This document shows, in pieces, positions 1 to 64,000 of a stretch of 64,000 nucleotides of DNA; the stretch's first letter is position 1; each line of letters opens with the position of its first letter. Origin of the DNA: Apium graveolens. Taxonomy: Eukaryota > Streptophyta > Magnoliopsida > Apiales > Apiaceae. A program made the translations under genes and the position numbers. The stretch is taken from contig NW_027420680.1 of the NCBI RefSeq assembly GCF_009905375.1, positions 1-64,000 of the forward strand, written 5' to 3'. Under the pieces are notes generated by a model. It searched no databases. It was not told the DNA's origin and saw only the letters and a program-made list of their open reading frames with translations.

Positions 1-1
1 G

Positions 2-1108
2 TGTGATGTAGGACATCCCAAATTCTCAATAGCCAAGAAGGAAGAAGCCAAGCAATTAGAGGCTGACAAAAGAGCACAAGCAAAGCTTGAACAACAGCTA
101 AAGTCAAGTCTAGTTGAAAAAGAAAAAGGGATTGAAGTCAGGGGTGAAGACAAGACTACAAACCTAGATGAGGTTTTAGGGAGAATATTTGGTGAGAGTG
201 TGGAAGAAAGAGAGGAATGGCAGAAGGGAAACAGAAGAAAGACCAAGGCACATATAAGGAGTGGAGATAACACTGAAGTAACCAAATCTATATCTAAACC
301 ACTATCTTCCATACCTGAACCTCTTGTTGCTGATCCCACAATAAACATCCATGGTGAACCAATCATTCCAAAAGAGGAACCTATTGATTGGGACACTATC
401 AAATTGCCTACCTTTCTAACCACTCTTACACCACCAAAGAAACAGAAAAGAAAACCAAAATCTACACCTCCCATAACCTCTAAGAAATTCACTCAAAAAC
501 AAAAACCTAAGCCTAAGTCACCCATTTCTAAAGATGACTATGTTCACATCTGTGACATAAAAGAAATTTCAGACATTGAACTCTATCTGGATGAGCTGGA
601 GGATGTAAGGGGAATAGCTGCCTACAGACAGCTACCAGAGAGATTAGTGTTCAGATATAAAGGAGCTGGGGAAAGAACATGGCCTCTCCACAGGATTCTG
701 GATGAAGGCTACTCTACCTTGATAAGAGTCTTTTCAGCCATACAAAAGGATTCTGGCTTTACCAGAACTGCCAAGACTGAAATTCTCAACAAGATAGCCA
801 ATATAAGGAAAACTTGGAGGGAGCCCAATGCTTTACCCAGGACTTTACTCATTCAAGAAAGGGGAATTACAATTCACAAATCACCTCATTGGTTGATGGA
901 ATTTAGAGATGATAAAGGAGTCAGAATATTTTTCAGACTTGAAGACCAACTCAAGATTGCCAGCAATGAAACTCTCAAAGAAATGCAATCTAAGTTGGAT
1001 GTCAGTGTTGAAGATGAAGCTGAATTCTTCAGACAACTCCAACTCCAAATTGAGGAAAATGACAAAGGGCTAGGAAAGAAAACCAGGGAACAAAGAAGAA
1101 AAAGATGA
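2..1108 (+). CDS. Third ORF (downstream of pol) of element A, C-terminal part, function unknown
   Basis: The frame is open from the left edge to a TGA at 1106-1108, 368 codons without a stop; the true start lies outside the window. Seen: a K/E/Q-rich, probably coiled-coil start, basic Lys/Pro-rich stretches (about residues 135-175) and a conserved C-terminal domain of about 180 residues with the signatures YLDELE, LPERLVF, WLMEFRD, GVR and FFRLEDQL. The same domain occurs in element E (41611-42159), roughly half identical by eye. SIRE-lineage copia elements are known to carry an extra ORF after pol, often called envelope-like. I see no signal peptide or membrane segment here, so I do not call it an envelope. 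The lack of stops suggests element A is recent. Confidence 0.8.
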   Translation, partial: CDVGHPKFSIAKKEEAKQLEADKRAQAKLEQQLKSSLVEKEKGIEVRGEDKTTNLDEVLGRIFGESVEEREEWQKGNRRKTKAHIRSGDNTEVTKSISKPLSSIPEPLVADPTINIHGEPIIPKEEPIDWDTIKLPTFLTTLTPPKKQKRKPKSTPPITSKKFTQKQKPKPKSPISKDDYVHICDIKEISDIELYLDELEDVRGIAAYRQLPERLVFRYKGAGERTWPLHRILDEGYSTLIRVFSAIQKDSGFTRTAKTEILNKIANIRKTWREPNALPRTLLIQERGITIHKSPHWLMEFRDDKGVRIFFRLEDQLKIASNETLKEMQSKLDVSVEDEAEFFRQLQLQIEENDKGLGKKTREQRRKR

Positions 1109-1284
1109 TCTGCTCAGACTAAAGGAGTGTCCTTGGAAACACTGTAAATCTTCAATTACCTCCTAGTACATACACTTTTGCAGCATTTTTAAATTTCTAC
1201 TTAGTTTCAATTCATATATCTGTTAAGTGTTTTGTTATCATCAAGTTAACCCTGAATTTATGCCTACAATTCTTATAGACATAA

Positions 1285-1296
1285 ATAGGGGGAGAT
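1285..1296 (+). other. Polypurine tract of element A
   Basis: ATAGGGGGAGAT lies directly before the LTR start TGTTAGGAAT at 1297. It is the expected plus-strand primer site of an LTR retrotransposon and matches the tract of element E at 42351-42364. Confidence 0.85.
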
Positions 1297-1585
1297 TGTT
1301 AGGAATGTATGTGCAATAGTTTGATGATATGTTTAACAAAATACTTAAGTAGAAATTTAGTGTCTGTAGCCTCAACAGATAAGACCACTTTGGCTATCCG
1401 TTGATGGTGTAGCTTTACTTAGAAATAAGTTTAGTGTTGTAGCATATTTCAGTCTCTGTATTTAAAATGTAATTCTTGGAAGTTGAGAGAAACTATGAGT
1501 CATGTTGACTACTAGATGATATGCAGATAGGAAGGCCAATTGTAAATACTTCATGCCTTGTAATTTTGTATAAGTGAAGTGGTAT

Positions 1586-1812
1586 CAACGGATGACTTAA
1601 AGACCTTCAACGGATAAGAAGCTAAGCTTCAACGGATGTCTCTAAAGCTTCAACGGATGAGTGCATCAACGGATGAAAGCTTCAACAGATAATATCCTTC
1701 AACGGATGAGTACATCAACGGATGAAAGCTTCAACGGATAATATCCTTCAACGGATGAGTGCATCAACGGATGAAAGCTTCAATGGATGCTCTGATGATT
1801 AGCCGTTGATAA
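1586..1812 (+). repeat. Array of about 12 TCAACGGATGA-type motifs in the LTR of A
   Basis: The motif TCAACGGATGA (variants ending GATAA or GATGT) recurs about every 15-20 bp. Within it a 49-bp unit repeats in tandem at 1659-1707 and 1708-1756, with a partial third from 1757. Reverse copies lie outside the array (TATCCGTTGATG near 1398, GCCGTTGATAAG near 1802). The array is in the U3 part, upstream of the TATA box. Confidence 0.9.
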
Positions 1813-2027
1813 GGGGTAGTTGTACGTACGAACAGAGGCACATGGGTTGATAGAGACAACTGAGATGTGGTAGCCGAATTTCAGGAACAACAGAAAAAGC
1901 AGCCGTTCTTCTTCAGTACAAAGATGCAATAGTCAACAAAGTACTGGAGTGAACAGGAAAAGAAGCAAGTGAAGAACTTATTTTATTACTGTATTTTTAT
2001 ATTGTTTTTCACTTGTACACTTGGTAA

Positions 2028-2035
2028 TATATAAA
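2028..2035 (+). promoter_or_regulatory. TATA box of the element A LTR
   Basis: TATATAAA lies in the inverted repeat CTTGGT...ACCAAG. The homologous position in element E (11308-11315 and 43012-43019) has the same box. Transcription should start some 30 bp downstream. Confidence 0.6.
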
Positions 2036-2333
2036 CCAAGTAGAAGCTAGTAATTAGAAGAGAGATTTTCCAGAGCTGTTTAGAAAAATATTGAGAGAAA
2101 ATTCATCTAGTTTGTACTAGGATGCAGCTGTGATCAACATTGTTTAATCACAGATTTTCTAAAAATACCATCTCTGGTGGAACAACAAATCCACCAGAAA
2201 AGTTTTTAAGGTCTGTTGTGTTCTTTACATTTGTGCTTGAATATATATCTGTCTGTATTAGCTTAAAGCAATTCACACACTTGTTCTTCTTGAACACACA
2301 ACTTTATAAACTGCTCAAAACCTGAAAAAGTTT

Positions 2334-2369
2334 TGAGATTTACATTCAACCCCCCTTCTGTAAATCTCA
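2334..2369 (+). other. U5 stem-loop near the end of the element A LTR
   Basis: TGAGATTTACA and TGTAAATCTCA form an 11-bp perfect stem around the loop TTCAACCCCCCTTC. The same loop with a different stem occurs in elements C and E at the same place in the LTR. Confidence 0.75.
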
Positions 2370-2392
2370 TTGTTAGTCCACTAGGAATAACA

Positions 2393-5300
2393 ATAAGGTT
2401 GGGCCGGCGCTACTCGACCACTTACGCCACTCTTAGTTCAGATGAAATCCATGACTCTGAAATGTAAAGCTCGTCCCCCCTTTCCCCAAGTAGAAACTTG
2501 TTGGTACGGCTCCACCAAGAAGTAGTATCTAGTTGGAAAGGAAAACTCACCAATATTTCCCAGGCGATGCCTGTTAATGGATTAACTTGTTCCAAGAATT
2601 TTACTTCCCGAGTGTTGGGTAAGTAATCAAAAACTCTTTTATCAGAATAGCAACCTTGTTGCGAATATAAAATACACCACAGAGCCGGATCCCTCAGGTT
2701 TTGAGCGAGTATTTAAATCCCCTTCGAAAGGAGGATCTTAAATATAAAAATGAGTTTTAGGATCTGCTCTAACTTTTAAAAATCATTTTGAAGACTCGAA
2801 AACATTTTTAAGAATGTTTGGAGTGATGCTGATTTAATTAAATAAATCAGTCCCAATATATAAAAATATCTGAATATTATTATTTAAATAATATTCCCAT
2901 AAAGAATAATCTTTATAAAAATAATTGAAGTAGATGTTGTAAAACTTATACTTGAAATGACTCTTAAATAACCAAAGATATACTTATACGAAAGTAATAT
3001 CTTTATTTGAATAATCAAAAGTGAGTTTGATTATCGACACCTTATTCTTTAATAAAAATAAAGAATATATCTCAGCAAATAATCGGAGTCATAGATCCTC
3101 AAATGAATATTCAAATAAATTTCAATAAATAAAATAAGCTGAGTCATAAGCCCTCGAATGAATATTCGAAATAATATTCAATAAATAAATAAGCTGAGTC
3201 ATAAGCCCTCGAATGAATATTCGAAATAATATTCATTAAATAATATAAAGTTATCGAATAAACCTTATTAGATTAATAGTTTTGAAAACTATAACCATAT
3301 ATATAACCATATATATATATATATATATTCAACTTGGGATCCTCGACTCCCGGTTTTAGAAAATGTTTTCACCTTTGGGTCCCTATACTAAGGGTATATG
3401 CAAATTACCGCTATTCTCTAGCATAGGTATTATCAACTGAACCAACAGATATATATGGCAAGAATACAAAACAGGCATGCATATATATACCATATCAGCA
3501 TGCTTCAATATATCGCAAAATTTGCTAATTAACCAACATGCATCTATCACAAGATAATGCATATACATATATACATCACAACAACAGTATAACGGGTAGA
3601 AAACTTGCCTGAGCGACTGGGGGTTACGAATGGCTCGGGACGAGTCTGGTAACCTATAAACAACAAGTAAGTTGGAATTAAACCAAAGTCACTTGTAAAT
3701 CTATACTCTAACCAACTCAGACTCTAACGCTCGTTTTGCGCTTACTGATTCTCTTAAGTCACTCGAGTACCCTCGGCTCCACCATTTTTAATAATTTAAC
3801 CATTACGAGTTTTAAGGCGATTCCTTCGTGAGTGTCTTACCAACTGCCTAACACACTTAACATAATTGTTTCATACATTAATTAACCCTTTGAGGTCTTT
3901 AACCTATGTTTCAAAGTAAGGCGAGGGGTAATCGTTCGTTCGCGAAACGTCGTTACTTAAAACGGCCGTTTCTCCTAAACCGTACATCGGAATCAAACGA
4001 ACCACATATCAAAACGAAGCTCGTAACATGAACTATCTAAACATGGCAATGGTAAAAATCTAGCAGGGGGTTCTCGGGTCCTAATGTTATGAACAAAAGC
4101 AGTCTAAAGTAAATCGGACATTACGACGGCTATGTTTACGCGATTTCCCAATTTTATACCATTCCAAATCCACCACAATTCCACCCCAATCCATTCTTAC
4201 AACCAAAGCCCATCCATAACACACTACATCAGCCCCAAATCAACTAATTATAATCAATTTACTTATTCCTAAAACTTGAATTTAAACTATACTAAATCCT
4301 TTAACCAAACCATAAGATTTCAACATCTCATTCAACACCATTCCAACCCAAACTCTAAACAAACAAGCTTCAAGCTATTCTTTACCATAACTATTAAAAT
4401 CATCCTAATATAAAAAGTAAAGCTAGGGTTTGGAGATGATATACCTTCCTTGAAGTGGTGTGAGTAGCTAGGAAGCCTTAGGAAGCCTTGAGGAGTCTTA
4501 GGGATGCTTGGATCTTAAAGGAAAAACAAGAAAAATCAAGTTAAAAACCTTGAAATCACTATTCATTATCTTCTTCATTGATTTCTTGGAGAAGATAGAG
4601 AATGAATTGGTGGCTTAAACTCATAATATAGCCATAACTATGCATAAGGAATACTAGGGAATTATCTTACCAATTTAGGAAGCTTGAATCTTGGATTTTG
4701 AAAATTTTTCCCTTTGAAAATGTAAAAAGCCGAGAGCAATGTTCTTGGTGATGAGAAATAGAATTTTTGTTTTGATGAAAATGATTTGTTTTGGCTTGGT
4801 GGATGTAGTTTTGTTTTTGTTTTGGTTAATTACCTTTTTAGCCTTGAACTTTGTGTGGTTCTAATTCAACCACACCTCCTTCCTCCCTATGTCATGCTTA
4901 TGTCATGCTCATGATGTCATCCTCCCCTCTTTGTCCTCTTCTCATTGGTTGGGTGACATCATCCCCTCTAATCTCTTTGATTAACTTCCTAATTGTTTGC
5001 CTAATGACCGTTGATCTGTTATACGGTTCGCTTAACTTTCGCTTTCGTTTATCGTTTGAGGGATCATACCCGGGATCTTATTACTTGGGTTTCCTTAACC
5101 TTTCTCAATACATTATAATCCTTTTATGATCCTCTCTTATAATCCTTTAATTTAAATCCTTTTTATCATGTTACCTTATACTCAATTCTTTCCGTATCTA
5201 GTGGATTTCCCGGAAAAATCAAAGTATTCGGAATTGGATTCTGACGATCTTTACATACACTTATATACCATATAAAGTACTAATAAAATCTCAGAATATC

Positions 5301-5412
5301 CATAACAGAACCCCTACATAGTGTGGCATGAAAAGTTTTCTCATTCAGCATAATCTGCAAAATCACTATTCATAAGGGTTTCAAAAATTTCCAAAAATTG
5401 GGGTTATTACAG
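2393..5412 (-). repeat. Family-B LTR, copy 1, right-hand 3.0 kb
   Basis: This sequence aligns along its length with 48345-50841 and shares the terminus GGGGTTATTACA. In the second copy this end pairs with TGTAACACCCC at the other end. Orientation is inferred as minus because the opposite end (seen only in copy 2) resembles the 3' ends of Tekay-type LTRs. The left end is outside the window, cut off by element A. No primer site or polypurine tract follows 5412, so it is probably a solo LTR. Relative to copy 2 it has about 550 extra bp (about 4115-4690). ORFs inside it are not coding. Confidence 0.8.
3083..3243. repeat. 55-bp tandem repeat (3 copies) in family-B LTR copy 1
   Basis: GAGTCATA recurs at 3086, 3141 and 3196, each time followed by an AT-rich stretch containing GAATATTC palindromes. 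The same three copies with the same period are found in the second LTR (49035-49197), so the array is old in this family. Confidence 0.8.
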
Positions 5413-6101
5413 TAACCACCTCTTGAACTAATATAGCTTATGTACTCCTTGTGAATTTGATACAACCAAACTTCCCTGACATGTGAAATACGACAAAAAA
5501 TATTTAAGTGACCAAGTTTTTTTTACAGAGGAGCACAGGTCGCAATAGAGTTCTGTGGCGACCTCCTGTGCTTTTTGTGCCGACTTTTACTTACAAAAAA
5601 AATTTGTGTGGCGACTAAGAGGGAGGCAGATTCTTCACAATTTATTTTCCCCTGTGGCGACTTCCTGAGTTCTATTGCGACAAGGGAACTACCTTATGTT
5701 TGTGCGGCGATTACAACAAACAAAAGCTGCCTGTTTTGTTTATGTAAATCGAAGGTGCCTAGTCTTTACAATCCCTTAAAAACCAAGTTACCAAATTAAG
5801 CTATTCTGGCAGGTAAATAGTAATAGAATCAGAGGTGCCAAAATGAACTAACACAAACAATGGCAGCTAATTATTAAAAATAAATTTAAATTAAAAATTT
5901 TATTTACTAAAATTTATGTATAAATTAGTTTAGTAAAATTATAAAAATAAATTTATTTAAAATAAGTTCATACAATAAACTTATTTAAATTAAATTTATA
6001 AAATAAAATTACTAAATAAAATTTACAAAACAAATTTATGTAAATGAAAATTAATAAAATAAATTCATTTTAAGGATCCTGATTTGTATATCTATCAGTC
6101 A
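5413..6101 (-). other. Leader region of element C, no ORF recognised
   Basis: This lies on the internal side of element C's primer site. It holds several copies of a GTGGCGAC-type motif (5530-5712) and a strongly AT-rich stretch (5870-6070). The short ORFs here have no recognisable domain. Family-B LTR copy 1 is inserted at its left edge. Confidence 0.5.
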
Positions 6102-6113
6102 GCTTTGATACCA
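6102..6113 (-). other. Primer-binding site of element C
   Basis: On the minus strand this reads TGGTATCAAAGC, two bases from the LTR end. It resembles the initiator-Met tRNA primer site of copia elements, with A in place of the usual G in CAGAGC. Confidence 0.75.
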
Positions 6114-6128
6114 ATTGTTAGGTCCTGA

Positions 6129-6163
6129 ATTATCGTAGAGGGGGGGGGGGTTGAATACGATAA
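6129..6163 (-). other. U5 stem-loop with C10 loop in element C
   Basis: In element sense, ATTATCGTA and TACGATAAT form a perfect 9-bp stem around TTCAAC10-type loop sequence (6138-6154). It corresponds to the hairpins at 2334-2369 and 43373-43403. Confidence 0.75.
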
Positions 6164-6660
6164 TCACTAAATTAATTTTTTTTTCGAATCTTTAGCGGAT
6201 ATAAGATTTAGTGCTCGGTTAGTGGTTTCGTGTTCTTGAGGTGAATAGTGTTTGGAACAATAAAACGAGGAACAAAAGATATTCGGGGAAATATATATAT
6301 TCGTATATAAATCCTCGAGGGGTGTTGCTAGACTCCGGTAAATAAATTCACCGGCTACAATCTAAGAACAACAAAGTTCCTAGCTTCTACAAAGGTTTAC
6401 AAATCGAATCCTATACAATGATCTAGCTTTTGTTTATACTAAGATTTAATTACCGGGTAACGATTATAATGCCCCTAAGAATATACAAGAATTAAATCGG
6501 GCATTATAACGTTACTTGGGTGAGAAGTTAAACGGATATACAAAAAGCTTGAGCTTCTCTGTAAATCTTTACTGCCATTTTCACTACTCTCTTGGGAGAG
6601 AAGATGAACAGAACTTAATCCAAAATGAATGGCTCTCTTCTTTCTGCTGCAATGTGTAGT

Positions 6661-6667
6661 CTTTATA
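6661..6667 (-). promoter_or_regulatory. TATA box of element C LTR
   Basis: TATAAAG on the minus strand, preceded by TTGGA. It lies between the U3 motif cluster and the C-rich U5 end, as expected for an LTR promoter. Confidence 0.45.
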
Positions 6668-6871
6668 TCCAATAAAATTATGTGGCTGAGGAGAGGAGCT
6701 TGTTGTGTGGCGACATAGTTCCTCTGTGGCGACCAGGTAAATTATTTGCCTGTAAAATTATTTGCATTTCTCTATGGCAACAGGCGAAGGTACAGGAGGA
6801 TTTATTTTCCTTGGATTTCCTTTAACTCAGTACACCTATGGCGAACAAGGAAGTGGAAAACCTAGGGCGAC

Positions 6872-9800
6872 TATAACGACCGAGAAAATTATGCTTGTAT
6901 TATATCATAATAAAGATAAATTATGTGTATTATTATGTGATTAATTGTGTTGAGTTAGTAAATCCTAATTGCTATATGCTACGTGTCGTCTGTTTTGATC
7001 AGAATGTGATTCATATATTTATTGAGTGTTCTATCGTAAGTTATAATTTTATATCAAAACCCGTACATCTCAAACAGTGTTTTAAAAGCCCATATTTAAA
7101 ACAAAAATAATGGCCCTATTTTTTTGCCAAAAAACGACCTATACCATATCGCTATTCTGAACCCCTAGACGTTTTACAAATTTACCTTTTTCGCGAAAAA
7201 TGACTTTTCTGGACCCCTTCGGGTACCAAAAGCCCTACAAAAATCACATTTTTATTTTTATATGATCATGAAATTATCATACATCATTTTTCTTTGCATT
7301 TTTATAATATTCACAATGTTTGGGAATTTCTAGCATTTATTTTGTATTTATTGGTTATTTAAAAATTCATAATTAATACCCAAAAATTATAAAAACTAGG
7401 GCCAAATATTTTTATTAGATGTGTAATTAGCCCCTTAATTTTATTTAATTGTATTATTTTCAGTACTATAAATAACTATTTTATTATTAATTAATTAGTT
7501 AATTATTATTAAAAATTAAGAAAATCAAGAATTAGGGTTTGTTGGTGAAGAACAACTGCAAAATTAAATCCTTGATTTGAAGGTGATTCTGTTATCCAAA
7601 TCAATCATGTGAGTAACCAAAACGATCCTCTTGATCTCTACTTTCTATTCCTATAATCAATTTCATATTTTATAGCTTCGAATTTCAATTCAATTTTTAG
7701 GGTTCTTGAACTAATTTGGGTATTTGCGAATCGTTGTGTTTTGGTTGCTGAGAGTTATATGAATAGATAGCCCAGGTTGTGTAGATGATTATACGTATTT
7801 TTAATTGATTTTTCTATTCCCGGAACTGTGATTTGTGTTTTTGAGTTTTCAACCCATTTTTGAATTCGGGTTTTTAGTTTGAATGAGTGTTTGTTGATTT
7901 TGTAAATGGAGGAGTATAGATCGTGGTTTTTGCAGTCGAATCGTGTTAATTTCGTGATTTTTGGACCCCGTTTTGAGGTCGCCGGAAACCGGCGTCACCG
8001 TCACCATTTGTAGTTCTCCGGTGTGTTCGACGGGGAGGAAGGGCGAAGGAAGGAGGGAGGTCCAAGGCTGTGAGTACGAGGAGTTCAATCGCTGAAAAAC
8101 GAGCTTAAAATCACGTCGTTTGTCTCGTCGTTGCTTCGCCGGAACCAGCCGCCGGCGTCGGAGTTTTGCCGGATTCAGGGCTGTTCTTCATCAACCCGGA
8201 GTCGACCCGGGTTTGATCCCCCAAAACCTGAATTCATTTCCTGTTTTGTGTTTCTGGAATTATTATTATATAATTATATTTTATTAAATTAAAAATCAGT
8301 TTTAATAAATTCTAAAAATCAAATAAAAATTAGATTTAAAATTTGAAAATTATTATTATTAATTTTTAAATTATTTTATTAATTTAGAAATTCAAAATTA
8401 GTTATTTAATTATTTATCTAATTATTTATTAGTTATTTATTAATTAATAATTAGGTAATTAATTAATAAATAAGGATTAAAAAAATATTTGAATAATATG
8501 AATTAAAGATTCGATAATTAGTTTAATAATATGAGTAAGTGAACGGTGAGTTAAATTATTATTATTCGAGCGATAGTTATTTATTTGAAGAGTGTCGTAA
8601 TAAATATTCGTAACGAATAATTAAATATAAATGATTAATTAATCGTATAAATTATAATAATAACAGTAATAATTCAATAATTATATGAGGAATGCGAGTA
8701 GCTCGTATTTATACGAGTAGTTGATCGTTGAGTTAGTTTATGGTGTGAATAATAATTATTTATTTGATAAATATCGTATCAGTTAGTTATATCGATTATT
8801 TATTTGTAAATAATCGATCTAATCGAGTAAGTGATAATAATTTGTAAATAATTGTAATAAATTGTAATTAATCCTAATAATTAGAAATTAATTATTTTAA
8901 AATATAATAATTATTAAATAATTATTTAAAAATATAATTAAGGATTATTTAATTCTAATTAATTATTTATAATTAATTAGTAATTAATTAAATCTTGTTT
9001 AATTTATAATAATTAAACCGTTAGTCCGATTTTAGTGAAACGAAGACCCCTAGACTCAGAAAAGTGAAACGAATCCAATAAAAATAATTGTAAATCATAA
9101 TTTCTTTCAAAAGAGAGTTGTCTTGTGTTAGTTAATTGTCTATAGGCCCTAGTATGGGTAGAATCGAGTCAAATAAATCCCGAAAAATTATAAATAAAAT
9201 CAAATAGGGTTAGTTAATATAGGTATGAGTCTAGTATCGATTCTAAAAGTAATTATGAGGTTGAAATCAATTATATGCCTTATGTGCTATGTGCATTACA
9301 TGATTATATGAACCCTATGTGTTATGTAATTATATGTGTATATACGCGAGTCAGATAGAAACGTATGGGTAGATTATTAGGGTTACATGGTATCAATTCG
9401 AGATACGCGTATGTAGTAAGTTATCTAAATGACTATCTTTCTATGATAGATCCAATATCAGCAAGGCAGATCAAGCAGGAGACAGAAGGCGGTGAGTTGA
9501 ACCAGGTTAAGTACGCGTAAGATAAGTTTTTCCCCTATCCTAAGTTCAGAATAGTGAAATATACCCCACTTTCCATATCAATTACACATTGATAATTCTT
9601 GTTTATATACACTGATACATAATTATTGATTCTTGTTTCTATTTCATTTTGATTCTTGATTTCTCCCAATTTATTGAATCCTCTATTCATATTCTAATAT
9701 TTTCACCCTTGTTACATATATTATGATATATCCTGATGTTGGGATACATCGAAAGTAATCCATTGTTCTGAATGCTCAGCTTTGGACTGGATGGTTATGA

Positions 9801-10537
9801 TACGGATTGGGTTTTACCCAAACCATTAATTAATAGGCCGTAGTTTCCTGAGTACTCCCTATGTTGGTTGGGTCTATGCATTTGGGTATAGATCCGCACT
9901 GTATCCTGACTTATCAGCAGGTTATAGTGCATAGTTAGTTCTTGTTTCCAGTCTCATTCATTTGGCACTCGCCAGTAATGGAAATTTATTATTCCATACA
10001 GATATAAATGGTTGTTCAAACCATCAGAATTTGATTCATTTATTATCTCTTGATACCACATATATTATTGCAGGCTTGTTGAGCAATTTTGGCTCACCCC
10101 CTTTTATTGTTATTCCTATTGTTTTTCAGTCAAGGTAGAGAATGAAACCCATCAGAAACCGCATAGTCAAGAAGCGAGTCAAGCAGCGGGACCCTCTTAT
10201 ACCAAGGGTGTTTGTCCCTATTCCAAAAGAGAGCTTTGAGTTACCAAATTAGGTGTAACAGGATAAGTAGTAGTGTTGGTTTGAATAAAAGTTGTTTGAT
10301 GAGAAATGTAGATAGAATAAAGTTTTGTAATAAAGAGAGTTCTTGAGACATATTATTATAAACTGGTTTGTAATAAAGTTAGTGTGTCGTTCTTGTTCTC
10401 AACTCTTAACCTTAAAAGATCCTGAGTAGCAGTAGTTCGGGGTAATTATTATATTTATACTCCGCTTGTGCAGGTTTAGTGAGTAGTTAAGATTAATAAT
10501 GCCCCAAATCTATACCCCGGATTTGGAGGGTGTTATA
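6872..10537 (+). repeat. Solo LTR D (3.67 kb, Tekay-like gypsy)
   Basis: It starts TATAACGACC and ends GGGTGTTATA, forming a terminal inverted repeat with TA/TA where TG/CA is usual. It is flanked by GCGAC (6867-6871) and GCAAC (10538-10542), a target duplication with one CpG-type change. No primer site, ORF or polypurine tract lies within. Seen inside: a TATAAATA box at 7467-7474, a GC-rich block (about 7970-8180), a very AT-rich block (8260-9010), and the TGAGC...GCTCA hairpin (10080-10096) shared with the other Tekay LTRs here. Confidence 0.8.
7467..7474 (+). promoter_or_regulatory. TATA box in LTR D
   Basis: TATAAATA followed about 65 bp later by an AGGGTTTG-type leader, matching LTR promoter layout on the plus strand. 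Confidence 0.45.
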
Positions 10538-10542
10538 GCAAC

Positions 10543-10615
10543 CATACTTGTACTTAAAATAAAACATGTACATGTAAAATTTATTTTCTAAACTAACTAA
10601 CTAACGACCACAACA
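10543..10615 (-). repeat. Probable outer end of the element C LTR
   Basis: After the target duplication of LTR D the sequence runs to GACCACAACA at 10615. In element sense this gives a TGTTGTGGTC start, a plausible partner for the GGACCTAACA end at 6116. I could not find a target duplication, so the exact border is uncertain. Confidence 0.4.
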
Positions 10616-10660
10616 TGGTCTGGTTCTTTTGTTTTTGTTTTTACTTTTATTTTCCTTTTC
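10616..10660. other. T-rich flank left of element E
   Basis: This short T/pyrimidine-rich piece is the left flank of element E and is continuous in character with 43427-43558 on the other side. Its last five bases TTTTC are the probable target duplication; the right side has TTTTA. Confidence 0.55.
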
Positions 10661-10738
10661 TGTTAGGAATATGTTGTGTACTTGATGATAAGCTAAACAA
10701 AACACCTTAATAGATTTAACTTAGTGAATATTGTAGCA

Positions 10739-11083
10739 CCCGACTGATGATCAATTATAGTCCCGACGGATGATTCAATATAGTCCCGACGGATGACTAA
10801 TTGATATCGACCGGGTGATTAGTTTATATAACAATAAGTACTGTAGCACATTTCTGCAAAGAACTTTGTATATATTTTGTAGTAGCTTATGAATCATGTA
10901 GACTGCTAGTAGATGTGTATAATAGGTTGATTAAATGTAAATATAAGATATCTTGTAATTCTGTACAAATGAAATGGAGTCAAGTGATAAATGGCTACCC
11001 GACGGATGATCAACAAAGCTACCCGACGGATGATCAACAAGGCTACCCGACGAATAACAAGCATGTACCCGATGGATTATCAA
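10739..11083 (+). repeat. CCGACGGATGA motif clusters in the 5' LTR of E
   Basis: One cluster (10739-10830) has three clear copies and one decayed copy. A second (10985-11083) has a 24-bp tandem unit, CTACCCGACGGATGATCAAC plus four bases, in two good and two decayed copies. The 3' LTR has equivalent clusters at 42447-42535 and 42695-42785. Confidence 0.9.
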
Positions 11084-11307
11084 TTCAAATATATGTTGAC
11101 AGTGACAACACAGTCACATGCGTCGAGTGTTTGTAAAAGGAATATGACAGCCTTTTTAGCAGGGTTTTGAGAACAAAGAAGCATTACCATTTCCTTGATA
11201 TTATGAAGATATACAAAGATGCTAGAATAGAGTAGTGAAGCAGCATGAAGTTCGACTTGATAGGTTTTGTTTTATTATCTTGTCTTATTACTATGTAAAC
11301 TTGGTGA

Positions 11308-11315
11308 TATATAAA
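11308..11315 (+). promoter_or_regulatory. TATA box of the element E 5' LTR
   Basis: TATATAAA in the context CTTGGT...ACTAAG. The same box lies at 43012-43019 in the 3' LTR and at 2028-2035 in element A. Confidence 0.55.
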
Positions 11316-11707
11316 CTAAGTGTAGCAAGTATAATAACTAACAAGACTGAGCAAATACATTCTTAGAGAAACATTTGTAAGCTGAATCCTGTAGTATTTC
11401 TCTGTAAGTTTAGTTGTTCATATATGTAAGCAGTTGTGAGCCATTCAAGCTTCACAGAGTTCTCACTCGATATATATATATATATATATATATATCCGGT
11501 GGATACATTCAAATCCACCAGAAAGTTTTAAAAACTTGTGTTTATATTACTTGTGTTTTCATTTATACAATTCTCTTATTCCGCACTTTGCAAATCAAAC
11601 ACTTATATATTATTGAGTTAGAATAGTTTTAAAAATCTCAAAAAGAAGCTAGAATTAAATTTAACTTCCCTTCTGTAATTCTTGTTGTATTGTTAGGGAA
11701 TAACAAT

Positions 11708-11719
11708 TGGTATCAGAGC
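11708..11719 (+). other. Primer-binding site of element E
   Basis: TGGTATCAGAGC, complementary to the 3' end of initiator Met-tRNA, two bases after the 5' LTR. Confidence 0.9.
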
Positions 11720-11766
11720 CAGATCTTGAAGTACAAAGAGTTTAAAGATCACAATAAAAAAGGAAG

Positions 11767-14160
11767 ATGAACAAGAAGGATGTTGGAGTGAAGATTCCAT
11801 TTCTGGACAAAGACAATTATCACCACTGGAAGGTGAAGATGCTCCTACATCTTCTTTCTTAAGTTGAGGCCTATGTGGATTGCATAGAGAGAGGTCCTCA
11901 TGTGCCAATGAGAGCTACAACAGGCAATGAACCATCTGTTCCTAAGCCTAGGCATGAATGGTCATATCCTGATATTGAGCAAGTCAGGAAAGACAAGAAG
12001 GCCATGAATATATTATTCAATGGAGTTGATGGTGATATGTTTGATAACATCATTAACTGCAAAACAACCAAGGAGGTTTGGGACACAATTCAGATTATCT
12101 ATGATGGTACTGAGCAAGTAAGGGAGAATAAGATACAACTGTTAATTCAGCAATATGAGCACTTTCATTATGAAGATAGTGAATCTCTCACTGACATTTT
12201 TAGTAGATTTCAAAAACTACTAAATGCTCTGAAGTTGAATGGAAGAGTCTATCAGACAAAAGTCTCCAATCTCAAGTTCCTTAGATCTCTTCCAAAGGAG
12301 TGGAAACCAATGACAGTCTCACTGAGAAATTCTTAGGATTATAAGGAGTTTACCTTAAAGAGACTATATGGCATCCTGAAAACTTATAAGCTTGAAATAG
12401 AGCAAGATAAGAGGATGGAGAAAGGAAGGAAGAAAGGAGGGTCCTTAGCACTGGTTGCTGAGTTGGAAAAGGAGAAGAAGATGAAGGTAGAAGCTGTAGA
12501 GTCTACTTCAAAGGCCTGTGAGAACAAGGGTAAGGGGCTGGTGGCTGAAAATGAAGACAATTTGAGCCAAGATGAGATGGATGATATTGATGAACATCTT
12601 GCATTTCTTTCCAGAAGATTTGCCAAGCTCAAGTTCAAGAAGAACTTTGGAGCAGCTAAGCCTAGTAGAAACATGGTGGATAAATCAAAATTCAAATGCT
12701 TCAAATGTGGCTTGGCAGGGCATTTTTCCAGTGAGTGTAGAAAGTCAGATTCCAGCAAAAAGAAGTTTAAGCCTGTGGATTATAAACGAAAGTATTTTGA
12801 GTTGCTCAAGCAAAAGGAAAGGGATTTCATTACACAAGAAAATGACTGGGCAGAAGATGGATTGGATGAGGATGAAGATGTCAGCTATGTCAATCTAGCC
12901 CTAATGGCCAATGAAACAGAAACAAGTTCTTCAAGTAATCAGGTAATCACCACTAACCTAGCACATTTATCTAAAGCTAAGTGTAATGATGCAATCAATG
13001 ACATGTCTACCGAATTATATCACTTACGTGTTACACTTACGTCCCTCACTAAGGAAAATGCTAAAATTAAAGAAAATAATTTGTTTTTAAGTGAAAGGAA
13101 TAATGTGCTAGAGTCTCAGTTTATTGAATTTGAAAAATTGAGAATTGAATATAAGGTTGCTAAGGATGAATTAAATGAGTCCTTGAAGAAAGAAGAGATT
13201 TTGAAGAAGCAGCTTGAACAAGAACATGAAGTGATTAAAGCATGGAAATCATCCAGAGATGTCTCTGCTCAAATCACTAAAGTTCAAGGTATTGAGTCCT
13301 TTTGTGATGCAGCCTGGAATAAGAGTAAGGAGAAGCTAGAATCCAATTTGGTTGAAGGATTTCTAACAGATGTAGACTCGACGGATGATGAGAGTCATCC
13401 GTCGGATAATCAAAAGGATTATCCGTCGAGTGACATATATCCCCATCCGTCGGCTGTGAGTAAACCCATGAGCAAAGCCAAACTTGCCAAGTTAAATGAA
13501 AAATATGGATCAGTTTCCAAAAACTTTGTTCCAGGAGAATCAAGTCAAGTGAAGAAGGAGAAGAAAATGAATGTTGGTCATCTGTTCATCAAGCAATTGA
13601 ATGATAGATTAGAAAAGATTGAGGTTAAAATAAAAACTAAAAAGAAAAACAATAGAAATGGGGAAGTAGGGATTAACAAACATAACAACTACACACATGA
13701 TAATTATGCTCCAAGAAAAATTTGTGCTAAGTGTGGTAGTATTAATCATTTGTCTGTTAAATGCAAACTTGCCATGCCTACTCCTATATATGTACCATCT
13801 TCTTTTCCCAACATGAATGCCATGCCTTCTATGCCTATGAATGCTATGTCTGCTCAGAATATGAATGTACAATATACTAATATGCCATTTGCACCTAATC
13901 CTTATTATGCTGCATTTAGTATGCCTCATATGCCATTTAGCATGCCTTACAGGAATAACATGTTTGTAAATAACATACCTTTTCCTATTAATCAAAATGT
14001 GCATGATAATTCTGTTTTAATGACTGGTTTCAAAGGTCCAACTCAGACGACTAAGGATGAATCAGATATCCCCAAGTCAAATGAGATCAAACCTAAGAAA
14101 CAAAAGAAGAAATCTAACAAGGCTGGACCCAAGGAAACTTGGTTACCAAAATCAACTTGA
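11767..14160 (+). pseudogene. gag: gag of element E (capsid and two zinc knuckles), broken
   Basis: One frame runs from ATG 11767 to TGA 14158-14160 but has in-frame stops near 11860 (TAA) and 12334 (TAG). Gag packages element RNA into particles. Seen: an N-terminal retrotransposon Gag region, a zinc knuckle CFKCGLAGHFSSEC (12697-12738), a long charged coiled-coil stretch (about 13000-13250), a Ser/Pro/Asp segment encoded by the repeated DNA motif (13376-13452), a second knuckle-like CAKCGSINHLSVKC (13723-13764), and a Met/Pro/Asn-rich tail. About 797 codons, long for copia Gag but usual for the SIRE type. Protease lies in another frame just downstream. Confidence 0.88.
13376..13452 (+). repeat. 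CGACGGATGA motif cluster inside gag of E
   Basis: Four copies in both orientations (TCGACGGATGATG, TCATCCGTCGG, TATCCGTCGAG, CATCCGTCGG), some paired so that short stems can form. They are translated as STDD and HPSD/YPSS-type peptides. Confidence 0.9.
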
Positions 14161-14174
14161 TTTGGTTTTGATGT

Positions 14175-16819
14175 GTGCAGGGAAATAGAAAGAATCTTTG
14201 GTACCTGGATAGTGGTTGTTCAAGGCACATGACTGGAGATTCTACCCTACTCACAGAGTTCAAGGAGAGAGCTGGCCCAAGTATTACTTTTGGAGATGAC
14301 AACAAGGGTTATACTGTGGGATATGGCTTGATTTCAAAAGACAATGTCATCATTGAGGAGGTTGCCCTAGTGGATGGTCTCAAGCATAATTTGCTGAGTA
14401 TCAGCCAGCTTTGTGATAAGGGCAATTCAGTAACCTTCAACTCAGAAGCCTGTGTTTTGACTAACATATTTCTGGGCTGAAGCTGTGAATACTTCCTGCT
14501 ACACTCATAATATTTCTTTGGTTAATCAAGCAAAGTGCATGACACCATATCAATTGTTCAAGAACAAGAAACCAACTCTAAATTTTCTTCATGTCTTTGG
14601 CTACAAATGTTATATCTTGAGAAATCAGACTGACCAACATGGGAAGTTTGATGCTAAAGCAGATGAAGGAATTTTTCTTGGATATGCTGTGAGAAAAGCA
14701 TACAGAGTCTACAATCTAAGAACCAATATTGTTATGGAATCAATACATGTTGTGTTTGATGATAAAAAGATTGAAGGACTACTAGATGAAGATTCTCATG
14801 AGAATCTCAAATTTGATAATGTGGAGATGGTTAGTGATGATAGTGATGATGAAAGTGATCAGGAAACAGTGGCAAATGATAATGCAGAAAAATCTACTAC
14901 TAATGAAGCACAAAATTTAACATCTGTCGAGTTGTAAAATGCTTCATCCGTCGGGAGACAATTTGATTTATTCATCAAGAGATAATCAGCCTTATCCGTC
15001 GAAACACAAAGTGCACCATCCGTCGGGTCTTCAAAAGAAGCTGAAAGTCAGAATAGATCACTTATAGAAAATTCTCCTTTCTCAAATCAAAGATTTATAA
15101 ACTCAGGGGGAGTTTTTAATAATCAAAACTCAGTCACACATCAAGACAACAATGAGGCCTCTTCATCTAGAGCTAATCTACCTCGACAAAGGTAATGGAC
15201 AAAAGATCACCCATTTGAGCTCATCATTGGTCATGGGTCTTTTAGAGTTCAAACAAGGAGAGCAACTCAAGAAGAATATCTATATAGCAGCTTCCTATCT
15301 AAGAAAGAACCAAAGAAGGTTGAAGAAGCTTTGTTGGATCCTGATTGGATTTTAGCTATCCAGGAGGAGCTAAACCAATTTGAAAGGAATAAAGTATGGA
15401 AGTTGGTACCCAAGCCTAAAGGAAAGAATCCAATTGACACCAAATGGGTATTCAGAAACAAGATGGATGAAAATGGCATAGTGGTCGGGAACAAAGCTAG
15501 ATTGTTTACTAAGGGCTATTTTCAACAAGAAGGAATACATTTTGATGAAACTTTTGATCCTGTTGCAAGACTTGAAGCCATCAGAATTTTCTTAGCCTAT
15601 GCAGCTTATGCCAATTTTGAGGTCTATCAAATGGATGTCAAAAGTGCATTTCTGAATGAAGATTTGGAGGAGGAAGTCTATGTTAGTCAGCCTCCTGGTT
15701 TTGAAGATCCAAATTTCCCAAGTCATGTTTATTATCTTTTGAAAGCACTTTATAGACTGTAGCAAGCACCTAGAGCCTGGTATGACACTTTATCAAAGTT
15801 TCTTTTGGAAAATCACTTCACAAGAGGTACTGTTGATAAAACTTTATTCTTTAGAAATGTTAATGGATCTAGTATACTTGTTCAAATTTATGTAGATGAT
15901 ATTATATTTGACTCTACAGATGAAAAACTTTGCAAAAGGTTTGCCTAATTGATGCAAAGTAAGTATAAAATGAGCATGATGGGAGAACTAACTTACTTTC
16001 TTGGTTTGCAAGTTAAGTAAGTTCGTAATGGAATATTCATTAGTCAAACTAAATACATTCATGATCTTTGAAGACGTTTGATCTAATAGATTGCACATCT
16101 GCAAAAACTCCCATGCCACTACAATTAAGCTTGAATTAAACACTACTGAAAAGTCTGTGGATATTTCAAGTTATAGGGGCATGGTTGGGTCACTTCTGTA
16201 CTTAACAGCTAGTGGGCCAGATATAATATTTGCTACTTGTCTTTGTGCTAGATTTCAGGCTGATCCTAGAGAATCTCATTTAGCAGCTATTAAGAGAATT
16301 TTCAGATATTCCAAGGGAATACCAAAACTTGGCATTTGGTACCCTAGAGATTCTGGTTTTGATCTAACTGGTTATTCAGATGCAAATTATGCAGGTTGTA
16401 AAATAGACAGAAAAAGTACAACAGGAACCTGTCAATTTCTAGGAAACAAGCTTGTGTCCTGGTTCAGTAAAAAGCAAAATTCAGTTTCTACTTCTATAGC
16501 TGAAGCTGAATATATTGCTGCTGGTAGTTGCTGTGCACAGATTTTGTGGATGAATATCCAATTGTTGGACTATGGTCTACAAGTGGATAGGATTCCTATT
16601 TTCTGTGATAACACAAGTGCAATTGCCATCACTGAAAATCCAGTACAACATTCAAGAACAAAGCACATAGACATCAAGTACCACTTCATAAGGGAACATG
16701 TGATGACTGGTACTGTGGAACGGCATTTTGTTCCACGTGTAAAGCAGCTTGTAGACATATTTACCAAGCCACTGGATGAATCCACCTTCAAGGTTGGTAA
16801 GTGCGTTAGGTATGCTTAA
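14175..16819 (+). pseudogene. pol: pol of element E: protease, partial integrase, RT, RNase H; broken
   Basis: Seen in order: protease with DSGCSRHMTG (14211-14240), then a break near 14465 where the text jumps to the end of the integrase region (14485-14937, KADEGIFLGYA). The zinc-binding and catalytic core of integrase is gone. Next come reverse transcriptase (15316-16050; YVDD at 15889-15900) and RNase H (16091-16819; ends in the usual copia DIFTKPLD region). Segments lie in three frames, with a TAG at 15760 and more stops around 15948-16090. The order PR-IN-RT-RH is diagnostic for Ty1/copia; the protease type and the extra ORF point to SIRE. It cannot integrate on its own. Confidence 0.9.
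14943..15028 (+). repeat. CATCCGTCGG motif cluster between integrase and RT of E
   Basis: Three good copies (CATCCGTCGGG, TATCCGTCGAA, CATCCGTCGGG) and one decayed copy, in the hydrophilic spacer between integrase and RT. Confidence 0.85.
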
Positions 16820-16921
16820 TTATTATTGAATCATTTCAGATATTTTGCAAGTTGTTATGCAGCCAGAAATTTAATTGATTTTTCTGCTTTGGATGAAATT
16901 TTGGCTAAGTTAAAATTTACA

Positions 16922-17135
16922 TCCCGACGGATGATCATTATCCATCGAGTTTGATCATACGTCGGAATACAATTTGTCCATAAAAATCAATTATTTTTCT
17001 GGAATATTTTATAACTCGACGGATAACTGATTTATCCTCATCCGTCGAATTGTCTTAATCTTAGCCGTTAAAACTCTGAACATTATCCATCGAGTATGCT
17101 TATAGCTTGTAAGCATGACATGACGGATAAGTGAC
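16922..17135 (+). repeat. CGACGGATGA motif cluster in the non-coding gap after pol of E
   Basis: About seven copies in both orientations between the pol stop and the third ORF, for example CCCGACGGATGATC near 16923, TCGACGGATAAC near 17023 and CATCCGTCGAA near 17039. No ORF covers this stretch. Confidence 0.85.
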
Positions 17136-17236
17136 ATAATTTTTACAGTTTATTTATTTTTAAAACGGCTATTTTGGGCAATTTTTATTGGTCCTTTATT
17201 TTACTTTATTATTTTGTTAGTTTATTTCTGAGATAG

Positions 17237-17244
17237 TATAAAAG
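17237..17244 (+). promoter_or_regulatory. Possible internal promoter (TATA box) before the third ORF of E
   Basis: TATAAAAG, a strong plant TATA box, is followed by a T/C-rich stretch (17250-17345) that looks like a plant 5' leader. ATG 17350 of the third ORF is 113 bp downstream. This would allow a separate transcript for that ORF. The box is seen; its use is inferred. Confidence 0.45.
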
Positions 17245-17349
17245 CAAATTCATTTTTTTCTTTTCTTTTATCATTCTCAAGATTCAATTGCTCTAACTTC
17301 TTTCTTCTCAAAAGCAAACCCTCTCTCTGCAAATTCTAAATCTCTAACA

Positions 17350-20300
17350 ATGGCCCCTGTAGTGAAAATCATGTCTCAAACCGGTTACATCTATGAGAAA
17401 AACAACTTCTCAGCTTTAGTAAACAAGGAGATTTAGCAATCTGGTGACTATCACAAAATGATGGATTTTGTGAAGAACTGCAAACTCAACTATGCCATGC
17501 TGGAATCACCCACCATTTACTGTGAGGTTGTAGAGGAGATGTGGACAACTACAGTGTATAACTCAACAGACAAGACCATCACTTTCACTCTAAAAGGTAA
17601 GCGGTTTTTCAAAAATAGTGATATTATTGAAGCATGCTTTAGAATTCCTGATAATACTGTAACTGCTCCACACACAGACACAGAGATTATTAACATGCTT
17701 AATTCAATGGGCTATGCACTCACTACCTCTAAGTTAAGTGAAATTAGAAGGTTGGGTCTTAGGAAAGAATAGAGTTAACTGTGTGATGTGGTAACTAAAG
17801 TGTTTTTTGGTAAGATTAGGAACTTTGATTCTATCAATATGTCCATGCTCAACATGCTTTACATGCTAGTTATTGATAAGTATTTCAATTTCAGTAACTT
17901 GGTTTTGTTTGAGTTAGGCTTTAAGTTAGGAGAACTTAATAAGAGATGTAAACGTGTCTATTATGCTAGATTCTTTATGATGCTTGCTAACCATCTTATT
18001 GAGAATATTGAGATTGAGAACCCAACCAACAAGCTGAATTGTTGGGTTCAAGAAAGAAGGATTATTGCAGATTTAAATAGAGCAAATCAGTTGTAAAAGC
18101 TACTCAACCAAAAGAGGGGAGTGTGAAGGAGGGTAAGAAAGGTGAGGGACATGGTGAAAATCAAAGAAGCCCTAAGGATAAGGCTGGTGAGAAGAGTGTA
18201 CCCAAACCTAGCCACACCACCGTTTCCCAACAAACTGTGGTTGTTAATAAGGAAATTAGCTCATTATTGGTTTCATCCTCCCAAAAGGATGTTACCATTG
18301 AAATAAGCTCCCAACCAAGAGCACAGGCCAAGAGGGGTAGGGACACCAGCTCACCACAAACTTATGCTAGAAAGAAAAGATCAAAAACCCTTGGGGATGC
18401 ACAGGGCTCACACACTGTGCATACTGGTGCTAAAGACACAATCACTGCACCTTCTCAAAGTCAGGTTGATGTGGCTCCAAAAAATGTAGAGTCACAGCCA
18501 AAATCTCTCATAATTGAAGCACCTGATACACCAAATTCTTCCACACACTCACTAGATATTGACATGATTAATATATCACTTCCAAGTTCTCCATCTTTAA
18601 CTCTCTTGGAGAAGCTAAAAATCCAAGTAAGTGAGGATCATCTTTTAGATGATTTGTTGGCTCATTTACCATTTCTTTCTGAGACTGTTGAGACATCTGT
18701 GCCTAAATTCTCATCAATCTTCACAAAGTCTACAATAGTCTCCACTCCAAACTCTTTCATTTCTACTATCCTGATGGATATTCATCATCCGTCGAGTAGT
18801 GATTGTATCCCGACGGATAAGCCTAACAGCAGTCATCCATCGGATAGCCATACTACTAACCCGATGGATATTCCTCACCCGTCGGGTGTCCCTGCACAAC
18901 TTCAAATTTCTTCAATTCTTACAAGTGCAGAAGACTTAGTAGTAGTGCAATCACTCTTAGGACTGAGGGAAGGGGGTGATTTGAGTGAGAGTCTGGGTTG
19001 CTCCCAGGAAAAAGGAGAGAAAAAGAGTGAACAACTGAAGTCCATTTCTTCAGGACTGAAAAAAGTGAGTCAGAGGAGTCCCACCTTAGATGGTGAAGGT
19101 GAGGGTGTGAGGGTGGGGAGCCAAGGGGAGCCCTTGATGCAAAAACAGAGAGAAAATAAGAGAAAGGCAGGTACAGGAGAAATAAGGATGAATATCATTG
19201 CTAGTGAGTCAATAAATGCCAATGATGCAGACATTGAGAAACTATTTTAGCATAATCAAGCTGTTATAGGTTCCATCTCTTTGGATGCTGAGGCATTTAC
19301 TCATCCTGTTCCAGCATATCATTTTTTGGCTGGACAGGGCAATGAAGATGCAGAAAGGATGCTGAACTTGGTGCACACCACCCAATCAATGCAAAGAGCT
19401 AAGGATGCCATCACAGCTATGCCACCTAGAGCTGATAATGATGTTGACTATGGGACTGGGGAATCTGCTGATTTCTTTGGTGATGCAAGTGAAGAGGGGT
19501 TACTGGACATATGGGGAGAAGTAGGCCCTAGTTCCAGATCTGGTATGCCATCTTGAGCATTTTCAAAGCAGTGTGATGAACACTATTTCAAGACCACCAT
19601 TATTCAACTTATAAGTCAGACACACTCTGTTCTTCAATCCACAATAAATGCCAGCACCAAGAAGCTCCTACAAGCACACCTTGCTTCTCTTCAATTACAA
19701 CAAATCCAAGGTTTTCAACATACTCAGGATGTCACTTCTATCAAAGGTGAAATTCATCAAATGTAAAGGGACATTTCTGAAAGGTTGGATTCTAAACTTC
19801 CAGAAGCTACAATGCTTGATATTCAGAGACAACTCAGGAAGAATTCTGATCTTGCCACAAAGATAGATTCCTTGGATACCAGAATGACTACAATGGAAGC
19901 TTCTTTAACAGCTATACATCTACATCAAGCTCAGCAAACTCAACTGCTACAACAACTAGCGGCTGCACAATCTTCATCCTCCACTCTACTTTAAGATAAC
20001 AGAAAGGGGGAGAAAAGCTCAAGTAAGGGTGAGGGGGAGAAAGGCTCTAGTAAGGGGGAGCTTCAGCTAAACATACAAGTCAGCAAAGTGAATGTGCCAA
20101 CAATTGCTTTCAAAAAGCCACCAGTGTTGGATAGCATTGATCTAATCCAAAGAGCAGCTGAAAAGCTTGAGTCAAAATCAAATCCTAAGATGCTTGATGT
20201 TACAGCTTTAGAGAAGGAAATAAAAGAAAAATGGAGAAAGATAGATGCAGATATTCAACAAAAGTTTGGCCCAATTCAGAAGCCAGACAAAGTCTTCAGT

Positions 20301-21184
20301 CATCACTCTCAAGTCATGAAAATCTCTGTGAATGACATAAGTATAAACTATCTGGAAAGGGGTCAAACTTCCTGCATCAAATCTCCAAAGAAGGATCTCA
20401 TTATGAAGGCCAAAAGGAACTACTCTAACTTTTCAGACAAGAATCCCATGGATACAGTGTTTGAAATACCTAGGCCGGATGAGAAGAAGTTGTTGGCAAG
20501 GTCAATTACATTCTACAAGGATCCAACAGATTCAGTGCTTAAAAGGAGAATTGCTAAAATTTACAGAAATGGTAAGGAGATTTGTGTGGTGTTTGGACAC
20601 CCACTGTTTGTAGAAGCTAAGAAGGAAGAGAAAGAAAGAATCGGGCTAGAAAAGAAGCAAGATGCCTTGGATGCTAAGAAGCACAGACAAAAGAAGGAGC
20701 AAGCTGCTATCTTGGCCAAGCTTCATGCTGTAAAAATAACAACAGAAACCTCTGCACAACCATCTGTAATTGCTGAATCTCAAGATCTAAAGGTGCAAGT
20801 TGAACCACAACTGAAAAGAACTTTCAGATACAAGGAAAGGGCCAAAAGGGCCAAAAGGAAATTGAACTTTAATGATGAGGAAAAGGAAGACCAAGTTCTC
20901 AAAAAGTCTACAACTACAACTCAGACATCAAAACCCTCAATGGTATTTGAAGAATTCAAGGTGGTAGATCCAACAAGGAATATACATGGTGAGCCCATAA
21001 TTCCAAAGGATGAACCAGTGGACTGGGATAGTCTACTAATTCATGAGCTGAACTTTCCCATCTTTAAGACAAAGAAGACAAAGATAAGAGCTAGTAAAAA
21101 AATGAATCCGGTAATTCTCAGATCCAAGACACCAATCAAATCCAAATCTATAGTTAATATGGGAGACATGTTGTACATATGTGA
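17350..21184 (+). pseudogene. Third ORF of element E, 5' part, broken
   Basis: Starts ATG 17350 (MAPVVKIMSQ). Stops at 17434, 17770, 17776 and 18094, then a frameshift near 18110; the rest runs in one frame to element F with stops at 19248, 19554, about 19764 and 19992. Seen: an N-terminal globular part of about 250 residues with LNMLYMLV and RFFMMLANHL; a long Ser/Thr/Pro/Lys-rich low-complexity middle holding DNA motif copies; a Gln-rich coiled coil (about 19785-19990); Lys/Glu-rich helices; and the start of the C-terminal domain also found at 2-1108. It resumes after F at 41611. The full frame would be about 1460 codons. Position fits the extra ORF of SIRE elements. Function unknown; no membrane anchor seen. 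Confidence 0.75.
18778..18890 (+). repeat. CATCCGTCGA motif cluster inside the third ORF of E
   Basis: Five copies in both orientations (CATCCGTCGAG, CCCGACGGATAAG, CATCCATCGGA, CCCGATGGATA, CACCCGTCGGG). They are translated in the same register as those in gag (HPSS/PTDK-type). Confidence 0.88.
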
Positions 21185-24100
21185 TGTGGCGCCCTCCAAA
21201 CCCGGATCAGAAGTTTGGGGTCCAAACAAACACACGCCTTATTTAAAACCTGTTTAAGATAATAATAATATGCAGTGACCCTACTTACCGACTACCACGG
21301 ACCGCAACAGGTTAAAGTATATACACAAGCCACACACACACACTTATATTACAAACGTCCAAATCCAAACTATTCAAACTTACAACTGAATATTAAATAT
21401 CATTACAAACTTTACAAACTTATACTATCCTAAAAGCTATCAGCTAGCTTAACTCGATCAACCTGGACCCCTAACTCTCGCACTGGATTGGGGATCCTCG
21501 CTACCAACATGTTCCTTCTTAACTGGAAAAGAACATAAACAACATCGCATAAATGAGTTAACTAGCTCAGCAAGTCACATTGACAAGACTGAGAATAATG
21601 ATCATCAAGTGAAAAGAGTTAAGGTATCAAGTAAATAACGATTAATGATTTAGAATTGGATATTATATTTATTTAAAAAAAACAAGGTTAGGCTGCTGAT
21701 CAGTCATGCACTGACCCCAAGCAAGGCACACAGCTCTGCTCTAATTACTGGATCTAAGGCACACATTGGCCTAACTTGACCACCAATCTGGTCTCACCAC
21801 AAATCTGGTCCAGAATTTTATAAAATAATCCAATTTTATCATAATAACAGAATAAACAATGTAAAGCAATAAATAGAATCATAAGCAATATTGGATGTCC
21901 AATAATGAGATGGTTTCAATCTTCACAATGAACAATATGGAAATTTCAAAGAATGGCTGTCATGTGGTGAAAGAATTGGATAACAAAAGAATTAAAGTTT
22001 CAAGGTTATAAGGATTTGGTCTTTTAAAGCATAAGGTACAATGGTTTGAATCTGTAAGCAATCTTGATTCAGTGTTCGATATTTAGTTTGTATGTATTTA
22101 TGGAGTAGTATCATATATCCGTGGTTCGTATTTGGGTAATTAACAATCAATGGTTCGGAAAGAATAAGGTTTACCGCTCAAAGATCAATAACTGGAATCA
22201 AGGTTTAGGGTTCAGTGCTTCAAAGCACTTGCAACATAAAACAAAATTATCAATTATCTATAATATATCTCGAGAAAGTTCAGAACACTTGTCTGGTATT
22301 AGCTTGTTGTACTTCACTAACTTCCAATCACAATCTCCTATTCCTCGACTACTTGCTTCCCTTTCCTACACCTTGCCTCTTCTGCTCACATATCATAAGT
22401 ATCTATCAATACTCAACTCATATGATTCTATTCGGTATACACTTCTATCTACCCTTTGTTTTACCCAAATCCGACTAACAGATTGAAAGTTATAGTAAAA
22501 ACAAGTAAACACTGATCACATAGTCCGACAGTCAAACAAACAAGTCACATATAACACATAAAATGTCAAACAATCAATGAAATTTTATTTATAAGGAAGT
22601 CTCGGGTCATAAACAGTCTTTCGGGTATTTAATATGATTTTTAAAATATTTTTCGGAGTCAAAACGGGTCGTTGGATAAATTTTAAAGCAATAAACAGGG
22701 TTCGGTTGGCCAAATCTGGCTTCAAACTAATTTTATAATAATTATCGAGCCTTGAGAACAATTTAAAATAATATTTTAAAGCTCCAAACTATTTTTCAGA
22801 ATTTTTGAATCAATAATAAATAATTAAATCTAATTAAATAATTAAATAAATCAATTAATAATTAATGAAATCAATTAATCAATTAATTTTCGAATTAATT
22901 GACCAATTAACTAATTAATTATTAACTAAAATTAATTAACTAATTAATTCAGATTTATTCTTGAATTAAAAATATTTTTTTTGGAATTAAAATAATAATT
23001 TTTGGGATTTTTATTAATTAAAATGAATTTTTATAATTAAAATAAATAGGAAATATGATTTTTAAACATTTTTAAAACAGGAATCCAAAATATGCAAACT
23101 CTGGAAACCTGGGGGACTAAACTTTTTCTTCCACAAAAGTACAGGGGCCTATTTGCGATTTTGCAAACCCCCGTCGTCGACTCGCCGGAGTGTGGCCGGA
23201 GAACACGATTCTGGCCACCTCAGGCCATCAAACTCTCCAGAATCGAAGTACAGATCACCAGGAACATGTACATACAATCAAAACACATAACCCATTACAG
23301 GATTGGCCGGAAAATGGTCGGGAAATGAAGAACACCAGCGAACTTTCAAAAGACAACTCCGTTCATACTAGGAATCGTCTGATAACATACTATACATGAA
23401 TCGATTTCAAATTTCTAGGGGAACAAAACCCACTATCTCTCAACATCTGATAATCCCTAAATAAAAAACCCCTAAATTCAATCAAGAACATTCAAACGAA
23501 TTATAAACCCTAATTTCTAATTCCGAAAATCAAACTCAATTTTGAACATGTTATTGAACTTCAAATCAGTCATATGACATATCAAAATCATCAGGAAGAC
23601 AACCTCTACAACATGCAAGCATCAAGTCATATAAACAATCATCAGAATAAAAAAATCATAATTTTAATCAAAATAACTCGAAATTAAATAAAAATATATA
23701 AAATCAACCTTTGATTCTGCAGTTCTGAAACTTGGATAATCTGATAGTACTCCTCAAACCCTTCGTTTTGATTACCAGAGCTTTCCAAACGGATATCAAT
23801 AACACCTTGATTTTGTAGTTTGATTCTTGAAAGGTTTATATGAATATAAATATTTTCTCTGGAAAATACTGTTTGCAAATGATTTTCGGTATGAAATAAA
23901 ATACGGTAAAGGTTATTTATAATTACGGAAAATTAATATCCCGTTGGATCATTCCGGATATAAAATAGTACGTTTATTTATTAAAACGGATCCAAACGGT
24001 ACCGGTTTTCGGGATAATTATCCAAATCAGTACAATTTGTATTGCGGTCTTGATCTCAGCGCCTGGTTACACGTATTACGAGGTGATAATTGTAATAGTT

Positions 24101-24602
24101 TAATAAAAAGATCCCATTTATCGATAATACGAGTTTTATTGATTTACCGAAATGATTTTTGTATCGAAACTATTGCGCCGGGACCCGCACAGGACAAACC
24201 GTACGCCGGATCGAAAAAGTCGAAATATGGAAAATGCTCGGAATATTACAATTAGGTTAGGAAGGAGTTCTCGGAAGAGTTTCTGGTTATAAAAACATAA
24301 AAAATGGGTGAAGTCGGCTAGTTCCCGATTATATAAAATAGTTTATAAATACTCGGAAAAAGAAATTATGAAATCCATAAATTTCCTATAAAATCATAAA
24401 TCATCATAAAAATAAATAGGAAGATATGAAAATTATCTATATTTTATTTTGGACATATAAAAATTAAAATACTCAATTTATATTATGTTTAAACATCCAA
24501 ACACATATACCACTTAACAAATAATTCACAGAATCAATACTGAATATGCATAATATTTATTTATTGGCAAAAAAAATTATACGATATATCCTAGATATTA
24601 CA
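21185..24602 (-). repeat. 3' LTR of element F (3418 bp)
   Basis: On the plus strand it runs TGTGGCGCCCTCC to GATATTACA. In element sense it starts TGTAATATC after the polypurine tract. It matches 38332-41610 over its whole length with small indels. It contains the TGAGT...GCTCA hairpin (21554-21569). ORFs in it are not coding. Confidence 0.93.
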
Positions 24603-24614
24603 TCCTTCCCCTTT
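24603..24614 (-). other. Polypurine tract of element F
   Basis: In element sense AAAGGGGAAGGA abuts the 3' LTR start TGTAATATC. Confidence 0.9.
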
Positions 24615-24639
24615 AAAAGGATTATGTCCTCAGAATCTC

Positions 24640-25767
24640 CTAAGAAAACAAATGAGGGTTTTTTTCTTTCATATCACTTTCTAACTCCCAGGTTGACTCT
24701 TCAACCTTTGGGTTTCTCACAGTACTCTTACTAACTTTACCACTTTATTTCTTAACACTTTCTCTCTTTCTTCTAGAATCTCTATCGGACTCTCTAATAT
24801 GACAAATCTGCTTGAAGTTCTATTGGCTAGTATTCGATTACATGCCTGGAGTCTAGATTATACTTCTTAAGCATCGATACGTGAAAAACATTGTGAATGT
24901 GCTCCATGTGTGGGGGCAATTCCAACTCGTATGTTACCTTGCCAACACGCTTTAGAATCTCAAAAGGTCCGATATATCTAGCGCTCAGTTTCCCTTTCTT
25001 CCCAAATCTTGTCAATCCTTTCCACGGAGATACTTTTAGTAATACCAGATTTCCTTCTTCGAATTCCATATCTTTCCTTGATTGATCTGCATACTTCCTT
25101 TGACGGTCTTGTGCTGTTATCAATCTCTTCTGGATAATTTGAACAACTTCCTTCGCCTGTTGTACCAATTCAGGTCCAAATACTTTGTGTTCTCCTACTT
25201 CGTCCCAATATACGGGAGATCGACATTTGTATCCATAAAGAGCTTCATAGGGTGGCATCCCAATGCTGGCATGATAACTGTTATTGTAAGCAAATTCTAC
25301 CAAGGGTAAATGCTCGTCCCAACTTCCTTTGAAATCAATAGCACAAACACGTAACATGTCTTCGATTGTCTGGATTGTTCTTTCACTCTGGCCATCCTTC
25401 TGTGGATGGTAAGTCATACTCATATTCAGTCTCATTCCCAAACATTCTTGAAAACTTTTCCAAAATCCCAAATTAAATCTCAGATCTCGATCGGATACGA
25501 TAGACACAGGAATTCCATGACAAACTATGATTTCTTTCAGGTACATATGGACTAACTTGTCTAGTGAAAATCTTTCATTTATAGGCAGAAAATGAGCTGA
25601 CTTGGTAAGTCTGTCCACTATAACCCAAATGGCATCATGATTGGCTTTCGTCCTTGGTAATCCGACTATGAAATCCATGGCAATATGCTCCCACTTTCAC
25701 TCTAGAATCTCTAATGGTTGCAACAATCCACTTGGTCTCTGGTGCTCTGTTTTAACTCTCTGACATG
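24640..25767 (-). pseudogene. pol: Integrase core, C-terminal domain and decayed chromodomain of element F
   Basis: This is the pol part downstream of the element G insertion. The integrase core shows the catalytic residues in VIVDRLTKS, VSDRD and GQSER. The C-terminal region has the GPFEILKRVGKVTYELELP and HNVFHVSMLK signatures, then a stop just after VIEY. Beyond it, remnants of a chromodomain are readable (NPKVEESTWELES) up to TAG 24640-24642, with stops before it. Chromodomains direct integration to heterochromatin in chromoviruses. A TGA near 25700 (CGA-type or similar change) also breaks the frame just before the core. The zinc-binding part is at 33772-33900. Confidence 0.9.
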
Positions 25768-27437
25768 TGAAAGGAATATGTCCTAAGTCCAATCATGTAT
25801 TAGGATTTAGGAATAACTTTTATGTAATCTGTTTTGATTTCATTGATATTAATAAAGACTTGTTTTGTTTTTATTACGGGCTTTATCTATTTAAGTGTTT
25901 AAATAAGATATACCATAGTTTAGAGTAAAGCTTTTTATGGATTATGATGAGATCATAATAGTGAGACCTAAAAAAATGATAACTCTAAACTTAAATAGCT
26001 CCTGGTCAGAGGATTACTAACTGGTAATGAATAATCTGCAAAGATCGGTACATACTATGCTTGCTTCATTATGAAGGATGTCTGTTCTCATAGACATTTA
26101 TGTGGTGACACTATAGCTAGTATGTAGGTGCTTATTATAGAATAAGTTCACTGAATATGACTCGCACAGCTGAACAACTGATGGAGTTCACTCACGTGTC
26201 AGCAGTTGTTCACATAGTGATAGTTGTACAAGTATCCTTAGACTTGAGGTCATTATAGTCATCTTGTGTACACTGAACTATGCTTTGGTTTAGTTCTTAG
26301 TCTCCAGGGATAATTATTAGGGCTCTTTTGGGTATAGGAATTTATACACGAAGATAGTGTATGATCAATAAAGGATCTACCCCTTCCAGTGAAGGAAGCG
26401 AATGTTCAAGGCTGATCCACTTATGCTAGTTCAGGAATCTCTGGCCAGAGTGAATGAAATTAGAAAGGAGTTTCTAATTTGTATAGAACTACGCATAGTA
26501 AATGGTAAGCAAGTGATTGAATTAGATAGGCTTGACACGAGATCCATGCCTTGTATTTAATCGGAACATTGTAGGGTAGAAGGAGTTTATTGTACGGTAA
26601 CTATTCACAGAATAGGTTATTGGTATTCTAAGCAGTGAATTCATATTATCCGGATAGTCGCGATATGCTGAGAAGTATCCCTCACGATGTAGAATAAATG
26701 TGATTAATTAATTAATCATATTTAATAAATTAGAGAATTTATATAAATAATGATAAAATAGTTTTATTATTATTTATTTCTACTACCGGCTTAATATTGA
26801 ACCTACAGGGTCACACCATAAAAAGAGAATGATTTAATGGTGGAGGAATTAATTAATAATGGCTAATAATTATTTATTTGTGAAATAAATAATTAATTGG
26901 AAAATTTAATAATTGATTAAATGAGATTTAATTGATTATAAATTAATTAAGAAAAGTTCTTAATATTATTAATTAAAGGATTTAATTTTTGGAAATTAAA
27001 TCAAGAGAGAGAATTATTTATAAAGTGTTTAGAAAAAGGATTAATGATTAAAAGGTGTTTTAATTATTTATGAGAATAATAAATGGGATAATAATAATAA
27101 TATTTATAGGAAAATTTCAGCTGAAAATTTTGCCTATAAATACGCTATTATAGACCCTAATTTTATTGCAACCTCGAAACCCGAAAACCCAAAAAGTTTG
27201 GAAAACCCAATTCTCTCCACCTTCTTCCTCCTCCTTAACATCGTTTTCTTGGTGGATACCGGTGGAGTGCTTCATACTTGAGGAGCAACTGCTAAGGATC
27301 TCTGATCGTTGTCTCCGAATTATTTTAAAAGGTTAGATTCGATCCCTCGAATTTTTATTCACGATTTATATGATTTTATTTGGATTTTGTATGTGTAAAA
27401 GTGTTTTGCCATGCCCCCGCTGCGTTAAAATCCAACA
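25768..27437 (+). repeat. 5' LTR of element G (1670 bp)
   Basis: Starts TGAAAGGAATATGTCC, ends AAATCCAACA, followed by the primer site. A TATAAATA box lies at 27135-27142. Short AT-rich parts (26690-27100) carry long palindromic TTAATTAATTAA stretches. Confidence 0.95.
27135..27142 (+). promoter_or_regulatory. TATA box of the element G LTR
   Basis: TATAAATA, a consensus plant TATA box, about 300 bp before the LTR end. Just upstream, AAAATTTCAGCTGAAAATTT is an imperfect palindrome centred on CAGCTG. Confidence 0.65.
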
Positions 27438-27438
27438 A

Positions 27439-27450
27439 TGGTATCAGAGC
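27439..27450 (+). other. Primer-binding site of element G
   Basis: TGGTATCAGAGC, initiator Met-tRNA type, one base after the 5' LTR. Confidence 0.92.
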
Positions 27451-27884
27451 ATAGGTTGTATGCATATAGATCTGTGGTAAAAATTTCAGAATTTTATATG
27501 CTTGTATGAATTAATTATGATTTTTACAAGTTATATCTTGGTTTAATTTTGTCTGATGAAAAATCATTTCTCAGAATAATTTTAAATGTTGATCTGGGTT
27601 CTACAAGTGTTGTAGATCGTCTCGGTATTTTTTTCATAATTTTATGATGTATAGATTTTTTATTATGAATTTTTGAATTTCTTGTAATTAAATTCGTAAT
27701 TAAATAATTATATATATATGTGAATTGTTTGTATGTATATATCTATTATCAATCTGTACATCTGCTGTACTATCTGACTGGCAGCACGGAAGCAAAGAGA
27801 TAGAGAAAAGTCAGGTGTCGGGCGGCTCATTCTCCGAGGAAAGCAAAAGGCGGCTACTGAAAAACAAAAACAAAAAAAATAGGG

Positions 27885-28024
27885 GTGTAACGCATTCCGG
27901 GAATGCGTTACACACCTGTGGCGCATTCACGGAATGCGTTACACCCTTTAATGGCTTAAAAGGGGTGTAACGCATCACCGGAATGCGTTACAGGGCTTGT
28001 AATGCGTTCCTGTAATGCGTTACA
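27885..28024 (+). repeat. Cluster of palindromic GTAACGCATTCC repeats in the leader of G
   Basis: Unit 1 (27885-27913) is GTGTAACGCATTCC and its exact complement around one central G. Unit 2 (27917-27944) and unit 3 (27965-27991) are imperfect versions. Unit 4 (27998-28024) has the two halves (TAATGCGTT) in direct orientation. All lie between primer site and gag in non-coding DNA. Confidence 0.9.
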
Positions 28025-28706
28025 GCCCGACTGTCCATATTAAAATTGATTTTCTGGGAGTTTTGTAACTCCGTTTTGGGCGTGTAATATACTGTTGGAT
28101 TCGTTTTTCCAAGACGGATCTAATGGAGTGATCAATTTTAGTTTATATAAAAGTTTTGAACTGTTTATCTTTCCATGAAGTGTTTTAAAGCTGTTTTTGA
28201 CCGTTTGAATTGATTTTAAATGCTTCTTGTGATACATAGAGATGTATATTGCTTGTTCTAATGTGCTAGATGATGTAACATGACTACCTTGATGTTTATT
28301 CATGTTGATATATGTGATATATGCTTAGTTTATCATGCGATGATCGATTTAGGTGAACTTGAATGAACATAAGGCGTTTGTTAGACAACCTAGTATAGTG
28401 AAATTGTTTCATAACCTTAATAACAATATTATGAATACAATCATGAGATTCTTGTGTTTATGAAACACGTAATTGAATATGAATTTTCGATATGAGAGAA
28501 AGGATGATTCTGTCAACAACAAATTTCTATCTGTAAGAAAGGGTTATTAAGTGACGCCTCTTGACAATGCTCCACCCGATCTGGGAATCATCTGATTATT
28601 GATTATTGATTTAAAATAATTAATTTAAAAGGAAGAATCTCTTTATAATATGATTATGATTGTAACGTAATATAATCCCTCTAAAATTAAATAATATCAA
28701 GTAGTA

Positions 28707-28752
28707 ATTGGCCAATGACACAACGGGCTTGTGTCGGTCATAGCCTTCCAAT
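28707..28752 (+). other. Hairpin without the shared loop motif, leader of G
   Basis: GACACAA (28717-28723) and TTGTGTC (28729-28735) pair around CGGGC, with ATTGG/CCAAT at the base. It directly precedes the four related stem-loops. Confidence 0.55.
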
Positions 28753-28766
28753 ATGATAGAAAGTAG

Positions 28767-28829
28767 TTCTTATTTTTGAATCATTGTCGTTTCGTGCCAC
28801 AGCCGAGGGCTTTGATTTCGAAATAAGAA
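28767..28829 (+). other. Leader stem-loop 1 of element G
   Basis: A 17-nt arm (28767-28783) pairs with 28813-28829: 14 Watson-Crick, two wobble, one mismatch. The loop contains CGTGCCACAGCCGAGGG (28793-28809), the motif shared with the next three stem-loops. Confidence 0.75.
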
Positions 28830-28854
28830 ATACTTGTCTATTACATAGAGATGT

Positions 28855-28926
28855 GTACATTGAATAAGAATCTAAAGGTCGTTACGTGCCACAGCCGTGG
28901 GCCTTTGGGGACTGATTCAATTGTAC
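28855..28926 (+). other. Leader stem-loop 2 of element G
   Basis: The arm starting GTACATTGAAT (28855) pairs with 28902-28926, about 18 Watson-Crick pairs with one bulge and an internal loop. The loop has CGTGCCACAGCCGTGGG (28885-28901). Confidence 0.75.
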
Positions 28927-28937
28927 GGAATGTTGGG

Positions 28938-29003
28938 TTAGACTTGACTTAGAATATTGAGTTTGTCGTGCCACAGCCGTGACTCAATTATTCAAGAGGC
29001 TAA
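28938..29003 (+). other. Leader stem-loop 3 of element G
   Basis: TTAGAATATTGAGT (28949-28962) pairs with ACTCAATTATTCAA (28982-28995) with two single-base bulges. The loop has CGTGCCACAGCCGTG (28967-28981). Confidence 0.72.
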
Positions 29004-29050
29004 AGTTTGATTAGGGAATAACATTAGATGTAATTGACAAGAGTTGTCTG

Positions 29051-29109
29051 CCTATTAAACATTACATGGCGTTTCGTGCCACATCCAGGGTTGTGTAATG
29101 GAATGTAGG
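29051..29109 (+). other. Leader stem-loop 4 of element G
   Basis: CCTA and CATTACATGG pair with TTGTGTAATG and TAGG across an internal loop. The loop has CGTGCCACATCCAGGG (29075-29090), a slightly changed motif. Confidence 0.68.
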
Positions 29110-29289
29110 ATCCCTATTCCCACTAGCATTATGAATGCTTAATTTTTCATGTAGGGGTTGAATAAATTAGGAAAACTAGTGTGAGCCACTTATGAATAAA
29201 GACCCGATTCATATAGTGTTTTGAAATGAAATTGAATATTTGCTAAGTGTTGTTATGTGTTTATCATTTACAGATTTACTTTGTACGTT

Positions 29290-30552
29290 ATGTCTTCTGC
29301 ACTATCACTCAGGAGCATACTAGATGCTCACAAATTGACTGGTCCTAATTATGCTGACTGGCTTCAAAACTTGAGAATTGTTCTCAGGATTGAGAAGCTG
29401 GAATACGTGATTGACTCACCTAAGCCTTCTGAACCTGCTAGTGATGCACATAATGATGAACATGTTGTGTATCGTAGGTGGATAGATGATGCAAATGTTG
29501 CTCAATGCATCATGCTAGCTTCCATAAACATTGAGCTACAGAAGCAACATGAGCATATGGATGCTCACACTATCCTCATGCATCTACAAGAGTTGTATGA
29601 TGTGGCAGGGAGGACAGCTCGATATGAGATATCGAAGGAGCTGTTCGGTTATAGGATGTCTGAGGGATCATCTGTGAATGACCATGTACTTAAGATGATC
29701 AATTTGATTGAACGTCTTGGACAACTTGGTTTTTCCATGGATGGGGAGCTGAGCTAAGACTTGGTCTTGCAATCGCTTCCGAGTTCGTTCTCGCAGTTTG
29801 TTGTGAACTTTCACATGAATAAGTTGGATGTCAGCCTGCCTGAACTCCACAACATGTTGAAGACCGCGGAATCGAATTTTCCCCCTAAGAAGAGTTCTGT
29901 TCTTCTAATTGGTGAAGGTTCCAATCCTAAGAAAAGGAAGAGGAACCCTTCCAAGAAGAAGAAAGTAGGTGAGAAAACGCCGGTTCCACCAAAAGCTGAA
30001 GACCCCAAGAGCAAAGTTGTTTGCTTTCACTGTAACAAGGTGGGGCACTGGAAGAGGAACTGCAAGGTTTATCTTGCAGAATTGAAGTAGAAGAAGGGTA
30101 GTGAGACCACCGCTTTTGATTCAGGTATGTTCATGATAGAAATGAATATGTCATTAAATCAAATTTCTACTTGGGTATTAGATACCGCCTGTGGTTCTCA
30201 AATCTGCAATTTATTGCAGGGACCAAGGAGAAGTAGGACTCTTGAGGAAGAGGAGGTGATTCTATTGATGGGAAATGGAGCAAGAGTTGCTGCTAAAGAT
30301 GTAGAATCATTTCATTTACATAGGCCTACGGGCAAGACTATTGTTTTAAATAATTGTTATTTTGTTCCCTCGATTGTGAGGAATATTATTCCCATGTTAG
30401 ACTTGGCTGGATTTTCATTTATTATTGAGAATAATGAATGTTCTATTCTTAGAGATAATATTCTTTATGGACATGGTACTTTAAATAATGGTCTGTATGT
30501 ATGTGACATAATTTATTTCAGATTGAACAAACTAATAAAAGAAAAGGGATGA
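29290..30552 (+). pseudogene. gag-pol: gag and protease of element G, broken by two stops
   Basis: One frame runs from ATG 29290 (MSSALSLRS) to TGA 30550-30552, with stops at 29755 (TAA) and 30088 (TAG). Gag: the copia-type capsid region (GPNYADWLQNLRIVL, LQELYDVAGRTARYE, VNDHVLKMI, VLQSLPSS), a basic Lys/Arg stretch, and a zinc knuckle CFHCNKVGHWKRNC (30022-30063). Protease: LDTACGSQIC from 30178, where the family usually has DTG, so the active-site glycine is replaced by alanine. The frame is otherwise well preserved, in keeping with the low LTR divergence. The Gag type is one of the common plant copia lineages; I do not assign it further. Confidence 0.88.
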
Positions 30553-32084
30553 TGAAAATCTCACTTTATAGTGGCATTGTAGTCTCCATTTAGTAAACAT
30601 GGAGAGAGGGCTGCAAATTTGCTAGGAATGGTACACACAGATGTATGTGGACCAATGTCTACGCAAGCCATGGGTGGATTTTCATACTTCATTACTTTCA
30701 TGGATAATAGATCTAGATTCGGATATGTGTTTGATGAAACACAAGTCTGAAGCCTTTGAAAAGTTCAAAGAGTATAAGTATGAAGTGGAGAAACAAACCA
30801 AACATAGTATTATAATTCTTCGATTAGATCGAGGTGGTGAATACTTGAATGGAGAGTTTCTGGATTATCTCAAAGTAAATGGTATAGTCTCCCAGTGGAC
30901 TCCTCCAGATTAGTATCTGAAAGGAGATATCGAACTTTGTTAGACATAGTTCGGTCCATGATGAGCTATGCAAATCTTCCAGTATTCCTATGGGGTTATG
31001 CATTGGAAACCTCAGCATATTTACTGAATAAGGTGCCTTCCAAAATCTGTTCCTCAAACTTCGTATGAGATATGGAAAGAAAGGAAACCGAGTCTTAAAC
31101 ACGTTAAGATTTGGGGATGTCCAGCTTATGTCAAGAAAGTTGACCCAGATAAGATGGAATATCGATCCGTAAAATGTGGTTTTGTGGGATATCCTAAAGA
31201 GACTTTAGGGTATTACTTTTACACCGATCATCGGGTGTTTGTCTCCAGACATGCTACCTTCTTGGAAAAGGAGTTTATCCTTGAAGGAAACAGTGGGAGC
31301 AAAATTGAACTTGATGAAGTTCAAGAAGCACAAACTACTACGGATCAAGTGGAAACACCTGTTCTGACTAAACAACCTTTTGTGGAACAGCCCATTCATA
31401 GATCAGGGAGAGTGTCTCGCCAACCTGAGAGGTATTATGGCCTTGTCAATGAGAATGACAATGAGTTGTCAATCATTGATGATGACGACCCTGTGACCTA
31501 TAATGAGGCTATGAGTAGTGTTGACTCAGAGAAATGGCATAGTGCCATGAAATCCAGAATGGAATCTATGTATACGGTATACAAAAGATAGATTATAGCA
31601 GATGGCCAGGTGGAGACCTACAAGGCCAGGCTTGTGGCAAAAGGATTCAAACAAAGGCAATGGATTGACTTTGATGAAACCTTTTACCTGTAGCCCTGTT
31701 AAAATCAGTTCGGATTTTGCTTGCGATTGCTGCTTACTACGACTATGAAATCTGGCAAATGGCCAGATGGTTTTCTTTCCAAGAGAAATGAAAACCTAGT
31801 GTGTAAGCTACTGCGAACCATATGTGGTTTAATGCAAGCTTCTCGAAAGATGGAACATTCGTTTTGATGAGACAATCAAAGAGTTTGATTTTATCAAAAA
31901 CAAAGATGAACCATGGGTCTACAAAAGTGTTAGTGGGAGCGCGATAACATTTCTTGTATTGTATTGAAATAGAGTTGACACACATAACAACATAGCAGAC
32001 CCACTCACAAAGCTACTTTCTGAAAGTCACTTTGATCGTCATAAAGATAAGATGGGTATTAGATACCAGAGTGATTGGCTTTAG
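30553..32084 (+). pseudogene. pol: Integrase and RT remnants of element G, RNase H deleted
   Basis: Seen: integrase core start (HTDVCGPM near 30630), DRGGEYLNGEF (about 30826-30860), VSERRYRTLLD after a small frame-shifting deletion near 30912, and the end of the integrase region (CGFVGYPKETLGYYFY, 31165-31220). RT is reduced to its start (YKARLVAKGFKQRQ near 31618) and a few blocks up to about 31960; the catalytic YVDD block and RNase H are missing. The text jumps near 31970 to the usual copia tail (IADPLTKLL) and stops at TAG 32082-32084. The missing part is about 1.5-2 kb compared with full copia pol (inferred). Confidence 0.85.
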
Positions 32085-32086
32085 TA

Positions 32087-32098
32087 CAAGTGGGAGAT
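32087..32098 (+). other. Polypurine tract of element G
   Basis: CAAGTGGGAGAT immediately before the 3' LTR start TGAAAG. Confidence 0.85.
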
Positions 32099-33766
32099 TG
32101 AAAGAAATATGTCCTAAGTCCAATCATGTATTAGGATTTAGGAATAACTTTTATGTAATCTGTTTTGATTTCATTGATATTAATAAAGACTTATTTCGTT
32201 TTTATTACGGGCTTTATCTATTTAAGTGTTTAAATAAGATATACCATAGTTTAGAGTAAAGCTTTTTATGGATTATGATGAGATCATAATAGTGAGACCT
32301 AAAAAGATGATAACTCTAAACTTAAATAGCTCCTGGTCATAGGATTACTAACTGGTAATTAATAATCTGCAAAGTTCGGTACATACTATGCTTGCTTCAT
32401 TATGAAGGATGTCTGTTCTCATAGACATTTGTATGGTGACACTATAGCTAGTATGTAGGTGCTTATTATAGAATAAGTTCACTGAATATGACTCGCACAG
32501 CTGAACAACTGATGGAGTTCACTCACGTGTCAGCAGTTGTTCACATAGTGATAGTTATACAAGTATCCTTAGACTTGAGGTCATCATAGTCATCTTGTGT
32601 ACACTGAACTATGCTTTGGTTTAGTTCTTAGTCTCCAGGGCCAATTATTAGGGCTCTTCTGGGTATAGGAATTTGTACACGAAGATAGTGTATGAATAAT
32701 AAAGGATCTACCCCTTCCAGTGAAGGAAGCGAATGTTCAAGGCTGATCCACTTATGCTAGTTCAGGAATCTCTGGCCAGAGTGAATGAAATTAGAAAGGA
32801 GTTTCTAATTTGCATAGAACTACGCATAGTAAATGGTAAGCAAGTGATTGAATTAGATAGGCTTGACACGAGATCCATGCGTTGTATTTAATCGGAACAT
32901 TGTAGGGTAGAAGGAGTTTATTGTACGGTAACTATTCACTGAATAGGTTATTAGTATTCTAAGCAGTGAATTCATATTATCCGGATAGTCGCGATATGCT
33001 GAGAAGTATCCCTCACGATGTAGAATAAATGTGATTAATTAATTAATCATATTTAATAAATTAGAGAATTTATATAAATAATGATAAAATAGTTTTATTA
33101 TTATTTATTTCTACTACCGGCTTAATATTGAACCTACAGGGTCACGCCATAAAAAGAGAATGACTTAATGGTGGAGGAATTAATTAATAATGGCTAATAA
33201 TTATTTATTTGTGAAATAAATAATTAATTGGCAAATTTAATAATTGATTAAATGAGATTTAATTGATTATAAATTAATTAAGAAAAGTTCTTAATATTAT
33301 TAATTAAAGGATTTAATTTTTGGAAATTAAATCAAGAGAGAGAATTATTTCTAAAGTGTTTAGAAAAAAGATTAATGATTAAAAGGTGTTTTAATTATTA
33401 ATGAGAATAATAAATGGGATAATAATAATAATATTTATGGGAAAATTTCAGCTGAAAATTTTGCCTATAAATACACTATTATAGACCCTAATTTTATTCC
33501 AACCTCGAAACCCGAAAACCGAAAAAGTTTGGAAAACCCAATTCTCTCCACCTTCTTCCTCCTCAACATCGTTTTCTTGGTGGATACCAGTGGATTGCTT
33601 CACACTTGAGGAGCAACTGCTAAGGATCTCTGATCGTTGTCTCCGAATTATTTTAAAAGGTTAGATTCGATCCGTCGAATTTTTATTCACGATTTATATG
33701 CTTTTATTTGGATTTTGTATGTGTAAAAGTGTTTTGCCATGCCCCCGCTGCGTTAAAAATCCAACA
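32099..33766 (+). repeat. 3' LTR of element G (1668 bp)
   Basis: Near-identical to 25768-27437; differences are single substitutions, one 3-bp indel (CTT) and one A insertion near the end. Ends AATCCAACA, then the ACATG duplication. Confidence 0.95.
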
Positions 33767-33771
33767 ACATG

Positions 33772-36121
33772 TATAACATCTGCTAACCCATTCTACAATC
33801 TCCCGCTTCAGATCTGGCCACCAATAATTTTCCTTTAAATCTATGTACATCTTGGTACTTCCTGGATGGATTGAATACCTTGAATTATGAGCTTTCTGTA
33901 AAATTTCATTTTTCAACTCCATTACTGGTGGAATCCAAATTCTAGAAGAAAACCTAAGAATACCTTGATCGTCCTTTTGTATGCACAATTCCTCACCTAC
34001 CAAACGATTAATGTCCTGATCCATTATCTCTTCTTGACACTTCCTTTTCTTTTCTAATAACTCCGGCTGGAAAGTCATACTATACACTTTTGCTTCATCA
34101 GGCTTGCAAACTCTAATTTACAATTCCAGTTTCTGAAATTCCTTGTATATTTCGTCGGGTACCGATAGCACATTCAACTTTTCTTTCCGACTTAACGCGT
34201 CTGCCACAACATTTGCTTTACCGGGATGATAGTTAATTGTGCAGTCGTAATCCTTAATCAACTCTAACCATCTTCTATGTCTCATATTAAGCTCCTTTTG
34301 TTTGAATATATACTTCAAGCTCTTGTGATCCGTATAAATCTCGCATTTTTCTCCATATAGATAATGTCTCCAAATCTATAAAGCGAATACTATAGCCGTT
34401 AACTCCAAATCATGAGTAGGATACTTCTGTTCGTGTGGTTTCAATTGCCTTGACGCATACGCAATAACCTTATCGCGCTGCATCAGAACGCATCCGAGTC
34501 TTTTATGAGAAGCATCGCTATAGATTACGAAATTCCCTTGATCATTTGGAAGTGAAAAAATAGGTGATGTAATTAATCTATGCTTCAATTCCTGAAAACA
34601 TTCTTCACATTTGTCATTCCATATAAACTTTTCATTCTACCGTGTAAGCTTTGTCAATGGTATTGCAATCCTTGAGAAATTTTGAACAAATCGACGATAA
34701 TATCCCGCTAATCCCAAGAAACTTCTTACCTCTGTCGGTGTCTTCGGCCTTTCCCAATTTATAATTGCTTTAATCTTCACCGGGTCCACTTTGATCCCTT
34801 CATTACTGACTATGTATCCTAAGAACTGAACTTCTTATAGCCAAAACTCACACTTCGAGAATTTAGCATATAACTTCTTCTTCCTTAAAATCTCCAAAGC
34901 TGTCCTCAAATATTCTGCATGATCCTCTTCTGTCTTTGAATAAATCAAAATGTGATCTATAAACATAATAACAAACTTTTCCAGGTATTCCTTGAAAATT
35001 CTGTTCATCAGGTCCATGAATGCTGTCGGGGCATTAGTTAATCCAAAAGACATTACTAAAAATTCATAATGTCCATACCTTGTTCTGAAAGCTGTCTTTG
35101 GTATATCTTCTGGCTTAATCTTTAGCTGGTGATATCCCGATCTCAAATCGATCTTGGAGAAGTACTTGGCTCCTTTTAGTTGGTCGAACAAATCATCAAT
35201 TCTAGGTAACGGATACTTGTTCTTGATAGTAAGCTTGTTAAGCTCTCGATAGTCCATGCACCGTCTCATGCTTCCATCCTTTTTTTTGACAAATAGCACT
35301 GGTGCACCCCACGGGGATACACTGGGTCTGATTACTCCTTTCTCTAACAGCTCTAGCAATTGCTTTTCTAGTTCCTTCATCTCAACGGGCGCCATTCTAT
35401 ACGGGGCCTTGGACACTGGTTCCGTTCCAGGTGCTAAGTCGATCGCAAACTCAATTTCTCTATCTAGAGGAAGTCCTGCTAATTTATCGGGAAATACGTC
35501 TGGAAATTCATTGATTACCGGAATATCCTCAAGTTTTGCTGGCTCCTGAGTTCTATCAATCACATATGCAACGAAATGCTCGCATCCTTGTCGTAGTAAC
35601 TTTTTAGCTTGAATCATCGTTAAGAACTTCTTTGCTTGTTTCTGGCCCTTAAACATTACTATCCTCTCGTCTGGCGTCTTCACCATTACCTTTTTATTTC
35701 GACAATCTATCTGGGCATCGTGCTTAGATAACCAATCCATTCTTAAGATAATGTCAAACTCTCCTAGCTTAAATGGTATCAAGTCCACACAAAACTTACT
35801 ACTAGAAATCTCAATTTCATAATTCCCACAAACTTGATTGACAGATACATGTTCTTGATTTGCTAATTCCACAGTCATTATTTCATTTAACTACTCAACT
35901 GAATACTTTAACTTACTAACAAAATCTTGAGAAATAAACGATCGAGTTGCTCCCGAATCTATTAACACTTTGGCACATAAAGAATTCACATTAAGCGTAC
36001 CTGCCACGACATCAGTATCATGGATAGCGTCCTTCATAGAAATATCAAAAACTCTAGCCCTTGGAGTCTCATTCACTGCTGGAGTAGATCCCATAATTCT
36101 TAATGCATTACTGATTGGGGC
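33772..36121 (-). pseudogene. pol: pol of element F: protease, RT, RNase H, integrase zinc finger; broken
   Basis: One frame continuous with the second half of gag. Protease: LIDSGATRSF (active-site D near 35957). RT (about 35420-34840): [28 protein letters not shown] and [10 protein letters not shown] are clear, but the active site reads FIDHILIY, with His for the second Asp. RNase H (about 34590-34190): [31 protein letters not shown] and NVVADALSR. Integrase zinc region: HNSRYSIHPG and the CYTC pair, where element G is inserted. Stops at about 35888 (before MTVELANQ), 34832 (after FWL), 34640, 34373 and 34115. Downstream part at 24640-25767. Confidence 0.92.
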
Positions 36122-37199
36122 TGGTGTCTTGCAATCCTTGGCTATATGTCCTGGCTTTCCACATTTAAAGCATGTAAATCCAATAGCAGGAACCTTAATT
36201 GCTGGATTCCGGGTAGGCTGATCCTTGTTTACTGGTTCTCTCGCTGGCTGGTTGCGGCACTACCTCGAATAGTGCCCTTTCCGATTACACTTGAAACAAA
36301 CTACATTCAACTTATTACAAACTCCTCCATGTTTTTTCCCACATACCTGACAATCTGGAAACATTAGCCTCAACTGATTCGGCTGATTCACATTGACTGA
36401 ACGGTTGCCTTGACCTCCATCACCTGCATTTTGCTTCTTAAAATTAAAATTTCTCCCTAGCTGGAACTTGCCCTTCATTCCCTTAAAACTTTCTCTTCTT
36501 ACTCTCCTTCTCTTTCTATGACATCTCGCTCTCTGTTTTTGCAATCATAGCTTTCTGTACAACTCCTGCATAGGTATCCAATTCAAATATGGCTACCTTT
36601 CCTCTGATCCATGGCTTCAGACTTTGCTGGAATCTCTTGGCCTTCTTTCTGTCAGTATCTACATATGATGGCACATACCTCGACAACTCTTCAAACTTAC
36701 TTTCATAATCAGCTACCGACATATTTCCTTTCTTTAACTCTAAAAACTTCAGCGCCATTTAATCCTGAAAAAACTGGGGAAAATACTTTTCTAGAAACAA
36801 TTCTTTAAACCTCTCCCATGTAATAACATCTGTACCTTCCAATGTCTTCACAGTTTCCCACCAATAGGTGACCTCATTTTTCAAATAATAACTTGCAAAC
36901 TTAACCTTCTGTTCTTCCTTCACTTTAACTAAAGCAAACGACTTCTCTATTTCCTTTAACCAAACATTCGCTTCAATCAGATCTAAGGAACCCTTGAATT
37001 CGGGTGGGTTCACCGCCTGGAAAGTTTTGAAAGTACCTGGGGATTGGTCTGTCTTTGTTGTTGTTAAGTCAGGTGAACTGTTTGTTGAGCCAAGATTTGT
37101 AGAATTTGGTCCTGGGTTTACATTCTGGTTGGTATTATCTTGGTTGTTGTTATTTTCTTCATTCTAGGTGTTGGTGCGGGTATTTCTTCTGGGAGGCAT
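36122..37199 (-). pseudogene. gag: gag of element F (capsid, two zinc knuckles), broken
   Basis: Starts at ATG 37199 with MPPRRN, a start common in chromovirus Gag; a stop follows after 11 codons. The capsid region follows (NPPEFKGSLDL, WLKEIEKSF, TYWWETVKTLEG, FLEKYFPQ, FLELKKGNMSVADYESKF, KRFQQSLKPWIR). Further stops lie at 36759 and 36516, with a frameshift around 36520-36540. Two zinc knuckles end the protein: CFKCNRKGHYSR-stop-C (36298-36257) and CFKCGKPGHIAKDC (36172-36131). An Asn/Thr-rich linker sits between the start and the capsid domain. Confidence 0.9.
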
Positions 37200-37537
37200 T
37201 TTCCGTAAAGAATCAAACAACTTATTTATCTTTTAAATCAAATCCTTTGCATAAAAGAAAAGTTTTGTAAAACAGAATTATCTCTTTTACAGAATGTAAA
37301 CAATTAAAGGGGTAGGGTACATGGTATCATAGGTGGTATAACTGGTGCAATAAGTAAAGTAAAGTAAAACAGTGCAGTAATGTAAGTGACAATGCTGGAA
37401 AGGAAAAGGTACTGATATATATAGATCACAAGTTTTAGGTAGTACAAGCGTAAAGATGCTTCAAAAGTAAAAGAAAAAGGGTACAACAAACCTACTCACT
37501 AGTCAACAGATCTAGTAAATAAATACAACCCAAAAGT
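37200..37537 (-). other. Spacer between upstream ORF and gag of element F
   Basis: About 340 bp of AT-rich leader between the end of the upstream ORF and the gag ATG. No ORF or repeat of note. Confidence 0.6.
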
Positions 37538-38131
37538 CTACTGATACACACTACACACTACTGTACATACTAAACAACCACAACAGCACTGATCAACATC
37601 TCCATCTCTGTGCCTCTGGCTCATGGAAACTGGACCTCCAATCTCCTCAAGCTCCTCCAGAACCCACTTAACCCACTCCACAAGAAAATCAGGGGTGATA
37701 TTCTCATGAGTGGCCTCAGCAATCCTCACAGCAGCTACTCTCTGAAACACCTGAAGTCTCTCTCTGAGTCACCTCTCACCACTTCCAACCTCTCTGGTAC
37801 GCATGATGTGTAATAACTCATGAATCTGACCCCGTAGGAATCGTTGCTCCATAAGGCAAGCCTCGAACTGATGATATGGGACAGGATAGGAAGAGAACTG
37901 AAAAGGTACACCTATAACTGAGTGACCAGTAAGACCTGAATCAACAGGCGGGGGTCCTCTGATAGGTGGTCTCATGCCTGGGGGTGGAATAGCCTGCAGT
38001 GGTATAGGCTACAACACAGGTGGAGGTAAAATAACCAACACTGGTGGAATAACAAGATGTGGATCTGAAGATGGTCCTCCAACTGAGGGCTCTGAGTGAT
38101 CAGCTGATATAGGGATGAAAGAGTCGGTCAT
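37538..38131 (-). pseudogene. Upstream ORF between primer site and gag of element F, two stops
   Basis: The frame opens at ATG 38131 (MTDSFIPISAD), 185 bp after the primer site, and ends at TAG 37538-37540, about 197 codons. In-frame stops at 38009-38011 (TAG) and 37769-37771 (TGA). Seen: an acidic Ser-rich start, a Pro-rich middle (PPPGMRPPIRGPPP), an aromatic stretch (YPVPYHQFEACL), Arg-rich helices, and an end with EWVKWVLEELEEIGGP. Element J has an ORF of similar size, place and composition (51515-52088) whose end reads NWLVFELGSIGG. This is not a standard Gag domain; function unknown. Confidence 0.6.
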
Positions 38132-38315
38132 CGCTGCTATCTGAAATCATGTCACAAAAATAAGAATCTCGAACCACAATGCGAATCATACTTATACCTA
38201 TTATACCATCGCACCCAACCTCTCGACGTTCTATCTTTCTATTTCCTTACTTCTAATCCTAACCCTCTACCCGTTCTCGTCAACCTAGGCTTGTGTTAGT
38301 GACTAATAGCATGTA

Positions 38316-38327
38316 GCTCTGATACCA
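38316..38327 (-). other. Primer-binding site of element F
   Basis: In element sense TGGTATCAGAGC, four bases after the 5' LTR (which ends at 38332 on the plus strand). Confidence 0.9.
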
Positions 38328-38331
38328 AACC

Positions 38332-41300
38332 TATGGCGCCCTCCAAACTCGGGTCAGAAGTTTGGGGACCACACACACACGCACGTTATTTAAAACCTGC
38401 TTAAGATAATAATAATATGCAGTGACCCTACTTACCGACTACCACGGACCGCAACAGGTTAAAGTATATACATAAGCCACACACACACTAATATTACAAA
38501 CGTCCAAATACCAATTATTCAAACTTACAACTGAATATTAAATATCATTACAAACTTTACAAACTTAAACTATCCCAAAAGCTGTCAGCTAGCTTAACTC
38601 GATCAACCTGGACCCCTAACTCTCGCACTGGATTGGGGATCCTCGCTACCAACAGGTTCCTTCTTAACTGGAAAAGAACATAAACAACATCGCATAAATG
38701 AGCTAACTAGCTCAGTAAGTCCCATTGACAAGACTGAGAATAATGATCATCAAGTGAAAAGAGTTAAGGTATCAAGTGAACAACGATTAATGATTTAGAA
38801 TTGTATATTATATTTTTATTTAAAAAAAAAACAAGGTTAGGCTGCTGATCAGTTACACACTAACCCCGAGCAAGGCACACAGCTCTGCTCTAATTACTGG
38901 ATCCAAGGCACACATTGGCCTAACTTGACCACCAATCTGGTCTGACCACAAATCTGGTCCATAATTTTATAAAACAATCTAATTCTATGATAATAACAGA
39001 ATAAACAATGTAAAGTAATAAATAGAATCATAAGCAACATTGGATGTCCAATAATGAGATGGTTTCAATCTTCACAAGGAACAATATGGCAATTTCAAAG
39101 AATGGTTGTTAGGTGGTGAAAGAATTGGATAACAAAAGAATTAAAGTTTCAAGGTTATAAGGATTTGGTCTTTTAAAGCATAAGATACAATGGTTTGAAT
39201 CTGTAAGCAATCTTGACTCAGTGTTCGGTATTTAGTTTGTATGTATTTGTGGAGTAGTATCATATATCTGTGGTTCGTAATTGGGTAATTAACAATCAAT
39301 GGTTCAGAAAGAATAAGGTTTACGGCTCAAAGATAAATAACTGGAATCAAGGTTTAGGGTTCAGTGCTTCAAAGCACTTTTAATATAAAACAGGATTATC
39401 AATTATCTACAATATATCTCGAGAAAGTTCATAACACTTGCTTGGTATTAGCTTGTTGTACTTCACTAATGTCCAATCACAATCTCCTATTCCTCGACTA
39501 CTTGCTTCCCTTTCCTACGCCTTGCCTCTTCTGTTCACATATCATAAGTATCTATCAATACTCAACTCATATGATTCTATTCGGTATACACTTCTATCTA
39601 CCCATCGTTTTACCCAAATCCGACTAACGGATTGAAAGTTATACTAAAAACAAGTAAACACTGGTCACATAGTCCGACAGTCAAACAAACAAGTCATATA
39701 TAACACATAACATATCAAACAATTTTAAAACATTTTTGGGAGTTAAAACGAGTCGTTGGAAAAATTTTAAAGTAATAAACAAGATTCGGTTGTCCAAATC
39801 TGGCTTCAAAATAATTTTATAATAATTATTGAGCCTTGAGAACAATTTAAAATAATATTTTAAAGCTTGAAACTATTTTTCAAAATTTTTAAATCAATAA
39901 TAAATAATTAAATCTAATTAAATAATTAATTAAAATCAATTATTAATTAATTAAATCAATTAATCAATTAATTTTCGAATTAATTGACCAATTAACTAAT
40001 TAATTACTAACTAAAATTAATTAACTAATTAATTCAGATTTATTTTTGAATTAAAAATAATTTTTTTAGAATTAAAATAATAATTTTTCGAATTTTTATT
40101 AATTAAAATGAATTTTTAAAATTAAAATAAATAGAAAACATGATTCTTAAATATTTTTAAAACAGGAATCCAAAATATGCAAACTCTGGAAACCTGGGGG
40201 ACTAAATGGTTTCTTCCCCAAAAGTCCAGGGGCTTGTTTGCAATTTTGCAAACCCCCGTCGTCGACTCGCCGAAGTGTGGCCGAAGAACACAATTCCAGG
40301 CCATCAAACTCTCCAGAATCGAAGTACAGATCACCAGGAACATGTACATACAATCAAAACACACAACCCATTACAGGATTGGTCGGAAAATGGCCGGGAA
40401 ATGAAGAGCACCGGCGAACTTTCAAAAGACAACTCCGTTCAAACTAGGAATCGTCTGATAACATATTATACATGAATCGATTGCAAATTTCAAGGGGAAC
40501 AAAACCCACTATCTCTCAACATTGGATAATCCCTAAATAAGAAACCCCTAAATTCAATTAAGAACATTCAAATGAATTATAAACCCTAATTTCTAATTCT
40601 GAAAATCAAACTCAATTTTGAACATATTATTGAACTCCAAATCAGTCATATGACATATCAAAATCATCAGGAAGACAAGCTCTACAACATGTAAGCATCA
40701 AATCATTCAAACAATCATCCGAACAAAAATTCATAATTTTAATCAAAATAATTCAAAATTAAATAAAAATATATAAAATCAACCTTTGATTCTGCAGTTC
40801 TGAAACTTGGATAATCTGATAGTACTCCTCAAACCTTTCGTTTTGATTACCAGAGCTTTCCAAACGGATATCAATAACACCTTGATTTTGTAGTTTGATT
40901 CTTGAAAGGTTTATATGAATATAAATATTTTCTCTGGAAAATACTGTTTATAAATGATTTTCGGTACGAAATAAAATACGGTAAAGGTTATTTATAATTA
41001 CGAAAAATAGTACGTTTATTTATTAAAACGGATCCAAACGGTACCGGTTTTCAGAATAATTATCCAAATCAGTACAATTTATACTGCGGCATTGGTCTCT
41101 GCGCCTGGTTACACGTATTACGAGGTGATAATTGTAATAGTTTGGTAAAAAGATCCCGTTTATAGAAAATACGAGTTTTATTGATTTACCGAAACAAATT
41201 TTGTATCGAAAATATTGCGCCTGGACCCGCACAGGACAAACCGTATGCCGGATCGAAAAAGTCGAAACATGGAAAATGCTCGGAAGAGTTTCGGGTTATA

Positions 41301-41610
41301 AAAACGTAAAAACGGGTGAAGTCGGCTGGTTCCCGATTATATAAAATAGTTTATAAATACTCGGAAAAAGAAATTATTAAATCCATAAATTTCCTATAAA
41401 ATCATAAATCATCATAAAAATAAATAGGAAGATATGATAATTATCTATATTTTATTTTGGACATATAAAAATTAAAATACTCAATTTATATTATGTTTAA
41501 ACATCCAAACACATATACCACTTAACAAATAATTCACAGAATCAATACTGAATATGCATAATATTTATTTATTGGCAAAAATAATTACACGATATATCCC
41601 AGATATTACA
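38332..41610 (-). repeat. 5' LTR of element F (3279 bp)
   Basis: On the plus strand TATGGCGCCCTCC to CAGATATTACA. It matches 21185-24602 but lacks short segments near 39720 and 41000 (around the GATCATTCC stretch of the other copy). It contains a perfect TGAGC-TAACTA-GCTCA hairpin (38699-38714). Its outer end abuts TGTGA, the target duplication. Confidence 0.93.
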
Positions 41611-42159
41611 TGTGACATCAAGGAGTTTTCTGACATAAACCTTCACTTAGATGAATTGGAAGAAGTTAGAGAAATTGATGCTCACAGACATCTCCCAGAA
41701 AGGCTGGTGTTCAAATACAAGGGAAGAAGAGAGATCATAAGGCCACTTCACATGATTCTTTTAGAAAGCCAACACGTGCTAATAAAAGTGTACTCTTCAT
41801 TCAAAAAGAACTTTGGATACAATGTGACAACAAGAAGATTAGTTCTAAAGAATATTGAGGAGCTGAGGAGTAATAGAGCCAAAGATGCACTACCAAAGAC
41901 TCTGTCAATTCTTTTCACAGGAAAGAGAGTGCATCTAAGGCCCTATTGGCTGATGGAATTCAGGGATGAAAAAGGAGTTAGAAGATTCTTCAGATTGGAG
42001 GACCAATTGAGTATCTCTAGAAATGAGACTCTTTTGGAAATGCAAGAAATGGTAGATCTCTCGAGAGTTGATGAACTTGAATTCCACAGACAACTCCAGA
42101 ATCAAATTGAAGAAAACAACAGAAGGCTTGGGAAGAAATCCAGACAATCAAAAAAATAA
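41611..42159 (+). pseudogene. Third ORF of element E, 3' part (C-terminal domain)
   Basis: Continuation of 17350-21184 after element F; the target duplication TGTGA is its first five bases. This stretch of about 180 codons is open to TAA 42157-42159. It holds the conserved domain: LDELEEVREI, LPERLVFKYKG, WLMEFRDEKGVRRFFRLEDQL, and a Gln/Glu/Lys-rich end. The corresponding part of element A is 535-1108. Confidence 0.85.
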
Positions 42160-42350
42160 ATTTATCTGCTCAGACTAGAGGAGCACCTTCATAACAATTG
42201 TGAGCAATTTCTTTGTGTACTTTGGATAGTTCAATTTTCAGCAATTTGTAACACTTATCAGTTTTATCTACTATTTTTCAATCTGTATCTTTCGGATGTT
42301 TTGTTATCATCAAGTTTCTCTTAATTTATGGCTGCAATTCCAGTAGACAT

Positions 42351-42364
42351 AAATTGGGGGAGAT
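42351..42364 (+). other. Polypurine tract of element E
   Basis: AAATTGGGGGAGAT directly before the 3' LTR start TGTTAGGAATATG. Confidence 0.88.
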
Positions 42365-43166
42365 TGTTAGGAATATGTTGTGTACTTAATGATAAGCTAA
42401 ACAAAACACCTTAATAGATTTAACTTGATGAATATTGTAGCACCCGATGGATGATCAATTATAGTCCCGATGGATGATTCAATATAGTCCCGATGGATGA
42501 CTAATTGATATCCACCGGATGATTAACTTATGTAACAATAAGTACTGTAGCACATTTCTGCAAACAACTTTGTATAGATTCTGTAGTAGCTTATGAATCA
42601 TATAGAATACTTGTAGATGTGCAGAATAGGTTGATTAAATGTAAATATAAGATGTCTTGTAATTTTGCATAAATGAAATGGAGTCAAGTGATAAATGGCT
42701 ACCCGACGGATGATCAACAAAGCTACCTGACGGATGATCAACAAGGCTACCCGACGGATAACAAGCACGTACCCGACGGATGATCAATCAGTATATATGT
42801 TGACAGTGACAGCACATTCACATGCATCGAGTGTTTGCAAAAGGAATGTGGCAGCCTGTTTAGCAGGGTTTTGAAAACAAAGAAGCATTACTATTTCCAT
42901 GCTATTATGAAGATATTCAAAGATGCTGGAATAAAGTAGTGAAGCAGCATGGAGTTAGACTTGATAGGTTTTGTTTTATTATCTTGTCTTATTACTATGT
43001 AAACTTGGTGATATATAAACTAAGTGTAGCAAGTAGAACAACTAACAAGACTAAGCAAATACATTCTCAGAGAAACATTTGTAAGCTGAATTCTGTAGCA
43101 TTTCTCTGTAAGTTTAGTTTTTCATATTTGTAAGTAGCTGTGAGATATTCAAGCTTCACAGGGTTC

Positions 43167-43217
<51 letters not shown>

Positions 43218-43426
43218 CTAGTGGATACATTCAAATCCACCAGAAAGTTTTAAAGACTTGTGTTTTTATTACTTGTGTTTTGATTTATACAATTCTCTTA
43301 TTCCGCACTTTGTAAACCAAACACTTATATATTATTGAGTTAGAATAGTTTTAAAAATCTCAAAAAGAAGCCAGAATTACATTCAACCCCCTTCTGTAAT
43401 TCTTGTTGTATTGTTAGGGAATAATA
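42365..43426 (+). repeat. 3' LTR of element E (1062 bp)
   Basis: Matches 10661-11705. Its end reads AGGGAATAATA where the 5' copy has AATAACA, so the terminal CA has become TA. It carries motif clusters (42447-42535, 42695-42785), TATA box 43012-43019, and a microsatellite (CT)n then (TA)n at 43169-43217 that is only (AT)n in the other LTR. The U5 hairpin 43373-43403 is perfect here. Confidence 0.9.
43373..43403 (+). other. U5 stem-loop of element E (3' LTR)
   Basis: AGAATTACA and TGTAATTCT form a perfect 9-bp stem around TTCAACCCCCTTC. The 5' LTR copy (11651-11682) has one stem mismatch and an altered loop. Confidence 0.75.
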
Positions 43427-43558
43427 TTTTATTTTTTTGTTTTTCTTTTTGTTTTGATTTTCTTTTCTTTTCCTTTTTTCTTTTCCTTTTTTTTGTTTTT
43501 CTATTTTCTTTTTCTTTCTTTTTGTATTTTCTTTTTCTCCTCTTTTTCTTTTTCTTTT
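43427..43558. repeat. T-rich pyrimidine tract
   Basis: About 130 bp composed of T runs separated by single C, G or A (TTTTC/TTTTG units). Together with 10616-10660 it formed the target of element E. Confidence 0.85.
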
Positions 43559-44229
43559 AAAGTTTAAATTGTAACTAAATTAATTTATAAAACTAACTTA
43601 AATATAATTTATATAAATAAACTAATTTAGATTTATAAAAAGAACTTATTTAAAGTTTATAAGATAAATAATTTTAAGTTTATAAAATAAATTATATTAA
43701 AGTCCACTAAATAAATTTATTTAACTTAACAATTAAACTTTGAGCTTTGCCAATCCCCTGAGCTGTTTAGCTGTATACCTTGCGCACCTCTTCTCGTACT
43801 TTAACAGATAGACGTTCAATCCAAGTATGTTCCTCAACTTAACAATCCTTCTATAAATAATACCCAGATTCGTTTCACGAGCTATTGGCGCCTAGTGCAA
43901 CTGGTCTGGTTCATAGACGACTAACCCCAATTCAGGTCTTCGTATTATGGCCTTGATTAGATTGTTAAGTTTGCAACAACTTTATCGCTTCAGACACTGA
44001 CTGTCAATAAAAAACTATACTTTCACTGGAATCCTTTAACTTTAGACAACGTCTTCATTGACCTCTGTCTATACCATATCTTCACTTCTTCAGATTCCTA
44101 TGCTTCGAACACTATCTATCTTCAATTAATGCCAACACACTGAAATCTTCCGGTAGCACTTGTATACTGAATCTTCAACATTTCTGAAACCCTAAAAGTC
44201 TTTAACCTTTGTTCTTCACTGAGGCATGA
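43559..44229. other. Unassigned AT-rich and unique-looking stretch
   Basis: 43559-43740 is AT-rich and resembles in composition the leader of element C (5870-6070). 43741-44229 has no ORF or recognised repeat; a TATAAATAA box lies near 43851 on the plus strand. It could belong to element H or be the remnant of another LTR. Confidence 0.4.
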
Positions 44230-44427
44230 TCATATTAATAAAATTCTTTCAGTGACCTGTAGATAGACTGCAGGCCTTCTTCTAATCTTCTGATTTTTTA
44301 TATTTTCCTTGTCTTCATTATTCCTGATTTCTTGTGTAGACATAGTATTATTAACCTGTCTTGTTCTAGTATTGTTCTCGTGTTGAGTTATCACGTAACT
44401 GTTCATAGAGCTACGCAATCTCACCAA
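44230..44427 (-). other. Short ORF in the leader of element H, possible gag start remnant
   Basis: About 65 codons, Asn/Arg/Glu-rich (ENNTRTRQVNN), beginning some 60-80 bp after the primer site of H and ending at a TGA or TAA near 44230. It is placed where Gag would start, but has no recognisable domain, so this is weak. Confidence 0.25.
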
Positions 44428-44487
44428 CAGTCAGTGAACTTTAATAACCACTGATGTCAAGCACATAAACTAAAAATCAACACCGAG

Positions 44488-44505
44488 TCCCCGGCAGCGG
44501 TGCCA
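44488..44505 (-). other. Primer-binding site of element H (Asp-tRNA type)
   Basis: In element sense TGGCACCGCTGCCGGGGA, two changes from TGGCGCCGTTGCCGGGGA, the Asp-tRNA primer site typical of Athila-type gypsy elements. Six bases separate it from the LTR. Confidence 0.75.
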
Positions 44506-44511
44506 AAAACT

Positions 44512-45906
44512 TGTTGGGGCGAAAACACTCGCTAATTTACATGCAAGTATAGCATTCGCAAGTAATATAAAATTATTTCTAGTTCATTCCCACTGAGACT
44601 CTTTTAGGTTAACTTCAATTTATGCACTTATGCAACAGTGGTATGGTTATTATTCAATGCTAAGATGATAACAAGTTGAGATTGTTTATAACTACGAGAT
44701 TATACTAGCTAATATTAACTGTGAGAATTAAGGTTGATTAACTTATATGACACAAACATGGGATCCTAACTTCATTAAATACTTTATTTAGTAGCCTTTT
44801 TGTTCATAACATTAGCATGCAATGGTGATGACACTAATCAGATTACACAAAACTAGTAAACACCAACTTTCATTGTACGAATACCCTATTACCAGTCATT
44901 CACAAAAGAGATAGAAGCTGAATAACCACCAATTATGTTGAGACCATATATGTCTATAGAATTTGACAACATAATGGTTTAATGTGCAAGTTATCTATCA
45001 TGATTATATAGGGCGAGTAAGATGGTTAAAATTACCTACGAATCATGCATATCAAACACATGAACCTATGCTAGCATGGCAAGTTCTAAATCCCAATATT
45101 CACTTTCGCTTCAATAGAGATTAACACGCTATCTTATAAGTTCGCGACACTCATAAGACGAATAAAGCACAACCAATACTAGGATATCATACAATCACCA
45201 CACATTATGGTATCGAAATAAATTAACTAAAGAAATCCGTAAGAGAATCCCACGATAATGATTTGCTCATAACCGAACTCATCATCACTGTGGGTTCTGA
45301 TGAAAGTATGGTATAATAAACTAAGTCTTTATAAAGATGAATATAAAACCAAAGTACGTTAAACAAGATTAATAGGTTCAATAAATAAGAAAACTAGCAT
45401 CCAGGATTACAACTTAATATAAAATAATCACAAGAATAAACTAAATCCTCTTCGCCTTGGTTGAATTTGTGCTACTTGGTCTTCTCGTTGCCTCTCCTTA
45501 GTCTCCAATACTTGCTTCTTATTAAAACCATCTTTTCTAGGCTTTATATAGGTTGTAGAATCAAGATGGACTTCAAAATCTCAAAATCCAAGTAGAAACA
45601 AAATTCGGAAATCCCGGCCTGGCGCGAGCGCACGCTCTTCCAGTGCGGGCGCGCTGACCTCCTGGAATTTCTTCTTCTGGTTGTTTTTCTGGCTAGTTTG
45701 AGATGGCATTCCATGATCTTTCATCTTAGACACATTCCTAACACCAATTTAGCACCATAACAATGCTAAATCTCCTGATTCCTTCAACTATGCCCGAAAT
45801 GCAAAAACACTACAAAAATGCATCAAATACACAAATAATTTGAGTTCAAAACATCAATTCAATCCTTTATAGAGCGTTCTTAAGTGGACATAAATGCCAC
45901 TTAACA
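44512..45906 (-). repeat. LTR of element H (gypsy, about 1395 bp)
   Basis: On the plus strand it starts TGTTGGGGCGAAAAC next to the primer site and ends CCACTTAACA. The last 25 bp form an inverted repeat, TTAAGTGG and CCACTTAA (45880-45904). A GC-rich block (45610-45665) contains alternating GCGCGAGCGC and GCGGGCGCGC. The outer end cuts into the antisense ORF of element I. The partner LTR is not in the window. Confidence 0.72.
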
Positions 45907-45907
45907 G

Positions 45908-46602
45908 CTAGACCTGCAGTATCTCTCTTACATAGCTGCTAATGGAGTCCGGACTAGGTTCCCTTGGGCCGTTCTCCGGGGCGATGCTATCCGGCTTGTC
46001 TTTTCTTTTTGTGAGTGTCTTGGGTTTCAGCTAACCCGGGATACTTTGATGATTTATAAAACCATGAACATGCTAAGATGTATGTGTTTACCTTATAGTC
46101 CGGACTTTGCTTTATTTTCTCACTTTGTGTATGTTTTTGTAAAGTACTTGTTCTTATTGTTATATTTCTTTGTTTTTTGACAGGCTTGCCCCACTACAAT
46201 ACGGACATGTCTTCCTCTGCATACAATGATGCTTTGTAAAGGCTAGGGACTACCTTCAAGATGAAGAAGAAGGCTCCTGTTGTGGGTTCCGGATCCAATC
46301 CTCTTCCGGAGGAAGGATCTCAGTGTAATGTTGTTACAAAGACGGATTCTGATGAGAAAAATAGGGGTCCGGGGAAGGATGTTGAATTAGAGGCCGAAGA
46401 TGAGTTTGAGAATCTGGAGAAGATTGAACCCTTAGGAGATGTTCCTAAGATGATATTGTACGGAGGAGGAAGAGGCTTCGGAGTGTTGGTGCGAAACCTC
46501 CCCTGGTGGAGAAGTCTCACGTTGTTGTTGGTGCTGAGCCCGGGAGAGATAAGGGAAAGGGAGACCGGAGGAGGAGCGCCCGGAAAGGAGTGTTTTCTAT
46601 AG
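45908..46602 (+). pseudogene. Antisense ORF of Tat element I, two exons, truncated by H
   Basis: Exon 1 (45908-46079) is open and reads GVRTRFPWAVLRGDAIRLV and CLGFQLT; the start is lost to element H. A GTATGT donor at 46080 and a TTGACAG acceptor ending at 46183 define a 104-bp intron, and joining keeps the frame into exon 2 (46184-46602), which has one stop (TAA 46237-46239) and ends at TAG 46600-46602. Exon 2 is rich in Lys, Glu and Gly. It lies antisense to the Tat element, downstream of pol, where Tat elements are known to carry extra antisense ORFs. The exon 1 sequence resembles the plant gypsy-associated family called Transposase_28 (my impression, not searched). Function unknown. Confidence 0.55.
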
Positions 46603-46616
46603 TCCGGGCTCACAAT

Positions 46617-47110
46617 TGGTCCATACTAGTGGATGCTTTTGCTTTAGAAAATAATTATAAGTTAACATGTTTGCTCTAGTCCAGATCCACCCTTGGTCTG
46701 GACTAGTGGATGATATTTTACTTTGAAAATTAATTCTAAGTAAATATGTTTGTTCTAGTCCAGTCCCATTATTGGTCTGGACTAGTGGATGCTTTTTTCC
46801 TTAGAAAATAATTCTAAGTAAATATGTTTGCTCTATTCCAGGCCCATTATTGGTCCGGACTAGTGGATGATATCTTACTTAGAAAATTAATTCTAAGTAA
46901 ATATGTTTATTCTAGTCAAGGCCCATTATTGGTCCGGATTAGTGGATGTTTTTTTCCTTAGAAAATAATTCTAAGTAAATATGTTTGCTCTAGTCCAGGC
47001 CCATTATTGGTTCGGACTAGTGGATTATGTTTTACTTAGAAAATTAATTCTAAGAAAATATGTTTGTTCTAGTCCAGGCCCATTATTAGTCCGGACTAGT
47101 GGATGCTTTT
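46617..47110. repeat. Minisatellite of two alternating 79-bp monomers in element I
   Basis: About six and a half monomers. CTAGTCCAG-type starts fall near 46676, 46755, 46833, 46912, 46990 and 47070. Monomers alternate: one has GGATGATATNTTACTT, the other GGATGCTTTTTTCCTT, giving a 158-bp higher-order unit. Each holds an imperfect palindrome, CTAGTCC...GGACTAG. It lies between pol and the antisense ORF of Tat element I, the region known in Tat/Ogre elements to generate satellites. Confidence 0.88.
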
Positions 47111-47240
47111 TATATACAAATCTAAGGAAATATAATATAGAGAAATTCTTTTCATTAATATGAAACTTCATTCATACAAGCTATAAATTTGTTGCTTGCC
47201 ATATAGGCTACACGATTTTGGTTGCTTTGTTTGCTTCTTT

Positions 47241-47302
47241 CTACTGGTAGAACTTCATGAGTCTGAGTCCATTCCAGGAATTGTGGACTTTTGAGCCATC
47301 CA
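47241..47302 (-). pseudogene. pol: Last codons of pol of element I
   Basis: In element sense the integrase C-terminus resumes after LTR copy B2 with NSWNGLRLMKFYQ and stops at TAG 47241-47243. ATCCA (47298-47302) is one copy of the B2 target duplication. The upstream part is 50842-51095. Confidence 0.85.
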
Positions 47303-50300
47303 TGTAACACCCCCAGATCCGGGGTCGGGAATCCGGGTCGTCACGGTCTTTCTTTCCACAATATCACTTCACTTAATTATAATAAATAACCTTATGCTAT
47401 GACCCCACACTAACACACACCATAACCCGTTATAGTCTCAGAGATGAAATTCAAATAAGTACAAGTCCTTGAATCCACAATTTAAAAGTTATTACAACCC
47501 AAAATGATTACTTGATAAATTTACAGTTAATTGCCATTATCTTCCACAAGTTATAATTATACAATATTTGGTTCCCCAAAAGTAGAATGCCTGATCTACC
47601 AATAGATCTACCTCTGCAGCTATAGCAGCTACAACATCAACGGGAAGACGCGGGATGCTTCCCACGCGCTTGCGCTGGGTCTGCTTGAGTCAGGCCATCT
47701 TTCCTAACTGTTGTTGTGTGATGAAGAAATGAAGCAAGAGTGAGCATTACAGCTCGCAAGATAATATACAGTGTAAACAATAATCCAAGTATCTAAATGG
47801 ATAACTTACTAGAATCCTTTATCAAGTGTACGGTAATTACTTACTGGATATAAGTTTTAAGGAAGATGAAGTTACCAATTACTTCTTTATACTTATACCA
47901 TTATTAGAAATCTACTTGAACTATTACTGTTCAAAGTATAATAAGTTTCAAAAGGTCATCCCATAGATGAGACCACAAGTTAAGACTTGAATAGATTCAA
48001 TCTTTGAAATATTTTTAAAGGAAATGAAGTTACGAGATACTTCATTCAATGGGAACACCATTAAAACTATTTGACCCTGTCAATGCTTCGGTAACCACCC
48101 ATTCGTAGCCTTTCGATCGAAATGCTACGGGTAGTGTTGCAGAATTGTCGAACTGGATGATGAACTCATTACGGGAGTTTTTGTCGCGCCAGGAAGACCA
48201 CTTACGATGATCAGTCGTAGTAGTGCAACCCCACCATTTTCTACATGTAGAGGAGAACCTGTCGGATTTACTTGTCAACCGAACACTGGACTCCTAAAGA
48301 ATGGACCGTCTTAGCGGAACTTCCAGGCCATTTGGGCCAATATAATTAGGCTGGGCCGGCGCCACTCGACCACTTACGCCACTCCTAGTTCAGATAAAAT
48401 CCATGACTCTGAAATGTAAAGCTCGTCCCCACTTTCCCCAAGTAGAAACTTGTTGATACGGCTCCACCAAGAAGTCGTATCTAGTTGGAAAGGAAAACTC
48501 ACCGATATTTCCCAGGCGATGCCTGTTAATGGATTAACTTGTTCCGAGAATTTTACTTCCCGAGTATTGGGTAAGTAATCAAAAACTCTTTTATCAAGAC
48601 AGCAACCTTGTTGCGAATATAAAACACACCACAGAGCCGGATCCCTCAGGTTTTGAGCGAGTATTTAAATCCCCTTCGAAAGGAGGATCTTAAATATAAA
48701 ATGAGTTTTGGGATCCGCTCTAACTTTTCAAATAATTTTGAAGACTCACAAAACATTTTTAAGAATGTTTGGAGTAATGTTGATTTAATAAAATAAATCA
48801 GTCCCAATATATTAGAAAATATCTGAATATTATTAATTAAATAATATTCCCATAAAGAATAATCTTTTTAAAAATAATTGAAGTAGAAGTTGTAAAACTT
48901 ATACTTGAAATGAATCTTAAATAATCAAAGATATACTTATACGAAAGTAATATCTTTATTTGAATAATCAAAAGTAAGTTTGATTATCGACACATTATTC
49001 TTTAATAAAATAAAGAATATTATTTAGTAAATAATCGGAGTCATAAGTCCACGAAGTAATATTCAAAATAATATTTATTAATAAAATAAACGGAGTCATA
49101 AGCCCTCAAATGAATATTCAAAATAATATTCAATAATAATTAAACGGGGTCATAAGCCCTCGAATGAATATTCAAGATAATATTCAATAATAAAATAAAG
49201 TTATCGAATAAACCTTATTCGATTCATAGTTTTGAAAACTATTCATATATATATATATATAAATATATATATTATACTCGGGAGCCTCGACTCCCGGTTT
49301 TAGAAAAAGTTCACCTTTGGGTCCCGGTTTTAGAAAAAGTTCACCTTTGGGTCCCCTATACTAAGGGTATATGCAAATTACCGCTTATCTCTAACATAGG
49401 TATTATCAACTGAATCAACAGATATATGTATGAAGAATACGAAACAGGCATGCATATATACCATATGACATGCTACAATATATTGCAAGAATTTGCTAAA
49501 TAATCATTATGCATCTATCACAAGATAATGCATGTACAAATGTATACATCACAACAACAGTATAACGGATAGAAAACTTGCCTGAGCGACTGGGGGTTAT
49601 AAATGGCTTGAGACGAGTCTGGTAACCTATAAACAACATATAACTTGGAATTAAACCAAAGTCACTTATAAATCTATACTTTAACCAATTTAGACTCTAA
49701 CGCTCGCTTTGCGCTCAATGATTCTCTTAAGTCGCTCGAGTACCCTCGGCTCCACCAATTTTAATAAATTAACCATTACGAGTTTTAAGGAGATTCTTTC
49801 GCGAGTGTCTTACCAACTGCCTAATACACTTTACATAAATGTTTCATACTCCAATTGGTCCTTTTAGGTCTTTAACCTATGTTTCAAAGTAAGGCGAGGG
49901 GTAATGATTCGTTCGCGAAACGTCGTTACTTAAAACGGCCGTTTCTCCTAAACCGTACATCGGAATCAAACGAACTACATATCAAAACGAAGCTCGTAAC
50001 ATGAACTATCTAATCATGGCAATGGTCAAAAACTAGCAGTAAGTACACGGGTCCTAATGTTAAGAATAAAAACAGCCTAAAGTAAATCGGAGTCAAACAC
50101 TATTACCTTGCAATTTAACAAAGCTTGGAACTAGGTTTTTGATTTTTCTTTCTTTGGAAAAGAAGAAAAGCCGAGAGCTTGATGAAGAATGAGGAGAAAA
50201 TTTTGTGTTTTTGGTGAAAATGAATTGTTGGCTTGGTTGGTTGACATTTTGATTTGTTTTGTTACCTTTTTACCATGGTAATTTTTGTGTGGTTCTAATT

Positions 50301-50841
50301 CAACCAACAACTCACTTGCTTGGTCATGCTTATGTCACCATGTGATGTCACCCTCCCTCCTTTGTGTTCTTCTCATTGGTTTGATGACATCATCCTCACT
50401 AATCTCTTTGATTAGCTTTTAATTATTTGGCTAATGACCGCTGATCTGTTATACGGTTCGCTTAACTTTCGTTTTCGTTTATCGTTTGAGGGATCATACC
50501 CGGGATCTTATTACTTAGGTTCCCTTAACCTTTCTCAATACATTATATTACTTTTATGATCCTTTATTAAAATCCTTGAATTTAAATCCTTTTTATCCTG
50601 TTACCTTATACTCAATTCTTTCGATATCTGGTGGATTTTCGGGAAAAATCAAAAGGTTCAAATTTGGATTCTGACGATCTTTACATACACTTATATATCA
50701 TATAGAGTACCAATAAAATCTCAGAATATCCATAAAAGAACCCCTACATAGTGTGGCATGAAAAGTTTTCTTATTCAGCAATATCAGCAAAAACACTATT
50801 CATAAGGGTTACAAAAAGTTCAAAATTTTGGGGTTATTACA
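47303..50841 (-). repeat. Solo LTR B2 (3539 bp, Tekay-like)
   Basis: Ends TGTAACACCCCC and GGGGTTATTACA are inverted repeats, flanked by ATCCA on both sides (47298-47302 and 50842-50846). No primer site, ORF with a domain or polypurine tract is inside. The left end resembles the 3' end of LTRs D and F, so the LTR reads on the minus strand. Contains a hairpin TGAGC...GCTCG (47741-47756), a 55-bp triple repeat (49035-49197) and a 30-bp direct duplication (49292-49351) absent from copy 1. Inserted in the integrase C-terminus of element I. Confidence 0.88.
49035..49197. repeat. 55-bp tandem repeat (3 copies) in LTR B2
   Basis: GAGTCATA or GGGTCATA recurs at 49038, 49093 and 49148. It is the counterpart of 3083-3243. 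Confidence 0.8.
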
Positions 50842-51095
50842 ATCCATGTTCATCAGTTTGTAGATTCCTGTCCTCAGGACTTCTTTGACCTTATATGGTC
50901 CTTCGCATTTGGGCATTAGCTTTCCCGTGTTTGTAGGATCTGATTCTTCTGTGTCTCGAAGAACTAGGTCTCCAACTTGAAAGTTTTTTACTGTGGACTT
51001 ATTACTGAAATGTTCTTTTATTTTCTCCTCATACCTCTCCATTTTTGCTATAGCTTGGTCCCGGACTTCATCAATTAGCACTATTGTCTGATCAT
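50842..51095 (-). pseudogene. pol: Integrase C-terminal domain of Tat element I
   Basis: In element sense: DQTIVLIDEVRDQAIAKME, then NFQVGDLVLRDTE, LMPKCEGPYKVKEVLR and YKLMNMD, cut by LTR B2 at 50846. This is the standard Tat-lineage integrase end, here without stops. On its right, element J begins; about 50 codons between this part and the core at 60050 are missing, so the J junction carries a deletion. Confidence 0.88.
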
Positions 51096-51293
51096 TTGCT
51101 GAATAAGTTTAGTGTGTCTAACTTTTAATAAATGGTTTGTAATAGTGAGTCGTTTAAATCATACTTGAACCTGGATCGGATCTTGGTTTTGGGGTCGTGA
51201 TAATATAATAATAATAATAATCTTGTAGTTTATATTTCTGGTTTATTGTGGTTAGTGATGTCAACTCCTGACCCCAGGGTTGAGGCCGTCACA
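51096..51293 (+). repeat. Truncated 5' LTR of element J
   Basis: TTGCTGAATAAG to GAGGCCGTCACA, nearly identical to the last part of the 3' LTR apart from a few substitutions and one extra TAA-type unit in the (TAA)n run. Confidence 0.9.
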
Positions 51294-51295
51294 GT

Positions 51296-51307
51296 TGGTA
51301 TCAGAGC
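51296..51307 (+). other. Primer-binding site of element J
   Basis: TGGTATCAGAGC, initiator Met-tRNA type, two bases after the LTR. Confidence 0.92.
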
Positions 51308-51514
51308 TACAGATTCAAGTCCCTGATTTAGGTTAGGAATTGAGTCAAAAAGGTATAGAAACTATTTCCTAAGGTGTGAGTCAGCAACTCATTTTGAGGA
51401 GCAACCCTAAAAGTCAGTCCAGGGTTCCGACAACGTTACTCTGGCATCTATTGATGTTTTGATAGAATTGCCTTAACCTTGTTGTGTCTTTCCTGTATAT
51501 TTATATTGTTGACA

Positions 51515-52088
51515 GTGGCCCATAGTGATCTCTATTTCTCCATCCCGGGAGAACAGATCTAATTCAGACAGTTCAGACTCGGAGAGGACCTTAGATGTTG
51601 TAGCTGAGGAGACTCATTTGCCTCCCCCGCCAGTGCCTCAATTTGTTCCGAGAGATATGCCTGGACCTAGTGCCCGTCCTCGTTGGGTACAGAGATTAGT
51701 GTCAGCTGTTAGGGACTTTCCACCGGGTTACGCACCCAGTTCTTCTTTCTCCAGACCTCCAGTCCCTCCTTATGTTCCTACAGGTACCTCCTCCCCAATT
51801 CCGTATCATGTTCACCAGGCGGTGAACAGATCTTTTATTAGAGAGCAAAGCCCGGAGCTGGCCGTGCATCTTGATTGAGTACCAGTTGGACCCTTTTAGG
51901 GCATCCCTATTCCCTCACCCAATATCCAGGCTAGAGTGACGACTTTGACTCAGACTGCTGTTGAGCGAGCTAGGTCTATTGACCCTTTTATTAGCTCTGA
52001 GTTTAGGGCCATTCAGTACCAGGACTTGGTTAACTGGCTAGTGTTCGAGTTAGGCTCGATTGGTGGCAGTGTCAGTTGCAGTAGTTAG
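51515..52088 (+). pseudogene. Upstream ORF between primer site and gag of element J, broken
   Basis: It begins about 208 bp after the primer site; the likely original start at 51515 is now GTG, with a frame change within the first 15 codons. From 51525 the frame reads SRENRSNSDSSDSERTLD, a Pro-rich middle (LPPPPVPQFVP, SFSRPPVPPYVP), then stops at 51876 and 51897. After that it continues in the same frame through IDPFISSEF and NWLVFELGSIGG to TAG 52086-52088. Size (about 190 codons), position, composition and the IGG end match the ORF at 37538-38131 of element F. Function unknown. Confidence 0.55.
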
Positions 52089-52510
52089 AGCAGAGTTGCA
52101 ACAGTGTCAAATAGAGCTCAAACTTGGTTCTTGAGGAGTTCTGTAGTTGTTTTCTTTATATATGTACATTATGTTGTTGTAGTTTGTAGTAGTTGGAGGC
52201 TGTTATATCAGCCAATTTTGTTGTGTACTCGGATGGGTTAGTAGTTGGATATCAGTTGTATCAGTTGGATTTCTATATGGTTGTTATATAGTAGCTGCCT
52301 TATAATGTTGTTCAGTTTTTATATACTTGTGTGTTGTTATTGTTGTTACTATTATTGTTGCTTCTGTTTTTGGTATTTCTAGAATATAATCTTTCACTCA
52401 GGATGGATCCAATTAATTGAGGATGAGGATATTGTCTTAGTGGCAGCACTCTCCTGATACATATATATAAATTGTTTGGAGCAATCTATTTTCTTATATA
52501 TGACTGCTAT
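52089..52510. other. Spacer before gag of element J
   Basis: T/G-rich non-coding leader with TTGTTGT runs (52140-52380). No feature recognised. Confidence 0.55.
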
Positions 52511-53787
52511 GTTTCAGGAGAATTCCACTTTAGAAGAATTCTCAACCCAACAACGGATCTACTGGGGATCCCTCCATGAGTGAATTGATAGATTTGTAGC
52601 GTCAGCGGTCTACTCAGCTGGCCCAACAGCAACAACAATTCCAGCAGCAACAACAACAATTTCAGCAACAACAACATCTCATACAACAACAACATCAACA
52701 AATCCAATAGCAGCAGCTGCAGATCCAACAGCAGCATCAGTTGAGGGGGGAAACCAAGCTGTTAGGTTTAAGTCTTTCCAGGTTGTGAAACCCCCAGAAT
52801 TGAAAGGTGAAGTAGATCTTATTTCTTCCAGGATCTGGTTGAAGGAAATGGAGAAGGCTTTTGCACTCGCCAAGGTGAGTGAGGATTTGAAGACATGCGA
52901 TGCTAGTTATTTTTTGAAGAATGATTCGAATTATTGGTGGGAATCTATGCGAGCATTGGAAGGAAAAGGTCCAATTACCTGGACCCAATTCACAGAACTG
53001 TTCTTGGAAAAATATTTCACGGATTGTCTCCAGAGTCGGATGGAGATGGAGTTTTTAGAATTGAATCAAGGGGACAGAAGAGTCACAGAGTATGAAGACA
53101 AGTTCACATAATTGGCTCGTATAACACCAGAATATGTGAGTTCGGAAGCTCAGAGAGCGAAGCGGTTTCAACAAGGATTGAAGCCAGAGAGTAGGAGTGG
53201 AGTTGTAGCTCTACAACTCAAGACATATACTTCGGTATTTCAGGCTGCCTTAGTAATAGAAAGTGATTAGAAGTTAGCTGCTAAAGAAAGAGGTGAGAAG
53301 AAAAGGAAGTTTGAAGGTGGGGCTGTAAAGTCAGAACAAGAAGGAGTAAGTCAGAAGTTTCAGCGACGGTTTGGAAGGAATAAAGATAGGAAATATAAGA
53401 GGTAGAATTTTCCACAAGTTAGGCCCAGTACTACTTCAGTTAGTTCTACTCCGACAAAGTCCAACAAGTCGGTGATCGATTGTAAGACATGTGGAAAGAA
53501 GCATAATGGTCAGTGCAGAGAGAACGTCAACTGTTTCAAGTGTGGTCAGAAGGGTCATTATTCTACTGAGTGCAAATCCGAGAACCAAGGAGTAACCTGT
53601 TTCAGCTGCGGCAAAGTGGGACATATCGCTAGGAATTGCAGATCAGTTACCCAGGGCAGTATAGAAAGAAGTGTATCTCAAGGACCAGTAGCAAGTACCG
53701 CCAGAGCTAGAACTTTTAAGATGACTAAGAAATCCACGGCTCATGATTCCGATGTAGTTGCAGGTATGCTTTCTCTTAATTCCGTTC
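52511..53787 (+). pseudogene. gag: gag of element J (Gln-rich start, capsid, two zinc knuckles), broken
   Basis: Start unclear. A CAA/CAG-repeat stretch (52620-52740) would encode polyglutamine in one frame and is out of frame with the capsid. The capsid frame then reads FQVVKPPELKGEVDL, WLKEMEKAFALAKV, YWWESMRALEGKGPITW, FLEKYF, EFLELNQGD and KRFQQGLKPE. It has stops near 53109, 53268 and 53403. Zinc knuckles [14 protein letters not shown] (53532-53573) and [14 protein letters not shown] (53598-53639) are intact. Homologous to gag of F (36122-37199). Confidence 0.88.
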
Positions 53788-56700
53788 ATGTTAACGTTTT
53801 ATTTGATTCGGAAGCATCTAAAACTTTCATATTCATGAACTGTGTGAATAAAATGCAATTAATGTTGGAAGACTTAGATGAACCTTTAACCATTGAGGTG
53901 GCTAATCAAGATAAAGTACCTGTAAGCCAATTCTGCCCTAAGTGTTCCATAGAGATTTCAGGTCACTCTTTCCCCGCTGACCTAATACCTTTTGAGTTAG
54001 GAGAATTCGACGTTATTCTAGGCATGCATTGGTTGTCTCTGTATAATGCAAGTATTGACTGCAAGAAAAAGAGAGTTCTGATGTATACAACATATAATGT
54101 AAAGATAAGTTATCAAGGACAGGGGAAGGACAAGAAGTTTCTCTCAGTACTGCAGGCCAAGAAATTGTTAAGGCAAGGTTGCGAAGCATATTTGGCTCAT
54201 GTGGTAGACACCAAGAAAGAGACCCCTACTCTGGATGAGATTCCCATTATAAGGGAATATCCCGACGTCTTTCCGGAAGAGTTTCTAGGATTACCACCTG
54301 ATCGAGAAATAGAGTTTTCCATTTATTTGATACCTGGAGCAGAACCAGTTTCTAAAGCTCCATACCAAATGACTCCAGTGGAAATGAAGAAATTTGCCAA
54401 GCAACTTCAAGAACTGTTAGATAAAAGACTTATCCGACCAAGTGTTTTTCCGTGGTGTGCTCCAGTGTTATTCGTAAAGAAGAAGGATGGAAGTATGAGG
54501 TTATGTATTGATTATAGGGAGCTGAACAAGTTAACGATCAAGAATAAGTATCCTCTACCGAGGATTGACGATTTCTTTGACTAGCTTAAAGGAGCATGCT
54601 ATTTTTCAAAGATCAACTTAAGATCAGGCTACCACCAACTGAAGATCAAGCTTGAAGATATACCCAAAATTGCAATAAGAAAAAGGTATGGCCATTATGT
54701 GTTCTTAGTGATGTCGTTTGGATTGACCAATGCACCAGCAGCTTTTATGGATTTAATGAACCGGGTGTATAGGGAGTACTTGGATAAGTTTGTTATTATA
54801 TTTATTGATGACATCCTGATTTATTCAAAGACTCAGGAAGATCACGCAACGCACCTACAGATTGCCCTCCAAAGGTTAAGAGAAAAACAAATGTACGTAA
54901 AGTTTTCCAAGTGTGAGTTTTGGTTGACAGAAGTATAGTTCCTTGGACATGTGGTAAGAAAGGAAGGTATCAAGGTAGACCCTGTAAAGATTGAAGCTGT
55001 ATCCAAGTGGGAACAACCAAAGACTCCGATATAAGTGAAAAGTTTTCTTGGGCTAGCAGGATATTATTGAAGATTTGTAAAGGATTTATCTAAGATCGCA
55101 GCCCCGTTAACCAAGCTAACCAGGAAGAATGAGAAATTTATTTGGACAGAGAAGTGTGAAGAAAGCTTCCGGGAACTGAAAAAGAGACTAGTATCAGCTC
55201 CAGTACCAGCATTTCCAGATGAGACGGGAAACTTTATGGTATATAGCGATGCTTTTTTAAAAGGATTGGAATGTGTACTGATGCAACACGTAAAGTCATC
55301 GTTTATGCCTCCAGACAATTAAAACCTCATGAATAGAAGTATCCAGTCCATGACCTCGAGCTGGAAGCTATAGTTTTTGCATTCAAATTGTGGAGACATT
55401 ATCTATATGGAGAAAAGTGTGATATTTACACGTATAATAAGAGCTTGAAGTATATATACACTTAGAAGGACTTGAACATGAGACAAAAAAGATGGTTGGA
55501 GTTAATCAAGGACTACGATTGTTCCATTAACTATCACCCAGGTGAGGCCAATGTGCAGGCCGATGCCTTGAGTAGAAAAGAGAAACTGAATTTGGTTCAA
55601 ATTGCAGAAGAGTTAGCATGAGACTTAGAAAGAATGGAAATTGAAGTTTGATTACCAGAAGAGGTAAGAAGCAACTGTATGAGATTACGTTTCAATCAGC
55701 ATTAATGGATAAGATAAAAAGGTGTCAAGAAGGAGTTATGGAGCAAGAATTGGACAGTCTGACATGAGAAGAACTATGTACCCAAAAGGATAACCAGGGT
55801 ATGTTTAGATTCTCTTCCAGAATTTGGATTCCCAATGTGACGGAACTGAAGAACGAAGTTTTACATGAGGCGCAAAACTCTCGGTTTTCCATCCACCCTA
55901 GGAGCACTAAGATGTATCTAGATTTGAAGGAAAATTTCTGGTGTCCAGGAATGAAGAACGATATTGCAAATTGGGTTAGCAAATGTCACGTGTGCCAGAC
56001 TGTAAAAGCAAAACATCAAAGGCCAAGCGGATTATTACAACCCTTAGAGATTCCCCAATGGAAATGGGAAGAGATTGAAATGGATTTCGTAGTGGGATTA
56101 CCAAAGACGAGAGCTAATCATGATGCTATTTGGGTAATCATTGACAGATTGACAAAGTCAACACATTTCCTTTCAATCAACGAAAGGTATTCTTTGGAAA
56201 TTCTAGTTAAGTTGTATTTGGATGAAATAGTTACCAAGCATGGAGTGTCCATTGTATCAGATCGAGACCCGAGATTCAATTCAAGGTATTGGACTAAGTT
56301 TAAAGAATGTCTAGGAACCAAGCTGAATATGAGTACCTCCTATCATCCTCAGACAGATGGTCAGAGTAAGAAAACCATCCAGATAATAGAAGATATGTTA
56401 AGAGTTTGTGCTTTGGATTTTAAGGGAAATTGAATTCTCCTACAAAAATAGTTATCATGCCAGCATTTATGAAGCCTTGTATGGACGCAAGTGTAGATCA
56501 CCAATTGTATTGGGATGAAGTAGGAGAGAAGTAAGTGTTAGGACCTGAGCTAGTTCAGCAGATCAAATATGCAGTAGCATTGATTCGGAAAAGGTTAGAA
56601 ATAACCCAGGATAGATATAGAAAGAATGCGAATTTGCATCGAAAAGATATGAACGTCGAAGTGGGATCACTGGTATTTTTGAAAGTATCACCTTGGAAAG

Positions 56701-57074
56701 GATTGGTTCGATTTGGTCAGAAAGATAAACTTAGCATGGGGTATAGAGGACAATTTAAAGTTTTGAAGAAGATAGGAAAAGTCGCTTACGAGATAGCATT
56801 GCCGCCGCAGTTGCAGCACATTCATAATGTGTTCCACGTATCTATGTTGAAGCCATATAATCCTGATTCGAATCAAGTTATAGAATATGAACCGATCGAG
56901 CTTTAATCAGATTTGTCCTATATGGAACAACCAATCCAGATTTTAGATCGTAAAAAGCGAGTCCTTAGAAATAAATCAATCCCCACAGTGAAAGTACTTT
57001 GGAGAAATCCTCGAGTAGAAGAGTCCACTTGGAACTAGAATTATACATGCTTGATAAATATCCTCATTTGTTTA
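53788..57074 (+). pseudogene. pol: pol of element J: protease, RT, RNase H, integrase, chromodomain; broken
   Basis: Protease site reads FDSEAS where DSGAS is usual, so it is mutated. RT (about 54370-54940): [17 protein letters not shown], a stop near 54582, [10 protein letters not shown], and an intact FIDD (54801-54812). RNase H (about 55190-55580): [31 protein letters not shown], with a frameshift near 55290 and stops. Integrase (55801-56433): zinc residues HEAQ...HPR and CHVC, catalytic Asp in IIDRL and SDRDPR, and Gln-Ser-Lys-Lys where the catalytic Glu is usual. After a deletion-rich stretch (56430-56535), the C-terminal domain (56535-56906) and a chromodomain (about 56910-57050; QPIQILDRKKRVLRNK, VEESTWN) follow. 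Inactive. Confidence 0.9.
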
Positions 57075-57101
57075 GTTAAGTCAGATTCTGGGGAAAGAAT
57101 C

Positions 57102-57119
57102 TTTTTAGGGGGGGAAGGA
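57102..57119 (+). other. Polypurine tract of element J
   Basis: TTTTTAGGGGGGGAAGGA directly before the 3' LTR start TATAACGACTCG. Confidence 0.9.
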
Positions 57120-57793
57120 TATAACGACTCGTACATTTTGTATTATTAAAAAGTGTCACTGTTAAATAATTAATTATATTAATATGTGTATTGGTTTTGA
57201 CAGCTGGGTGTTATTATTATTATTTATATATGATTTATTGGTGTACATGGTTTATCTGCGTAATTAATTATTGAGTTGTATTGACCTGATTTTACTTTTA
57301 AAAGTGGTTTTATGGCAGATTTATTTTCATAAATATTTGGATTATCTCTAAAATTGTTTTTATGATTTTATAATTTCATTAATTATTTTTTGGATTTTAT
57401 AAAATTTAGAAATCAATATTTCATTAATTATTTAACTTTAAATAATTTTTTGATTGCATTTATTTGTAAATTCAGTATTTAATTCCAGTATACTTCAAAA
57501 ATTACGGAAACTCATATTTTATGAAGTTTATAATATTCTGAGAATTTTAAAAATATTCTAAAAATATTTTGGGATTAATTTCACCCGCACGTTTATTCGT
57601 TAATTTGATAAATCCGGATATAACACGCGTTTGAATAATTCGTATTTAATTACGTAATTTTTATTTTATTAACTTTCGAACATTTTTGATAATTTTGGTA
57701 TTTTATTTATAATTTTTCGGCTCATTTTCAACCTCGGCTTTGTTCGATAAAATGCATAAAATGAGTCAAATTCAGGATTCCGAATATTACAGG

Positions 57794-57855
57794 GACACGT
57801 GTCAAAATCTTTTAAAAGAAATTGACACGTATCCTGTTTAAATGATACGTGTAAG
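57794..57855 (+). promoter_or_regulatory. G-box/ABRE-like cluster in the element J LTR
   Basis: GACACGTGTC (57794-57803), TTGACACGTATC near 57822 and GATACGTGTAAG near 57844 contain three ACGT cores. The first matches the ABRE consensus ACGTGTC, and the second also holds the W-box core TTGAC. The first two form an inverted repeat around an AT-rich spacer. Confidence 0.5.
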
Positions 57856-57879
57856 CAGCTCGGTTATTTCCCAAATCAA

Positions 57880-57990
57880 TTTCTGTACTCTCTCTCTCAT
57901 CTCGGCTGTCACTCTCTCGAAATCTCTTATTTCTCTCTCTCGAATCTCTCTCGATTTCTCTCACTTTCTTTCACCTCTCTCCCTCTCTTC
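57880..57990 (+). promoter_or_regulatory. CT-rich tract (Y patch) in the element J LTR
   Basis: About 110 bp of CTCTCT, TTTCTC and TCTCTCGA units. Such pyrimidine patches are common at plant core promoters and 5' leaders; together with the ACGT cluster upstream it marks the probable transcription start region. Confidence 0.5.
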
Positions 57991-60049
57991 CTTCCTTGTC
58001 CTCTGTTCTCCATTCTCTTATGTTTTCCGGTGAGTTCCGGTTGTTTAACTCCGGTTATTAGCTTCGATTGTTCCTGTTGATTATGTATATATACACTCAT
58101 ATATGTGTATGTATCTGTGCGGTGTTGCCCTGTTTGTTGCTATCTGTTTTTCCGGTCGCCGCCGTCTGAATTTCCGGCTATGTGTCTGGGTGTTTGTGTG
58201 TGTATGCGCGTGTGTGTTGTGTGTGCGTTGTTTGTGTTGTTGTGGTTGCTGCGGGTGTTGGTCTATGTGATTCCTGTGTTTTTTGCCCATGTTCTATTCT
58301 TGCAGATTGAAACTTGGAATATTATATTAATCTTTGATAATTTTCTGCAGAAAATTATTTTCAATAATTATTCGTGATATTAATTATTCAAGCGGAAATG
58401 ATTTTAAAATAATCGTTGAAGTTTAGCGTTGGAAACCTGAAAATTAATCGGGTACATGTAAAATTATGCCACCGTCGACGATGAACTTCGGCGAGTCAAC
58501 GGTGGACGGTGATGATTCTTATATGAGTCCTAAATTTATAAAATAAATAAAGTGGTTCGTATAATTAGTTTCATACATAAATAGTTATTTAATTGTGAAA
58601 ATTGTATTGTGACGTAAATTGTGATTTCTTGGGATTGACATCGATTATGTTTCGACAGGTAGGCTTATAAATAGAGGAGTCGTTGTCGAAATTTTTCAAA
58701 AAAATATTTTTAAATACGAAACGAGTATTATATGGTATTAAATGCTTTACCCCTATCGTGAATATTAATTACGTGATTATGTGTATATATTTATACATTA
58801 TACGAGTCGGGTTATCGAATTGGGTTATTTAGGTTCGAGGATATCAAGCATGTCGGTATAACTAATTAGGTTACTCTGTTACTGTAGATCTCAGTCGAGT
58901 CTCGCGAGGACCGAAGTCAGCGTAAAAGCTACCTAGGATTTCTGTAAAGCATTGTAAGGCAAGTACCCTGACCATTCTTTTATGGTTCAGTACATATGGA
59001 TAAACTGTTGTTTAATTCTCGTACATGAACATAAATGTTTTAAAGTTACGTATCCCATGTAGTTATAACTAATTGTTTTAAATCTGTTTTGGGGAAAAGT
59101 AACTTTGAAATGTACCTATCTTGAATGAAAATGATTTGTGTACCAGGTTTTATGTGTGTTGTTAAATGAACGGTTTTAAAATGAGATAGGTACAAGTGTT
59201 TTGAAAACTGGATAAAACGATCAGATATTGGATACATAGGGGCCAAAGTGGACTATTGAGGTTGCGTAAGAGGCTAATCCGGTTGCGCGCATTATATAAC
59301 CGATTAGTCCAGCAGGTCAGAGACCTAGCTAGTCTTTGAGTTCTGGAATAGGTGTATGGAATGGAAGTTAGAGCCGTCTGGTGTTGATAACCTGATCAGT
59401 TGTCTTCACATATCTATTATGTATTTGATTTGGCTTTGGGATTCCCGTAAGGAATAAGTAATTTGTATAGTTGAATAATAAATGTGAATAACATGCTAAA
59501 ACTGGACTCTGGTATTTACACTACACACGACTATGTTGTTTTATAAAGAGCATGCTAGTCAGTGATATCCAGTTTCTTTATCAATGATTATTTACCATGG
59601 TTTGAAATGATTTACAGGTTACTGATTTCATGTTGATTTATAGTTCTATTCCTATAACCGTTTACTTACTATTTTTATTTTGACATTCATATGTTGGTAC
59701 TGCTGAGCGATTATATGCTCACCCTTGCAACCTGTTATATATATATCGCTGATTCCTAGAAGACCTATCAGACCTTGGCAGAATAGAATCTCAGCCCCTT
59801 CTAGACCTGGCTCCTCTGAGGTAGTTTGTATCAGACCATGTGCGGTCTGATGAGTTGCTGAATAAGTTTAGTGTGTCTGACTTTTAATAAATGGTTTGTA
59901 ATAGTGAGTAGTTTAAATCATACTTGAACCTGGATCGGATCTTGGTTTTGGGGTCATGATAATATAATAATAATAATCTTGTAGTTTATATTTCTGGTTT
60001 GTTGTGGTTAGTGATATCAACTCCTGACCCTGGGGTCGAGGCCGTCACA

Positions 60050-63000
60050 GCTTGTCCTGTAGGACCATAATACGCTTGGTAGTTCTTCTGGCCATTTTCT
60101 CTTTGTTTCTTTTAGTCTTTTCTCAATACCCCGGAGCAGGATTCTATTGGTGACTTCCACTTGCCCATTTCCTTGGGGATATGCCACTGTTGACCTTTTG
60201 TATTTGATCTCGCACTCCTTGAGGTAGGACTCAAATTCTGATCCGATGAACTGTGGTCCATTATCTGATACTAGTACTCTTGGAATCCCGAACCTTATCC
60301 AAATATTGTCTATAAACTTTATGCAGTCCTACTAGTTTATGGTCCTCATTACCTTCACTTCAACCCATTTGGTCATGTAATCAATTGAAACTAACAAGTA
60401 CCTGAGATCTCCTTTGGCCCAGGGAAAGGGTCCCATACTATTAATGCCCCAGACAACAAAGGGGATTGGAGATAGGACTGATGAAGGTAGGACTGGGCTT
60501 ATCCGGGATACAGTGCTGAAGAGTTGGCATTCCTTGTATTTTTTTCACAAACTCTACTGCATCTTTGTGAATAGTTGGCCAGTAGTAGCCTTGTCTTATG
60601 ATCTTGTGAGCTAGGGCCTTTGCAGACATGTGATCTCCGCATATTTCTTCATGGACTTCCATTAAACAGTAGTTAGCTTCTTCTGGTCCGACGTACTTTA
60701 GAATAGGAGATGAGAAGGTCATGAGGTATAGTAGTCCTTCTTCAATGAAGAACTTGGCTGTTGTGGCTTTTAGTGTTTGAGCTTTTCCTTTGTCTTCCGG
60801 GAGTTCTCCTTTTTCTAAGTAGTTGATAAAAGGAGTCATCCAGATCTGGTTGCTTTCGATCTCTAAGACTTCTTCAGAATTAATAGATGGTTTTTGGAGT
60901 TCTTCAAAGTAAACTGAGCAGTCTAGATCTGATGAGTTCCGGACTAACTTGGATAGAATATCCGCTTCCTCATTTTCTTCTCGACATAATTGCAGGACTT
61001 GATGCCCCGGGATTGAAGCTAGGTAGCTTTGAACCAGTGCTTGATACTTTTCCAGAATAGGGTCATTGGCTATGTATTCTCTGTTTGTTTGCTTTACCAC
61101 TATATGGGAGTCGCTATAGATTTTCAAGTCTTGGACTTTCAGAGTCCTGGAGATCTTTAGTCCTGCAATTAATGCCTCATACTCTGCCTGGTTATTTGTT
61201 GCCGGGAAGCTGAATGATATAGTTGTCTCTATCATGAATCCCTCATGACTTGTTAGGATGAGTCCGGCTCCCGACCTTTCACTTGTTGATGAGCCGTCTA
61301 CTTTCAAAGTCCATGCTCCTGGATTTATAGCTTGATCTGTCTCCAGATCTATGTTCTTTGGTTCCGGCTCTTCCGGGAAGTTGCATTCAATTATGAAATC
61401 TGCAAGTGCTTGAGCTTTAATGGCAGTTCTGGGAATGAAGCTTAAATTGAACTGGCTTAACTCCACATCCCAATTGACTAGCCTCCCCGAGATATCCGGC
61501 TTGTGGATTATCTTCCTTAGAGACTGATTTATGACCACTCTGATTTCTCTTCCTTGGAAGTAGTGTCTAAGCTTTCTTGATGTTGTGACCAAGGCGAAGG
61601 CAAACTTTTCTAGTCTTGGGTACCTGGTCTCCGCATCTTTAAGTACTTGGCTTACATAATAAACTGGTTGCTATCTTCCATTCTCTTCCTGGATTAAGGT
61701 AGCCCCGACTGCTAGTGCTCCCGCTGATAAGTACAGGTAGAGAGGCTTTCCTGGTTGGGCTTTAGTTAGGACTGGTGGCTTGGAGAGGTAGGATTTGATC
61801 TCTTCAAATACTTTCTGACATGCCGGGGTCCAGTTAAATTCTTTCTTGTTATTTGCTCCTTTGAGTAGATCAAATAATGGTAAACATCTCTCTGCTAGCT
61901 TGGAAATAAATCTTCTAAGTGCTACTAGTGATCCCACTAGCTTCTGAACATCTTTCTGGGCCTTGGGAGCCCACATCTCCTGGATTATTTTTATTTTCTC
62001 CAGATTAGCTTCAATTCCTCGGTTGCTGATCATGAATCCCAAGAACTTGCCTGCTCCAACTATGAAGGTACATTTCTCCGGATTTAGCTTGAGTTCATGC
62101 TTCCTCATGTTGTCAAAGCATTCCCTCGTATCTTCTATGTGTCCTGGGATGGTTGTGAACTTAGAAATCATATCATCGACATAGGACTCCAAGTTTCTCT
62201 TGAACTGGGATTTGAATATCTTATTCATGGCTATTTGGTTAGTGGATCTTACGTTTGTCAGTCCAAATGGCAACATCACATAAGCGTAGACTGATCTTTG
62301 AGTTATGAATGTTGTCTTGGGTATGTCCTTCGGGTTCATCTTGATCTGGTTGTATCTGGAGAAGGCGTCCATGAAACTTAGCATGATGTGTCCGGAGGTG
62401 GCATCTATCAGCTGATCAATATTGGGCAGAGGGTATGGGTCATTCGGGCATGTATCATTCAAATCAGTGTAGTCCACACATATTCACCATTTTTTGTTTG
62501 ACTTCTTCACCATGAAAACGTTTTCTAACACTCCGGATACTTGATTTCCTTGATAATCCCTACTTTGAGCAACTTTTCCTTCTTCATCTATTGCTTTTTG
62601 CCTCTCCGGGTCAAAGTTTCTTCGTTTTTGCTTGATCGGCTTTTTGTTGGGGTTGACGTCCAAACTATGCATTGCTATGGACTCATGCAGTTCGGGCATG
62701 TCTCTTGGACACCAGGAAAAGATATATTTGTACTCCCAGAGCAAGGACACCAGTTCTTCTCTAAAGGACTCTTCGAGTCCTGACCCAATTCTCACCTTTT
62801 TGTTAGGGCTGCTCTTATCAATCTGAACTTCCTCTGTTTCGACTACGGCCTCAAATTTTTCTTTATCTTTTGTTGAGACCATTTGATGAAGTCGGGCTTC
62901 GGAGTTCTTCTTCAAGTAGGAGCTAACTTGTTCTGATCCTTTATCTTTGGTTGCTTGCATGGTAGGACTGGCTTGGTCTAGGACCGGATTCGCCTTGTCG

Positions 63001-63921
63001 ACTACCATGACTTGGTTGCTTATCAGTTCTTCGGAACCTAGTTTGGTTGCTTATCAGTTCTTTGGACTTGATTCAATGAATTGAACTTCTTTTGTTATTT
63101 CTTCCCTTGGCCGGGGACAGTGTTTCTTGATGATTTGCTGTTTGTGAAGGACTCTAGCCTTCCTTTTGTTATCCTGGTGGGTTGCTGCCATGACTAACCC
63201 CTTGCTGTAGCATGTTTCAGCAACTCCATAATCTCTTTTTATTTCTCCGACTCTCGTCGGTGTTGGGAACTTGATCTTGAGATGGGAGATTGAAGTTATT
63301 GCTTGCATCATATCTAAAGCTGACTGGCCAATTATTCCATTGTAGGATGAAGGAGTGTTGATGACATAGAACTTGATGACATGAGTCACTTGGTTAGGAG
63401 CAGTTCCTAAAATAATAGGTAGGTATAGGTCCCTTGGATGGAGACTGGATAATGTCTGAACCCATAGAGTGGATCTTCGCGGTAATCATTTGAGCGGATG
63501 CTCCCTAACTGCATTCGATCCACTATATGCTTAAATGAAATATTTACCGAGGAGCCGTTGTCTATCAACATTCTTCTTACTTCATTATCAAAGATATCCA
63601 AGGTGATGACTAAAGCTGCATTGTGGTGGGGGTTGACTCCTTCATAGTCCTTACTGCTGAAGGATATCACCATATCCGGGAGTGATTGTATTGAGAGCTC
63701 TTGTTCGCCAAAGTCTGGACTTCGTGGTGGGGAGTGGGAACCTCCTAGGACCACATTAACTACATTCTTTTTTTTCCGCTGCCCCTCTCCTATGTCATTG
63801 CTGTCCCGGACCAAGTACTTCAAGTTTCCTTTCTTTACTTGCTCCTCGATGAAGTGACAAGCAATTCTCAGTCTTGTGGCCATGTGTCTCATGATAATCA
63901 CACTGCTTATTGTAAGTCATG
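60050..63921 (-). pseudogene. gag-pol: gag end and pol of Tat element I: PR, RT, RNase H, second RNase H, integrase
   Basis: Seen in element order: a Gag-end motif CDYHETHGHKTENC (63901-63862), then a frame change. Protease: IDNGSS near 63560. Linker to RT; frameshift near 63400. RT: YTDLND, PFGLTN and YVDD (62183-62172), with a stop just before YTDL (62484-62486). RNase H: stop at 61671-61673, then FALVTTSRKLRHYFQ. A second, archaeal-type RNase H (LKVDGSSTSERSGAG, NNQAEYEAL, IYSDSHIVVKQ, EADILSK), a Tat-lineage hallmark. Integrase zinc region with a frameshift near 60500, then core Asp in SIDYMTKW, Asp in VSDNGPQF and Glu in GQVEVTNR, with stops near 60330. It is cut at SYRTS by element J. 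Continues at 50842-51095. Confidence 0.92.
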
Positions 63922-63922
63922 T

Positions 63923-64000
63923 TGTAATTTCCGCGATATCGCGTGTAATTATTTTTATCAATAAATGATTATTATGTGATTATTATGTGAATTTTGGTGA
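63923..64000. mobile_element. Start of an unidentified insertion K
   Basis: The Gag frame of element I breaks at 63922, and TGTAATTTCCGCGATATCGCG begins, a TGTAA start like other gypsy LTRs here. It includes the 12-bp perfect palindrome CGCGATATCGCG (63932-63943). Only 78 bp are in the window, so family and strand cannot be determined. Confidence 0.5.

What the first reader, a model, noticed from the sequence alone, without database searches (positions are those of the whole stretch)
28767..29109. Four consecutive stem-loops with one shared loop motif and different, compensating stems in a copia leader
Between primer site and gag of element G, the motif CGTGCCACAGCCG(A/T)GG occurs four times (28793, 28885, 28967, 29075). 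Each copy lies in the loop of a hairpin whose two arms are complementary to each other but unrelated to the arms of the other three. Repeats that keep the loop and change paired stems indicate selection on RNA structure rather than on sequence. A further hairpin with another loop (28707-28752) precedes them. Possible roles: RNA packaging, dimerisation, translation of the long leader, or binding of Gag or a host protein. I know of no named element with this layout.
Basis: partly seen in the sequence, partly recalled or inferred. Interest (0 to 1): 0.82.

Follow-up and report, generated by a model that had tools for sequence, protein, structure and literature searches.

The report
Repeated leader hairpins in copia elements
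A mobile element, probably of celery, carries just ahead of its first gene four RNA hairpins with the same tip and unrelated but self-matching stems; related elements carry similar sets, which suggests a repeated docking site that marks the element's unspliced genome RNA.

Summary
The core observation holds, with corrections. Four hairpins (28757-29100) share the apex CGTGCCACAGCCG; the fourth copy here has two changes. Each 5' arm pairs best with its own 3' arm (best of 24 pairings), and no other repeat pair found in a 64 kb scan comes near. The sense RNA is favoured: 35 G-U pairs, no A-C mismatches. In the same genome (probably celery) a family about 20% diverged keeps the array: the apex barely changes (2/52 columns), arms change faster than spacers (33/158 against 22/184), and 19 of 27 changed pairs still pair, six with both sides changed. 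A stricter tree-aware test supports only 1 of 95 pairs. Two other copia leaders (L010; celery L124) have four hairpins with other shared apices; L009 has two. New inference: the leader looks like an intron, with a donor in the LTR before the primer site and an acceptor just before gag, so the hairpins would exist only in unspliced genomic RNA. Best reading: a multi-copy packaging or selection signal bound by Gag. Structure is well supported; splicing and function are inferred.

The parts
25768..27438 (+). 5' LTR of the copia element
   Evidence: 97.6% identical to 32099-33767
27332..27337 (+). candidate splice donor aaaag|GTTAGA in the LTR, 107 nt before the PBS (junction 27331/27332)
   Evidence: best of 142 GT sites between 27101 and 29320 by a recalled plant weight matrix; a donor of score 3 or more at this place in 21 of 23 rows that cover it
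27439..27450 (+). primer binding site TGGTATCAGAGC
   Evidence: directly after the LTR
28757..28839 (+). hairpin 1, apex core 28793-28805
28856..28925 (+). hairpin 2, apex core 28885-28897
28952..28993 (+). hairpin 3, apex core 28967-28979
29060..29100 (+). hairpin 4, apex core 29075-29087 (two changes in this copy; canonical in 10 of 20 sister copies)
29260..29273 (+). candidate splice acceptor tttatcatttacag, ending 16 nt before the gag ATG
   Evidence: rank 2 of 99 AG sites; atttacag kept in 24 of 27 rows with a PBS; an AG ends 0-16 nt before the gag ATG in the five leaders compared: window, L009, L010, L011, L124
29290..29754 (+). N-terminal part of gag (Retrotran_gag_2), ended by a stop in this copy
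   Evidence: Pfam PF14223 E 7.4e-07; best homologue 96% identical
32099..33767 (+). 3' LTR

Best explanation
The four hairpins are a repeated RNA recognition element of a plant Ty1/copia lineage. Each presents the same small apex, C-G-(bulged U)-G-C-(YACA)-G-C-C-G closed in most copies by a W-W' pair, on an exchangeable stem. The leader that holds them is most likely an intron whose donor lies in the LTR upstream of the primer binding site and whose acceptor lies just before the gag ATG. Spliced RNA, free of the roughly 59 upstream AUGs, of the primer site and of the hairpins, would be the message for Gag-Pol. Unspliced RNA, with primer site and hairpins, would be the genome. The array would let Gag (its zinc-knuckle part) or a partner bind the unspliced RNA in several places and select it for packaging. 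Shown: four structures, + strand polarity, apex conservation with changing stems, similar arrays with other apices in other leaders. Inferred: splicing (from sites and composition only) and Gag binding and packaging (from position and by analogy).
For: Structure: own partner best of 24; top four among 134 repeat pairs, 21 of them with paired arms; 0, 0, 9, 16 of 5000 shuffles. Polarity: 35 G-U, 187 Watson-Crick, 0 A-C over 11 hairpins; + strand lower in energy in 9 of 11; + lower in 65/65, 65/66, 52/66, 61/66 aligned copies. Conservation: 95 pairs compared between family A (21 rows) and B (29 of 30 loci): 68 unchanged, 13 changed on one side and paired, 6 on both sides and paired, 8 broken, against 1-2 both-side-paired with slid partners; columns that differ: core 2/52, paired outside the core 33/158, spacer 22/184. 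At least 6 pairs enclose the core in 65/65, 66/66, 59/66, 65/66 copies. The pair that closes the apex is U-A in hairpin 1 (65/66), 3 (44/66) and 4 (40/66, U-G in 26) but A-U in hairpin 2 (66/66). Generality: L010 four hairpins, own partners best of 24, and 6 of 6 variable pairs kept among three tandem copies; L124 four hairpins, own partners best of 24; L009 two hairpins. Intron: donor rank 1/142, acceptor rank 2/99, no ATG in the presumed first exon and 59 in the leader, leader GC 33.9% against 42.8% and 43.4% in presumed exon and gag; donor in 21 of 23 covering rows, atttacag in 24 of 27 rows with a PBS.
Against: The tree-aware covariation test supports only 1 of 95 pairs at E<=0.05 (next 0.053); most change is one split between two families. 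Eight of 27 changed pairs are broken, three of them in hairpin 3, where no changed pair is kept. Hairpin 4 of this window is not better than shuffles by total energy. Hairpin 3 has U.U instead of the apex-closing pair in 22 of 66 rows, the window included. In single folds the exact four apex pairs appear in only 42/65, 45/66, 41/66 and 32/66 copies. In L124 the minus strand of one of four hairpins folds better. No RNA data: splicing, packaging and Gag binding are untested; the splice scores rest on a recalled weight matrix and an assumed start site. A higher-scoring acceptor lies at 29154. L009 shows no primer site, and its candidate donor at 52 ranks only 8th of 147. The published account for BARE separates RNA pools by start site, cap and tail, not by a leader intron (PMC3735527, passages).
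Confidence: 0.5

Rival explanations
1. The array regulates splicing, retention or export of the unspliced RNA by binding a host protein; packaging is not its job.
For: It lies inside the presumed intron, 173-516 nt upstream of the acceptor (coordinates). PMC12786077 (passages) recalls cis elements of 160-285 nt with 10-nt motifs that recruit plant export factors to intronless RNAs.
Against: A host protein would be expected to favour one apex, yet L010, L124 and the window have different apices; this is weak evidence.
Confidence: 0.22
2. The hairpins are by-products of reverse-transcriptase template switching, which repairs stems, without selection for RNA structure.
For: Retroelements pass through reverse transcription each cycle, and such switching can make stems match (own knowledge, no call). 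Other inverted repeats are common in this leader.
Against: Stem repair gives Watson-Crick pairs on both strands, whereas 35 G-U and no A-C are seen; the apex is far more conserved than the arms; separate leaders have separate apices.
Confidence: 0.08
3. The array helps translation of the unspliced leader (internal entry or ribosome shunt).
For: Leader of about 1.85 kb with 59 ATGs.
Against: A strong donor and acceptor would remove the whole leader; the array ends 190 nt before the gag ATG.
Confidence: 0.07
4. The hairpins dimerise genomic RNA by kissing loops.
For: Dimerisation hairpins are usual in retroelement leaders (own knowledge).
Against: The loop words tested are not self-complementary, and the only 7-nt complement in the element (27916) lies in a stretch without a blastn match in 22 of 31 other loci (one of the 22, L086, does not cover it).
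Confidence: 0.05
5. The long stems are precursors of small RNAs.
For: Hairpin 1 has 34 pairs.
Against: It does not explain a shared apex on different stems; no Rfam family reaches its gathering score in 25700-33800.
Confidence: 0.04

Closest known systems
Dispersed packaging signals of RNA viruses (PMC6281560, outline and abstract; PMC6475782, search listing)
   Different: Here clustered in about 350 nt of a plant retroelement leader, probably inside an intron; no binding shown.
Retroviral psi between splice donor and gag (own knowledge)
   Same: Lies between a donor and gag, so only unspliced RNA would carry it.
   Different: Here the spliced RNA would encode Gag-Pol itself and would also lose the primer site; one apex is repeated four times.
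Ty1 Psi and 5' pseudoknot (PMC8396678, passages)
   Same: Packaging region of a copia-superfamily element, read by Gag.
   Different: Ty1's preferred Gag site is a pseudoknot near the 5' end; the paper's main text does not contain the word intron, and no repeated-hairpin array is in the passages seen.
BARE dimerisation and packaging signals and distinct RNA pools (PMC3735527, passages)
   Same: Plant copia with an untranslated leader and separate RNA pools for translation and packaging.
   Different: BARE's reported intron is 104 nt at the end of gag; its pools differ by start site, cap and tail.
Conserved non-coding motifs of Sireviruses (PMC2829016, passages)
   Same: Repeated non-coding motifs in plant copia elements.
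   Different: Those lie in LTRs, upstream of env, at the PPT and at the LTR/PBS junction; no leader hairpin array in the passages seen.

Membership tests
Ty1/copia LTR retrotransposon | LTR pair, tRNA-Met type PBS, copia-type Gag | tested here: met
   LTRs 97.6% identical, PBS TGGTATCAGAGC (PMC2829016 passages name the Met tRNA), PF14223, zf-CCHC, Pol_BBD and SH3_retrovirus domains. The lineage within copia was not tested.
Structural RNA under selection | arms complementary beyond chance, own partner preferred | tested here: met
Structural RNA under selection | statistically supported covariation given the tree | tested here: inconclusive
   1 of 95 pairs at E<=0.05; 6 both-side changes against 1-2 with slid partners
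Retroviral-type packaging signal (psi) | located on unspliced RNA only | tested here: inconclusive
   Donor and acceptor predicted and conserved; no RNA evidence; the junction search of the genome did not complete
Retroviral-type packaging signal (psi) | Gag binding and requirement for packaging | not testable with these tools
   needs binding and particle assays
Dispersed packaging signals | several stem-loops sharing a recognition motif, otherwise different | tested here: met
Dispersed packaging signals | motif binds the capsid protein | not testable with these tools
   needs binding assays
Dimerisation (kissing-loop) hairpin | self-complementary loop | tested here: not met
Described Rfam family | match at gathering score | tested here: not met
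   12 weak matches in 25700-33800, none at its gathering score

The most novel reading that the evidence does not exclude
A widespread but unnamed class of RNA: plant copia elements keep arrays of about four recognition hairpins inside a leader intron. Each family has its own apex, copied on unrelated stems, as an address label read by the element's own Gag. The arrays would keep related families from packaging each other's RNA, and splicing would separate message from genome.
Probability: 0.35. Interest if true: 0.82.

Novelty: new variant of a known kind. Interest (0 to 1): 0.68.

Why it matters
[quoted passage not shown] A defined array that would be present only on unspliced RNA gives a testable answer in elements that are very numerous in one crop genome (24,071 gag candidates in the first look, not all scored). 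Arrays with family-specific apices could also explain how coexisting families stay apart, and repeated hairpins could help to find leaders that have no other sequence similarity.

Tried and rejected
Led nowhere: motif-pair scan of viral contigs, 0 hits; single-motif scan, 8 contigs L001-L008 with one match each, not followed; gag searches of viral contigs, none confirmed; L010 apex in viral contigs, 0; Rfam, nothing at threshold; literature search for the motif letters, 6 papers, none on retroelements in the 5 listed. P0016 as query in the own genome and four further leaders (L120-L123) brought the same array again, not a new one.

Rejected: motif in an open loop (it forms a sub-hairpin); an alternative apex CCAC/GUGG (by inspection it fits hairpins 2 and 3 but not 1 and 4, whereas the chosen apex-closing pair covaries), although L010 and L124 apices do show CCAC..GUGG-like pairing; kissing loops and loop pairing to 27916; hairpin at 28707-28752 as a fifth member; cruciform DNA (G-U asymmetry). 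A jointly changed loop base (T in all four hairpins of five leaders) is not general: 43 of 45 aligned rows of the diverged sets have mixed bases.

Full report
WHAT IS THERE. The element spans 25768-33767: LTRs 25768-27438 and 32099-33767 are 97.6% identical, the primer site TGGTATCAGAGC follows the 5' LTR at 27439, and a copia-type gag starts at 29290 and meets a stop after 155 codons. The leader is about 1.85 kb. Contig lengths in the own genome equal those of Apium graveolens records in the protein search, so the source is very probably celery (inference).

THE HAIRPINS. The core CGTGCCACAGCCG is exact at 28793, 28885 and 28967, with two mismatches at 29075. Each lies at the tip of a hairpin. 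The common apex is a short helix, a bulged U, and GC-(YACA)-GC. A 4x4 test of 34-nt arms gives duplex energies of -24.4, -26.8, -20.3 and -21.2 kcal/mol for own partners and -6.4 to -15.4 for foreign ones; own partners are the best of 24 assignments. Shuffled arms reach the observed energy in 0, 0, 9 and 16 of 5000 trials. A + strand scan of the 64 kb for exact repeats of 11 nt or more, 45-600 nt apart, found 134 pairs, 21 of them with both own arms at -12 kcal/mol or below; the top four own-versus-swapped gains are these hairpins (28.8, 27.2, 25.1, 16.7), next comes 7.8. Limits: 4.0-5.5% of 1358 other leader positions have equally strong flanks; by total energy hairpin 4 is not better than shuffles (28 of 200; 27 of 300).

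WHICH STRAND. Across 11 hairpins (four here, the rejected one at 28708, four of L010, two of L009) the + strand folds have 187 Watson-Crick and 35 G-U pairs and no 1x1 A-C mismatch. The + strand is lower in energy than its complement in 9 of the 11; the exceptions are the rejected hairpin and L009's second. In L124 it is lower in 3 of 4. In the aligned celery copies + is lower in 65/65, 65/66, 52/66 and 61/66. This points to the sense RNA.

COPIES IN THE SAME GENOME. A search with the block gave 40 scored matches out of 621 candidates, 98-100% identical, one of them the window itself. In 20 others, fetched, hairpin 4 has the canonical core in 10; the window's combination of two changes is in none of the 20. 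With the canonical core, hairpin 4 takes the same apex fold as hairpins 1 and 2. A gag 71% identical to the window's (P0004) found a second family (150 of 24,071 candidates scored, 30 loci cut out): 29 of the 30 align to 28700-29290 at 78-81%, L043 and L063 only in part. Motif sites are at the same spacing, but within two mismatches of the window's core all four are found in only 2 of 30 (L044, L053), since this family has T at the loop base and many decayed copies. Comparing the commonest letters of family A (21 rows) and family B (29 rows) over 95 pairs: 68 unchanged, 13 changed on one side and still paired, 6 changed on both sides and still paired, 8 broken. Sliding the 3' partner by 1-3 columns gives 1-2 both-side-paired changes. 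Columns that differ: core 2/52, paired outside the core 33/158, other hairpin positions 10/27, spacer 22/184. So the tip is nearly fixed while the arms change faster than the spacers and mostly stay paired. For 66 sequences (5 loci with short or no matches dropped: L043, L060, L063, L082, L086), a tree-aware null of my own, modelled on R-scape, gives 1 of 95 pairs at E<=0.05 (29068-29092) and one at 0.053; 44 of 87,476 other column pairs pass the same threshold, about the 46 expected from it (expectation reckoned by me). With one deep split the test has little power, but the strict result is weak and is reported as such. Folded one by one, at least 6 pairs enclose the core in 65/65, 66/66, 59/66 and 65/66 copies; the exact four apex pairs are in the MFE in 42/65, 45/66, 41/66 and 32/66 (one hairpin-1 row with a gap in the core left out). 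Most core changes are G>A or C>T (133 of 179 differences), as expected of silenced copies. The pair that closes the apex is U-A in hairpin 1 (65/66), A-U in hairpin 2 (66/66), U-A in hairpin 3 (44/66, otherwise U.U) and U-A or U-G in hairpin 4 (40 and 26 of 66).

OTHER FAMILIES. A scan of GTDB contigs with the gag alignment returned three plant-like copia pieces, of 8 pattern matches, in records named for bacteria, read here as plant DNA contamination (inference). L010 has its primer site at 624 and gag at 2336, and between them four copies of CGGCCATCCCTTCGGTGGAG, the first one base shorter (1762, 1856, 1927, 2161), each at the tip of a hairpin; own partners are best of 24 (-63.9 against -57.4); among three tandem copies 6 of 6 variable pairs (of 22) stay paired, one with both sides changed. 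L009 has two hairpins with loop CAAACGTTG on different stems, own -9.2 and -8.7, swapped -5.4 and -3.2. In celery, gags 67-70% identical to P0073 mark another family; the one leader I could fetch (L124) has four hairpins with a third apex, CACCCATCGTGGC-like, at 426, 705, 794 and 866, own partners best of 24 (-47.3 against -38.6). One copy is not a family survey. L011's contig starts too close to gag to show a leader. The array thus recurs, with other letters, in a similar place: about 90-590 nt before gag in L010, L124 and the window, and about 1.8-2 kb before gag in L009.

THE LEADER AS INTRON. With a plant weight matrix recalled from memory, the best donor between 27101 and 29320 is at 27331/27332 (aaaag|GTTAGATT; rank 1 of 142), upstream of the primer site; the acceptor tttacag ending at 29273 is rank 2 of 99 and ends 16 nt before the gag ATG; a better-scoring acceptor lies at 29154. 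The presumed first exon (start assumed by me downstream of a TATA-like box) has no ATG, the leader 59. In L010 the LTR donor is rank 1 of 144 and the acceptor before gag rank 5 of 159; the presumed exon has no ATG, the leader 53. In L009 the pre-gag acceptor is rank 1 of 147, but no primer site was found and the candidate donor at 52 is only 8th of 147. L011 and L124 also have an AG ending 0 and 6 nt before the gag ATG (not scored). Of 32 rows checked in the window's lineage (window, L013-L019, L070-L089, L120-L123; L086 holds gag only), 27 have a recognisable primer site, 23 of these cover the donor site, and 21 of 23 have a donor of score 3 or more at -105 to -115, ranked 1-3; L082 and L088 do not. 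Of the 27, 24 keep atttacag before gag. L087 has a different donor sequence at nearly the same place. No RNA evidence was available. PMC12786077 (passages) states that plant LTR elements generally lack introns, with Ogre and EVADE as exceptions; PMC7765848 (passages and section 20) reports single introns in copia GAG RNAs, whose described effect is to end the ORF after GAG; PMC7730604 (passages) reports spliced short GAG isoforms in sunflower. I found no paper on a leader intron or a hairpin array of this kind in the held library; searches.

MECHANISM. If the leader is spliced out, the message loses primer site, upstream AUGs and array, and the unspliced genome keeps all three. Four equal tips on interchangeable stems fit a protein that reads the tip and gains from several copies, as in the dispersed packaging signals of RNA viruses (PMC6281560, abstract). 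The element encodes a zinc-knuckle Gag. The loop base Y is C in all four hairpins of 20 of 21 A rows, and T in all four of L087 and L089 (94 and 96% identical to the window's block) and of L120, L121 and L123: a joint change that fits a common reader or exchange between copies. Against a general rule, 43 of 45 rows of the diverged sets are mixed, mostly TCTC or TCTT. Packaging is the likeliest role; splicing or export control is the main rival. Neither was tested.

VERDICT.

Noticed in passing
window 27886-28030: Another leader array: TGTAACGCATTCC-type inverted repeats (here the stems repeat). It matched in 9 of 31 other loci examined, so it looks specific to part of the family.
   Followed up: partly
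L087, L089, L120, L121, L123 leaders: The first loop base is T in all four hairpins, where 20 of 21 rows of the window's family have C in all four.
   Followed up: partly
window 21187-24603 and 38334-41611: A repeat pair 91-94% identical with a minus-strand primer site at 38316: the element studied here seems nested in a larger LTR element.
   Followed up: no
window 11708: A further element with this primer site and an ATG about 60 nt after it; no pair from there is among the 14 best of the hairpin scan.
   Followed up: partly
window 46591-47133: Tandem array with a period of about 78 nt.
   Followed up: no
L009, L010, L011: Bacterial genome records (Geminicoccus, Streptomyces, Labilibacter) hold contigs with plant-type copia gag, probably contamination.
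   Followed up: partly
L087: The LTR end before the primer site has a different donor sequence at nearly the same distance, again the best-scoring donor of the locus.
   Followed up: no
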